64,000 nucleotides of DNA, taken from NCBI GenBank assembly GCA_021234155.1, contig JAJEKV010000062.1, positions 6,354,432-6,418,431 of the forward strand, given 5' to 3'. The DNA is from Isoetes taiwanensis. Taxonomy: Eukaryota; Streptophyta; Lycopodiopsida; Isoetales; Isoetaceae. The translations under genes were made by a program, and so were the position numbers. Below are positions 1 through 64,000 of this stretch, piece by piece. Position 1 is the stretch's first letter, and every line of letters starts with the position of its first letter. A model generated the notes under the pieces. The model did no database searches. It was not told where the DNA came from and worked only from the letters and a program-made list of their open reading frames with translations.

Positions 1-472
1 TTCTTTTTGTTCTCTGTGTGTCTTTGTATAGTCATATTAATTGTTGTTGTCAGGATCCTTGCACCTCAAATCCGCCAAACTATTCTTAAACCCAGGAAAA
101 TCACCTAGAATCGTGCTCAAACTGCGTAGTTACTCGGTTATTTTTTATAATTACTTGCTTCTTCCTAGTAAATAGTCGGTTATCCTAGTAGGGTTATCTT
201 AGTAGTAATGGTTGTAATAGTACATTGTGTGGTCCCATGGCTTATTGGTCCCCCGAACATTAAATATTTTATTGTTTTTTTTCTATTCCTTACCATTGCC
301 ATAAAATTACCATTATCATTAGTATTATCTTTTTCTTTATAATTTTTGGGCTTCCATGCCCCTTTTGTTGTTTAGGTGTTCGATCTCTATGGACGTTAAA
401 TTGTGCCGTGCGATTATCTGATCGCAACAATCTCCACCGTTAAATCAACATCTTGATAGGGGAGGTTATTTG
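1..472. other. AT-rich intergenic stretch
   Basis: I see no reading frame with protein-like composition, no RNA gene and no repeat boundary here. The DNA is AT-rich with short T runs. Confidence 0.5.
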
Positions 473-660
473 TGATAATCCTTCACTCCTCCTGAGTGAT
501 TATCAAGTCCACGGCTGAGATTGAGGAGATTATCAGATCCATGGTGATATCCACCAGATGTTTAAGGGAGGCCGACCCTCCCCCCTCGATGATTATGGCA
601 GATAACCCTCTCGGCCTACCGGCCTCGAGGGTTGTCTGCCATAATCATCTCAAGAGGAGG
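473..660. repeat. cluster of palindromes (possible foldback/MITE remnant)
   Basis: Three inverted repeats lie close together. At 473-505 TGATAATC...CACTC meets GAGTG...ATTATCA. At 567-585 GGGAGG and CCCTCCC flank a 4-base loop. At 590-646 a long arm starting GATTATGGCAGA pairs with TCTGCCATAATC and continues through AACCCTC/GAGGGTT. A 67-codon open frame crosses them, but it only reads the palindrome arms. A small foldback element or MITE remnant is the simplest inference; I found no target duplication. Confidence 0.5.
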
Positions 661-2217
661 GTTATCCCCCTCATATATCTTCAATCACAAGTGCAGTAAA
701 TAGCAGACGGGTCATGTTTAAACCATGGGTATATGTTAGTCTTTATATCATGCTAATAAAATTACATTAAAAACAATCACGGCATGTTCGATTTTTGTGA
801 TTTAATACTGGTTTTAACATGACAATGTCTTATTATAGTCACATTTTTACTGCAACTTATCACCTTCATTTTTACTCCTATGCATACATGCATATTTACA
901 TGGGATGGAGTTGAATCAAATAATGGAACACACATAAAATCAATCAAGCAAAGAAAAAAATCAGCTTCATTCATTATAGCTAAGCAAATTTTATTTAATT
1001 TTTTCCTTTTCAATTCCAGTAAAATCATTTTTCAATTCTAGTAAAAACATCTTTGGTCTTAGTTTCCTGGGTGTGGGCTGCTAAAAAGAAAGAGCATGTT
1101 TTCCATGGACCATGTCTTCCCTCTAACCTTTGTGCATTCCATTGGTCTTTTAATTGCACATCCATGGATTTGACATAGGGATGAAGATTGTATATTCGAC
1201 TTTCTCAAGACTTTTATTTCTGCATCCTTTAGAAAATGGTACCTTCAATCAAATATAGAGAATTTACATCTAAAGCTTGAATGCTACGTTAGCCTATGTA
1301 CCACAACTAATTTCTTCTAAGAAGACAAAGTCCGGTCGTAGTGGTGTCACGTTATGCATTTTTCACATGAATTCATCCTTAGTGTTTGTACTATAACGAT
1401 GGCTACTTTCTAAATATTAAAAACAATAGACACACTTGCAAGTTTGTACTTGTTTAATATTTTCTAGAACCTCAGTGTCACTTCTTCTCGGAAAAAAGAC
1501 CTTCCTTATGATCTTTTAATACTATATGGGAATGTTAAGGAAGAAAGGCAAATGTCCCTATATAGAAGATGAGAAGGACCATTAATTAGGCATATGTTTG
1601 TAAAGCTTTTGGGGCCGCCATGAGTTAAAAAAAGCATCTCTATGTTCATGGTCCCTTGACCTCTTCTCTTTGTTGTTTCTACTTGATCTATATACTGATG
1701 GCAATATGGTGAACAGTGGTAGAGGCATGATCATGAAGCGCTTTCCATGGTCCCATGCATAAAGGACCATTCCCATTAGTCAAAAAGTAAAAACGTGAAA
1801 TCCGAACCTCAAGTTTACAAAGATATAATTGTATGAAATGGTTAGAGTCTTTGTAGTAGTATCAAAAGGAGAAGATGTAGCAAAACACATTTTAATTATG
1901 ACATCCCGTGAATATCATCCCACCCACTAGAACAATTCACATATGATATATCTAATAGCCTATTTAAATTTGCCAATGCTCTGGCTTGCCATTTTAGCAT
2001 TTTCAGAATGGACATGAGCTTGCCCATTCTAGTTTTACCTGTTGTAATAGATAGCCTTGTTAGTTAAGCTTTTGGCAAATTTGATGCTCATAACAAGCTC
2101 GTGTGGTGATTGGGCACTCCAATCTTCAACCAAACTCAATTCGAAATTCTAATATATCAAATGAAATAAGATTGGCCCAAAATCATTCAAAGCAACTTGA
2201 GATCTCATTGTGTCAAT
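661..2217. other. intergenic, no gene recognised
   Basis: AT-rich DNA. The short open frames on both strands have low-complexity or unrecognisable products and no supporting context. No repeat boundary was found. Confidence 0.45.
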
Positions 2218-2325
2218 CCCAAAACCATTCATACCTCCTCAATCCACGTGTTCAACATATATTGGCTTCCCAAAACCATTCATACCTCCTTATACGTGTT
2301 CAACATATATTGGCTTCTGCCACAA
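2218..2325. repeat. two-copy tandem duplication of about 50 bp
   Basis: The segment beginning TCCCAAAACCATTCATACC and ending in TTGGCTT occurs twice head to tail, with a few bases missing in the second copy. It looks like a local slippage-type duplication. Confidence 0.75.
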
Positions 2326-2449
2326 TGATGTGGAATTGCTATGTTAAGTGGGGGGTTGCGGCCTAAGGGTGGCAATGAATAGGATATCTTTATAACTAAA
2401 CCCATGAACAAATGCAAACTACAATCAAGGGCCCAACTATGGGTTAAAA

Positions 2450-2946
2450 GGCACCTAGAATGTGCATAAGGTGGCAGGAGTGAGCCGAGACCGCGCTTAC
2501 GCCTTGATTGCTCACTTTGCAATGCCCAGGAAAGAGCGAGTAAAATTAAGGTAAGTGGAGAGACACTATGAAAAGAAAGCAAAAGAGGCATCTTTGAGGA
2601 TGAGGGAGCAAAAAGTGTGGTGGTTGGGTGCAGCAGCGGAATTTCCCAAAAGGTCACCCATCCCAATACTTTTCCGGCCCAAGCACGCTTAACTTGGGAG
2701 TTTTAGTGGGATCCGATGTGGTAGCGCTAGTATGGCTGCACCACGAAGGAGGAGGAATATGAAATGCATGTAAGGGGGTTGCTTTGGACGGGGTAGCACA
2801 TCTAGGAGGAGTGGAGGAGGCACCTAGAACGTGGATAAGGTGGCGGGAGCAGGCCAACCGCACTTATGCCTTGACTGCTCGCTTTGCAATGCCTAGGAAA
2901 GAATGCAAGCAAAATTAAGGTAAGTGGGGAGACACTGTGAAAAGAA
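2450..2946. repeat. 5S rDNA-like repeat unit with duplicated spacer
   Basis: A spacer of about 127 bp beginning GGCACCTAGAA occurs at 2450-2577 and again at 2820-2946 in the same orientation, with about 370 bp between starts. The 5S-like sequence lies between the two copies. This is the layout of a tandem 5S rDNA array reduced to one gene and two spacer copies. I see no further unit on either side, so it is a dispersed remnant rather than a working array. Confidence 0.6.
2626..2742 (-). rRNA. 5S ribosomal RNA gene or pseudogene
   Basis: Read on the minus strand this 117-base stretch follows the plant 5S rRNA, which is about 119-120 nt. It begins GGTGCAGCCATAC, keeps the box-A region AAGTTAAGCGTGCTTGGGC and the box-C core GGATGGGTGACC, and ends near GCTGCACCC. 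Several conserved positions differ, for example in the segment between the two boxes and in the terminal stem. The internal RNA polymerase III promoter is recognisable, but the divergence and the single-copy setting make a 5S pseudogene or 5S-derived sequence more likely than a functional gene. Confidence 0.7.
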
Positions 2947-4690
2947 GGAATTAGCTAGTTAGATGCATATGTTAAGGTTCCACTTCCATCCACCCCTCTC
3001 CCAAGCCCTTTGAGGAAAGAATCAACCACACAACTCTGATGGTAGAATGTTGGGCTTGGGGACCACAACGCTTATAATAACGCACATATACTTTGCCATA
3101 ATAGTTGGACTCGTTGGCATTCGTTTGGTGACCCAACATGAGCACGATCTTAAGTATCCCAAGAACAAAAGAGGGTTGATAGCCATCAAGTTCACACTAG
3201 GATACATCTCAGTAGAGATAGATCTCTCCATTAAGTTGGGGCTATTCCTATTGGGTCTTGCCCTTCATTTTCTTTTTTGGATGCAATTTTATTAATCAAA
3301 AGAAACTATACATATAGATGTGGAATTAAAAACTCAGTGAAGAAAATATCCACTAAAGCAGAACATACAACATTTAAATAAATCCAAGTCATGCATAAGT
3401 ATGAATCGAAAACAATGCTCTCAAATACGACTCTTCACTTCATCTCTATTGATGAAGGTACTATGCGTTGACAATGTGTTGCATAGAATGAGGACTTTAG
3501 CATAGGGCATGCAAAGCAGAGGGAGCTCTGACTTTAGGTAGGCCACGAAATTGGATGAGTCCAGATGGATGGTAGAGCCATAGTGGTGGGCTGTGGAAAA
3601 CGGCAGTCCTTAAATTAATTACCTGTTTACATGTAGAACTCAAATGTGATCCTTGTGGACATGCCCTCTAGGATGGAAGAGGGGCTGCCTTCAAATGCTA
3701 CCCTTCTTTGAATTACGCCTTGCAAAACCTTCTAGATTTGGCTTGAGCTAATTACCCAGCTATGAACTTGGTTGTACTTGATAGTACTTAGGATTAGACA
3801 TGGTTTATATTACTGCTGTAACATTAAAGCCAAACTGCTACAAGGTTCTGGTCTTGGTATTAAGTCATTCCTTCTTGAAGAAACATTCCTTCTGTGAGGA
3901 TAAGATAAGCTTATAAGATCATTCCTTCTGTGAGGATAAGCTTATAGAATGTTTTATGGAATGCTTATTGTGTTATTGAGATACCTTTGTGCTAGTAAGG
4001 TGGTATGGGCATTGCCACATACTTACCAACAGTTTAGTGACATGGGTTCATCGCGAATACTCAGTGAGTGCATCTTTGGGTGTGTAACTCTATGAGCTAT
4101 GATACAAAGTTAGATTAGCATAGTGAGTGCTGATCTATTAGAGAGTTCTCTGCCTACATATGATTGGATGGATAAGTGTGGCTTATCTAGGTAGGGACTA
4201 TGGGTGCTGATGAGGTGAAGGTTGTCGTTGGTATGTGACAGTGGCAGACATAACCAATAGTCTAGCGGCCTAGGTTATGCTTGTAGTTTCTCTCTTATAC
4301 TGGATCCACCGGCGGAGGGTTCTAGACGACATACTATCTAGATATGGTGGGGAGCATCTGCATAGTAGATGCTATGGTGCGTGTGGTGGATTCCACATGT
4401 GTATTCTTGCAATCAATTAGCCATTGCTTCATGTTGACTCTACTGGATAACTGTTATGCATGTTACTAATACATGGAAGTATGTCCAGGCTATTTGATAG
4501 CTAGCGGGACTACGTGTATATATAGTTGTCTTGTATTGTCATCTTGTTATATGTATACGTGGCTTTCGTATACATAGCCTCGTGGGAGGCACTACTTGTT
4601 CTGTGCACTCTAATGGTTTATGTGAATATGAATTGAAGTTTTTGGGACTAAAAATTATAGTTCATCAATTCAAAACTGCTTTCAGTTGAT
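2947..4690. other. intergenic, old repeat-like DNA without a gene
   Basis: No coding region is supported. A short direct duplication (CATTCCTTCTGTGAGGATAAG at 3887 and 3922) is visible. The 82-codon hydrophobic frame at 3047-3295 has no start context or homology I recognise. The stretch at 4250-4620 has a transposon-like texture but no boundary I can define. Confidence 0.4.
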
Positions 4691-4691
4691 T

Positions 4692-5110
4692 CAAGAGTAC
4701 CATTAAGCCACTTTTTTTTTGTTTTTTTTTTTTGGGGGAGACAATACCTTTGCATCAAGAAGGATCTTATATATACAATGGAGCATCTGCTCTGCCTTAA
4801 CATTCTCATCAACCAGAAAGCCACCACTTGTAGCACAAGAGGAACAACAAAGGCTAAAGCACGATCCCATTTCAAAAGGTAGTTGCAAGAAATGTCTGTG
4901 CCATAAGGTGGAGGTAGAATCGCAATCACACGATCTCTCATGCACCAAAAGTAGCTCTTTGAGAAAAGGATAGACATTGGAATAAGCTAACAGAGGGTAG
5001 AATATAGCCCACGAAAACAATGGCTTGATAGATGGAGAATCAACGGTGATACATGAATTCATCAACATTATTTAAAAATCTCCAGATAAACTTGCAGATC
5101 AACACTTGGA
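4692..5110 (-). mobile_element. LINE-like 3' fragment with poly(A) tail
   Basis: On the minus strand a degraded reading frame runs into a poly(A) tract, seen as T runs at 4711-4733 on the plus strand, right after a sequence encoding ...LSPPKKK. This arrangement is typical of plant non-LTR retrotransposon 3' ends. No reverse transcriptase motif remains, so assignment to LINEs rests on the tail and its context only. Confidence 0.4.
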
Positions 5111-5117
5111 GACCAAT

Positions 5118-5176
5118 TCTATTCAATTTTATTCTTCTATTCTATTCTATTCTATTCTATTCTATTCTATTCTATA
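5118..5176. repeat. (ATTCT)n pentanucleotide microsatellite
   Basis: A run of TTCTA/ATTCT units with one or two interruptions. It is the reverse complement of the (AGAAT)n run at 5394-5420, so the two could pair as long hairpin arms about 220 bp apart. Confidence 0.9.
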
Positions 5177-5393
5177 TAGAAAAAAGTAATCATCCTAAAC
5201 CCCCCATAATGTTGTGGTAAAATAAACTTTGTCCAACTGTCAGCCGATCTGTTGAACCACCCAGATTTTGACAAACCTGATAATAAGTTGCATCTCTGCA
5301 TCGCTAAGAACTGACAAGAACAATTTGGCTATGAACCAACAAAATAAGTGTCCAAACCCTCCATAAGAGCATCCAAACGCATCTCCAACTATA

Positions 5394-6176
5394 AATAGAA
5401 TAGAATAGAATAGAATATACATTAATGTCCCTTGTGCCGCGAGGCCCCTAGACTTGTGTAGCATGGGCGAGCTCCCTAAAAGGGGGCTACTAGCACATCA
5501 CGCTGTTATGATGTAGCCTTTTCTGAAGGCTGACTTTTTTCTATTATTACCAAAGATCCCGCTTTGCGCCCGGCCTTCGCGGGTGCGGTGATCGTCGTTA
5601 TCAATCGACTTTTAATCGAACAATTTGTATGGGGTTTATGACCCGCTTTTTGTCACGGATCATATTACTTAACCCTCTTTCCTTTGTGTACTTCTCTATG
5701 TCCGATCATCATTCTGCGGATCGGCGTCGCCGGATCTCGGGCGATTACATTATTGTCATCAGAATATATACCGGTTCCCCCCATCTTATATTTCTGTATT
5801 TGTCTCTGATGTCTCCGTATATCGGGCAATCGTTAATCATGTGATTCTCATCCTCTACTCTCCCATTATCACAGATTCTGCATATCCGGTCCTTCTTGTA
5901 TATTCCTCTCCACCTGTCTTTTTCGATTCTTAGATCATGACTCCCCATCCTGAATCTAGCCAGAATGTCTCTTCTAGTTTTTCCCAGTATGTTATCCCGA
6001 TACATCTGGTGTCCTACTTGCTGATCTGGGTTGAAAATTGTCATGAGCCAGGCTGTCTTGGGTCCTGTGTGTCTTTGCAGCCATGCTCTTGTGGCTCTGT
6101 CTGCCCACTCCTCATTCCACTGCCCTTCATGGATATCAACCCCCTACATGGATATCAAGAAGTTTGGATGCTTTAA
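5394..6176 (-). mobile_element. non-LTR retrotransposon 3' fragment with zinc-binding C-terminus
   Basis: The minus-strand frame from about 6176 to 5745 reads NEEWADRATRAWLQRH..., then ILARFRMGSHDLRIEKD, then a C-x2-C ... H-x4-C motif (CRIC ... HMINDC). This matches the zinc-binding segment found after the reverse transcriptase in many LINE ORF2 proteins. It is followed by a 3' untranslated region that ends, on the minus strand, in (TATTC)n at 5420-5394, so the element seems to have a microsatellite tail rather than poly(A). The RT itself is absent: a 5'-truncated copy. It differs in type from the L1-like LINE at 6177-6348. Confidence 0.65.
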
Positions 6177-6348
6177 AATTGGGAAAAACCTTCTATGGAA
6201 CTGCAGCATCACATGATGAAACTGGAGTATCTTAACAATGCAGTACACTTCTACCACTCAACAACCAGATTCCTAAAAAAAGAGAGTCCAATACTACTAT
6301 GGCATCTGTAGATTTTACTCACATTGGCATTAGGAAAAGAAGAATGTC
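6177..6348 (-). pseudogene. L1-type LINE RT, part downstream of motif C
   Basis: On the minus strand this reads DDILLF followed by VKSTDAIVVLDSL and WLLSGRSVLH, which fits the stretch just after the YADD box of plant L1 reverse transcriptases. The upstream half of the same RT lies at 27370-28450, across the large DNA transposon. The frame has stop codons, so the copy was dead or is badly sequenced. Confidence 0.65.
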
Positions 6349-6352
6349 ATCT
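6349..6352. repeat. target-site duplication ATCT, left copy
   Basis: ATCT stands immediately outside the left inverted repeat and again immediately outside the right one at 27366-27369. Removing the transposon and one copy rejoins the LINE reading frame at its DD motif. Confidence 0.85.
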
Positions 6353-6380
6353 GGGTGAAAGTATGCTGGTGGGTATCAAA
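6353..6380 (+). repeat. left terminal inverted repeat, 28 bp
   Basis: Begins GGGTGAAAGTATGCTGG and ends GGGTATCAAA. The reverse complement at 27338-27365 differs at one position (the fifth base). Confidence 0.9.
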
Positions 6381-6664
6381 TAAACGCGGTGCTGAACCCA
6401 GCACCAGCACCCTTCATACTATTTTTTCCACCCTTCACCAATTGAAGAACCTATGCTATGCCCGTCACTTCACATAGGGCATACCCGTTTCAATCATAAC
6501 CTGCTTACCGCCCACCGTAACTAATGACTGTGACCCGAAGGGATTTTTGAATTTGTAATTTGCAACCGTGCTCCCCACCTTTTGCTACTCCGGCCAAATA
6601 GCCCGCGGAGAAGAAGCTCGAGAATTTCCGCATTCACTCTAGTATTCCAAAACTCAAACGCACT
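6381..6664. promoter_or_regulatory. left subterminal and promoter region of the TIR transposon
   Basis: This stretch lies between the left inverted repeat and the first exon. It contains a short palindrome (GGTGCTG...CAGCACC) about 10 bp inside the repeat, as transposase-binding subterminal motifs often do. No clear TATA box stands out. Confidence 0.4.
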
Positions 6665-8010
6665 ATGGTGAAGAAGGTTGTTAATCCGCCGGCTCAGCCA
6701 GCAATTCCAATGGATGCCATGCGCAGGGTAAGCAAAATGCAGTGCCAATTTTGATGGCTTACGATGCCATGTTAATTTGTTTTCCTTGCTTTCTTTCAGC
6801 CCAGAAGGAACGTGCCCCTAAGACCGGACCTGGCTGATTGCCGAACTGAGGAGGACTTCCATGCTTATGCGGGTCTATCAAACGAGGGTGTGCATCCCTC
6901 TCAATTTCGAACGGATGTGATATCTGCAGCAGAGTATAATGAGGTTTGGGACACCAATGGTGTCATTCCCAACAAGACATCCATCGACAAAGTAAGGCCA
7001 GAGCATGAAGAAGCTCTAATTGAACTGTTGAGCAAGATATACCCAGAAGGGTTGAAGAATAGAGAAGTAAGGAAGACGGTTTCCTTTTTATTTGCAGTCA
7101 ACAACTGCCAGAGGGCCAAGCAGGATCCCGAAAATTTCAAGATTAATTGGGCAGCAGTGGCAGCAAAAAGCAGAGCCTATTCGAGCAAGGTCAAGAGTGA
7201 ACCCAGCACCAGCGGCCCTGTGAACACAGCAGAGCCCAGCAAATCACAGCAGACAACAGCACCTGAAAGCATAGCAGAAAGGCCAGCCTCAGCAGGCACT
7301 GCTGTAAAATTAGAAGGGAGGTTGTCATTCAGGAGTACTGCAATGTGTCCAGCAGCATTCTCAGCTTATGGGGAAAACATTTCCCGTCTGGAAAGCATGA
7401 TCCAAGATATGCAGGAAGCCCTAAAAATGCAGCAGAGTGACCTAGTGTCAAAGAAGGAACAGGCTGCACAATCTCAGGCAAAGGGCACCTTCTTCTCGGC
7501 TGCAGAGGGGAAGTTGAAGACCATAAAGGATAATATTGCACGTCTTCAAGCACTGCCAGATCCTAATGCAGGTGTCTCTGCTGAGATTCATTCTTTGGAG
7601 AGGGAGAAAGATATGGCAGAATATATGCTGAAGTCCCTACTTGAAATGGGGGGTGGGCCAATAGATCAAACCTGTGTAGAAAAGGTGGCTGCACTAACTG
7701 CTGAGATTGCCAACAACGAGTCCCTCCTTGCAAAAGCCCAGCAGCACTTACAGAATGTCACCAGGCTGAGGGAGATGACCAAGAGAAATGATCAGCTGGT
7801 CAGCATCACTCCAATACCATTCCGATTGTCAATTGGAGATGAGGAGAGATGCTCCACCTGTGGTCTTTCATTCCAGGATGATTACACCCTAAGCCTGTGG
7901 ATGAAATGTGGACATCATTATCACGTTAGCTGCACCAGTTTGCTCATGGAAAAAGGATGTCGCCTCGGTACACACAGAGACCATTCCTCTGGGGTTAGTG
8001 CGGGAAATAG
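6665..8010 (+). CDS. coiled-coil RING-type zinc-finger protein (transposon-borne)
   Basis: Exon 1 is 6665-6727 (21 codons from ATG). A 72-bp GT-AG intron (6728-6799, donor GTAAGC, acceptor TTTCAG) joins in frame to exon 2, which stays open for about 400 codons. The N-terminal part (DFHAYAGLSNEGVHPSQF and following) is conserved-looking but not one I recognise. The middle is Ser/Thr/Pro-rich, then a long coiled coil covers roughly residues 190-340. Near the C-terminus is a RING-like cluster: CSTC, then C-G-H-H-Y-H-V-S-C, then C-R-L with Gly where a final Cys is expected. A RING points to ubiquitin or SUMO ligase activity, by inference. Exon 2 probably ends at the GTAAGC donor at 8011. The element context suggests a transposon accessory gene rather than a host gene. 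Confidence 0.7.
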
Positions 8011-8035
8011 GTAAGCTTTAATACAAGAAAGGGGA

Positions 8036-8514
8036 AGTGTTGCATCTTTGGAACATCTCACAAAACCGAGAAGAAGATAATTGATGTTGATGAGCATGTA
8101 GCCACAACTCCTGATAGCAGCAGGAAAAGGAAACAGGTCAACACACCAAAAAGTAAAAGGACCCCAGGATCAGCCAAGCACAAGTCCACAAGGGTTCACA
8201 CTCCACACCAAGACATGGAAAAAGGTACATGCCTGTTTTGTGCTCGATTTTGAATTGCAAAGATTAGAAGGTGTCAGTAGACATTGGACGACAAACTACC
8301 CGCTAGCCTTTTCAAAGACACATCAAGCAAAGACTGGCAAAGACAAAGGTCTTTGGAGACACCAAAGCATGCAGAATCCAAGGGAGATTCAAGTAGTACT
8401 GATGGTGCCAACAATTATGTTATAGTTCCAAATTCTGCAGCTGCCTCTACAAAGGCCTCCTCTAACACTGTTGCTGCAGGGAAGGAAAACGATAGCGAAG
8501 ATGTCAAAGAATGA
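8036..8514 (+). CDS. downstream exons of the RING gene, basic and Ser-rich
   Basis: From about 8040 a frame reads CCIFGTSHKTEKKIIDVDEHV and then a basic Ser/Thr-Pro segment (TPDSSRKRKQVNTPKSKR), ending at a GTACAT donor near 8224. After about 40 bp another open segment (DDKLPASLFKDTSSKDWQ to NTVAAGKENDSEDVKE) ends at a stop at 8512. Composition is that of a disordered nuclear linker with NLS-like runs. Exon borders are tentative because single-base errors shift frames here. Confidence 0.45.
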
Positions 8515-9340
8515 GGTTCGCGATCGTTAGCGGTGTGAGCAGGTTGACACGGTCAAGGGCCAGGAAGGTTGTGGAAGAAGAAAGTGAGGGTGAGTCAGAA
8601 AATGACTTGATGAGGACGTCCCTATAGAAGTATCATTTGGAAAAAAAAAAAACAAGGCTAATGTAATTTTGCCTTATGTATTTCAGGCAAGCAAGCCTTG
8701 ATTTTGCAAGACAACCCTAAACCATCAGCCAAAAGGTTTTTGTTCAAACAATTAATATATTTGATCCCTGTTTTATTCCACCTTTAATGTGCAAATTTTG
8801 GTTTGGATTATTCATTCAACTTAGGCTTCTGTAAAAACTTGTCTCAAGAGAAAAAAAGAAGGCAAAACCAATGGTTATACTTAGTGAATCTGATGAAGAA
8901 GACAATACAGATAAAGAAGTGCCAGCACAAACTCTAACATACAAAAGGTGCCTGTTATCCTGTTACATTTCAGAATGTGTATTCTCTACAAATTTCAGTT
9001 GTTAATTGGAGCTCATCCTTGCATGCAGGAGAACAAGACAGTCGGAATGAAGAAACCGAGGACAAAGGCAATCGCAAGGGTTACCGATAGCCGTGAAACA
9101 CCCATACATTGGGGCGGGGAGATACTAATAAGGATTTATCTGACTATGGCTATCAGCACTCTCCATCATCTGGTAGCAAAGATAAAGCAGAGTCCAAAGC
9201 AGTCGCAAAGAATGTCCAAAGACCTCCGATAGCAGAGTCCAGAGTCCAAAGACACATCGCGGTGAGAGACAAGCACGATGCAAAGACACATCGACGATGG
9301 TTGAAAACGCCGAGGGATGGACACCTCCGCACGGAAGTGC
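8515..9340 (+). other. linker region between RING and phosphatase segments
   Basis: Short acidic pieces (ESEGESENDL near 8580; LSESDEEDNTDKEVPAQ near 8880; EQDSRNEETEDKGN near 9030) occur in changing frames, separated by intron-like AT-rich DNA. They look like exons of the same disordered linker, but I cannot define splice sites for all of them. Confidence 0.35.
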
Positions 9341-10088
9341 ATGGTGCTTGACATAAATGGTGTACTGGCACATACACAACAGAGGAGAATGAACGGGAAA
9401 ATCTTGCCTCCACCACAAACGAAGCATGTTGTAAAAGAAACTGCAAGTAAGTACCTCATTTGCAGACCAGGGTGGGTATCATGAGTTTGTGGAGTGGGCA
9501 CTGCAGAGGTTTGATATTGTGATTTGGAGTGCTTCTCTACTTCGGAATACAAGAGATATGGTGGATGCATTGTTCCCTGATTTGCAGACCAGATTCTTGA
9601 AGGTATATGATCAAGAGCATTGCTATGCATGCGAGCATCCAACCAGCAGAGAAAAGCAACTTTTTTTCAAGGAGTTGAAGGTTGTACTTGAGGATTTTCC
9701 TCAATATCATGGTATGATTTTTTTGGTTGATGACAGCCTACACAAAGGGTTTCTAAACCCTGCACACACAACCGTTCCTGTTATGCCTTTCAAGGGGCAA
9801 GAAGAGGACAACTTTTTGCAGAAATTTGTGTGTCCAGCTTTGGAATACTTGTCTTCTCATACAGTACAAGAAACGATCTCACAAATTGACATCTATGATG
9901 CATGGTTGGACAAGGAGACAATTGCAGTGCTGGATTACTGCCTCAACAACTATCTTGTCTCGGCCTACTATATCCTCAATGCTCCATTAGAAGTACAAAG
10001 GCAGCTGCTGGGCACCCTTCCTGGCGAGGAGCATGACTCTGAAGACTTCGATGATTCATTAAGTAACCATTGTACACTACTTTTTTAA
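9341..10088 (+). pseudogene. FCP1/SCP-like phosphatase (HAD) domain, frameshifted
   Basis: A frame starting at ATG 9341 reads MVLDINGVLAHTQQRR, the first motif of plant FCP1-like HAD phosphatases (DxNG variant). At about 9473 a 4-base excess (GGGTGGG) shifts the frame. The remainder, 9480-10088, reads HEFVEWALQRFDIVIWSA, then a middle segment, then IFLVDDSLHKGFLNP, the DD-containing last motif. Known members dephosphorylate phosphoserine, for example on the RNA polymerase II CTD. The domain ends with a short unmatched tail and a stop at 10086-10088. It may be the C-terminal part of the RING gene product or a separate captured gene. The frameshift may be a sequencing error, as it sits beside a CAG site. 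Confidence 0.7.
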
Positions 10089-10362
10089 TATATATGTATG
10101 ATTACTTTGTCTTATCTTGAGTATTGAGTGATCTTGAGTGATGTCTCTAATCTTGAGTGTACAATTTTCTGTAATATATATCAAGCTTACTCTCCAATAC
10201 TACAAGCATTGTTTCCAATACTAAAATACTCCAATACAGTAGTCCAATACTACAAACATTGTCTCACAAGCATTGTCTCCAATACAATGATCAAAATTTG
10301 AGACAAGTACACAAGTAACTACAGACCTGTTACAATGATAAAACAACTAGGTCAAAGCATAT
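10089..10362. other. convergent 3' ends of the two transposon genes
   Basis: AT-rich DNA with repeated short motifs (CCAATACTACAA, TTGAGTG) separates the stop of the phosphatase frame from the stop of the minus-strand transposase gene. It most likely holds both polyadenylation regions. Confidence 0.4.
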
Positions 10363-11652
10363 TCAACCTTCATATGGCAGACTGTCAAGGATCATCTGGT
10401 GAGTAGCCTGTTCAAGGGAAAATCTGTTGATGCCAGGAATCTGATTCATCTCAAACTTAATAGCTGATACGTGATGACTGTACTGGAAAGTCAGGCCTTT
10501 GTCTTCAAGTAGCTCCCAACTACCATCTGGTTGGACAACATAGTACAAACCAGCCAACACATGTTCATCCACATTGAAGGTCTGACCCCAGCAATCCTTG
10601 ACAATTCTGTCAAGGATATGCCTCGGCTTAACACATTTGACCACATAGAAATCTGCATTATCCTGATTTACCTCCTCGGCTACAACAGCAAAGTTATCAC
10701 CTTCCTCTACGTTTCCACTAAGCCATTCTCCATCACCTTCAAAAAATGCCTCATCGATTTCGTCTTCAGTACCTTCACCAGTAGACTTAAGTGTAACATA
10801 TTTCCAATTCTTCAACCTGTGCTTGTTCACACAAGATGACCAGTTTCCTTTCAAACAGTTACCACAGAAACAACTTAAACCTCTATGAGCCACCCTTGTG
10901 CTTGAAGTAACCAAGTATGTCCGGATGCTGTGTATTTGCTTGGTCCCTTCCACCCTGGCACAGTCCAGCGGGTCTGTCCTATCAACATCATCCTTTCCAA
11001 TTACCCAGAAGTACCTGCAAGGAGACAACAAGTATTGCAGCTCACAGACATCATAATACAGCACTACTCATCACATTACAGCAGTTCACAGACAGCACTT
11101 AAAGCAGATGAAAGCACTATTCAGCACATTACAGCAGTTTACAGGCAGCACTACTCAACAGAATACAGCAGATGAAAGCATAATACCTTTTGATGTCCCC
11201 GTTGTTGGTACCTTCATTCCAACGAGTTGCGAATTCACAAGCATCAGCAGCACCCCTAAATCTCACCCCATCATACTTGAGCTGCTCTCTAGTGAATGCC
11301 CCTTTAAGGACTGCCCCTTGCCCATCGTGCTCTCCCTTACCATGGGCTGTCCCAAAAAAATTCCACATTATTTCCTTCCCTAGCTCATGGTGATATCTTG
11401 GTAGGAAATAGAATGGCCGGGCAGATTTGAATTGGCTAGAACAACCATCTGACCAAACTATATGCCTGGAGAAATCTACACCATTTGATACAAGCCATGA
11501 ATTGTGCTTTCTAAGACAGTGCTGCACAAAAAGAGTGTCATGAAGCTTGTCATCACTCAAGTAAAAATGGGTTTCCTTCAATAGCTTTCTGATCCCAGAA
11601 CTGATGTCCATCCTATACGTGATGTGGACGAGAATTGTTATCTGGTCATTGT
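10363..11652 (-). CDS. DDE-like transposase candidate, C-terminal half (two exons)
   Basis: Read on the minus strand, the exon 11652-11187 is followed by a 172-bp GT-AG intron (11186-11015) and the exon 11014-10363; the splice joins in frame (…DIKR/YFWVIGKDDVD). The first exon holds ITILVHITYRMD, WSDGCSSQFKS (candidate second acidic residue, Asp codon at 11447-11449) and FFGTAHGKGEHDGQG (third acidic residue, Glu 11330-11332 or Asp 11324-11326). The second exon has a Cys cluster CFCGNCLKGNWSSC and an AVVAEEV...ADFYVVKC segment. This resembles a large family of uncharacterised plant and animal proteins with a D...SDG..SQ...HGKG..DG.G pattern, which I read as an RNase H-like fold. The N-terminal part continues at 24952 beyond the retrotransposon insertion. 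Confidence 0.7.
11070..11180. repeat. CAGCA-rich tandem repeats in the transposase intron
   Basis: Units such as CACATTACAGCAGTT.ACAG and GCAGATGAAAGCA recur two to three times within the intron. Similar CAGCA-rich sequence occurs in the intron-like stretch 25560-25625 of the same gene. Confidence 0.6.
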
Positions 11653-13309
11653 TGTGACGTTCCAGGACAGTATACGGTCCCAGGACGTAAACTGCCTCGT
11701 CACGCGTACACGCCACTCCGACTGACGTGTACGCCGACGTGTAGCCAAGTGGGTAGCCCCTAAGGGGCAACTTGCTAAGAATGTGCATTTAGTATTAATG
11801 TGCACATTTACCAATGTACACATTAATGTGGGCACACAATTCCATGTGGACACTTTATACCAAGTGGGCCATACCCAAGTGTGCAATTAATGTGCACATT
11901 TACCAATGTACACATTAATGTGGGCACACTTTTCCATGTGGGCACATTTTGCCACCTAGACATTAAAGGCAAGTGGGCCCATTCCCAATTATCCCACATG
12001 CCTAAAGGGGATAATTGGAAACCCTAGCCAACCCCTTGTCTATTTAAGAAGGGAAACCCTAACTTGCCCATTTTTCGTTTCTAGGGTTTTAGAGCTCTGT
12101 TTTGGCTGCCTCAAGAGCCAAAACCGCCTCCCAGACTCTGCCTGAGAGAATTGCACCATTAGTTTCCCTTGATTCGAGCGTTTCAGCAGGATGGTCGAAC
12201 TCAGGTCAGGAGAAGCCACTCAAGAATCAGGTATTTGGCCAATTAAATAGTCTTCACCCTATTTCAGTCATAGAATCAGTAGGTTTAGCCTATTAAATTG
12301 CCCATAGCAGCCTTCTAGATCTCTAGATACCAGACTCTAACTAAAGAACCTAACTCTATGATATAGATTAGATATAGTTCTTTAGTTCTTCGGTGATGTA
12401 TTTGGATGATGTATCTCTATGAACTCCTTGTATTGGGAAGGGGGGTAGAGACCTAAAGCTTGGTAGTAGATGCTCCTAGATTAGCCTCTCTAGCACACTA
12501 TAGATTCGGCCTGTGCATAAGAACCACACCTGGTTGTGGGTGAAAGGGCCAGACTGGCTAAGAAGGAGATTCATGTTCTGACTCTTGAACGATCCCTCTG
12601 GTGTGTAAGGCCTACCAGGGATCATAGTGACTAGGTCTAATGGCTTACCACTGAGTGTGGGTAGGGCATGGACTCGACACCGTGAAGTGGTGTACACTTT
12701 CCGGTGGGTTCGGTCGAATCACAGGCGGTGGCCCTCTAGTCACCTTGAGTCAACATGCGATCTCCCTCGGGGGAGTGATCCCTTCTGCCCCATCGGGCGG
12801 GAGGATGAGACCCGGGAATAGCCCCTTTGGCTATGCATCCGTGAGACTCTGAGTCGAGTCCCGACACTTTTCAGCCTACTCTGCAAAGTATGCACAGGAG
12901 GGGCGGATGGAGTGGACAACCCTATGCCATGATATGCCAGCCAAATCCATTGTCATGAATTCTGTCTGCAATGAACTCTGGAGACCCAAGTCGTCAGTCA
13001 TCCCCTCGAGTCTGAGCCTTGGGTAGGACTCCCCATATGTATTGTGCTCACCTTGTTTATGCAGATGTGATGGACCACCCTTCGAGGTGGGTATGTGCTT
13101 ATGTTATATACTGACATGTATGTTTACGCTTCCGCAGCTAGGTAGGCCCTGAGGGAGACGGGGTAAAATGACCCCTTCACTCTTCCCACTGAAACCCGCC
13201 ACGGTTGCAGTGTCATGTGGAGGGCCCTGTATCGGCATGGAGCTGGTATGGGGGATGAACTCTTGTTTGTATACGGTGAGTGCGCCGTATACGAATAGGG
13301 GACGTCACA
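11653..13309 (+). repeat. 5' LTR of the chromovirus
   Basis: Starts TGTGACGTTCC and ends GACGTCACA; the outer 8 bases form a perfect inverted repeat. It is nearly collinear with 23314-24951; differences cluster at CAG/CTG sites. It contains a CTATTTAAG box near 12040, a likely core promoter. Confidence 0.9.
11785..11945. repeat. tandem repeat inside the LTR
   Basis: A segment with AATGTGCACATTTACCAATG followed by TACACATTAATGTGGGCACAC occurs at about 11797 and 11890 in the 5' LTR, and at about 23472 and 23565 in the 3' LTR. Each unit is itself nearly palindromic. Repeated units upstream of the CTATTTAAG box suggest an enhancer, by inference. Confidence 0.7.
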
Positions 13310-13310
13310 G

Positions 13311-13322
13311 TGGTATCAGAGC
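13311..13322 (+). promoter_or_regulatory. primer-binding site, initiator tRNA-Met
   Basis: TGGTATCAGAGC follows the LTR end after one base. This is the standard plant primer-binding site complementary to the 3' end of initiator tRNA-Met. Confidence 0.95.
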
Positions 13323-13481
13323 AATGTTCTTGGGACCAAGAGCAAAGCATTGACCATGCTCCCAATAGCACTAACTTGATAGGATCCTTAAACCTCGAGA
13401 AATGGGAAATTTTTTTTCTTAGAATGAATGAAAAACATAAAAAGACTAAAATTGGTGAGCCAACCTTCAAAAAGTAGGGTG

Positions 13482-13548
13482 GTCTCACACGTCGCGCCAG
13501 GACAGATAATGAGAATCTCATTTTCGGGTTGGGTGCAACGTGTGAGAC
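13482..13548. repeat. long palindrome, type I, copy 1
   Basis: Outer arms GTCTCACACGT and ACGTGTGAGAC and an inner arm ATGAGA/TCTCAT form a hairpin of about 67 bases. It precedes the type II palindrome by 199 bp and belongs to the promoter module of the H3-like ORF. ACGTGT/ACACGT cores resemble bZIP-binding sites, by inference. Confidence 0.85.
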
Positions 13549-13680
13549 ATTCAGCTTGAAACACACCAAAAAGTCGTAAATTACGCAAAAATAACTTGAT
13601 AATTCTAATTTTGAGCTAAGAAATAGTAAAATTATATTATACGCTTAAAAAGTGTAAAATTTAATAGCGGGACCCACCAT

Positions 13681-13746
13681 GTCTCACACGTCGCGACAGG
13701 ACAGAAAATGAACTTTTCATTATCGTCTGGGCGCAACGTGTGAGAC
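13681..13746. repeat. long palindrome, type II, copy 1
   Basis: Same outer arms as type I, with a different centre (GAACTTTTCATTATCG). It lies 143 bp upstream of the TATA box at 13824. Confidence 0.85.
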
Positions 13747-13823
13747 CATGCTTAAATTTAGGTGTTCTAGATGTTTTAGGTAACCCAAAAAGGTAGTTTG
13801 GAATTTGACCTAAAATCGACCCC

Positions 13824-13832
13824 TATAAATAG
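13824..13832 (+). promoter_or_regulatory. TATA box of the H3-like ORF module
   Basis: TATAAATAG about 100 bp before the ATG at 13933. The leader between them contains GCTGCCAAGGCGATCTTC, which is echoed in the second module (CTGCTTAGGCGATCTTC), supporting a duplicated promoter and leader. Confidence 0.6.
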
Positions 13833-13932
13833 ATCTAGATCCCCCCCATTTCCGCGTCCCCTCCTTAGGAAAATCGCTCTCGCTGCCAAGGCGATCTTCT
13901 GGCGCACAGCTCGGATTGAAGAACCGTCAAAT

Positions 13933-15193
13933 ATGGCCCGCACAAAGCAGACCGCCAGGAAGCCCCGCTGACGTGGATCCTCCAGTCAGCCAAAGGATCC
14001 CGCCGATTCGTGAGGATACCCAAGAACGCTTTTCCCAAGAAGGCTTAATCTTCTTCCAAATGAGGAGGCGGATCGATCGGAGCCACCTCGTGACGGGAGG
14101 TCATAGAAGAGGAGCCACGGACATTATGCGTGCCAGATTCTCAAGAGATGGGTCAAGAGAAGAGGAGGAACAGTGGAGGAACGGAGCAGCTAGGGCAGCC
14201 GACCGCCGAGGAGCAACTCGAGGCTTGGGCCCGCCTGGGCAGGAGGGAGGAAGAGAGAGAGAAGCAGCCCGACAAAAGCTTAGCCCTCGGCCAAGAAGCA
14301 GACCTCGCGCCTTCATCGCAAGTATGAAGCCAAGGAGCAACCAGAGAGAGGAGGACAAGAGTCGGAAGACGACCCAACCACCCCGCTGGGCCAAAAAGAA
14401 GAGGAAGGCCAAAGCCATTAAGGCGGGCAAGAGAAAAGTTGTGAAGGTTGGTAAGCGAGCGACGGGTCCCGTCATCAACGAGCCATCAGCGGAGCAGACC
14501 GCCTTCTACCGACGACTCGGACGAAGATTACGTCCCCAACACTGGCGGGGCAAGCTCTTCAAAACCCCCGGCCGTGGAGAAGGAAGTACCGAGCAGCAAA
14601 AGACCGGAAAGGTGAAGAAGAACAACCGGCAAAGCGCCAAGCCCCCACCTTTTCCGACGTGGGATAGAGTTAAAGCCCCGCGACCCCAACGGGAGGCGTA
14701 CGTGATAGACCCGGTCAAGGTCTATCAGAAGAAGATTAAGGAGCACAACGCCTATATGGCGAAGTGGGAGGCGTACAACGCTTACTACCAGGAGCACAGG
14801 GTGAGAACGATTGCAGGCGGACGCCCAACAAAAAGCCAGACCCTGAAGCCGCCGCCACCCAAGCCCAAGCCTCCCAGAGCACCAGGAAAGAAGCGGACCA
14901 AGAGCAAGCAGAAGGAGCAGAGGGCCCTCAAGGAAATCCGGCACTTCCAGCGAAGTTACGGACTCTTGATCCCCCGGGCACCATTTCAACGCTTGGTCCG
15001 AGAAGTCATGCAGGAGTACAACACGGACATGCGCGTGACCGATGAAATGTTGCTGTGCTTACAGGAGGCAGCAGAGGCGAAAATAGTGCAACATTTTGAA
15101 GATTCCATGGCCTGCACAGTTCACGCGAAGAGGGTCACGCTCATGAGGCAGGATATGTACTTAGCTAGACACATCAAGGGAGAACGCCCTTGA
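13933..15193 (+). CDS. histone H3-like protein (tail, long linker, H3 fold), frameshifted
   Basis: The ATG at 13933 encodes MARTKQTARKPR, identical to the histone H3 N-terminus through lysine 9, then meets a stop. The C-terminal fold lies in another frame (14930-15193). It reads LKEIRHFQRSYGLLIPR, PFQRLVREVMQEY, LCLQEAAEA and HAKRVTLMRQDMYLARHIKG, matching H3 helices alphaN, 1, 2 and 3 in order, and ends GERP where H3 ends GERA. Between them is a charged linker of about 320 codons, against roughly 30-40 in ordinary H3; it includes an acidic stretch (STDDSDEDYVPN, third frame, near 14510) and a K/P-rich stretch. At least two frame changes are needed to join tail, linker and fold. It sits where a retrotransposon leader or gag would normally start. 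H3 ancestry is certain from the motifs; whether it enters nucleosomes or mimics the tail is inference. Confidence 0.85.
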
Positions 15194-15331
15194 ACCTTTT
15201 TGTAAATAACGAAAAAATTTTTTAATATAAAGAATTTTTGTGTAAATAATGTGTCCAAATCTTGCTTAATTAGGTTAGGATATTGAATCCTAGCTTTTGT
15301 TTTAATCAAATTGGACCTTTTGAGCAAAATT
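15194..15331 (+). other. AT-rich 3' region after the H3-like ORF
   Basis: The AT-rich stretch after the stop (TTTGTAAATAA, TTTAATATAAAG) resembles a plant 3' untranslated and polyadenylation region. This supports the ORF having its own transcript. Confidence 0.35.
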
Positions 15332-15400
15332 GAGACGATCACGTCGCGCCAGGACAGAAAATGAGAATCTCATTTTCGGGCTGGGTGCAACGTGTGAGAC
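15332..15400. repeat. long palindrome, type I, copy 2
   Basis: The right arm (AACGTGTGAGAC) and centre match copy 1; the left outer arm is damaged (GACGATCACGTCGCGCC). It begins the second promoter module, downstream of the H3-like ORF. Confidence 0.8.
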
Positions 15401-15532
15401 CATGCCCAAAAATGCCCAAAACAGCGCCAAATCGACCAAATAAGGGGTCAATTCTACCTAACTCGGCGAGTTTAGTAGAATTACACCCTTAGATCACCCA
15501 GATTGATTAAGTTTAGCCCATTTAGAACCCAT

Positions 15533-15598
15533 GTCTCAACGTCGCGCCAGGACAGAAAATGAACTTTTCATTATCGGTCTTGGCGCAACGTGTGAGAC
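15533..15598. repeat. long palindrome, type II, copy 2
   Basis: Matches the type II palindrome at 13681-13746 and is spaced 201 bp after type I, as in the first module (199 bp). Confidence 0.85.
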
Positions 15599-15778
15599 CT
15601 CGCACCATTTTCTTCACCAAATGATCCCCAAGTTGTTGCAATAGGTTCATTAGTCCATCCTAGCATGCTCAGACCCTAGAAGTAGTCTTCAAACTCTCAA
15701 TTGCACCCTTTAATAGATCAGAATCACCCAATCCCAGTAAATTCTAGATCATCCAAAAATTAGGGTTTTCCCCTTTTC

Positions 15779-15787
15779 TATAAATAG
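15779..15787 (+). promoter_or_regulatory. TATA box of the second ORF module
   Basis: TATAAATAG stands about 120 bp before the first ATG of the next ORF region and is followed by a leader resembling that of the first module. Confidence 0.6.
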
Positions 15788-15900
15788 GTCCTCCACTTCT
15801 CAATTAGCACCTTACAAGTTTGCTCTCCACTGCTTAGGCGATCTTCCAGCTCCCTGAGGCGCTTCCGCATCCGTTTGATACTCTCTTCTTCGCTAGATCA

Positions 15901-17417
15901 ATGGCCATCTGCGGACTTCAGGCGATGGTACAGCGCCAGTGCCCATGCTGCCGAGGCGGATGTCAATGACATCTTCCGAGTCTTTGGGAGAGAAATAGAT
16001 GTGCAAGCCTTTTGAATGCAACCCCAAACATATAGACAAGTCTTAGCAGAGTTCCAAGCTAGGGTAGGACCCTCCCTTGTCCAGTTCCCCTTGCATAGGC
16101 TATTTTGTTCCCCGCCCATCCCTTCAAGCGACCTTGGATGATGTCCCCAACATCGCCAAGTACCTAACTAACAAGGCGCAGAGGCTACCAGACTACATGG
16201 TCCTGACAGCTAACAGGACCAAGTAGTTTTCCTACACCGCCGCCTTAGCTATTTTCCTATCCCACCGTGCGAAAACCCTTTTGGGGGCAACCTCTATTCC
16301 TCCCATGGAGGTGGACCCATAGCAGCCCGAGAAGAAGAGCAGATGCTTTTGGCAAGACAAAGCAAGAGCAAGAAGGAAGGGAAGAAGAAGAGGAGTCGGA
16401 AGACTAAGAGTACACCGAAGCCAGACTCAAGAGGAACGCAACAAAGGCATCAGAGCCGCCAACTTCGAAAGGTAGAGCCGCGCACCATCGAAGTTGTTCT
16501 CCCTCTGGGCTAGGCATCACAAGCCTAGCCCCTCATCATCAACGGAGAGGAGTATCTACTCCTACGACATCCGTAACCTCCCCCAATGTGGAGAGGGAGT
16601 TCCGATTGATGAACCGCCCACCAACCACCAACTGCTAATCGACATGGACGACTTCATCGTCCGGAGTCTCTGCACTTCCGCTCAAGTCGTGGAAGCCGAC
16701 ACCTACTCAGGGAAGCGACTTCCCACATCCGTGCATACAAAGATAAGGCATGTGTTATGGAGACTGAGACCTACTTATCCAAGAAGAGTTCCTCGCCATT
16801 CAGAACGGATGGGGATCGTGAGGCAAGACTACCAAAGATCCCGGGATGCCGAAGTCCTCGACACCACCTCCAAAGAAGAGGAGCGTGAATCGACTCAAGA
16901 AGCCGACTCCACAATCGAAGACTACCGGAGCTCACCAGATAGAGGTCGCATTTAATATGCCGGCGCATAGAGAGCAGAGGCCAAACAAGTGGGGAATCAT
17001 CCGGCGACGCGACAACGACATGTCGGCCGAGGTACTACCTCGCCATCGCCGCTAGACGGGAGAATAGCGTGGTACACCGCAAATTCAGCCCCGTGGAGTG
17101 AGGAAGGAGTGTTTATGCTGATCGTGACTCTCAGTTTCCTAGCAGTATGCTCGGTAATAGCTGCAAAATATCGACTACTCCGGCCCTAGTCAAGAGAGCA
17201 ATGGCACTTGACCCTTCGACTTCGCCATACCTCATCGACGCCAGCGAGATTACGGCCGCGCCCTCACATCCTAATCGCAGAGTGGAAGACTTGGCGAGAG
17301 TTTTGTATGCTCGCAAAAAGCGCCGTTTTCGTGGAACTTGGGTCATTCAAGAGAAACGCCCAAGTTAAGAAGTTCCTTGAGGACAACCCATCTTACGGCG
17401 ATTTCAAGATTAGTTAG
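15901..17417 (+). pseudogene. second extra ORF region, function unknown
   Basis: Protein-like segments occur in changing frames. They are SADFRRWYSASAHAAEAD followed by VNDIFRVFGREIDVQAF near 15905-16013; a segment with NIAKYLTNKAQRLPDYMVL near 16150; a basic run (ARQSKSKKEGKKKRSRKTK) near 16350; LLIDMDDFIVRSLCTSAQVV near 16630; and a C-terminal piece with WKTWREFCMLAKSAVF and VKKFLEDNPSYGDFKIS ending at 17417. I recognise none of these. The region has its own palindrome pair, TATA box and AT-rich 3' end, so it appears to be an independent transcription unit inside the retrotransposon. The basic run suggests a nuclear or nucleic-acid-binding protein, by inference. It could be a captured host gene or a diverged gag-like protein. 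Confidence 0.4.
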
Positions 17418-17630
17418 ACTCTTGATCCAGGAGACTTTTGTACTAAAATATTATATAATATAAATATAATTTCCTTTTGCACTTCAAATGTTTTGTTGAT
17501 GTATTTTGTGTCCCCAACTATACCAACAAACATAAATAATGCAAGAGAACAAGCTAAAACTAACTATATAGCCATGAACTACTTGTGTATGCAGCTAGAG
17601 GCCTAGGCTCGGGAACGATAACGCCGAGAC
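17418..17630 (+). other. AT-rich 3' region after the second extra ORF
   Basis: AT-rich DNA (ATATTATATAATATAAATATAA) with polyadenylation-like character, then a return to GC-richer coding texture at about 17630. Confidence 0.35.
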
Positions 17631-18990
17631 CATATGGAAGAACAGAGTCCGCCAGTGCCACCTCGAAGCAAGGAACTTTGTTCGAGGAATTTGGACCCAT
17701 GACCCCTAAGAGAAAAATATCACGATGATGAGGCGGACCTTGAGCGAGATAAAGGCTTTGTTAGCCGCAAGGCGGGAGAGCGGGGTCGGTGTGGCACGCC
17801 AGCTTGCCTCAAGCATCAACTCGGAAAACAGGAAGGGACAAGAAGAGGAGCAAGAGAAGGAGGTCCTCCAGCTCGGAATCCTCCGACTCAAGTTCAGATT
17901 CAGACTCCGACTCAGAGGAAGAGGAAGATCAGGCCCAGGACCGAACAGATGCAAGGCAAAGAAACATCGGCAGATGCAAAAGGCGAGGGACGCCATGGAG
18001 GGACGACAAAGGGACACCGTGAGCCTCCTCGACTACCGAAGAAGGTAGATTCGCAGACCGGCAATGTATGGAAGGCCCGAAATCGAAACAGCTTCCGGGG
18101 AGAAACAGTGCGGGATTAGAAAGAGGCATGGCTGGATTTAAATGAGTGAGTACGGCAATGCTTATGGCATGAAGGATAAAGACAAAGGCAAGAGTGGCAA
18201 CAACCAACTTGAAAGGAGCCGCATCTAATTTGGTGGAAGGGTTATGCAAAGGCACATGGCTTAAGCTGGGATGCTTGTAAGTTCATAAAGTTTGCTAAAG
18301 CCTTCAAAGCGCCATTACGCCCCAAGGAGCACAAGTCCAAAGATGATGCAACGATTCTACACAGTTGCAACAGGGAAACAAATCAGTCCGTAAATATACT
18401 GAGAGGAATTCATGAGGTTAAGACTTTATGTGCCAAAGTTGGGGAAAAACATGCAGTGAGAGCTACATTGAGGGCCCTCGAATGAGGAGATCCCAAGCTT
18501 GTAAGGGCAATAAATCTAAAAGACGATGATCGTAAGCGAGTCCAAGGCAATAAGCTTGCAAGGAACGGGACCTCTAATAGCGGGCGGAGGCAAAGATTAC
18601 CGGGGATAAAGGCAAGGCAACAGGAGTTATAGCCCTAGGGCAGCGCCAGTCCAGTCGACTAGAGCCCATATGGTGGCAAACGGGGGAAACAAAGCCGGAG
18701 AAGAAGCGGAGGTGTCCTTCAAGGACAAGGTGGGGGTCAAACTACTCCAAAGCGTCTGCGATCCTTTTGCGAGCTATGCCCAAGGAAAATAGACAGAGTG
18801 CATAGAAAAGCGACTTTTGCTTCAGGTGCTTCCGGCCAAAGCCATAGGGACGTCGAACCGCCCCTTACGTCATGAGAAAAGACTAGCAGAATTGGGAGAT
18901 TGGGACACTCGGCCCACGACGATGGAGGAAGGAAGGCCGCGACTACATTCAGGGTGAGTGTCATATCTTTGCCGCAATAGATACAGAGCA
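17631..18990 (+). pseudogene. gag-like region of the chromovirus
   Basis: Frames carry a basic/serine-rich block (KRSKRRRSSSSESSDSSSD) followed by acidic runs near 17850, and a segment with CKFIKFAKAFKAPLRPK and ILRGIHEVKTLCAKVGEKHA near 18270-18450. A damaged zinc-knuckle-like string (CFRCFRPK) lies near 18810, ahead of the protease. Order and composition fit gag with nucleocapsid. No continuous frame survives. Confidence 0.5.
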
Positions 18991-19464
18991 AGCAGAGAGC
19001 TAGTATAAAGTAATTTCCACAATAGGGAAGGCCAAGACCAAGTCCTTCATAGTCTTGATAGACTCAGGAAGTAGCCATAACTTTGCATCCCCCAGAATGG
19101 TTCAAATGTTGAAGTTGAAACCACTAAAGTCAAAGCCAAGGCCCGTTGTCTTAGCAAGTGGAGCAGTGGAAGGCAGACAGGCAAGAGAATTAACTTCGAC
19201 ATCGACTTGCCAGGGATTAATATCCAGATGGGGGCAGAAGTAATGGGCATTGGCAAGTACGACTTGATCATAGGAATGGAGTACCTTGGACCAGCAGGGG
19301 CCATTATTGATTGTGGAAAGCGGAAGGTGACCTTCCCAACGCCCGACGGCAAAATCATTGAGATCGCAGGTAAAGAAGTTGTTCCCATCATGCGGTGTAT
19401 GTCTTCTAAATGGTCGTTCAAGTGCATCAAGAGCGGCTTGGGTAGCATACATCTTCAAGCTTGA
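18991..19464 (+). pseudogene. retropepsin-like aspartic protease
   Basis: The frame around 19050 reads VLIDSGSSHNFASPRMVQ, the DSG active-site motif of retroviral-type proteases. The C-terminal lobe follows in another frame (DLIIGMEYLGPAGAIIDCG, then KRKVTFPTPDGK). The enzyme normally matures the Gag-Pol polyprotein. The frameshift near 19200 splits it. Confidence 0.75.
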
Positions 19465-19539
19465 GATTGATGAGCCGTAATCAAGAAAGCAAAGAAGACA
19501 AGGTGCTCGCAAGTTGCCGGCAAATAGCTAAGCTGATCC

Positions 19540-20270
19540 GCGGAGTTCCATGATCTCTTTCCGGATGAGATCAAGCAGCTTCCTCCTTACAGGGGAGTCG
19601 AGTGTGAGATAGCACTCGAACCAGGAACAAAGCCGACAAGCAAGGCTCCATACAGAATGACGACGCAGGAGTTGACGGAGCTGAAGAAGCAATTACAGGA
19701 GTTGCTCGACCTAGGCTTCATTAGACCTAGTGTCTCGCCATTTGGAGCACCCATTCTCTTTGTAAAGAAGAAGGATGGCAGTTTCGGGATGTGCATAGAC
19801 TATAGGCGGTTGAACAAGCACACCATTAAGAACAAGTATGCTCCCCCGCATCGATGACTTGATGGATCAGCTCCAAGGTGCAAAGCTCTTCTCCAAAATC
19901 GAATTTAAGGTCGAGGTTATCATCGATCAGGATAAAGGAAGAAGATATCCATAAGACCGCCTTCAGAACGCGGTATGAGCATTATGAGTTCACGGTAATG
20001 CCTTTCGGATTATCGAATGACCCCACGACGTTCATGAGGCTCATGAACGACATCTTCAGGGAGTTTTTAGACACCTTTGTGATTGTATTCTTTGACGACA
20101 TTTTGGTGTATAGCAGATCCCTTGAAGAACACGTACAACACTTAAGGAGAGTGCTGGAAAAGTTGAAGAGGCATCAGTTGTACGCCAAGTTGTCGAAGTG
20201 TCACTTCGCAACGGAGAGGGTGGAATACCTAGGGCATGTGATATCAGGAAGGAATTTCTGACGGATCCCG
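19540..20270 (+). pseudogene. Ty3/gypsy reverse transcriptase
   Basis: Motifs in order: [20 protein letters not shown] and [19 protein letters not shown] (19690-19830), [15 protein letters not shown] (19990), and the catalytic FFDDILVYS (about 20090) followed by [19 protein letters not shown]. Catalytic Asp-Asp is present. A frame break between 19850 and 19920 interrupts the palm domain. Confidence 0.9.
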
Positions 20271-20890
20271 CCAAGATTGAAGCAATGATTCAAATGGCCG
20301 CAATCAAGAATGTGCATGAGGTCAAAAGTTTTTCGGCTAGCGTGGTACTACGTAAAGTTTGTGAAGAACTTTGCCAAGATAGCGCCCCGGCTAATGTAAT
20401 TTGACGAGGGCGGAGAAGGTGAAAGATTGGGCGAGCATTGGCACAAGAAAGCCCAAGGTGGTTTGAATTGTTGAAGGAAGCTTTAACAACAGCCCCACCC
20501 TCGACCGGACCCAGAGAAGGATAAGCTTTGTAGCGCATGATGCAGTAAGATAGCTATTGAAAGGGCAAAGGCTCATGCAAGAAGCGCGGTGGTAGCGATG
20601 ATTCCGTGAAGATGAACGAAAACGCGCTTACCCAACCCACGATCAGGAATTGCCGGCGGTTGTCGTGGCATTAAGAATTTGGAGGCACTAACTTTTTGGG
20701 AAGAAAGTTCCAATTGGATACTGCACCATCGAGCCTCCAAAGATGTATTTACGCTAACCACACCTCAACCCGAGGGCAAGAGAAGGTGGATGGAGTTCCT
20801 TGAAGAGTATGACTTTGATATAGTCTACAAGCCGTGGAAGCTCAACGTGGTAGCGATGCGCTTTCAAGGCATCCCCGACAACTAGAGTGC
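20271..20890 (+). pseudogene. RNase H / connection region
   Basis: Between RT and integrase, short frames show ALTFWEESSNW near 20690 and KRRWMEFLEEYDFDIVYKPW at 20790-20850. The latter is the usual boundary string after RNase H in Ty3/gypsy elements. The catalytic core is not continuous. Confidence 0.55.
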
Positions 20891-21790
20891 ATTGCAATGC
20901 AATTTCGACGCTCTCCAAATGACTTTGGTAAGAAGATGAGTCCTTGCCAACGGATGTGGATTTCGTGGAAGTATGGGCAAGCCTCTCTAGGGAGGCTAGA
21001 AACGTATAAGGAGCGGGAAGCCTTTAAACATTATAAGAAGGAAGGCAACCTGTTATACCATAAGAACAAGTTGTGCGCACTCGATCATCAGTGTAAGGAA
21101 ATTGATCCTCCATGACACGCGACAACAGCCCAATAGCTGGCCATCGCGGGATTCATGAAAACATATTTCAAAGTGCGCACAGCTATTATTGGCCAGAATG
21201 AAGAAGCAAGTAGCTTCGCTACATCGTGGAATGTCGGCTATGTCGTGACAGACGGCGAGCATGCCGAATTCCAGGAGCATTAGAGCCATTAGCGATTGCC
21301 AAACGCTAGTGGGGAGGTGATCAACATGGATTTCATCACGTGGCTTCCAAGAACAAGAAGAGGAAAGGATGCATTGATGGTAGTGGTCGACAAGTTGTCA
21401 AAAGATGGCACATTTTGTGCCTTGCGTGACCACGATACTGGCTATGGATACTGAGAAAGCTCTTCACCAAAGAGATCTTAGGGGCTTCATGGCATGCCAA
21501 GGAGATTATCTCCCGGCGAGGGGATCGAAGTTTATGAGTGCCTTTCTCGCAAGACCTCTTTGGCGACCATTTAGGCGAAACTATCCATGAGCACGGGCGT
21601 ATCATCCTCGACGGATGGCCAAACGGAGCGGACCAACAGGATTTTGGAAGACATGCTACTAAACTATGTCGGAATAAACAAGGTATGTGGGAAGAATTTA
21701 TTCACTTGGTGGAGTTTGCATACAATAGCACCAAGCAGGAATCATCCCAAATGTCGCCAGTTTATGATTAATTACGGCTATCGCTAACTC
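20891..21790 (+). pseudogene. integrase
   Basis: Pieces of the core appear in order: ALMVVVDKLSK (21370), HFVPC (21410), RGSKFMSAF (21520) and SSSTDGQTERTNRILED (21600) with the DDE glutamate, then EEFIHLVEFAYNST (21695). The expected aspartate before RGSKF is missing in the read sequence. At least four frame changes separate the pieces. Confidence 0.8.
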
Positions 21791-22229
21791 GGACACTTGG
21801 CACAATCCAGGTGTCAAAAGTAGAGGTTTCCACAGCAGATGTTGACCGATATGCAGCAGCTCGTGGAAGAAGTTCGAGGATATCCGCTAGCAGCAAGAAG
21901 TCTGCAGTAAGAGCATCGCCGACAAGCATCGAAATGAGAGTTCAAAGTTGAGATGATGTTTGGCTCAAGATCAAGGTCAAGCAAGCTGGCTCAAGCGGGA
22001 ATAGGGAATTGCAAGAAGCTTGCTCCAAGGTGGCTGGACCTTCGTAATAGTCAAGAGAGTAGGTAATCAATCCTACAAGCTAGACTTGCCAAAGACACCT
22101 AAAGATTCATAAGGTCTTCCACGTGAGTTTGTTGAAGAAGCACACTCCAAATCCGCACGAAGTCTTGGACACTCCAACGTTGTTGGAAATGACAGAGGAG
22201 CATTTGGAAATAATTCCGAATTGATTCTT

Positions 22230-22360
22230 GATAAAGCTTTCAAGAAAAACAAGGAGGTCGGAGTTCCTCCAATATTTGGTTAAGTGGAAACACTTACCGG
22301 TGGGAAGACGCCGACGTGGGTACTTAAGAAAGATCTAATAAAGCAAAGCACCAAGTTTAT
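22230..22360 (+). pseudogene. chromodomain at the integrase C-terminus
   Basis: EFLQYLVKWKHLP followed, after a frame change, by ADVGTxKKDLI matches the core of a chromodomain (YLVKWK.....W.....L). In chromoviruses this domain reads methylated H3 tails and steers integration. That is notable here because the same element encodes an H3 tail. Confidence 0.65.
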
Positions 22361-23313
22361 GGAGCAATGGGGACGGCAAAGTCATCTCGAAGAAATCGCC
22401 GGTATGTCGATTTGTGTAGATTAATTCTTGTATAGTTAAGATTAATTCACGATGCAACCTATGCTAGGTATGTGTCGCATGCGTTGTTACCGGATGATGG
22501 GACCACTATGGTGATCTCTAGGGCGTGGGTGTAATGTCAATGTAGGCATGACCGCGTTTCGCTTTGGATGAGTGGAAGGTAGATTAGAAAGTCTACTACG
22601 TCCCACTAAGTAGACGACCTCGAGAGAAAGGAGGTCATTAAGGAATGCACCGATAGGAAAAGCACCTCTAGCCCCATATATGCTTTGATAGGAGGAATCA
22701 GGCCTTCACGCCCCATATCTGGGAAGGACCTATCCTCCATTTGGGCAACTAGGGTGTAGGCATGAGCTGCATATAGGCATATAGGCTGTCTGCCTCCACG
22801 GCCATAATGGAAGATTCACCCTCTTCCTACAGCAGGAGATTAGCCATGCATCCATGTAGATAGGTGGGTGGTCACCATATAACCAAAATTTTATTAATAA
22901 CTAAAATGGTACTAACGTAGTGTCGACTGCAGCCAATAGAGCGCCTCGGGAGGGCAAGGAGGTCGAAGTTCTGAAGACTTGCAACACAAATTTTGTTGGA
23001 ATGTGTTGCAAGGAATGAAGAGTACCTCGAACAATAATGTTAGACATGAAATGTTAAAATTTTGATAAACTTAATTATCGTGATAAGTAAAACTATCGAA
23101 AGTAACTTGCTTAAAGATGTTATGAATTGATAAGTTATTTCATAATATAATGGCGTGATAATGTTCTAAAAAATATTACCTTAAGGTAATCTTAATAAAA
23201 ATGTGTAAGCATTATAGTAGTTTATCGTATGTATCGGGTTGATTGCGGGTTAGGATGATCCCAAGGTGGGGAGACCCACGTCGTCGGGCGGCATCATTTC
23301 AAGGTGGGGAGAA
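22361..23313 (+). other. 3' internal region with polypurine tract
   Basis: No coding signal. Repeated short motifs (GCCCCATAT.TG, GATAGGAGGAATC) occur near 22670-22730. The polypurine tract AAGGTGGGGAGAA at 23301-23313 directly precedes the 3' LTR. Confidence 0.7.
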
Positions 23314-24951
23314 TGTGGCGTTCGGTGACAAAGATAACGGTCCCGGGGCGTATCGCATCTTATCTTGCCCACGCCGCAGCATTACCCGCCGCCGAGGCGG
23401 CGTGCGGCCACACATGTAGCCAAGTGGGTAGCCCCTAGGGGGCAACTTGCTAAGAATGTGCATTTAGTATTAATGTGCACATTTACCAATGTACACATTA
23501 ATGTGGGCACACAATTCCATGTGGACACTTTTATACCAAGTGGGTTATACCCAAGTGTGCAATTAATGTGCACATTTACCAATGTACACATTAATGTGGG
23601 CACACTTTTCCATGTGGGCACATTTTGCCACCTAGACATTAAAGGCAAGTGGGCCCATTCCCAATTATCCCACATGCCTAAAGGGGATAATTGGAAACCC
23701 TAGCCAACCCCTTGTCTATTTAAGAAGGGAAACCCTAACTTGCCCATTTTTCGTTTCTAGGGTTTTAGAGCTCTGTTTTGGTTGCCTCAAGAGCCAAAAC
23801 TGCCTCCCAGACTCTGCCTGAGAGAATTGCACCATTAGTTTCCCTTGATTCGAGTGTTTCAGCGAGGGATGGCCGAACTCACTTCACCCTATTTCAGTCA
23901 TAGAATCAAAAAAGAGGGTTTAGCCTATTAAATTGCCCATAGCAGCCTTCTAGATCTCTAGATACGGACTCTAACTAAAGAACCTAACTCTATGATATAG
24001 ATTAGATATAGTTCTTTAGTTCTTCGGTGATGTATTTGGATGATGTATCTCTATGAACTCCTTGTATTGGGAAGGGGGTTAGAGACCTAAAGCTTGGTAG
24101 TAGATCCTCCTAGATTAGCCTCTCTAGCACACTATAGATTCGACTGTGCATAAGAACCACACAGGTTGTGGGTGAAAGGGCCGACGGCTAAGAAGGAGAT
24201 TCATGTTACGACTCTGAAGCCATCCCTCCGGGTGTGTAAGGCCTACCGGGGATCATAGTGACTAGGTCTAATGGCTTACCACTGAGTGTGGGGGTAGGGC
24301 ATGGACTCGACACCGTGAAGTGGTGTACACTTTCCAGTGGGTTCGGTCGAATACACGGGCGGTGGCCCTCTAGTCACCTTGAGTCGGCATGATGATCTTC
24401 TCGGAGGGAGTGATCCCTTCCCCGCCCCATCGAACCGGGAGGATGAGACCTGGGAATAGCCCCTTTGGCTATGCATCCGGGGCTCTGATCGAGGTCCCGA
24501 CACTTTTCACCTACTCGCAAAGTGTGCAATGGGAGGGGCGGATGGAGTGGACAACCCTATGCCATGTTCATATGCCCAAATCCATTGTCATGAATTCGGG
24601 CACCGCAATGAACTCGGAGACCCAAGCCGCCGGGTCATCCCCTCGAAGCCCCGAGCCTTGGGTAGGACTCCCCCATATGTATTGTGCTCACCTTGTTTAT
24701 GCAGATGTGATGGACCACCCTTCGAGGTGGGTATGTGCTTATGTTATATACCGACATGTATGTTTACGCCCGCAGACTAGGTAAGCCCCGAGGGAGACGG
24801 GGTAAAATGACCCCTTCACTCTTCCCAATGGAACCCCGCCCTAATTTGCGGTGTCATGTGGAGGGCCCTCAGACGGGCATAGAGCTGGTATGGGGATGAA
24901 CTCTGTTTGTATACGGTGATGAGTGCGCCGTATCTGAATAGGGACGCCGCG
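23314..24951 (+). repeat. 3' LTR of the chromovirus
   Basis: Starts TGTGGCGTTCGG and ends about GACGCCGCG. The terminal inverted repeat is altered compared with the 5' LTR. The body is collinear with 11653-13309. Differences such as CTGGTGTG versus CCGGGTGTG sit at CHG sites. Confidence 0.85.
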
Positions 24952-26970
24952 AACCTCCCTTTGTATTTTTATGCTGTAATTCTCGCAAAAATCAATTACG
25001 AAACAATGGTGCCATCTTGGATATTGTCCAGCAACTCACGAATTGCATGGCACGCCATCTAGCCCACAGAATTGTGTGGCGACGAATATCTTCAATGTGG
25101 AACATGATATGAAATGAAATCCTTCCTTTGCCGTTCTCTTGTAAGACAATCTAAGGGTGGCTTTGGTCCTTTCTTTTTTTCCCCTTGCCATTTGAGGTCT
25201 CGTCTTGTCTTTGCGACTTGGCACGTGTCCCACCGACTTCCTTGGGTTTCTTACTTTTGTTTCCCTTCTTCTCAACTTCTGCTGCAGCTTCAGGCTGTGT
25301 CCCACCAGCTACCTTGGATTTCTTACTTTTGTTTCCCTTCTTCTCAACTTGTGCTGCAGCTTCAGGCTGTGTCCCACCAGCTACCTTGGATTTCTTACTT
25401 TTGTTTCTCTTCTTGGTGGCATTGGCTCTTTTCTTTCTGTTGCCACCTGGCACCTCCTTGGTAACTTTCGATGCGCAACTCCACCGACTTCTTTCTCCTC
25501 TTTGGAATCTGTAACAAGGTCTGTAGCATAAAACAGAAGATTAGCGCAAGTTGAAAGCACAAAAGCAGTATTCATCGGATGACAGCACATATCAGCATGT
25601 TTCAGCATGCAATAAAGAGAGTATTACCTTTTCAAACGTCTTCCATTCAAGCAAGAACTCATGATTCTCTCTTTCTCTTGGACATATAGGAAGAGTTTTT
25701 ATGCCACGCCGACATGTCCGCATCAAGCGTCATGTTTATGTCATTCTTCACCCTCGCTCTTGTTGCAAAACCATGACCTTCGAGCTCGGTTGGTTGAGTC
25801 ATATATACGTTGGTGGCCGAGACACTTCTCACCAGTCCACGAGACCTCGCAGTGCACTTGCACTCTTCACCACGAAATAGTTTTCGGTGACCTTAATGCA
25901 TTCGGGCTACCACGGCATACTCCAACTTCATATGGTATATGCAACAACAGGTTTCCCTTTTCTCGATACTTTCTTTATATAAATAGGCTTCAACTTCTCA
26001 AAGCCTTTAAGCAAACAGGTGTTAGGATGTGCCTTTTTGTATTGTTGAAATAGCCGAGTTTGAATGGTGGCCGTTGGTTAGAAATATTTATGCAATAAGG
26101 GCAAAAAAAAATTTGTATGGAAACTTATACAGTGTGACCTCCATAAAGTCACGGGGGATAAGAAATTGAAGCCCTGACTCTCCAAACGGTGTTCACAACA
26201 TCTTTCTTGCAAGGAGAGACTGCTATTTTGTTTCAATTCTGATATGCTTTGCTTGCGGGGATGAGAGAATCGCACCTCAACCTCCTTTGGAAGCTAGACC
26301 ACGGACCATTTCCAAGAACGGCTTCCGATTTTCTTAATGCAGCAGTTGCAATTGTTGACCTCATGCAACCTATCATAAGAAATATTGCACATTAATCAAT
26401 GAACATATCCCCCAAAGATCACTTTCAGATACAAGCACTTAAAAGCATGAAGAAGCACAGGCATGAAAGCAAGAATTAGATGTACCTAACAGCCCTGCCA
26501 TAGTGGAATTGCATCTCGATTTTGTGGAAGAAGCCATCACCAGTGTCGAGGTTCTGGCTCTCCAAATATCATGGTTCCTTTGCCTCTTTGTGGCTGCCAT
26601 TGTCTGTTTCAAGTTGTTGAGCAGCACCCCCGCTGCCTTGCACTCCTTTGGATTTGGCAAAATTCCGTGTTGAGATTTCCATTTCGTGGTGATGAACCAC
26701 CCTCTTCATCACATCGGCCTTGAGTTCGGGTGAATGCTTTTTGGTGAGCTTGTTGAAGTAATCAACTACAAGCTTGGCTATTTCTTGCCTGCGTCTCGTG
26801 CTCAGATCCTCCCGTTCAACCGCTGCTTTCCTCATCTTATTCCGTAATCTGTATTCTCTCTTTCTCTCTGCATCCAATTTCTTGTAAATTGCAGAGGAAA
26901 CTGGATCTTCACGCGATATTTCCTGTGTTGCATTGACATCCAACAAACGGAACATCGTATTGGAATTCAT
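24952..26970 (-). CDS. DDE-like transposase candidate, N-terminal half (interrupted)
   Basis: On the minus strand the gene starts at ATG 26970 (MNSNTMFRLLDVNATQEI). A basic/acidic helical segment (KKLDAERKREYRLRNKMRK, then KLVVDYFNKLTKKHSPELK) follows, with one in-frame TGA at 26569-26571; exon 1 ends at a GTACAT donor (26486/26485). A further exon starts after ATGATAG at 26369. Later pieces include KLKPIYIKKVSRKGKP and CCCIYHMKLEYAVV, a 24-residue Lys-rich repeat, and RELLDNIQDGTIV with VIDFCENYSIKIQREV, where the first acidic residue (Asp codon 24991-24993) lies. The retrotransposon interrupts just after QREV; the gene resumes at 11652 (NDQITILVH). Single-base shifts break the frame in several places. 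Confidence 0.6.
25241..25416 (-). repeat. 72-bp coding tandem repeat, Lys-rich
   Basis: Two full copies and a partial copy of a 72-bp unit encode, on the minus strand, NKSKKSKVAGGTQPEAAA plus a short VEKKG link. Copies are almost identical, pointing to a recent expansion. The product looks like a repeated nuclear-localisation or DNA-contact segment inside the transposase. Confidence 0.8.
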
Positions 26971-27337
26971 TAGGCCGAAAGTCCAATGTTAAACGTGTGA
27001 TTGCCTCCAGGCCGGTATCAGGGAGCGCCATGAAATTCCTGAGAGAGGGAGAATAAGTGAATTGGAGGGAGAATTTTCGCGGGCCATGAGGTCGTGGTAG
27101 TTCTGGGCTCGATCGAATTTGCAACGTACTACCACTCGCGCAAAAATCCAGCCAAAATCCCACAATCATTTTCCTAACGGTTCGTTGGTGAGGTGGACGT
27201 GTGAGTACATGAAGGGCGTCAAAAATATGACGGGCAGTTACGCCCACCAGCACCCAAATTAAGCAAAAGCAGGGGTGATTTAAGCGGGCTAAAACCCTGC
27301 TATAAGCATGCTACAAGCATGCGTCCAGACGCATGCT
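26971..27337 (-). promoter_or_regulatory. right subterminal and promoter region of the TIR transposon
   Basis: Upstream region of the transposase gene, ending in nested palindromes with the core GCATGCGTC...GACGCATGC at 27319-27336, next to the right inverted repeat. An upstream 114-codon frame on the minus strand (to 27253) is in a different frame and is probably not coding. Confidence 0.4.
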
Positions 27338-27365
27338 TTTGATACCCACCAGCATACTTTTACCC
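27338..27365 (-). repeat. right terminal inverted repeat, 28 bp
   Basis: Reads TTTGATACCCACC...CTTTTACCC; the reverse complement of the left repeat with one mismatch. ATCT follows at 27366-27369. Confidence 0.9.
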
Positions 27366-27369
27366 ATCT

Positions 27370-28450
27370 CTATTAATTACAGATCTCCTGTGATCCATTG
27401 CGCATGGGAAGTCCATGCAAGATGCCTTCGTGAAGCAACTCAAATATCTGAGAGATGATCTCTGCCACATTTGTCATTAGCAATGGCACCAATGGCCAAC
27501 ACTGACAAATGTCGTGGCTTACCAAAAATAATGCAGAAGACTCTCCTTGGAAATGACATCACAGTGAACAGAATAATAAAGACTTGACATTGGCTGTGAA
27601 CTGTGCATCAAATCCAAGGTGTAAGAGACACTTTTTAGATTAATCCAATCAACACTGTCATATGCCTTTGAAAGATTCAACTTCAAGTAAACAATCTCAT
27701 AAGCCTAGAATCTCACCCATATATATGCTCACATCTATTGCCGGTACATTCTTAAAATACAATGCGGCAAGAAAACTGATTATTTGTAGAAAGTATAATT
27801 TATAATCAATAATAATGTCACGAAGCTTTTCGACATAGATTTTAGCAAGATCTTGTGACGATGTAATCGAACGTTCGTCAAAAATTGAGGTGGGCTCCTT
27901 ACATTAGGAGATGCAGCTCGGGTTAAGAATTGTATCTAATTATCTTTGCATTTTAAAGTTAGTAAAGGCATCGTGCACATCACCTCAAACCAAGCCCAAT
28001 ACTCAATTCCAGAGCATTTACCTTGCATCAAAGGAGAGGTAGCATCCGGCCAAATCATTGAGAGTAAGTTCAACTACCAAATTAGCCTTCTGCTCTTCAG
28101 AAACATTGGGATAAACCTTTGTAAGCAATGTGTCTTGAAATTTTTGTTGGAACGCGTTAAAGAATGCAGAAAAATGATCATGCACAAAATTCTTAAGCTC
28201 CTCCAAATCAGAAGTGAGAGGACGATCTGGAGCCTGAAGAGATACCATAGCAGAAGCTTGTCTTCTGGCACTTGCATCTCGGCCGAAAAAACTTGTACGA
28301 TGATCTCCCTCTGTAAATATAGCCTTAACTCAGAGGTTAATAAACCAGCTCAGACTCTATCTGCAGAGTGCTAGTTAGAATGCCGATTCTATTTGCCGAA
28401 TGCTAGCCAGAATCTACTTTTCCAATTGGTTGTCTAAAGGAAGACGCCTT
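27370..28450 (-). pseudogene. L1-type LINE RT, part upstream of motif C
   Basis: On the minus strand this reads MVSLQAPDRPLTSDLEELK then FVHDHFSAFFNA (28248-28130), and further on AYEIVYLKLNLSKAYDSVDW (about 27700-27640). The latter is the FDLSKAYDSV motif A of plant L1 reverse transcriptases. The frame is badly degraded. It continues at 6348 after the TIR transposon. The copy is older than, and different from, the LINE at 50271-57540. Confidence 0.65.
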
Positions 28451-28600
28451 TAGATTCCTTTGATATGCAATGGCCCACTCACGGCCACAACCCTTGGCAA
28501 AGGATTTTACCACTATGCTGATAAGACGCCTTTAGATTCCTTTGATATGCAATGGCCCATTCACGGCCACAACCCTTAGCAAAGGATTTTACCACTGCAA
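28442..28600. repeat. 83-bp tandem duplication
   Basis: A segment beginning GACGCCTTTAGATTCC and ending GGATTTTACCACT occurs twice with two mismatches. On the minus strand it lies in an open frame (RRKGLTAIVDAFAVVKSFAK) that may be part of the older LINE. Confidence 0.8.
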
Positions 28601-30367
28601 ATGCATCAACAATAGCTGTCAATCCTTTTCGTCTAGAAAATGCAGGTGACCCAGCTTGTTTATAACCCGCTTGGAATTCCTCATCCTTCAAGTTAGATAC
28701 ATTTAATTTGAAAACTTTTACACCTGCTATGTGCAATATCTGGAGCAGAAGAATAGGATTGTAGATTATGATTTGAAATAGGAACTTGGTTTTTTCGATA
28801 TATGCATGCCCATACCAAAGCATTATAATACCCCCTTATCATATCTTGCATATCCTTCCATCCCCTAAACCAGCCATTGCACCAAGAAACAGTCCCCATC
28901 TAATTTATAAATCTACTTTTATCAGCCCTCGCCAATTTTTCATGTTCAAAACCCCAACATTTTCGAATTCATTTATCACAATTGTGACTTCAATTTCAAT
29001 CATGTTAAAGTTCCCCACTAGCAACCAAGTCACATGAGCACCCGTGATTGAACCAGCTTTAAATGTAGTCCAAATGCAGATATCTATTGTGAACATAAAG
29101 ATTTATAAGACCCCGCTTCTTGTGCCTTGTCAAACCACTTAGTAATGAATAGATGAATGTGACTGTTACATCGTGTTGCAACTCTTGGCATGTCATTTTT
29201 CTTGCACTTATGTTCTTGTAAACATAAAAATTCCAATTCAACCTAGGAATAACTATACTAGTTATAGTCTAAAAAAAGAAGCAACACCTCTAACATTCCA
29301 CCCCCTAACGTTTGCGAGAGGGTCCGGTGGTCCATGCTCCAATCCATACAAACCAATATAAGCATGTAACTTATTCTCTATTTGATTTTGTTCTGTGTTG
29401 CCTTGATATCCACAAGGCACCCAAAAATTTATCTATCATAATTAACCACAAAAACACTATGATAGTACTTTTTTAAAAAAGCCACTTATTATAGTGGTTT
29501 TCACAATGAGATTGTAGTTTCCGCATGCTAGTTTTGTATTCGATATGGTTTTTTAAACCGATGAGGGTCTTCATTAAGGTTTTAATATCAGCTAGCCATC
29601 TCGTGGTGGGTAATTATGCAGTTTGCAACATTGAGAGTAGGAAAGAAATGTTTAATGGTTTTTTTTGAATATATGGATGGTTTTGGGAGCAGTATTAACT
29701 ATAAATACTTCAATGTTTTTATAGTTTTGACAAGATCTTACCATTTATGGTTTTGCATCATGATATTCTATGCTAATACAACTTGCCTAATTGTTAGTGG
29801 TTTTTTCTTTGGTGAGATCTTTTTCATTTGTGTTTTTGTTCTCGCTTTTTAAGCAAACATGACGTTGAATTGCTAGTGGTTTTTTTTTTTTTTTTTACTA
29901 GAGCATTTAATGGCTAGAGCATGCCTTTTACCAAACACACTATAGTCTAACGTATATGGCTCCCCCACTTATACTTGAATCCTTGATAAATTTCTAACTA
30001 TTTAGTGTTGACATGTTTAGCACTACCAGCCAATAAGTTACGCCATGAATATTTTAAAATTTATCTGTAGAACAAATTCATATAACTTCATGACCCTGTT
30101 TATCTTACAAATGGTAAAATAGCCCTGTGATTTAGATTTCAGGCTAAGATAAACTATGGAAGTGTACTGCAACCTAGGGGACTATGGAAATAGACTCATG
30201 TATAAACCTCTGAGTTATATGAAATTAGTATCGATTCACAGTTTAACCTACTCTAGCCACTTGGTTTTCCACTAACACTTGGTATTTTACTTCATTCTAA
30301 TGTTCATTACTTCCAGACTTGGATATTTATAAACCCATGGTTTTATCTAAAGGGTTTTTTTAAAAAA
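28601..30367. other. intergenic, possible older LINE sequence then AT-rich DNA
   Basis: The first 350 bp hold a minus-strand frame (FKLNVSNLKDEEFQAGYKQ) that could be LINE-derived. The rest is T-rich, with several TAGTGGTTTTTT-type motifs, and has no supported gene. Confidence 0.35.
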
Positions 30368-32499
30368 AATCCCCTTTGAATTATTCGCTGGTGTAAGATA
30401 TGCAATGGTAATGGAAGACGACCTAATCGGCGCCAAAGGCATTGCACAGTTATTGCAAAGGCATCGATTTCTACCCCAAATCCACAGCTGGCCGATTCAC
30501 TTCACTCCGGCACAAAGCCTAAGGTATGTGCGATTCCATTTGGGTCAGATATCTGCTTTTCGGTGGTGTAAGCGCCTTAAAGCCATAATAGGTATGACCG
30601 GCTTTGATTAGATCTGCTAGATTTCCCGCGTTTAGCACTGCCAATGAACAGTCTGGTTTAAGGACCATGTTTGAATCAAAATACGATTCTGAGGACAGCC
30701 CTTGTAGCACTGGATCAGATAACCCATTCTGGGAGGAAGAAGCACGCTGGGCTTTAGAAAACCCTGGATATTCATCTGATGAACTAAGCATAGATTTACA
30801 GCTGAGCAAAGAAGATATGGCACAAAAACGTGCTCTAAGTGATACACTAGATGCTGTTGTAAACAAGGAAGTCAGTGGAAAGGATAGGCAAATCCACAAA
30901 GGCAACAAGCAGAGTTACTATTCTTCTGCTAGCCATGTTCCTGAAACACAAGATGAGGATTATGGTGATGATGCAGACGATAATCAGGTCTGATTGAGTT
31001 CTTGAATGTTCTTAATCATAACTTAAACTCCCTTTCCTTGCTAGTATATTAATATCAAACCCCTTGGGCTCCTATACGGTTGAAGCAGATGATACATCTT
31101 CCTGTAGTATACTGACAATATATGAGGAGAGCTTTACCAAGTTTCAGAGCTGTTCTTGGCTCGTATGCCAAATAGTAATGTGGTTTTTTACTTAGTTCAA
31201 ATGATTTCAATTGGTTTCTCCTACTGTTTTAGTTACTTTAACGACTGATTTATCACCATTTGAATGAAATACTTTTTACAGTCCATTCTTCTTGTGTTTT
31301 CTAACTAATGGGCAAAGGGGATACAAATGGTGACCGGTGATAAACCGAGAAGCCAATTGTACCTTCTGGCCCTTGCTATATTACCATTTTCATGCTAATA
31401 TAGTATTGGTTGGCTGCAGGTACCAAGCTTCTCTTCCCTTTGTTTTTCCTTTGTCTATCTTATTGGATTAGCAGAAGTTTGGACTCGGATTATAACGATT
31501 GGTCAGTTGTTGAAGATACCATTCGTGGTTGTATTTTCTAAATGCTACAGTTCAGGGAAGTTGTAGCGACTCTCTTCAAAGTTTATTATATGCACTCTAT
31601 ACTACACGGCATCTTTATCTAGGCCAGGTTTTCTTTACGTAGCTTTATGCTAAGACTTCTGAAAGCACAGTGCTTATCTCTCCTAAGATATTTATGCTAC
31701 ATAAAATCATTGCTGCCATAGGCCTATTTTTGAACTTGAAACTCTGTTTTTTGCAAGTACCCAGAAATTATGTTTTGTATACTGTGTTTTCTGCTGTAAG
31801 TTCAATTCTGGAAGCTTATCATTATACCTGAAGCATGTAGCAGCTGGTTTTTACACTTGAGTTTTTGTCTACCATAAAGGGTGTCTTGTTTTACCATTCC
31901 ACTTATAGCTTAAATGCCTGAATGAATTGGTTTAATAGAAAATTTGGAAACTTTCACTTCAACATCAGTTTATTCGTTTAAAGGATTTTTCTAGTTCATA
32001 ATGGTGTATTTAAACTATCTAAGAGCAGACTTAGCATAAAGTAAATAAAGGTTAAAAATAAACATAAACATAGCCTATCTAGACGCTTAAATTCTTTAAA
32101 GGCTTATGTCTGAATATAAATAAAAGGTTTCTCAAGTCCTCTGTCTTAAATAAACTGTCTCCCACGTCCTCTATCTTATACTTGGAATATGAAGGCTGAC
32201 TGGATACATAACAGGAGATAATGTTTTCTTAGTCCTATTCTCTTTGTACATTTGCCTGTTAGTATGCAGTTTGATATACATTGATCAGTTGTAAGTATTT
32301 ATTACCGTTTGTTGTTCCCATGGTCTCTACTTCAAGGATAACATTTATTTACTCGATGTCTTGGTTTGGAAGTACCATTCTAGACTTGTCTAGATGTGGA
32401 ATGATAATACTGCCTTTAGGGATTGACCTTGGCAGATGTCTTGCTAGTTGACTGATGTCAAGGCTAGCAATGGCTGGGTTTTTTTTTTTTTTTTTTTTT
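30368..32499 (+). repeat. diverged solo terminal repeat R0 of the retroelement array
   Basis: This block lies directly upstream of R1a and ends, like R1 and R2, in a T run (32480-32499) that joins the next ATTAG start. It follows the same plan. A 5' exon ends in ...NQ/GTCTGA (30405-30990), against ...NQ/GTTTGA in R1. A GCAGGTAC..GCTTCTCTTCCC motif near 31420 aligns with GCAGGTAACGGGATTTCTTG in R1 and GCAGGTAACCAGGTTTCTTG in R2. I read it as a third subfamily of the same terminal repeat; sequence similarity is low outside these landmarks. Confidence 0.45.
30604..30993 (+). CDS. acidic ORF, probable 5' exon in R0
   Basis: A frame of about 129 codons, rich in Ser, Asp and Glu (MFESKYDSEDSPCSTGSDN, then FWEEEARWALENPGYSSDEL), ends ...DDADDNQ and runs into a GTCTGA donor-like site and a stop at 30991. 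No domain is recognised. Its place and ending resemble exon 1 of element 1. Confidence 0.4.
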   Translation: MIRSARFPAFSTANEQSGLRTMFESKYDSEDSPCSTGSDNPFWEEEARWALENPGYSSDELSIDLQLSKEDMAQKRALSDTLDAVVNKEVSGKDRQIHKGNKQSYYSSASHVPETQDEDYGDDADDNQV

Positions 32500-34441
32500 A
32501 TTAGTAAGATTTATTGGATCCTAGTAGCATAAGTTTTTATTAGCTTATAAATTTGAAGGGTTGTGCTTTAGCCAGTATTGTAAATTTCATAATTGGGTTT
32601 AACATATTAAGGAAGGTGCAGGAATTTGGTTGCACCTATTGGGCAAGGTGGCCTCATTTAGACCTTGGAGCACGAGACCAATAAGAAGTGTTAAGGTTGG
32701 TATTATTATTATATTGTCTTAAATTAATTCTTAAGAAAAAACCTAATAGGAAGTTAGGGTTACGAAAAAAGCTCTGGTAGTGAACTCCGGGTATGGCAAA
32801 AGATCTTAACGGAATTGGTTGACAGCCGTGTACTGGACTCCAGGTGAGAGCCAGACTTGCAAATCTAGAACAGTCGGTATCTGGGACTGTAAGGATTCGT
32901 GGAAAATGGCCGGTAAATTGGGTTTTTATAAGGGTCTTTGTGTTCCTTGTAATGCCTATGATTTTGTCTTGTCGCTCAATGTGATTGTTAGCTTGCTGGT
33001 TGTCATGGGCCGGAAGAAGGGTGATCTGAACATGACAACAAGGAGGAGGTTGGAAGAGGAGAAATCCAAAGCTAATAAAAAGGCTAAGTCCTTTTCGTTC
33101 CACAAAACCGTGGTGATTCCGCCATAGGGGATTACGGTCGTGCAAACATCCGTAAAGCGGCAGACTAGTGGCATTGGTGTTGATTATGTATGCAATTCCT
33201 TGTCTGTTGGTATGATCAATGAAAGTGTTGAGAATATGGGGAATGTAATTGGCTTGGGCCATGATTGTGCTGATGATGGAGACAAGATCCATGGTGGCCA
33301 GATAGCAAAGGAAAAGACCTCGGATCTGTCACAGCAGGCTGATGGACAGCCTCAAACAAACCAGGTTTGACAAATAGGTTAATATTGTGAATTATGCTTA
33401 TCTTAAAAGAATTTTTGTATGGGATATGGGCTTGGTAAAATGAGCTTGGGTGTATGGCTTGATTTATGAGATTCTATTGGATAAAATAGATCATAAAGAA
33501 AAGGTTAACAATCCTGTCAAGATGAGTAGATCTGAAAATGTGTTGGTTGATCTACTAAGCAGATTAGGAAAATAAACATGTTATTACAAATTCAGTAGGT
33601 ATAAGGGTTTATTATGTTTATGGTTCTGGTATAATTCCGCTGGGATATGATTTTACAAGTAAGGGTAACTTTGGGAAAGGACCTTGAAGTTGCGGTCATA
33701 AACAGGGGTGGCATATTGCATTGGTTTTCTTAGTTTAACTTTGGCTCATACTAATGAAATAAGTTTATGTTTACATTGTTTGGATACAAGGTTTTTTCCA
33801 TAATTCTAGAACAGGCAGCTTAATAATGATGTGATCTCCCATGTTATCAACATGTTTAAGGAGTGAGAAGCTTATGATTAATATTATACATGCAATGGTA
33901 TAGCATGTTTTAAATTGATCTGTTATCTTATATTTTTACAAGTTTAAGTGAAGGGTGATGAACCCAAGAAATCTGTAGCTTACGTGGGTCCCTTGTCCGG
34001 GTTACCAAGTCTATTGCTAACTTTGGCATGGTTGGATGCAGGTAACGGGATTTCTTGCTCTTAAGCTTGTTTTCTCCCATTCTTTCGATTTGGATAAGTC
34101 TACAGCAGTTACAATCATTGTCATCAAGGAAAATTCGTGAAATCTTTATTTGTATTTTAATTGGCATGTGGTTTTGGTTAAAATTCCCTACGGATAATGA
34201 TTCTTTTTATGTAAATTAGAACTTCGGAATTTAGAAATTATGAACAGGTTTATATGAATAAAGAAAGTGCTCTGTTTTTTCCAAGTATTACATATTTTGG
34301 TTCTTGTAGCCTTATTAAGGCCTAAACTAAATATCACCTGATTTAGTTTAGGACTGCTAATTGTACCTGGAAAATGTTCTTGTATAAGATCATTTAAAGG
34401 TAATAAAGTCTGTTTGTTCAGAGTAAAAAGGTTTTTTTTTT
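32500..34441 (+). repeat. terminal direct repeat R1a
   Basis: Matches R1b closely along its full length; most differences are at CAG/CTG sites. It contains a 5' exon and the first 1.08 kb of an intron. Confidence 0.9.
33007..33364 (+). CDS. element 1 ORF1 exon 1 (basic N-terminus)
   Basis: Starts MGRKKGDLNMTTRRRLEEEK and ends ...QPQTNQ/GTTTGA. The donor at 33365 and an acceptor TTTTGTAG at 34542 would remove 1178 bp and join in phase 0 to the long internal frame. R1a has a frame break near 33124; the corresponding R1b sequence is open longer through the same spot, though it breaks a little later. The basic start suggests nucleic-acid binding. The copy in R1b (39058 onward) has no exon 2 downstream. 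Confidence 0.55.
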
Positions 34442-34542
34442 CCAATATTCAGTTCCTTAGTTATACTAGGGACCTTAATATGGCTATTTCATTAGGCAGG
34501 TGTACATACTTATTTTACTGACCTTTGGGAAATATTTTGTAG

Positions 34543-36126
34543 GTCTTAACAAGAAAAGGGAATGTTGATTTGGAAACAGAAAGTCATTGGATAAAAGAGC
34601 TGATTCTACTCAAGTATAATGAAGGGCGGATTGACAGTCCAAATATGGCGGTTCAAACTATCATTGCATGTATAAGGAATAAAGAAGTTCACTCATACAT
34701 TTTATTCAAAGAGGTAAACTTGGTAGACAAAAATAAATCCCTGGTCACTTTTTTGGGTTTTAATGGTTGGTTCAAGCTTTACCAACAGTTGAAGAAATTC
34801 AACTTTGAGTCTACTAAAAGCAAGGAATGGATAAATAACATATATGCAGAAGTTGATTCCATTTTTTTCAAGAGAACTGTTCTTGAGGATAGTATGGCAA
34901 AGGTTTTTATGGAAGGCCTTACTGCCCTTGAATCTGCCAATGATATTAGTTCCTCCTTTGAAGATGATTCCACCATTATCACTGATGAAAAGCAAGATGT
35001 TGGTGGAGAATGTCTTTTTTCAGACAAAGATCTCACTGAACCAGATGTTTTCCAGTTTGACATGGAAGAGGAAGCATATACTGAAAATATACAGGCTGCC
35101 ATGTTCACTAATGAAGGTGATAGTGTACATAATCTCAACCTTGGAAATTCATCTTGTTTCCCTGTTATTACTGAACAGACAGTTGAGTGTTACAGTGCTG
35201 TTTATGAACATGCCATTTGGAGGAGCCAAAATTTTGGAGCGCTTGCTCCAATTAATTTGGATACTTGGGTTGCTTTGGCTGGTATTACGAAGGATGAGAT
35301 CAAAGCTGCAAATCTAGCTGCACACAAAATGGAAAAGTATTTTGCAAAGATTGATAAGGATATCCCCTTTGATATGGACTTCTTTCAGCAGCCTTGTATT
35401 AAGAATAATGGTATACAGATTCGTCAAAAGGGCCATATGGCATACCCAAATTTAGACAGGGATGATTTCTATTTAAAGCGTATTTGGAGAACCCATTGCC
35501 CGTATTTCACTTGTAAGTGTGATAAAAATCTGAAAATGTTGAAGAAAAAAGAAGAGAAGTGTAATAGTGGGATTATATGGTTTGACCATGGTTTGTGGTT
35601 CCTCTTAAACAATTTGGAAATGATTTTTCTAGATTCATCTCCTCTTGCAAAAATGGTTTCACTTACCAAGTACATAAATGGATCATTAAGGCCTGCTGTC
35701 TTGGCTTACATTTCTTATTTGGAGGTCAGAAGGGTGATGTTGGAAATGACATCTCAGTTTGCCAAGACCCCAAACTCCAATCTTAAGGCAGTGTTTGGCA
35801 ATGATAAAATGGCGGACATTGTTGAAAAAATGATCAAACCTCTGAGTTTTATGAAGCTCCAGAATTCTGGTACCAGACCTACATTCAGTGCAAAAACTTA
35901 TTCTTGGAGTGGACAATCCATTGGAATTGCTAAGTGTAAGGTACCCAGGATGCCTCCCAGAATTATGTCAGATCCTAATATGCAGCCTGTCACACCTGTT
36001 CCAAATGCCATGAGTTGCAATCAGAATGAAGATTACTCAGTTACTAAGGGTGGTAATAAGGTTGTTTCCTTGAGTGAAGCTTCCCCTCTCAACCTGGAAT
36101 ATCAATTTGAGAAGGTTGATGGATAA
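34543..36126 (+). CDS. element 1 ORF1, main exon, unknown protein
   Basis: An open frame of 527 codons from the splice acceptor. Near the start SHWIKELILLKYNEGRID is echoed in element 2 (NKWIKELVLVKYHSDS). The middle is acidic (SSFEDDSTIITDEK). The C-terminal third has a small Cys cluster (HCPYFTCKC, then EEKC) followed by hydrophobic helices (SSPLAKMVSLTKYINGSL). No known domain is recognised. Position before the RT suggests a Gag/ORF1-like or N-terminal RT-accessory role. The frame is intact, unlike most in this window. Confidence 0.7.
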   Translation, partial: VLTRKGNVDLETESHWIKELILLKYNEGRIDSPNMAVQTIIACIRNKEVHSYILFKEVNLVDKNKSLVTFLGFNGWFKLYQQLKKFNFESTKSKEWINNIYAEVDSIFFKRTVLEDSMAKVFMEGLTALESANDISSSFEDDSTIITDEKQDVGGECLFSDKDLTEPDVFQFDMEEEAYTENIQAAMFTNEGDSVHNLNLGNSSCFPVITEQTVECYSAVYEHAIWRSQNFGALAPINLDTWVALAGITKDEIKAANLAAHKMEKYFAKIDKDIPFDMDFFQQPCIKNNGIQIRQKGHMAYPNLDRDDFYLKRIWRTHCPYFTCKCDKNLKMLKKKEEKCNSGIIWFDHGLWFLLNNLEMIFLDSSPLAKMVSLTKYINGSLRPAVLAYISYLEVRRVMLEMTSQFAKTPNSNLKAVFGNDKMADIVEKMIKPLSFMKLQNSGTRPTFSAKTYSWSGQSIGIAKCKVPRMPPRIMSDPNMQPVTPVPNAMSCNQNEDYSVTKGGNKVVSLSEASPLNLEYQFEKVDG

Positions 36127-36348
36127 ATAACTGGACAGTAAAGTCCTATGCGAAAAATATATGTATTTTTTGTCTTACCAGCTTTGGTTTTTGATATTTA
36201 CCAATGCTGGTCTCATATATATGAAAAACTTACTATTGCCATTTGGCCTTATTCATTTAAACCTGTTTTTTGTGGTTTTAAAATTTTGCTATCAAAGTTA
36301 CAGTTTGGTTGGTATTTAAACATGGACCTAACTTTGGTTATCTATTAG

Positions 36349-38421
36349 GTTAATGTTGACAAAACAAGACGGATTGTCAAAGATATCAACCTGAAGAGGC
36401 ATCTGACTCTAGTAAAATAACAAAAAGAGGCATGTATTGTACATTTTACATTTTTTTCGAAAGCCCTTGACAGATTCAAGATTAAAAGAATTTTCCATAC
36501 TGTTATGCATGAAGTATTAAATGACAGGGGCACTGAATTGGTCAATAAAACCACGTTTGCCTGGAGATACATAGACCAGGTCAGAAATAAAGTTTGCAAA
36601 CCCTTCAAGGTATTTGCTGAAGGATCTCTTAATCATTGTCCTTGTAAAAATCCTAATCTAAGTAGGTTTCTGGATCCTTTGATTGGGCATATCAGAACCA
36701 CTAATTTGGACATAATCCATTGTAAAAATTTGAGAAAAGCATTTGAATGTGGGCTTAACCATATTCCTGAAGATGGCTTGTCAGTCCAAGACTTCATGGT
36801 TGACTTTAGTAAAGCTTGTCAGCAGTTCATAAACATACACAGGTTTCAACTTCTGGACTTGACAGATTGGGATTTACAGAATATATGTGGTATGTTGGAA
36901 CATTTGGCTCATGTAGAAATCACAGATTTCAAGGCAAATTTGGATCCCAAAAGGTTTTTATGGAAGGATCCTGATGTAAAGAAGAACCTTATATGACTCA
37001 ATCATAATCTGTTTGTAACTGAGTTAGATAAGGCCAGTAACAATGCTGCTTTTATTTGTCCTTATCATATTGCTGAAGCAGCAATTAATAGGCTGAATGG
37101 GGATGACTTCCAGAAATGTTTGGAAAGTCCTAATGACATAAAAAAATCCTGTGCCAAGGATATTTCTGCTTTTATTGGAAATGAGCACATGGGGTCTTCA
37201 AAATTACCATATCTTATGGCAATCTACAAGGCCCATAAGTTGGAGTATAGATGGATAACTAATGCAAACTCAACTGTGTTTTCTGAAATCTCAAACCTTA
37301 TTACTGGAATACTTAACCAGTGTATACAAATATGGCCCAGTATTTGCCATAAGAAAACTGCCAGACTAAGACTATGGGGTCAGAATAAAGTAAATCCATG
37401 TTGGATTATCAATTCGGTGTATGATATAGTATTAAATCTGCCTTTGAAAATTTATGATGTATGTTCAGTGGACATCACCAAATGTTATGAAACAATCCCG
37501 CTGAATGGGGCTGAAGGTATCATAGAAATTATTAATGACATTGTGGATATGACATGGGAACATCAAATGATGGAGGCAAGATTGTTTGACTTGATTTACA
37601 AGTTTTAAAATGATGAAGTCTGTGTAAAATGGGTAAGATCAGCAAAGGACAAAATATTTGTCAGTTGGACATACATAGATAAGGAAACTTTTAAAGCAGT
37701 GAACAATTGGCTTTTAAGCCATTGTTTCTTACAGATGGGTAACAAAGTCTGGAGACAAATCAGGGGAATCCCTATGGGCTTTTCATGTAGCCCTGCTTGG
37801 TGTGTATTATATTTGGCATGGTACGAACTGAGGTTTATCTTTAAATTGGCAAATGCAGGGAGAATTTCAGACATTTATAGGTTCAAGTATGCTGCCCGAT
37901 ATATCGATGATTTAAATATCATTAATGGTGGGAATCTAAGTGAGTTCTTTTCGAAAGAATCGGATATTACTATCTACAACATGGATGTGCTTGGCATTAA
38001 AGATGAAACTGTATATAGCAACAATGTGGGAAATGTTGGGATAGAATGCAACTTCCTGAATTTGTCCATACAGGTTATTGACCCTGACAGAGGTATATTT
38101 AGGATCTCGAGATATGACAAGCGATTGAAACTACCATTCAAGGTGTGCAAGTTTATCAAAGCTTGGAGCTGTAGACCATATGCACAGTCATCTAAAGTTA
38201 TTTTATCCCAAGTGCTCCCTTATTTGTACACGCATTCTGATGCAAAAGAGGCAGCTGAAGACATTATGGAATTAATGAATGAGTTCTGTCGAAATGGCTT
38301 TGCCAAAAAAGACATTACAAAAGGGATTTTACAGATTTTGCATAAAGAAGTTTTTCCTGGTCTGTTGTACAGGTTTGGAGACATGTTCCGAGAGCTTAAA
38401 AGATTAATGAGTATCCAATGA
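36349..38421 (+). pseudogene. Penelope/TERT-like reverse transcriptase
   Basis: One frame runs from an acceptor-like TCTATTAG at 36348 to the stop at 38419-38421, broken by in-frame stops at 36418 (TAA), 36994 (TGA) and 37606 (TAA). Motifs: a pre-palm segment VTELDKASNNAAFICPYHIA; motif A CSVDITKCYETIP (Asp codon 37471); motif B QIRGIPMGFSCSPAW (about 37760-37800); motif C RYIDDLNIIN (Asp-Asp codons 37906-37911). The IPMG..CSP and RYIDDL forms resemble Penelope-like and telomerase-type RTs rather than L1, copia or gypsy. Catalytic aspartates are intact. The protein ends soon after the thumb with no visible GIY-YIG nuclease. Confidence 0.75.
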
Positions 38422-38444
38422 GACTTTTATTGAACATAGGAAGG

Positions 38445-38490
38445 GTAGGACCTTGTGGTACAACAAGGTCCTACTCTCCTTGTTGTTACC
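38445..38490 (+). ncRNA. 3' H-type pseudoknot of element 1
   Basis: Stem 1 pairs GTAGGACC (38445-38452) with GGTCCTAC (38467-38474). Stem 2 pairs GGTACAACAA (38457-38466) with TTGTTGTTACC (38480-38490, one bulged T). The order is a-b-a'-b' with short loops, as in an H-type pseudoknot. It lies 24 bases after the RT stop and about 50 bases before R1b. Element 2 has the same fold with compensatory changes. Confidence 0.8.
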
Positions 38491-38548
38491 TTAAGAATTA
38501 TGCATAATTGCAAGGTCCCCCAACCTACGGATGGAGGAAGGGGTTTTT

Positions 38549-40495
38549 ATTAGTAAGGTTTATTGGATCCTAGTAGCATAAGTTTTTATTAGCTTATAAA
38601 TTTGAAGGGTTGTGCTTTAGCCAGTATTGTAAATTTCATAATTGGGTTTAACATATTAAGGAAGGTGCAGGAATTTGGTTGCACCTATTGGGCAAGGTGG
38701 CCTCATTTAGACCTTGGAGCACGAGACCAATAAGAAGTGTTAAGGTTGGTATTATTATTATATTGTCTTAAATTAATTCTTAAGAAAAAACCTAATAGGA
38801 AGTTAGGGTTCTAAAAAAAAAAGCTCCGTAGTGAACTAGGGTATGGCAAAAGATCTTAACGGAATTGGTTGATGTACCGTGTCTTGGACTCAGGTGAGAG
38901 CCGACTTGCAAAAAACTAGAACGATGGGGTATCCGGGACCTGTAAGGATTCGTGGAAAATGGCCGGTAAATTGGGTTTTTATAAGGGTCTTTGTGTTCCT
39001 TGTAATGCCTATGATTTTGTCTTGTCGCTCAATGTGATTGTTAGCTTGCTGGTTGTCATGGGCCGGAAGAAGGGTGATCTGAACATGACAACAAGGAGGA
39101 GGTTGGAAGAGGAGAAATCCAAAGCTAATAAAAAGGCTAAGTCCTTTTCGTTCCACAAAACTGTGGTGATTCAGGCCATAGGGGATTCTGGTGCAGCATC
39201 TGTAGCACCAGCAGCTAGTGGCATTGGTGTTGATTATGTATGCAATTCACCGGCCCGTTGGTATGATCAATGAAAGTGTTGAGAATATGGGGAATGTAAT
39301 TGGCTTGGGCCATGATTGTGCTGATGATGGAGACAAGATCCATGGTGGCCAGATAGCAAAGGAAAAGACCCGGATCTGTCCACGGCAGTCGATGGATGGA
39401 CCTCAAACAAACCCAGTTTGACAAATAGGTTAATATTGTGAATTATGCTTATCTTAAAAGAATTTTTGTATGGGATATGGGCTTGGTAAAATGAGCTTGG
39501 GTGTATGGCTTGATTTATGAGATTCTATTGGATAAAATAGATCATAAAGAAAAGGTTAACAATCCCTGGCCAAGATGAGTAGATCCGAAAATGTGTTGGT
39601 TGATCTACTAAGCGATTAGGAAAATAAACATGTTATTACAAATTCAAGTAGGTATAAGGGTTTATTATGTTTATGGTTTCGTATAATTCATTTGGGATAT
39701 GATTTTACAAGTAAGGGTAACTTTGGGAAAGGACCTTGAAGTTGCGGTCATAAAGCAGGGGGTGGCATATTGCATTGGTTTTCTTAGTTTAACTTTGGCT
39801 CATACTAATGAAATAAGTTTATGTTTACATTGTTTGGATACAAGGTTTTTTCCATAATTCTAGAACAGGCAGCTTAATAATGATGTGATCTCCCATGTTA
39901 TCAACATGTTTAAGGAGTGAGAAGCTTATGATTAATATTATACATGCAATGGTATAGCATGTTTTAAATTGATCATTATCTTATATTTTACAAGTTTAAG
40001 TGAAGGGTGATGAACCCAAGAAATCTGTAGCTTACCTGTCGTCCCTTGTCTGGTTACCAAGTCTATTGCTAACTTTGGCATGGTTGGATGCAGGTAACGG
40101 GATTTCTTGCTCTTAAGCTTGTTTTCTCCCATTCTTTCGATTTGGATAAGTCTACAGCAGTTACAATACTGTCATCAAGGAAAATTCAGGAAATCTTTAT
40201 TTGTATTTTAATTGGCATGTGTGGTTTTGGTTAAAATTTCCCTCTGGATAATGATTCTTTTATGTAAATTAGAACTTCTGGAATTTAGAAATTATGAACA
40301 GGTTTATATGAATAAAGAAAGTGCTCTGTTTTTTCCAAGTATTACATATTTTGGTTCTTGTAGCCTTATTAAGGCCTAAACTAAATATCACCTGATTTAG
40401 TTTAGGACTGCTAATTGTACCTGGAAAATGTTCTTGTATAAGATCATTTAAAGGTAATAAAGTCTGTTTGTTCAGAGTAAAAAGGTTTTTTTTTT
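38549..40495 (+). repeat. terminal direct repeat R1b
   Basis: Second copy of the 1.94-kb repeat, preceded by GGAAGGGGTTTTT and ending in a T run at 40486-40495. It carries exon 1 (MGRKKGDLNM...) and the truncated intron. Confidence 0.9.
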
Positions 40496-40936
40496 ATTAT
40501 CCTATTGTTTAAATTTGGTTTTTCCGTGGTGCCAAAAACTTTTTGGAATTTTTTCTTAATTTGATTTCTTAAGGTTTTGAGGGTTTTGGCCGCCGGGAAA
40601 AGATTCCGGTTCTCCAAAAATCGAGCATTTTCGTCATACTATGATTTCGAAATAGGCATTCTTGGGGCCGATGAATTATCCCCCAGTTTTCGTGGATTCT
40701 TATCTGGGATGGCTGAGTGAAGCTTCCATCCATGCACCATCCCTCGGGACATGCACCACGGCATGGAGACCAACGCTGTTATAGTTAGGGGCCGTGATAT
40801 TATGTTCATGTTTTTTATTCAGGGCCATAGCTTGCAGCAGGGATGCATTCAAGCTGATAATCTAGAGGTTGAAGCATAGTTTTATTATGGTTTTATTATG
40901 GTGAATTCGTATGGGTTGTGAATCAGTTTTTCTGCA

Positions 40937-41203
40937 GTGTTGATCCCGGCATGGGAGCTTCTGCGCTCTTCCACAGCCACGGCCACCGTTGAAGCACATG
41001 CCCCTCTTAGCCCTCTTGGAAAGGATCTTGGGCTACTATGCGGTGGGTATGGAATGTGCTTTCATTATGATTTGGAAATTTGGATTTCTGGATTATGCTC
41101 CCCCGATTTTTGCGGCATGGAGAGCATGAAAGACATGTGGTGTCTGAGCACTTGGGCCACTTTGATGCGACTTGGCGCATCTTGCAATGGTTGTCGCGGG
41201 TAA
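40937..41203 (+). pseudogene. open fragment inside the Helitron, origin unknown
   Basis: An 88-codon frame (LIPAWELLRSSTATATVEAH..., CSPDFCGMESMKDMWCLS) with GC content above its surroundings. I do not recognise it. It could be a captured exon or chance. Confidence 0.25.
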
Positions 41204-42496
41204 AACTTCCTATTTCATTTTTTACGTCTTTTACGTAGCATGATATAGTCCTTGACTGGATGTTTACATGGTATTCGACCTAAGAATTGTTCGAGCCGGG
41301 CATAAGTACGTTTCTATATTTGCATGGCAAGAACCATGTCGGTGTTAGTGGAATCCGTCTCCTGGCCTTCTGACAGATCTGCCACCTACATCACACAAGT
41401 GAGTAAGATTGAAACTCATTCAAACAATTATAATAAGTAAGAATAGCAAATTGTTTTCAAGTTATAGCCATCTTTAGATGCTGATGTCTTCTGAGAAAAA
41501 AGGTTAGGGAATTGATTGATTAGGGCAAAACAGTAAGCTGTTATGTAGGGGACAAAAACTTCTCAAGAAGTTTGTTTTCTAGATTTTAATTTTGTGGTTT
41601 TCTTTAGTTCATCTGTTTGCATCAATGCATGGTGATGACATATACTTCTTGGTTTGTAATAGAGCAACAGGTCCATAGTATGGTCATAATGTATCTGTAT
41701 GAGTCTTGAACAAGTTATTTACCTATTATTATGGTTAGTTGCCCTTTGAAATGTCTGCATGTTATAGGGACATGAACTCATTGACTGCATTTGAAGAGAG
41801 TATTATATAGATTCTAAATCCTCCTACTCTCGTTCGGATGACTGATTAGTTGTTCTATTTTTTACGGTGTTAAAAATCCTCTAATCGGAAGGATGAGATT
41901 GCGATTACAAGTTTATATCCAACTCCGATTTGCTCTATCTACCCATTGGTATCAATGAGGTACCCATCTTATGAATCTTGTGATTTGCTTTTTAAAAGCA
42001 AGCTTCTGTTCAAATGATAACTGCCTTTGTTTCAACTTTGTTTTCTGCTTCTTTTAGATGAGACACCAGCAAATACTATAAAAATACAATGAATAACAGA
42101 ATGTATTCTTTGAGACTTATTTTCAAAGTATTGAGAGTATATAACATGTGCTTCCTTTTGTGCTCTACATTTTTGTTGACAATCTTTTTTTCCTTTCTCT
42201 TTTGGGAGTTCAGGAGCACAAAAGCAAGTTAGTAGCTGAAGGGGCAATGGGCAGTTTGCATGCCGTAGTTCTGCTTTTTACATATTATAGGTAAGAGCCC
42301 TTACACAAATTTCAAATGGTGCCAATGTATGCAAGATGCAATTCTGTTGACAAACCCATTATTATGACTATTTTTCCAACCTCAAATATCTATCTAGCTC
42401 CAATCTTATTTGAGCGTTTGGAATCTGTGCATCCCATTTATTTATTGTATTCTAAACTGATGTTTATCCTAATGAATGTACTTGGCGTCTATAGAT

Positions 42497-42649
42497 TTAG
42501 CTGACTATGATTAGGCTTTCAAGGCCCTGCATAGGGTTATGGATTATACCATGATTACGGAGGACCATGCGAAGTTTGGATACATCGGGACCCATCTAAA
42601 ACATCTCCAGCTTCATACTATGTTCCAGTTTGCGTACATCAACAGAGGT
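42497..42649 (+). pseudogene. captured exon-like fragment in the Helitron
   Basis: A splice-acceptor-like TCTATAG is followed by an open stretch reading AFKALHRVMDYTMITEDHAK then FGYIGTHLKHLQLHTMF and YINRG, ending at a GTAGAC donor-like site. The composition is that of a host protein, but I cannot name it. Helitrons commonly pick up such gene pieces. Confidence 0.4.
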
Positions 42650-43178
42650 AGACAAACTGGCTTTTTAGTAGATCTGTAATTTCGTAAAAAGAAATGTGTA
42701 TGTCATGTAAAAGAGCTTGAGCATAAAAAGTCAACAAATATGATATGGTTTTAAACTGCCAAGACCTGCCCTTCAACAACAATGACAGAAACACCAAATC
42801 ATTAAATCATGTTTTCTCTCTTTTCTTGATTCCTTTACATGCTACTTTTGTTGTTATCTTTCTATTCTTCCCTAGCGTTTAAGTCACAAGGACATGCCTA
42901 TAATGCTTTCTCCTGTAAAGATTTCCAGGTGTAATAGTCTTAATTCCACTTACGGGTGATTTGCTAATGTCATATATCAGGTGCCAATCATGATCCAATA
43001 GCGGTCGTGGAAAAGTAGCTCTAGATACTTGGTCTTTTGATACTGATATTTCTAGGGCAATATTGTTTTAAAGCCACCAGACATTATTTTCTAATATGTA
43101 CTTGGAATCATTTATATGTTGCTTTACTCCATGTACATGTGCTTGCGGTGATATTTGCACAAATTGTCTATTTGCAGT

Positions 43179-43320
43179 GGGCCAAGAATCCCCTTAGTTA
43201 TTTACGGAGCTGCTTTATTATGCTCAAAGTTTCTGAGGGATTGACTGTCTGCAGCAGGCTTAATGGAGCTTCTTTATTATGCCCAAAGGTCTTCTGCGAT
43301 GGACTGGCTGCAACAGGTTA
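43179..43320 (+). pseudogene. duplicated exon-like fragment in the Helitron
   Basis: After TTTGCAG a sequence encoding ELLYYAQ...CLQQ occurs, then is repeated as MELLYYAQRSSAMDWLQQ, with a GG/TTAACC end. The internal 60-bp duplication is visible in the DNA (GGAGCTGCTTTATTATGC and GGAGCTTCTTTATTATGC). The source gene is not recognised. Confidence 0.35.
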
Positions 43321-43956
43321 ACCTACATTAGAATTGACTATTGAAATGCAAATGTGTATTATTCAAGATTTTAATTTCCATTGCTTGCAAGGAAAAGAAA
43401 ATTGTGGCCATTGTAGGCTGATCTATTTCCTGTCCAAAAATTGGGCTACAGTACCATTCATTAGTGTGTGCCACTATACTTGAATACTATGCGAGAGTAA
43501 GCTATATAAGTTCTGGCATGGAGTGACATTGTCATTAAGCTGCCTGCATAGGTTGGACTAGACTGCTATTTTTTCTTGCCTTGCCTTACATAATTCTTCG
43601 CACCTTGGTTTCCTCCATAGCTGGGCCTTGACAAGATTCTGATTAAACAGTGTCATCTACATCCAGGCATCATGTCGTCATACCATTTCTGTCAAAGCAA
43701 TTGGCTTGGGCGGTGAACTCCTACATATACATGTGTACCACATTTGCATTCCCATTTGCCTTATTCTCTTATTGTATGCTTGCATCTCATGCGCTTGATG
43801 GTTACATTCAAAGGTTCTAAAGGGCGCAATTCATATTTCTTTGAACATTTAAACAACCCATATAAAAGTAAAGCATGCATTTGCTGGTGATAGTGCATGT
43901 ATTCATGTACAGCCTATGCAAATATGATCATGTGTGTATACCACGGATTTTATATT

Positions 43957-44410
43957 GGGTACCCATTTCACTCTTAAATTACCAAGGTATTGAATAGATA
44001 TCTACAACCCCATTTCACTCTTTAACTTTACCAAGGTGCTGAATAGAGGTCTAAAACTTCATGGATACCTACGTAAAATGTATTTATGCTTGCACAATGT
44101 TGTTATGACAATTGAGAAGTTGCTCCGTAATTTGATCAAATAGGTATTATTTACATTTTATGCTACTCTTCTATGAATCTTTTGATAATCCAAATTTTGA
44201 AGCAATTGTAATAGCGAACTGGGATTATGAACACAGGACATGTTGATTTCTGTCGAATACAATCTAACCATTGTCTCACTAATTACCCATTTTACTCTTA
44301 AATTACCAATGTATTGCATAGATGTCTAAAACCCCATTTCACTCTTAACTTTACCAAGATGTTGAATACAAGTTCAAAACTTCATGGATACCGGCGTAAA
44401 ATGTATTTAT
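43957..44410. repeat. Helitron 3' subterminal repeats
   Basis: A block of about 128 bp with ACCCATTTCACTCTTAAATT, TACCAAGGTATTGAATAG and GTAAAATGTATTTATGC occurs at 43957-44085 and 44284-44410. Each block itself contains two related subunits. The second copy runs into the terminal hairpin. Confidence 0.75.
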
Positions 44411-44439
44411 GCCCGGCAACGCCGGGCACCCTTACTAGT

Positions 44440-47404
44440 TATTATTAAAGTAAAAATAACAAAAACATTTATTTTGTTAGAAACGTTAACATATGGAAAA
44501 GAGAAATTTCATATTGGTACTTTAAATTTCATATTGGTTGCATTGGCTTTGTTGCATTTTGGGAAAAGGCATGCCATCGTTACATGCAAGTTGCCACTTG
44601 CTACTTCCTAAGCAAAAGCTTTGTGACATACTTTACCTTTTATAGCCTTAGGACCTTTTGGAAAAAAGAAAAGGCTAAGGATGACGACTTGCAAAGAAAA
44701 GAGGTAAATATTATATTGGTTCTACCATAAAAAGACATAGGTGTTAAAATGATGGGAGCATATCCATACGAAGCAGAAATGAAGAAGCATGTAAATTGTG
44801 AAAATTTGGGAGACGTTAAAGCTTTAGCTTATACAATGTGGATTTTTTTGTTTTTTATTTTTTATTTTTGGGTACCATTGTGACTAATGGCTGAAACGAT
44901 TTGAACAACTAAGATGGATTCTAGGGTTCCGAAAGATGGATTCTAGGTTTCCGATATACATAGGCTAGGGATTCGTCTAACCATCCGGCAACTGATGGCA
45001 TTAGCAGATGTGAGCACTGACAATCTGTCCAACAAAAGCCGAGAGTTAAAATACGAGCGGGCTTTCACCATTTTTATGAAGAGGGTCTTCCTTGGACTCT
45101 ATTCTACGTTCAAAGGCATGGTCGGTTTGATCATTCTCGGCCAATAAGGATTCGCATGATTTTTAGAGCTATGGCACGGAGGATTAGGAAGGCAACCAGG
45201 CATATCTTTGGCCATGAACAAATGAGCAAAGAGCAGAAAAAAATGCTTCCAAGTCAACAGGAGTTATCCTTGGGCCTTGATACAATCAGGTTCTATTTAG
45301 AATTATTGATTTCATAATGCTATTTGCAGATGCTACACCTTCTATAACTGGGTTTTTGCTGTAATATGCTTGAAATGCTTTGACCTTTGCTCTTAGTTTT
45401 GATATCAAGAAAATAAACCTCAGATTCATTTGATAGAGTATTGCTTGCTGGAAAATGGTTAACATTATAAGGACTTCCAATATTTGTCGCATACGAGCTT
45501 TTAAGCTTAGCTAAGAGGGCTTTTTAAAACTAGATCTGAGGTCTTATTACCTTGGGATCTTTGCTCTTGAACTAACAATGGTGTCTTGAGGATGATATAT
45601 CTTTGCAACTATATAATTGGGTTTGTGCTATAATGTATTGAAAAATCTTTGTTTTGCTCTTAATTTTTTATATGAAGAAATCAACCTTTGATCCATTTGA
45701 TCTAACACCTTAGGGACTTCCAATATTTGATGTTTTTGAGCTTTAGCTTAACTAAGGGGCTCTTAGAACCAGATCTACAAGGATCTACAGGGCTAAATTA
45801 ATCCCTGAAGTTTAGGCAGTGCAAAAGGCTTTGAATTCTGCATAAATAGCCATATTTGATTATAGACTGACATGCAGCTAGATGGTACTGCGTATGACCA
45901 GATCTGATGGTTTTCTTATTAATTTTGCATGTTCATGTATGCATGGTGAAGGGGATAACCCAAGATAACCTATAGCTTACATTGAATTTGTCATAATTAC
46001 CCTTCTTAGGCTAATTTTTTGGCTGGTTCACTGCAGGTAACCAGGTTTCTTGCTCCATGCTTTGGTGAATTTCTCTATTTTCTCTCAAGCTTATAGTTGG
46101 AGGTATTTACAAGACTTCAAGTAAGAATGTTCTAAATGAGATGATGCTTTACAACGAAAAGGTATTTAGATGCCTATGGCAAATATAAGAGATGTATCCA
46201 GAAAATAAATGATCTGCTATGCTGTAATGCTCTTTAGACATGATAAGGTGTTTTTCATAGTGCAACATATGGAATACAAGTTTGTAGCTTATTGTTGCGG
46301 AATATGTAGCATAATAACAGGGGGTTTTCTTTGTGTTTTTGTACGCTTTTCACTAACGTTTTCCTATGATTTCGTGATGTATTCAAATGGATGTACTAAT
46401 GCGTACATCTAGAGTGCACCATTTCTGAGCCATTGATTTTAGCCTTTTTTTTTCCAATAGTCAACAACCAATGGCTCACAACAAAAGCCCTTTTTTTGTG
46501 CGTGTGGTGCATAATGGTCAACAACCAATGGCTCACAACAAAAGCCCTCTTTTTGTGTGTGGTGCATAATGGGCAACAAACAATGGCTCACAACAAAAGC
46601 CCTTTTTTTGTGCGTGTGGTGCATAATGGTCAACAACCAATGGCTCACAACAAAAGCCCTCTTTTTGTGTGTGTGGTGCATAATGGGCACATGAAGGGCT
46701 TGAAGGCATGTAGTGCGGTTTCCGCCCGACAACATTTCTTAGCATAACTTTTGATGATCGAGCTCTGTTTGAGATGATTTTTATTGCGTTGGAAAGCTCT
46801 CTCCGAGATCTTTTTGATAGTCTATGATATGGATATGTTTGGTTAAGTTATCTATGCTAAAACAGCAATTTTTCGGCAGGGTTTGGTAGGCTTTCACATC
46901 CTACCGGTGATTAATCTGAGGATTAGCGCTTATTGGATATTGTTTTATGGCTCATTCCGAATGAAGCTTTGCAAAAAAAATTACCATGCATTTTTAGATT
47001 TTGAGGCAGTTATTAAGCAAATTCCAAGGCTTCTAGATCCTTGTGCTAACAAGCAGAAAAGTTTCCCACTTTGGTTTCTCACCACAAGAATCCATGGAGG
47101 CCAAAGGCTGCTGTTAAATTCCAGTTGAAAAATGTTTGTGTATGGGTGTTGCAAACTTTATGACTTTCAGAATAATAGGATCAATCTGCTCTATCTTTAT
47201 GGTAACTTTTACTTATGTTCTATTTGTTTTATTGTGATGGAATTCAAAAGGTACAGGTGATGAAAGCCTCAAATGAATTCTAGTTTTTTCCTGGTTTGAA
47301 TTCTAATTTTTTTGTCACACCAGAATGCTAATTGCAGACTTGGTATTCTTGCAAAGAGTATTAAGGATGGAAGTCTGGTGACAGATTTAAAAGGTTTTTT
47401 TTTT
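44440..47404 (+). repeat. terminal direct repeat R2a, with insertion
   Basis: Collinear with R2b from 44440 to about 46300, then about 1.0 kb of unrelated DNA replaces about 170 bp, and similarity resumes at about 47320. It includes an exon-like frame near 45130-45290 (basic: RMIFRAMARRIRKATRHIFG) ending ...DTIR at a GTTCTA donor-like site, matching the position of exon 1 in element 1. Confidence 0.8.
46460..46690. repeat. four-copy minisatellite, about 57-bp unit
   Basis: The unit contains CAATGGCTCACAACAAAAGCC and GTGTGGTGCATAATGG. Starts are spaced 57, 55 and 57 bp. It lies inside the DNA present in R2a and absent from R2b. Confidence 0.9.
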
Positions 47405-48172
47405 CTAAATTCAGTTTTCTAGTTATACTAGAAACCAGGACTAAGCTTTTAATTTTGACAGGTAAAACTTAAACTTGATAATACTAATCCTTGTGTTGGT
47501 TAAAATACAGGATGAGGAAAAGAATTCCAAAATGGATGATTATGATGTTAGTAACAAATGGATAAAAGAGCTGGTATTGGTCAAATATCACAGTGATTCC
47601 ATACTACTATTATAGTAGAATTTGACATTTGTCATAAAATGCATTTGCTGTTTCCTGATACGTCAGTGGGACATGATCTCAAAGCAAAATGGTTAGCACA
47701 TCTGTAATGATGGATGCCTTGAGAAATTTGAAAGAAAATCAGTTTTCTAGACTGTTGTACAACCTAAAGGATGTGATATATACCCTACGATCAGTGATGT
47801 CAGTAGTAGGAGCTGAATGGACCTGAATATTACTTTTTGCAGCAATGGCTTTGCAGAAAAGGGCATATGCAAAGGACAAGCGTATGGAGAGTTGCTCTAT
47901 GAAGTCTACCTGACAATAATTTTCATGTACTGCTGTACAATTGTGTCGACATTATCCACACGTTAAAAACAATGCTGTAAGTTATTTTGCATAATGAAAG
48001 TAGTGGAAATTTTTATATTCAGTGAAGTAGGCATGGGGAAGGCAGGGCCTGTGCATTACAGCAAGGTCCTGCACCCCTTGCTGTAAACTTTTGGTTTAAA
48101 TTCTTGAGATAGTCTAGGAGAAGTTAAACCTGCATAGGCCCTCGCAACCTCGGTTGGTGGGTGGGTTTTTTT
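47405..48172 (+). pseudogene. deleted internal region of element 2
   Basis: After the acceptor ATACAG at 47510 a frame starts DEEKNSKMDDYDVSNKWIKE, matching the exon 2 start of element 1. Near 47840 another piece reads FCSNGFAEKGICKG, matching FCRNGFAKKDITKG near the RT C-terminus of element 1. The RT palm and most of ORF1 are missing, so the element cannot encode its own RT. Confidence 0.6.
48042..48086 (+). ncRNA. 3' H-type pseudoknot of element 2
   Basis: Stem 1 pairs GCAGGGCC (48042-48049) with GGTCCTGC (48065-48072, one G-U). Stem 2 pairs TTACAGCAA (48056-48064) with TTGCTGTAA (48078-48086), perfect over 9 bp. Compared with element 1, one T-A pair becomes C-G in stem 1 and one A-T pair becomes G-C in stem 2. 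Confidence 0.8.
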
Positions 48173-50270
48173 ATTAAAGTAAAAATAACAAAAACATTTA
48201 TTTTGTTAGAAACGTTAACATATGGAAAAAGAGAAATTTCATATTGGTACTTTAAATTTCATATTGGTTGCATTGGCTTTGTTGCATTTTGGAAAAAGGC
48301 ATGCCATCGTTACATGCAAGTTGCCACTTGCTACTTCCTAAGCAAAAGCTTTGTTGCATGCACATGTGTGACATACTTTACCTTTTATAGCCTTAGGACC
48401 TTTTGGAAAAAAGAAAAGGCTAAGGATGACGACTTGCAAAGAAAAGAGGTAAATATTATATTGGTTCTACCATAAAAAGACATAGGTGTTAAAATGATGG
48501 GAGCATATCCATACGAAGCAGAAATGAAGAAGCATGTAAATTGTGAAAATTTGGGAGACGTTAAAGCTTTAGCTTATACAATGTGGATTTTTTATTTTTT
48601 ATTTTTGGATACCATTGTGACTAATGGCTGAAACGATTTGAACAACTAAGATGGATTCTCTAGGGTTCCGAAAGATGGATTCTAGGTTTCGATATACATA
48701 GGCTAGGGATTAGATCTAACCATCCGGCAGCCCGATGGCATTAGCGGATGTGAGCGGCAATCTGTCAAGCAAGGCGAGAGTTAAAATCTGAAAGGGGCTT
48801 TCACCATTTTATGAAGAGGGTCTTCCTTGGACTCTATTACGTTTCAAAGGCATGGTGGGTTTGATCATTACGCCAATAAGGATTAGCAGATTTTTAGAGC
48901 TATGGCCTTGAGGATTTAGGAAGGCAACGAGGCATATCTTGGCCATGAACAAATGAGCAAAGCGAGAAAAAAATGCTTCCAAGTCAATAGGAGTTATCCT
49001 TGGGCCTTTGATACAATCGAGTTCTATTTAGAATTATTGATTTCATAATGCTATTTGCGGATGCTACACTTTTATAAGCTGGGTTTTCTTTGTAATATGC
49101 TTGAAATGCTTTGACCTTTGCTCTTAGTTTTGATATCAAGAAAATAAACCTCGATTCATTTGATAGAGTATTGCTTCTTTGGAAAATGGTTAACATTATA
49201 AGGACTTCCAATATTTCTTTTTTACGAGCTTTAAGCTTAGCTAAGAGGGCTTTTAAAACTAGATCTGCCGAGGTCTTATTACCTTGGGATCTTTTGCTCT
49301 TGAACTAACAATGGTGTGCAGGATGATATATGCTGCAACTATATAATTGGGTTTGTGGTATAATGTATTGAAAAATGCTGTTTGCTCTTAATTTTTTATA
49401 TGAAGAAATCAACCTTTGATCCATTTGATCTAGAATTGGTTTAACACCTTAGGGACTTCCAATATTTGATGTTTTTGAGCTTTAGCTTAACTAAGGGGGC
49501 TCTTAGAACCAAATCTACAAGGATCTACAGGGCTAAATTAATCCCTGAAGTTTAGGCAGTCCAAAAGGCTTTGAATTCTGCATAAATAGCCATATTTGAT
49601 TATAGTGACATGCGACTAGATAGATGCTTGCGTATGACCGGATCGATGGTTTTCTTATTAATTTTGCATGTTCATGTTGCCTTTTATGCATGGTGAAGGG
49701 ATAACCCAAGATAACCTATAGCTTACTGTTAGTCTTTGTCATAATTACCCTTCTTAGGCTAATTTTTGGCTGGTTCACTGCAGGTAACCAGGTTTCTTGC
49801 TCCATGCTTTGGTGAATTTCTCTATTTTCTCTCAAGCTTATGGTTGGAGGTATTTACAAGACTTCAAGTAAGAATGTTCTAAATGAGATGATGCTTTACA
49901 ACGAAAAGGTATTTAGATGCCTATGGCAAATGTAAGAGATGTATGCAGAAAATAAATGATCTGCTATGCTGTAATGCTCTTTAGACATGATAAGGTGTTT
50001 TTCATAGTGCAACATATGGAATACAAGTTTGTAGCTTATTGTTGCGGAAAAGGAAGTATTCGCACAATATTGAAAGATATGGAATATAAGATTGACTTAT
50101 TGTCTCCAGAAAAAAGAATACAGGCATAGAATATGATTTGAAGTATTTGATATTTTAAACAAATAAGCCTAGTCTTGGCCAGGAAAATATTACCTGTATG
50201 TTTTCTTGGGCTGCTAATTCTGGAACTTGGTATTCTTGCAAAAGTATTAAGGATGGAAGTCCGGTGACGA
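48173..50270 (+). repeat. terminal direct repeat R2b
   Basis: Follows GGTGGGTGGGTTTTTTT and matches R2a apart from the insertion. It ends GGTGACGAT at the T run that also forms the poly(A) end of the neighbouring minus-strand LINE. Confidence 0.85.
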
Positions 50271-50585
50271 TTTTTTTTTTTTTTTTTTTTTTGAGTGAAT
50301 GGGGTTTTTTTCATTAATTATAGAAAAAGGTACAACATAGTGAGTGAGCCTTTATAGATAGGCTACTCATGATAGAACATGCAAATGAACACAAATGAAA
50401 TAGGTCTTTCTTTGCGACATAGTAATGTTTTATGTTAACAAAAGCGATGAGTGCTGTAGAAGTAGATGGGATATATGTTGTGTTTGAGGCGGAAGTGTGT
50501 GGCGACATAAGTGAACACACATATCGGAACAATTCTGAGAGAAAAAAGATGTTAACGAATTTGTAGAAGTTATATGCAAGTCGTT

Positions 50586-51140
50586 TCAAGTCGGAAGGGA
50601 TAGGTCTGTGGTCACCGATTTGGGAGGGTGGGATGATTTGTGTGAAAGTGATAGGAGTTGAGGGAATTCATAGTGAGCTCGAAAGTTTGGCTGAAGTATC
50701 GAGTTACGCCATTTCCCGATTCGGCTTCGGGTGATCACACATGCGCATTGGTAGTGGGCATCAAAATTATTAAAGTCTTGGTAATGCATACATGATCCCC
50801 TATGATGGTAGTAGCATTCCCTGTAATACTCAAACTGTTGATTTGTCATTCTTCTACTGTTACTCTCCATGAACCACAATATCTCATGCATTAGGTATGT
50901 GCTTCTGCAAAACTCCATAGCCCAATTTAATTCCTCATCAGGTATGTCAATTATGTCTATATCCGTGATGCCTCTAACTGTGTACTTTGTCCACATATCA
51001 TGTGTGTATTGTATGTCATGTACCAGCCTCTGCCCTGGGAACAATCTGTATTCTGCAGGCTCCACAGAAGTGCCAAAGTCTCTGCTAAGGCTCCCCATGT
51101 AATCTATCAGAAGTACAATGAGTGTCAGTAAGTAAATCAT
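50586..51140 (-). CDS. LINE 3' ORF (possible ORF3), unknown product
   Basis: A 184-codon open frame (MIYLLTLIVLLIDYMGSLSR, ..., EYRLFPGQRLVHDIQ, then QFEYYRECYYHHRGSCMHY) lies between the end of ORF2 and the poly(A) tail and overlaps the last 56 bases of the ORF2 frame. It is rich in Tyr, His and Arg with a hydrophobic start. No family recognised. Being intact while ORF1 and ORF2 are damaged is suggestive; chance remains possible. Confidence 0.4.
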   Translation of the reverse strand: MIYLLTLIVLLIDYMGSLSRDFGTSVEPAEYRLFPGQRLVHDIQYTHDMWTKYTVRGITDIDIIDIPDEELNWAMEFCRSTYLMHEILWFMESNSRRMTNQQFEYYRECYYHHRGSCMHYQDFNNFDAHYQCACVITRSRIGKWRNSILQPNFRAHYEFPQLLSLSHKSSHPPKSVTTDLSLPT

Positions 51141-54100
51141 GACAATTTAGTTTAAACAGTCTATGAGCTCCTATGAATTGGCCTATATTTAACCATTTTG
51201 TATCCACATCATCTTTGTGCAAGTGTTTTTGACTGGTGGCAACCATCTCAATGTCATATATAACTTGAGATTTAATCCAGAATATAGATATTTGTTTTCC
51301 TCCATATTGACACATGTTTCTATGCTTCCAAACATTCCATAATGCAATGTAACATAAAGTATTCTTATAAGCATCATCATTCATCATAAATTCAAGCAAA
51401 GTAGCAGGACAATTTATATGAAAAGTATTTTCAAACCATGCCCCAAAAGTAGTAAGCTTTACTGACCAAATATGTGCTCCATAGATTCAACATATTTTGC
51501 ATCAAGAGGCGTGGGGATTAGCTGAATTTGTTGCAGAATTGGAGTGCCTGGTGATAGTTTCCAAACATGGCACACTCTTATTTGCAATTAACCATGCAAA
51601 ATAAGAAATTTTGGGGGGTAAGTAGGAAAGCCTGAACAATCTAAATTCAGTGTCATCTGAAAGACCCCAATAAACCTTAGATTTGGAAGGTACATGAGGC
51701 TTATTTAAACAAGTATATACCTTGGATACATTGTAGCTGGGCTTACCACAGAGGGTCCTTTGGGCAGTGATAGGATTGTGTTGGATGTTGACATTGCTAA
51801 TTCTTTGCATGATGAATCTGAACATAATTTTGTACGAAGAGCGCCTCGATCCGATTTTTCGATTGGTCGGAGATCCACCTTGTGTGATCGAGAGGTCACC
51901 AAGATGTAATATACCATAAGACATCCATTTTTTATAGAGCTTTGGGTGGTTTATGGCCAGAGGAGTAATATTGTCCCTGGAGAAATTGGGATTCCAGAAT
52001 AAACTTGTGTTAGAGTGACTATTCTCAATAGCAGAAATATCAAAGGTTTTGTGAACCTTGTTCCAAGCAGAATAAAGCTTCTCATGAGGGGAAGTATTAG
52101 GGCGGGTTTCAAAGTTGTGGCGAGGAAGGTAAGTTATGGCTGATGGAAGGATGCCCTTTGGGATGGCTTGCAAGATAGCCAATATTTGATGAAGACCATG
52201 GCTGGATTGTTGTGATTGAATAATGATTTCCAAATGTACTTCCCAGCTAAAGCATAGCCCTGAAGGATCAGATTTTTGCAACCAAGGCCTCCATGTATCT
52301 TACTTACGGTGATAGTGCTCCGATTAACCATGTGATGATTCTTCGGATAAAGTTTCTTACAATTCTCTCAATTTGTTGGTAAATGCCTTTTGGAGCCAAA
52401 GAGGCGAGGAATAATAAATGTGAAATGACAATGGTGAATTAGCAATTATTGTTCTCCACGCCGAGAGAGAGACAATTGCCATAATTGCCTAATTTCTTTC
52501 TGATCCTTGCAACTATTGGAGACCATAACTCTTTTAAACTGGGATTGAGTGACAGAGGCATACCTAGCAGGCTTGTTGTCTCAGTTGATCTAATGCATTT
52601 GATACCTGCAATGCTATCAATGTCCACATCACCAATAATAGTACATTTATTTAGATTCAGCTGTATGCCAGAAGCAGCTCCAAAGATGTGAATGATGTGA
52701 AGGAAATTGGCAATGATGCTAGAATCATTCTTGAGGAAGCTGAAAGAGTCATTTGCATATTGGAGAATGGACAGATTGATTGTATTGTCAGGAAGATTAA
52801 GTCCAACAATATTCCCCATAGATTGATGATAGGTAATCACTCTAGTTAACATCTCTGCTACAACCAGAAAGAGATAAGGTGCTAGGGGACATCCCTGTCT
52901 CACACCTCGAGCAAGAGGGAAAAAATAACCAGGGGAACCATTGACAAGGATAGTTGATTGAGATCTAGAATTTAAGCCCAAGATAAGCTTAATGATCTTT
53001 TCACTGAAGCCAAGCTTTTGAAGAGAGAATTCTAGAAAGTTCCACCTAACAGTATCAAAAGCTTTTGAGAAATCTAGCTTGAGCAAAATGCAGTTTTGCT
53101 TAGTAAGATTATTCCAATGCATTCCCTCCATGGCTGCAATGTAATTGTCCAGGATGAATCTGTTGGGAAGGAAGGCAGATTGATTCAAGCTGATAACCTC
53201 TTGGAGATGAGATTTAACCCTGTTAGCTATGATTTTGGCACAGACCTTATAAGTGGAGTTTGTCAGAGAGATAGGCCTCCAGTCAGAGAAGGACTGAGGA
53301 TTGTCAACTTTAGGAATTAAAGTAATAAAGCCAGATGAGAGAGAAGGATGAAGGTGATTTGAGTTCCATAAACCTTTGATCATATGCACAAAGTCATCTT
53401 TGAAAGTTTCCCAAAATGTAATAAAAAATTCGGGGGGCAACCCATCAGGACCTGGACTTTTACCTTTTGCAAGACTTTTTAGAGTGGAGAAAATCTCTTC
53501 AGCATTTGGAATAGCCTCCATTGCAGGGGTCATGGCAATGTTACTGTGAAGGCCATTAGTTTCAATCAAATCAGTGAAAGATTTAGCTTCTGCAATTTGG
53601 ACATGACTGTCTCTGGGTTGGGAGAAAATATTAGCATAGCTTGAGCAGAAGAAGTTGGAAATTTCTTTTTGATCAGTAATGGTGTTATCATTTCCATCCT
53701 TGACTGAGGTAAGTTGACTTTTCAGAAGCCTAGACTTAGCAACTCTATGGAAAAACCTTGAATTTCCATGATCCATGTTAGATAGGTATTTAAGTTTACA
53801 TCTGATAGATGCACCTTTTGCTTCCAGCTCTTCAATGGTTTTAATTACCATTTCCAGATTTCCTTCTTGTCTATGAAGCTCAATGTTGAAGGGGTCTTCT
53901 TGCAGATTAATTCTAACCTCCTTCATTTCCTGCAGATAAGATTTCTTTTCTGCCTGCTTGATCTCATGAAGATTCTTTGACCATTGTTTAATCCAGGCCT
54001 TGGATTTTTTAATATTGGCATAGAAGGTTCTCATGGAGTTTGTAGATCTGACCTTGGGAAGAGTGTGAAATCTTTACAGAAGGAATCAGAATCAAGGAGG

Positions 54101-54857
54101 GAGCAATTCAATTTAAAAGGAGTGTTACAATGCCTTTTGATAGAGAGTATAAGATTGGTGGTAAAGAATTGAGGCTGGTGATTAGATATTGAAGTACACT
54201 CATCACTATATACCAAGCAATTATTCCAGATCTCGTTTTGAGTGTTGTTTATATAAAATCTGTCAAATGCACAATATACTCTGTTATTCCCTTCTTGCTT
54301 GTTAGACTATGTGTAGGCTGAGGTGGACGATGGGATATGCTGAAGAAAATGGCTGTCTAGCATTTGATCCCATTGTGTTCTTTCAACAGATGACATGTTG
54401 AGATTTTTTCCAATTTTCAAGTCCATTGGGTGTGTTATTGAAGTCCCTTACAATCCGAGGTATCACAATCTTGAGATGCAATGTGATTGTTAACATTGAC
54501 CAAGTGTTAGCTCTAGATCTAGAGTCAGTGGAGGCATAGACATTTATCACACCAAATCTAGAGTCATTATGTTTAAAAATTACTGATTGCCAGGATCTGC
54601 AAGGGCTAGTGTAGACAGAACTATGAGTAAGGTGTCTCCAGGATGTCTGAGAGCCCTCACGAGGTCCCAGTTGCTTCAATCCATGTGGAGGAAAAGCACG
54701 GGCCAATCAATCGATAGATTGGAACACTCAAAGCTGGGGAGTCTAAGCTCTCAGAAGAAGAATGATAATGCGCAACATAACTCCTAATTTGGGAGATGGC
54801 TCTTCTCCTTTTCAGGGGGCCTTTTATGCCTCTTAGATTCCAACTGAGAATCTTCAT
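51085..54857 (-). pseudogene. LINE ORF2: endonuclease, RT, zinc-binding domain
   Basis: Starts MKILSWNLRGIKGPLKRRR, the APE-type endonuclease N-terminus. Further on is FGVINVYASTDSR then RDFNNTPNGLE, where GDFN has become RDFN. The RT (54034-52439, 531 codons open) has KGKSPGPDGLPPEF, FITLIPK, WRPISLTNSTYKV, LKLDFSKAFDTVRW, GVRQGCPLAPYLF and LQYANDSFSF; the catalytic YADD is YAND (codon 52751-52753). Downstream LFRLSYLPPKISYFAWLIAN fits the zinc-binding segment, and WNVWKHRNMCQYGGK fits the L1 C-terminus. Frame breaks occur in the endonuclease and after 52439. Confidence 0.9.
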
Positions 54858-55009
54858 GGTATTAATTTAGGAGAGGCAACCTTGGGGGGAATCAATGAAG
54901 TCTGGCAGCTTTTTTGGATTTAAGCCGAGTGTTAGCTGCAGGGGTGTTATGGAGCTGACCAAAATTATGTTTACCTTTTTTCTTTTTGATATTTTTAGTA
55001 ATAGGGTGA

Positions 55010-57522
55010 TCAGCGAAGTCTTATCTTGATGAAAGCGATGGGGTAAACATCATTATCCCAGAGGCCATCAGTATTTGAAAATTGATGTGTAAGGGCATTC
55101 TCTTTATCAGGGTCTAAATCTTCAGAGTTGTTGTCTTCGGACAATTTATCAAAATGAGAGCATTGCCAGAATTTCGATTTGCAACACTTTCGAGGTTGTG
55201 TAAGCTCCTTAAAAAGTATTGCCAATGGAATCGGTACAATGTTATCCCTATTAGGATTAATGACCATCAAATTAACTTGACATTTGAAATGGAAAGATCT
55301 TGCACGGGATTAATTTTGCGAAGGTGTGTTGAATCTGCGGATGCCTTTTGAGTAGAGTGCGCTTGTTTCTCCTTGTCATCTTGACATTGTACTCCTATTA
55401 TCTCTGTGTGTTCTTGAGATGCACGCACACCATAAATTTTGTTCCCCAAACATTTGATATATCCTTAGCCTTTTCATATCGTCATTCAAGTCAAGCTGAC
55501 ATATTTTGGGGGATTACGGCACCTTATGCGTCACCATGTCCAACACTATATGCCACTATAAGCGCCTCTAATTCTGTAGGCTCTTTGAGCTATCTAAGGG
55601 AAATGGCTGAAGTTTTAGAAAAATGGGAAGTTGAGTGTGAGGTGTCATCAAAGTCAACATGCAAGAGAAATTTGTAGATTCTATTTCAAGTGAAGGTGTA
55701 GTGGTGGGGATAGTGTGAATGATTGATGTGATAGGGTGGATCTTCTGATATATCTGCAAGTATGGCAAAAGAGTTTGACACTTCTATGTCACTGAGGTCA
55801 TTGCCAATATCTGCAGCAGGTTCATTGTCCTGAATATCCATAATATGTGAAGGGATTTGTGCACTTGTGGATCGGGTTGCATGTCTCTTTTCGGTATACT
55901 CATTACCTTTTTCATTAATTAATGAAACTCCATTCAAACCTTACACATACCGGTTATGTTTTCCTTTGTAGTTGAGACCGAGACCATTTTGTTTAATTGG
56001 AATATCTCGAGAAATTTTGCTTGATAAATTTTGATGGCTGGTGTTGCTCTTGGAGTCCTTCAGGATGTTTAATAAAGTCCTATGAAGATCAATTCTTGGA
56101 GGCAGAAGTGGTGCCTTGCCTTTACCATTTAGCATGTTCTGTTATGCTCAATGTTTGCTTTTGTTTATTTGTGAAACCCCTTGAGAGGATCATTCTTTGT
56201 CTCAAACTGGCTGCTTAGTTGTCAAAGTAGGCTTTTCCATATCATCAGCTGGTCGATTTTCCTTGATGAATATTCCTTTGTTTAGAACCTTAATCCCCAT
56301 ATGCTTGTCAGAAGATGATGTTCTGAAGGATAGCTGGAAATTATTAGAGAGATCATGATTCTGTTGTGCCAAGTTCCTGACTTCCCTATGTTTTTGAATT
56401 CTTCTAGCACTGCCATTTACTTTGCTCCATTCTTTTTTAGGATGAGGAACATTTTGAATTGGTCTGTTAATGCCTGTTGCTGTATGGTGGTTGATTTGTT
56501 TGGATTGCTCAGAGATAGCAATTACTTTTTCTGAAGATCCTTGTGGTTTGTTTCCTTGTGAGGAAGGAAACATTCACTGCCAATCTTATGTCTAGAGTTA
56601 CAGCTCTGGCAATGATTTGGTAAACCTACCCATCTAAGTTGTAAGATAGATGTCTTCCCAAAGAAGTCCAAGAATGATATGGCAGTAGGGATGACTTTGG
56701 TGATGTCCAGTTGTATGAAGCATTTGGGTGGTTTGAATGAGGAATATTCTGTGGTAAGGTAGGTGCCAATGGAGTTGAAAATGGAAGAAAAGCAATCTTC
56801 ATTCCAGTAAATGGGACTTAACTCACTCATAGTGGCAGAAGCAATGTGGTACTTTTGAATTCATTTTTAGGCAGAGTGGCATTCCATTTTAAGAAAGATA
56901 CTTGGAAAGTGTAGTGAAGCCAAGCTTCAGTAAATAATTTGAAGTCCTGGGGCAGCCACATTCCACCATAATGTAAGGAAAGTTTAACCAGTAAATAGAG
57001 TTAATGACAATACCCTTATGTAGCCTCAAAAGATGGTCCCAAAGTTTTTCTATTTTTAACCCAACAGAATCCACTTTGACAACAACAGCAACCTTTGATA
57101 AAGATTCAATTTTGGAAGCAATCAAAGGTGAGTTCAGGTGAATACCTCTGAAAAGGCTGTGTGTGTTTGTAGGGGCTCACGGATTGTTGGTATTCAAACT
57201 CGAGAGGCAAGTTGTTCATCGAGATGAGAGGTTGTCTTTGAGTGGAGTGGAAATAAAGATGCGGTACCCCATTTGCATCAATCTTGGTAAAGTTTGGGAT
57301 TCCCCTTTGATCGAGAAAGTGTGTCCCAGTTGAACAAAATGGCTGAAATGATGCATATCTTTTTGTGAGAGGTTCTTGGTTAGCAAAATTTCCAAATTTG
57401 ATAATTTTTGATGGATCAAGGTGGAATGCATAGCGAGAGAGAAGCGTCCCTTTGAGCGTGAGGAAGGAGCATGAAATTGTGGAGGATCGAAAAGAGAATT
57501 TGAATTTAGGGCTGTGGGCCAT
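55010..57522 (-). pseudogene. LINE ORF1, RNA-binding protein
   Basis: Fragments in several frames, starting MAHSPKFKFSFRSSTISCSF. One piece (56830-56522) reads FIQLDITKVIPTAISFLDFF then LRWVGLPNHCQSCNSRHKIG, a CCHC-like knuckle with one residue missing between the second Cys and His compared with the usual spacing. The rest is Ser/Asn-rich linker, ending with an acidic tail near 55100. Typical of plant L1 ORF1. Confidence 0.7.
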
Positions 57523-57540
57523 GAAAAAGTTTATTTTGGG

Positions 57541-58687
57541 GGAAATTAAGCCATAAATGCAAAATAAAAGGGGAGAATTTGTCGAGGAGGCTAGATAGGC
57601 TAAAAAGAATTGGGGAATGAGATCACGGAAAAATTCTATCTATGAACTTAAGGGGATAGAAATACCATAAAATTGCGGAGAGGTACTCAAAAGCATAGAT
57701 TGAATCATTTTGAGAAAATTTTAACCATAATTTTGTTCTCGACCATCCACAATGTGAAAAAAGTTGCGATTCTTTGAGATGTTCTTTTTGCTGTAAATTC
57801 TAGCACCCAAGCTTCAATCATCTAAACTTCAAATTCTTCTGAAGATGGTACAATTAGGTATTACGGTTCAAGCAGTGTCTGGGAAGAATTGATTGAGAAT
57901 AAAGGCTGTCAGAACTTCGGAAGATGATCTAGTTAGAAAACCACGGGTAATTCTATGATCACCTTTTAGAAACGGTGAAAATTTGGTATCCATGCATAGA
58001 AAATGTTGAAATCGAAAATGCTGGGCCTCTACGGGGCCGGCAAAATGAAAGAGGGCAAATTAGGATCAAACAGTGATTTCTACAGTGAATCAGATTAAAC
58101 GAGTTTGAATCACAAAAGACAAAGAAATCAAAGAAATTGTAACTGATTGATGGCTGATGTCCATTGTGTCTCCCATGATTTAACCCTTACATTGTCTTCA
58201 ATTCTCGCTAGTGGTTTTTAACATGGTTTGGTGGTTCACTTTTGCATTTCCTAAGGTAACATGGTTCAAATTGCTAGTGGTGCTTTAATATGGCTTTGTT
58301 GAATGCGATCTTTGTGATGTTTGGCTTCAAGCTAACATAGTCTATTAAATCTCATAGTTTTAATTTGGTGTTGATGGTACTTTTTATAGTGGTTTATCCA
58401 CACTTGACAAACATACGTTTGAGATATTAATTACTCAATTGATCTTAAATCCTTAGTATTGACATGATAACTAATAACAATCATTTTAATCTCATAGATT
58501 AACTCATCAACACCATACATATCACTAGAGCACATTCATTTTAGAAAAAAATAATATATAAACACGGCATGTTGGTGACCATGTACATGATACTTGGTCT
58601 AACTCTATTCTGGTTTAAAGGTCCTAGAATTCCAAAACTAGTGCAACCCAAACCTACTATCCCTTAAATCTAGCATAATAACATCGG

Positions 58688-58689
<2 letters not shown>
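57541..58689. other. LINE leader or intergenic, no gene
   Basis: No coding signal. The first part may be LINE 5' untranslated region. From about 58200 the texture is similar to 29500-29950 (GCTAGTGGTTTT-type motifs). Confidence 0.4.
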
Positions 58690-58727
<38 letters not shown>

Positions 58728-58736
58728 GTTTTATAT
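58690..58736. repeat. poly(T) run, 47 bases
   Basis: An uninterrupted T homopolymer, possibly the poly(A) tail of a retroposon on the minus strand. No adjacent coding remnant was identified. Its length in the assembly is unreliable. Confidence 0.9.
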
Positions 58737-58782
58737 GCTTTTTAATATAATTTTGCTATGATTTGGTCGTCATATTCATTCC

Positions 58783-58922
58783 CATGTATTAGATAGTATT
58801 TTCTAGCCATTGATCTTAGAAATGGGAAAATCATATGCGGAGCCCTTTTTCTCATGTATTAAATGGTATTTCTAGCCATTGATCTTGGAGAAATGGGAAA
58901 ATCATATGGAAGAGCCCTTTTT
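58783..58922. repeat. about 70-bp tandem duplication
   Basis: The segment with ATGTATTA.AT.GTATTT and CTAGCCATTGATCTT, ending GAAATGGGAAAATCATATG, occurs twice in succession with small differences. Confidence 0.8.
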
Positions 58923-59429
58923 TGTGTGCCGCAATGTTTAAGCATCATATTTGAGGTTTTCTTTTGTTGTTGTTTGAACCACTGGCGCAATGACCAAGCC
59001 CCATGGGGAAGACCTTTCTATCCCAACTTGTCTCTTCTAAATGCCCGAAGCTAGCAAAGGCGTGGGTGCCATCCTTCGGTAATAAACCGATCTCGGTTGT
59101 TAACTAGTCTTCAACTCAAAGGCCTCCTCGATTTCAAGGTGTTACCTTCTTGCGATTCAAAGAGGCGGGTTGTTTGTGAGCCAACAGGGTTTTGATTATC
59201 GGGAGGCAAAAATGGCTTTTCGCCCGGTTATGCTCTGGATCTCTACTCGAGCCCATTCTCCCACGAATATCTAGCCCTCCATAGGCGGTTTACTTAGGCT
59301 ATTTCATCATAATGCTATAAATCCTGTTTGATTGGTTGTTGTTTCAAAAACACATGCCTTATTATTGCCTATAGAGTATACGCCATCTCTTTCTTTCCTT
59401 TTTACGATCATGGGCATAGCTTTGCTTGC

Positions 59430-59960
59430 ACATTTTGCTTCTTAATTTGCAATAGGTGTTCCTATTGCATTGCATTCATATTAAAATTTCTCAAACATGA
59501 GTGCGAGATATATCTAGTTTGTGTCAAGAATATTGTCTTAGACATTTATTGAGCTCTTCTAAATCCGTCATTTTGAACCTATTTTCAAAATTCCACGTCA
59601 ATCTTGATATTTCGTACTATTTGCAATCATTACACAATTGTCTATATGAGCTGCTATAATGATGGCTATCATTTCTTTGTGACATAGACATGAACTGGGT
59701 ATTCCCATCATTATCAAACTTATTGAAGCCATGCCCTCTTAAAAGCTGTTGATACCACCACTATCAGGGGTTGTTTTTCAACCCGTATAGGCCTTATGGC
59801 CCAATTTCGGACCTTTTCCTTTACTTCTTTCATACCATGGTGCATGTCTCATGAAAATATTCTCTTCGGTCTGCAAAGCGATGACAACAACATCAAATTT
59901 AAACTACTTGCCATGGCAATCCAGCATCCTTATACTTGTAAGCTTTGCCGGTAAATGTGT
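59430..59960 (-). pseudogene. Ty1/copia reverse transcriptase remnant
   Basis: On the minus strand short segments in shifting frames read ENIFMRHAPWYERSKGKGPK (compare EEIYM.QPPGYE..GK in copia RTs), then IAAHIDNCVMIANST where YVDD is expected, then FKMTDLEELN (compare FEMTDLGEL). Order and spacing fit copia RT. The catalytic motif is altered and the frame is destroyed. No LTRs were found. Confidence 0.55.
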
Positions 59961-60490
59961 GTCATCATAGTCTATTACCTTCCTCAGGTGTAAAATCCTA
60001 AAAATTTTTTGATATCTTTTTAAATGTTGCATGCCATAGAACCAAGTCATTTTAGCATGGCGTCTATTCATTACTTTTTGGTTTGAACAAGCATGTCTGC
60101 CTTCCTATGCAAATATACTTAATTTGAAACTAGGATATCCATCCAAATTCAATACTATGCAATAACCATCTTGTCGGGGCATCTTCATGTTTAACATGCA
60201 TCTTACAACACACCTTAAAGATTTGGGGAGGATAAGTCTTTGCACAAACAAAGGTATTATTTCCTTGCGGGTTGCCTTGCATTCCTCGGCTATGGATGCT
60301 CTACATACAGTTTCAATGGTGTGGAGTCCTTGCTTTGCGTCAAATCGGCTATAGTTTTACGCCCTCTCCCCCATTGTTGCTTACTGCTTCTCATTGCTTA
60401 CGAGGGTTGTTATGGCTGTCCCGGTCGGCTAAAAGTCATGTAGCGGGTCAATTGGAAGAAGGCGGCGAGGAAAGTTGATTATGTCATCTC
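59961..60490. other. intergenic, perhaps more copia remnant
   Basis: No supported coding region. Minus-strand reading gives no recognisable copia motif beyond the RT piece described downstream. Confidence 0.3.
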
Positions 60491-61118
60491 NNNNNNNNNN
60501 NNNNNNNNNNNNNNNNNNNNNNNNNNNNNNNNNNNNNNNNNNNNNNNNNNNNNNNNNNNNNNNNNNNNNNNNNNNNNNNNNNNNNNNNNNNNNNNNNNNN
60601 NNNNNNNNNNNNNNNNNNNNNNNNNNNNNNNNNNNNNNNNNNNNNNNNNNNNNNNNNNNNNNNNNNNNNNNNNNNNNNNNNNNNNNNNNNNNNNNNNNNN
60701 NNNNNNNNNNNNNNNNNNNNNNNNNNNNNNNNNNNNNNNNNNNNNNNNNNNNNNNNNNNNNNNNNNNNNNNNNNNNNNNNNNNNNNNNNNNNNNNNNNNN
60801 NNNNNNNNNNNNNNNNNNNNNNNNNNNNNNNNNNNNNNNNNNNNNNNNNNNNNNNNNNNNNNNNNNNNNNNNNNNNNNNNNNNNNNNNNNNNNNNNNNNN
60901 NNNNNNNNNNNNNNNNNNNNNNNNNNNNNNNNNNNNNNNNNNNNNNNNNNNNNNNNNNNNNNNNNNNNNNNNNNNNNNNNNNNNNNNNNNNNNNNNNNNN
61001 NNNNNNNNNNNNNNNNNNNNNNNNNNNNNNNNNNNNNNNNNNNNNNNNNNNNNNNNNNNNNNNNNNNNNNNNNNNNNNNNNNNNNNNNNNNNNNNNNNNN
61101 NNNNNNNNNNNNNNNNNN
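60491..61118. other. assembly gap, 628 N
   Basis: Unknown bases; any open frame across it is meaningless. Confidence 1.
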
Positions 61119-63974
61119 ACGAGAGCTAGTTGATTTGTTGCAAAGTGATGTTCAATAGCTGTTCTATTATTGCCAATTTTGTATATGGACTTACAAGTAT
61201 AAAGAAAATGTCACTACATAAAAATTACAATCACCCAAGAAGGTAAAACAACAAATACACCGAATCCAAGAAGGTAAAACAAAAAAGGATGAATATGTCA
61301 AGTAGGGACTGCATTCCCGCCTATCATTTTGAAACAATGGTCGCTAACCCTCGTGGAATATGCGCTCAATTCTAAAATAAGTTGCCATGTGAATTTGAGT
61401 TACGTAATGCTGGTTAGGTTCCCATCTCTCGCCTTTATCCTCAATGCTTATAGTATGTTGACATGGTGCATGCATTTTTCTTTGCAAAATGCCACTAAAT
61501 TGTAACCTACTTTAGTTTTATTTCTGCTATCATTCTTACAATATTCATTTACTTTACGACTTATAAAAACTAGTTATAGTATGAAGTTACTCATACAAAC
61601 TCTGCGTAGCTATTCATACAAACTTGCGAGCTAGCTACATTACAATGTGTTATTCATTCAAAATGCAGAAGTTTCAAAAAAGTTGCAATTGAATCAAAGT
61701 TTGACATCCACGCAAATAAAGAAGCTATGTTTTTCCTCTCATAATCCATTGTTTGTCTACGAACAAAGACTCAACGAAAACTTCGAAAGCACACACTTAT
61801 TGACTGGCCAGAATAAAAAAAGAGAGACAAAACTTAATCATCATTTTATTTCCCATATCAAACCTGCCAAAAGTGATATCTCGCGAAAAAAAAAGGGGGA
61901 GCTAAAGAATCAACATACATGCATATGATCCGCATGCAAGAAAAATTCAGCAAAGCGACTACAAAAGAAGCGAGGGTGCCAAACGGCTAAACTTAAGGTT
62001 CTAACCTCTTGCCATATAGCCATCCGGCTCCATTGCCGCTGAAGCTATAGTCAGCCCCACCACCAAACTTCGCTAAAAGAAGAAATCGTGAACTACCGAT
62101 GTGCTAACGTGATCGATATCAAAAATAAGGATATGATGCAAAAAGATCAACAAGGAAGGCCATAACCGTGCCATCACATAGCCGCCGCCCGCCTTTTAAA
62201 GAAAAATGGCGAAAAGGGTGGAGCATGAATATTGGTCTCAAGCAAATCGGTATGATCGCGACTGCCCTACCGTTGCTAATACTGGCCTCAAAGAGTTCTC
62301 CGATAGATTTTGCTTTTAACTGAAAATGCTGCTTTATTGTTGCTACTACCGGATTTTTCTCGGTATCACCCTCTAATTTGCCGGATTTAACAAGCATTTT
62401 GCCAAAATTTTGACCGAAAAATTCGACATCTATTAAAGAACCTCGATTTTAATGTAACTTCAACCGAAATTTCGGGAGGAACCCCCAATCCTAAGGGCCC
62501 CACCGGGTCCTCACATAGGGAATGTAGTCACAATGCCCATGTCCCCTTAACGTCCTTGGCCTCAAAGATTTAGTCAGAGGGTTTCAATCTCTACCATCGA
62601 TCTTGAAGTGTTATATCCAAGAAAATTTGTTATGACCAGAATACGATGTTATGTCCATAACATTTCTTATGCTACCACTTCTGATCCCTTTTTTTATTTT
62701 TGCCTCCATAGCAAGCCGTATTCTAATCCTTTTTTGCGCCATAGCCATAGCCGCCTCCGTGCAAGTTCTAAGTAAGGGTTTTCAATCCCGCCAATATGGC
62801 TTATCAAGAACTGTTTTAACCGGGCTTCATCGCTTTATCCGGCTTAGGTTGGGCCGCTTCGACAGCATCTCGCAGCTAGCCGGGTGCTCGATTAGCATCC
62901 CCGCCAAACTCTTAGGGCATTCGCCGACAGCATCTCGCCGGCTCGGCTCACCGGCTCGGGATTAGTATCCGGGCCGAACCGGAAGTAATTTTCTTCCATT
63001 CAAAAACCAATACGCTTGTGTTTGATCCTTCAATCCCATCGCTAGTTGCCGTGGTATGAGCCATAAACAAATGTGCATAAGCTATCCTGTGCTCATTCTA
63101 TGAAGCTTTACAAGGCCTCGGGTTGCCGTGGATGCTAGAATGCAAGTGTTTACCAAATGCTCCTCGGGCCCCAGATCGCAGGCTCTCGAAGCAGGGTCAG
63201 AGAGCCTGTAATATGTGGGTTAATGCAAATCTCTACCATATGTACAAATAGAATTTCGGCCACATGGCCAATGGCCATTTTCCGCCCATAACTCCTGGGA
63301 GGACGCATCTAAATCCTTACAACTTACAACCGAAACTAAATGGCCTATATATGTTTGGAATGCTATGTACATACAATAACTACATCCTAAACCATAATTG
63401 TGGCATCGTTATTCAATTGTTTGTAAATCTATCAAATGTCAAATCGTAAAATGTTTATAATTGACATTTTGACTTAGACTTTTAGCCATTATTGTTTCTT
63501 TGTGGAGCTTCAAACAACTCCGCTCAACTAATAGTAAACAATGCAATATAAACTCCCACCATGGATTTTATTATAGATGAGAAATCTTTCTCTGCATTAG
63601 GCCATGATGCAATACTTTATACATCACTCTATAAATAAGGTGTTTATCGATTTTGGCTCTTTTAATCCACATTAATTCTACCCTTAAAAGAGTCTCCTTC
63701 CATATGCCAAAAATGCAACCTAGAATCTTAAAAGTTGGGGATTATTTTTTATATTTTTTCAGTTTCTATATACAACTCCCTAAAAACCCTCCCTTTTTTT
63801 TTCTTCTTTTTTTTTAGCACTCTTTTTTGAAAACCCAAAAGGGAAGGGTTTTTTTCCCATGATAAAAGTTTACTAATCAAAAAGTAAAAATCATGAACTG
63901 TGATATATCTCTTTCGAAGTTGTATAAGCACAAAAGATGTAACTATAATACGAGCTTGAAGTACTGCGGGACTT
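61119..63974. other. intergenic, no gene recognised
   Basis: AT-rich to mixed DNA with short open frames but no recognisable product. A short direct repeat (CCAAGAAGGTAAAACAA at 61234 and 61265) and a GC-richer patch at 62820-62990 with repeated GACAGCATCTCGC are the only structures noted. Confidence 0.4.
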
Positions 63975-64000
63975 ACAAGATAAGATAAGATAAGATAAGA
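63975..64000. repeat. (AGATA)n microsatellite, cut by the window end
   Basis: AAGATAAGATAAGATA continues to the last base; the true length is unknown. Confidence 0.9.

Follow-up and report, generated by a model that had tools for sequence, protein, structure and literature searches.

The window analysed here, a 64,000-nucleotide stretch of Isoetes taiwanensis DNA, contains an LTR retrotransposon of the Ty3/gypsy type that spans positions 11737-24943 (Table 1). It has the two LTRs and the primer-binding site expected of a Ty3/gypsy chromovirus, the latter being TGGTATCAGAGC, which we take to be of the initiator tRNA-Met type. The pol region of this copy is frame-broken. Its order is that of Ty3 elements, protease, reverse transcriptase (RT), RNase H and integrase, with the protease and RT pieces recognized by Pfam, SH3_Tf2-1 recognized weakly, and RNase H and integrase assigned just by alignment or by eye, in sister copies and in copies of a related family (family B, below). 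The segment 19537-19854 taken alone has no Pfam match, and sister copies align to both RT pieces; the gag-like piece has no Pfam match to gag. The interval from the primer-binding site to gag holds two further genes, one for H3 and another designated gene 2. The LTRs are 89.5% identical over 1599 columns; among 1509 aligned letters 98 are substituted, a divergence of 6.5%, and there are 90 gap columns besides. Their differences are clustered, and 35 of the 57 clusters involve a CpG in one or both copies, so many of the frame breaks may stem from decay of methylated DNA or from read errors in it. Elsewhere in the window, positions 34543-38418 hold long open frames of 527, 203 and 270 amino acids that have no Pfam match and show by eye a YIDD motif, a hint of an unusual reverse transcriptase, perhaps a Penelope-like one. 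A 544-residue frame on the minus strand (52442-54073) has a reverse transcriptase domain (RVT_1, E 8.1e-32) and probably belongs to a LINE-type element.

Table 1. Features of the retrotransposon in the window (position 1 is the first letter of the window).
Feature	Position	Strand	Basis or remark
5' LTR	11737..13306 (end approximate; also given to 13300)	+	LTR alignment, sister copies
Primer-binding site TGGTATCAGAGC	13311..13322	+	exact 12-mer present in 18 of 30 copies
Module 1 palindrome 1	13481..13550	+	hairpin z-score -5.63
Module 1 palindrome 2	13679..13748	+	hairpin z-score -6.44
Module 1 TATA-box-like CTATAAATAG	13823..13832	+	24 of 30 copies have TATAAATA here
Leader motif GGCGATCTTC	13890..13899	+	just two in window: here and 15837
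H3 tail MARTKQTARK, then Pro replacing Ser10	13933..13962	+	translation from ATG 13933
Linker, frame-broken in window copy	13963..14920	+	frame scan; open in sister copies
Confident helix inside linker	14711..14797	+	AlphaFold residues 218-246, block pLDDT 94-95 at centre
H3 histone fold and stop codon	14921..15193	+	PDB and Pfam matches (14921-15190), dN/dS
AT-rich 3' end, candidate polyadenylation-like words	15200..15260	+	sequence
Module 2 palindrome 1	15341..15401	+	hairpin z-score -4.33
Module 2 palindrome 2	15531..15599	+	hairpin z-score -6.50
Module 2 TATA-box-like CTATAAATAG	15778..15787	+	TATAAATA downstream in 29 of 30 copies
Gene 2, broken	15901..17416 (end approximate)	+	ATGGCC at 15901
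Gag-like piece	18213..18482	+	by eye like family-B gag region
Aspartic protease piece	19004..19240	+	Pfam Asp_protease_2 E 1.4e-5
Reverse transcriptase pieces, frame-broken	19537..20258	+	Pfam RVT_1 E 1.2e-25 for 19863-20258
Integrase C-terminus with candidate chromodomain, broken	22084..22335	+	Pfam SH3_Tf2-1 E 0.005, Chromo E 6.8e-4
3' LTR	23412..24943	+	LTR alignment

The start of the H3 gene encodes a perfect H3 N-terminus, a 10-mer whose chance expectation in the window, both strands counted, is 4.7e-9 from codon frequencies. Its frame reads MARTKQTARKPR and then stops. The fold matches Pfam family PF00125 at E 3.7e-28, and its best PDB chain, an H3.3, scores E 2.7e-27. A preliminary description of this DNA, made from its letters, had placed an H3 tail and an H3 fold on a Ty3/gypsy element, about 970 bp apart, with helices alphaN to alpha3 in order and a GERP end. 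All of this is borne out; a fusion of the two in the window copy itself is not supported, its frame being broken, and the start codon does not directly follow the primer-binding region, as had been stated, but lies about 610 bp beyond that site and behind a promoter-like module. The fold belongs to an open frame of 454 codons (13829-15190), and the tail is read in a different one. A base-composition frame scan supports the fold frame from about 14620 and another frame around 14080-14320, and comparison with intact sister copies shows that the true linker crosses more than one frame in the window copy. The window open frame from the tail to about 14620 is therefore partly not the true linker, and the 425/454-codon frame can be dismissed as the true product on the same evidence. 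Residues 120-335 of the window-frame linker, a query partly out of frame, had no match in the protein database. In an AlphaFold model the histone part is of low confidence, with pLDDT of about 50-60 in most blocks.

Two stretches that flank the H3 gene, 13488-13747 and 15340-15599, are homologous (73%), and each carries two palindromes about 198-199 bp apart. The order in each module is the same: palindromes, TATA word, common leader motif, ATGGCC. The word CTATAAATAG occurs three times in the window against 0.20 expected, the third occurrence, at 5389, being unrelated. This pairing of promoter-like modules suggests, from sequence, that the H3 gene and gene 2 may each be transcribed on their own. 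In several sister copies gene 2 stays open for 261-272 amino acids, as far as the flank extends. Its pieces in the window have no Pfam match, and two pieces compared with PDB found no relative. The gene 2 sequences of this family (family A) and of family B are weakly alike: 2 of 31 family-A sequences match at E 1e-3, the best at 1.8e-6.

A search of the assembly, 1,658,258,908 bases, with positions 14600-15190 as the query scored 150 of 11,459 first-look candidates, all with E of 6.7e-105 or better, and 129 of these 150 matches contain no stop. The 30 best-scoring copies, the window included, were read in detail. In six, tail, linker and fold are read through without a break in a single frame of 415-418 codons; a recognizable tail is found in 15 and an open fold in 25, and many are broken, as the window copy is. 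Palindrome matches occur upstream in 22 of the 30 and downstream in all 30. Among ten copies sampled by way of H3, every one has the family LTR upstream of the H3 gene, one of them only in part, while RT follows downstream in eight (one of them with just 21 residues, where the stretch ends), RNase H alone in one, and nothing in one. Sampling was also carried out in reverse, from RT, with 150 scored of 21,744 candidates and ten taken from evenly spaced rows. Family-A H3 was found upstream, at 62-97% identity, in eight of these ten elements and was absent from two stretches. Three or more of the ten, L088, L089 and L092 among them, had already come up as copies in the H3 search. Other members of the family thus carry the gene, and the proposed fusion of H3 tail, giant linker and fold in one element-borne protein is seen in sister copies. 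Two alternatives named in the preliminary description, insertion of a histone gene as a single event and separate insertions of tail and fold, are ruled out, the former by the co-occurrence of H3 with LTR and RT in both samplings and the latter by the single frame in six of the 30 copies.

Selection on the gene was estimated as dN/dS by NG86 counting. In 25 of the 30 copies the fold gives 0.044 (pS 0.396, pN 0.025) and the C-terminal linker 0.115, values in which dN is biased low because the 30 copies were picked by protein similarity. The six full frames, drawn from the same 30 copies and so biased alike, give 0.21, 0.21 and 0.12 for the linker from its N-terminal to its C-terminal part, and 0.039 for the fold. 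Folds from the RT sampling give 0.051, in a small test of four sequences plus the window, with the fold of L090 near synonymous saturation. For comparison, the RT piece in five copies, one of which contains a stop, gives 0.060, and the 15 canonical host H3 genes give 0.018. Fold values of 0.04-0.05, like the RT value of 0.06, argue for a maintained element gene rather than an isolated insertion. With the gene present in most elements (eight of ten from the RT side) and under purifying selection, it behaves as an accessory gene that the element maintains, and we regard it as almost certain that the family carries a maintained, element-encoded H3.

The tail was aligned at the DNA level, with no protein filter, in the 23 of 30 copies that have at least 60% identity. 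Of 17 gap-free copies, 14 encode MARTKQTARKP, in 13 different DNA spellings, and the others are changed or broken; several broken sister tails differ by single-base indels. The 14 intact family-A tails all have Pro as residue 10, where all 15 canonical H3 genes of the host have Ser. Among relatives from public databases, described below, the 69 tails have Asn (38), Asp (30) or His (1) at this position, and 59 tails of other H3 proteins have Ser (32), Thr (13), Asn (4), Ala (4) or others (6). Tail pairwise identity in the public relatives is 0.898 versus 0.744 for the next 47 residues, as collected by a query without the tail frame. Phosphorylation of Ser10 ejects the readers of K9 in mitosis, and loss of Ser10 removes that switch. 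This loss is the most specific functional hint that the sequences offer, a hint drawn from family-A and public samples that are each made of related sequences.

With a canonical H3 as the query, the same genome yields 15 loci of ordinary H3, plus 135 other matches whose identity is 68-84%. The five of these 135 that were inspected represent a second kind of element-borne H3, family B, from related chromoviruses. In all three family-B copies that were read the H3-fold gene occupies the same place, and downstream follow gene 2, gag, protease, RT, integrase and chromodomain; the best RT pieces are 51-84% identical to those of the window. Where the N-terminus is open, in L059, it reads MATTKSTVDP rather than MARTKQTARK, and is followed by about 300 residues and an H3 fold that ends in GEHP or GERP. 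Fold dN/dS in five family-B loci is 0.046. Family B therefore keeps the H3 fold without the K9 tail, and ideas based on the tail do not cover the lineage.

The window frame, used as a query of the protein database, finds 183 proteins or clusters, nearly all from ENA contigs. The 120 matches listed comprise 515 member sequences, and 69 of the 120 have the H3 tail start, a linker of about 290 residues, and the fold. These proteins come without genomic context, and we take this public family, a third beside A and B, to be element-borne because of its copy number and because its layout matches that of the window. One of the proteins, P0022, was compared with the Isoetes taiwanensis genome, where 13 of 103 matches extend into the linker of P0022, with 44-59% identity; that genome therefore probably also contains relatives of the public family. 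A Foldseek search with a public-family model returned nothing at E 0.001 or better. Viral contigs probed with P0009, A1 and the palindrome pattern gave nothing useful, and bacterial genome contigs gave just ordinary H3-like genes, as contaminants. Nine such loci (L001-L009) are H3 genes in contigs filed under bacterial metagenome-assembled genomes, probably through eukaryotic contamination. In P0061, a 488-residue JGI metagenome protein named histone H3, there is no MARTK tail, and several hundred unrelated residues extend the N-terminus.

The window fold is identical to canonical plant H3 (P0186) at 49 of 89 positions and to the public-family majority at 50 of 89, and shares with the public family five changes, K49, H53, F54, L90 and C91. 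It retains R52, R69, R72, R83, D106, C110, H113, R116, D123 and L126, which we take to be positions of DNA contact and H3-H3 contact. R63 is changed to Pro and R129 to His; most nucleosome-forming residues are kept. In maximum likelihood trees, with provisional CENH3 sequences, family-A folds group with plant CENH3 (95.5/97; 96.4/80), while family B falls beside the host's own H3. By AU test, a grouping of family A with CENH3 is acceptable (0.64), as are one of A with the public family (0.54) and one that unites the three element families, A+B+C (0.30); a grouping of A with B alone is rejected (0.04). Alignments to these CENH3 sequences show no loop-1 extension in family A. A whole-genome search recovered no host CENH3, its best matches being canonical H3 genes. 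Judged from these comparisons, either one capture with later replacement or several captures could have given rise to the present folds.

The preliminary description also proposed that the element's chromodomain reads the H3 tail that the element itself encodes. Chromodomain-like sequence is clear by eye in all three family-B copies, and the window has a weak candidate, the SH3_Tf2-1 and Chromo scores both falling below curated cut-offs. In the window and in all three family-B copies, two of the three residues of the aromatic cage are absent by eye at the presumed cage positions, and the central Trp is the only one present. The three-residue cage of a group I chromodomain is thus not seen by eye in the window or in family B. 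The distribution of the cage among plant chromoviruses is taken from the available portion of a published survey (PMC6317226). Because the chromodomain seems to lack the cage and family B lacks the K9 tail, the proposed self-reading loop is weakened.

The explanation that best accounts for the observed anatomy, copy number, common position in the element copies and purifying selection is a chromovirus lineage in which an H3 gene is a standing part and its product acts in chromatin, and we consider it reasonably likely. The gene, placed between the 5' LTR and gag and behind its own promoter-like module, would be expressed from that promoter. Its predicted product of about 416 residues would start as H3 does, keeping Lys4 and Lys9 but lacking Ser10, and would continue through a linker of about 310 residues into a complete H3 fold. 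The linker has acidic, serine-rich, basic and helical parts. The protein would pair with H4 and be built into nucleosomes; since the DNA-contact and H3-H3 contact residues are largely kept, we infer that entry of this element-made H3 variant into nucleosomes is quite likely. The linker might then serve as a handle in the nucleosome, and the tail that lacks Ser10 as a surface immune to the Ser10 phosphorylation switch, so that chromatin at element copies or at target sites would be marked in the element's favour. The benefit could be that copies are kept transcribable (anti-silencing) or that the integration complex is docked, the former being slightly more likely. In a more far-reaching version, which we offer tentatively as a possibility, several related chromovirus families would make their own nucleosomes: their H3 variants would replace host H3 at the copies, and the tail without Ser10 and the linker would write a chromatin state beyond the reach of mitotic resetting or of silencing, which would also offer a docking platform for integration. 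The fold may in that case have been exchanged or captured anew on more than one occasion, with canonical H3 as the source for family B and CENH3 as a possible source for family A.

Several other explanations must be weighed. A host histone gene could have been picked up once and merely copied along as a passive passenger with no function for the element; the available text of PMC7264820 describes host-gene transduction by LTR retrotransposons as known, and the window copy and many others are broken. It is very improbable, however, that a mere passenger would have a fold constrained as much as RT and a tail whose protein sequence is kept across so many DNA spellings, or that two related families would keep an H3-fold gene in the same place. 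Were the protein a decoy that titrates host writers or readers of H3K4 and H3K9, nucleosome entry would be unneeded, and a tail exact through K9 and better conserved in public relatives than the residues that follow it is what one might expect. We think this unlikely, for the H3 fold, superfluous to a decoy, is under constraint no weaker than that on the linker, and family B retains the fold without MARTKQTARK. Basic linker segments and a DNA-binding fold would also suit a packaging role, with the basic histone compacting the RNA or cDNA of the element inside the virus-like particle or during nuclear entry, and virus-encoded histones exist elsewhere. The retention of H3-H3 and DNA-contact residues that are specific to the nucleosome, and the placement of the gene behind a promoter-like module of its own rather than in gag, make such a role quite improbable.

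Derivation of the family-A fold from plant CENH3, or its imitation, could steer the element or its chromatin to CENH3-rich regions at the centromere or kinetochore. The tree grouping favours this, as do the motifs EIRHFQ, LLIPxA and VTLMR, which family A by eye has in common with CENH3, and a review (PMC12786077) reports a prediction that the CR motif in a wheat integrase makes contact with CENH3. The missing loop-1 extension, the provisional CENH3 sequences, the AU acceptance of other groupings and the lack of any host CENH3 among the whole-genome matches weigh on the other side, and centromere targeting appears unlikely to us, about as unlikely as a decoy. A different question is whether the long frame of the window is accidental, with misassembly at methylated CpG as the cause of the frame breaks and a real copy that may have suffered less damage than is apparent. 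The share of LTR difference clusters at CpG and the single-base indels in several broken sister tails fit this reading, which we rate as doubtful without dismissing it; a 6.5% LTR divergence fits an old, decayed copy, and true decay of methylated CpG also alters CpG.

If the favoured explanation of a chromatin-acting H3 holds, a core histone from a selfish element would be a new layer of conflict between genome and transposon, and it becomes testable whether a transposon alters its own silencing through nucleosome composition. The family would also be a natural experiment on what H3 tolerates, with a linker of about 310 residues in the tail and no Ser10, and possibly a source of histone variants for hosts.

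Among known systems, the canonical plant H3 encoded at 15 loci of the same genome has the same kind of fold as family A and the same first nine tail residues. Canonical H3, however, has 136 residues, no linker and Ser10, whereas family A has a long linker and no Ser10, and so departs from the canonical pattern, in which Ser10 is present and about 20 residues connect tail and fold. Plant CENH3 has a MARTK start, a variable N-terminal region and several fold residues as in family A, but compared with CENH3 family A lacks the loop-1 extension, has the exact tail through K9, and has a far longer linker. Giant viruses and bracoviruses encode histones and are likewise mobile or viral genomes with a core histone; unlike the window element, they are DNA viruses, with other histones or doublets.

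Plant Ty3/gypsy chromoviruses, as given in the available portion of the REXdb survey (PMC6317226), resemble the window element in their LTRs, primer-binding site and order of protease, RT and integrase, and probably in the C-terminal chromodomain; the window element adds the H3 gene and gene 2 with their promoter-like modules, neither of which that portion of the survey mentions. An orchid Ty3/gypsy element with an AlkB demethylase reading frame (PMC9289625, as far as its text was available) is alike in that a host regulatory gene was captured and kept through many rounds of copying, but there the captured gene is an RNA-acting enzyme, and here it is a core histone. The same portion of that paper reports a screen of 121 angiosperm genomes in which 15 extra domains turned up; the domains named there do not include histone. 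Gene23 of the maize element Grande (PMC7264820, in its available text) is an accessory gene with its own promoter and a nuclear product, traits predicted for the H3 gene of family A as well, but it is antisense, lies in the 3' internal region and encodes no histone. A search of the open-access PMC literature found no retrotransposon-encoded histone. Accessory genes in LTR retrotransposons are already known, and a captured histone is of a sort not seen described in that literature. The conserved gene for an altered H3 suggests that the element may supply some of the chromatin in which it resides. Reading of chromatin is established for chromoviruses; the lineage in the window appears to write it.
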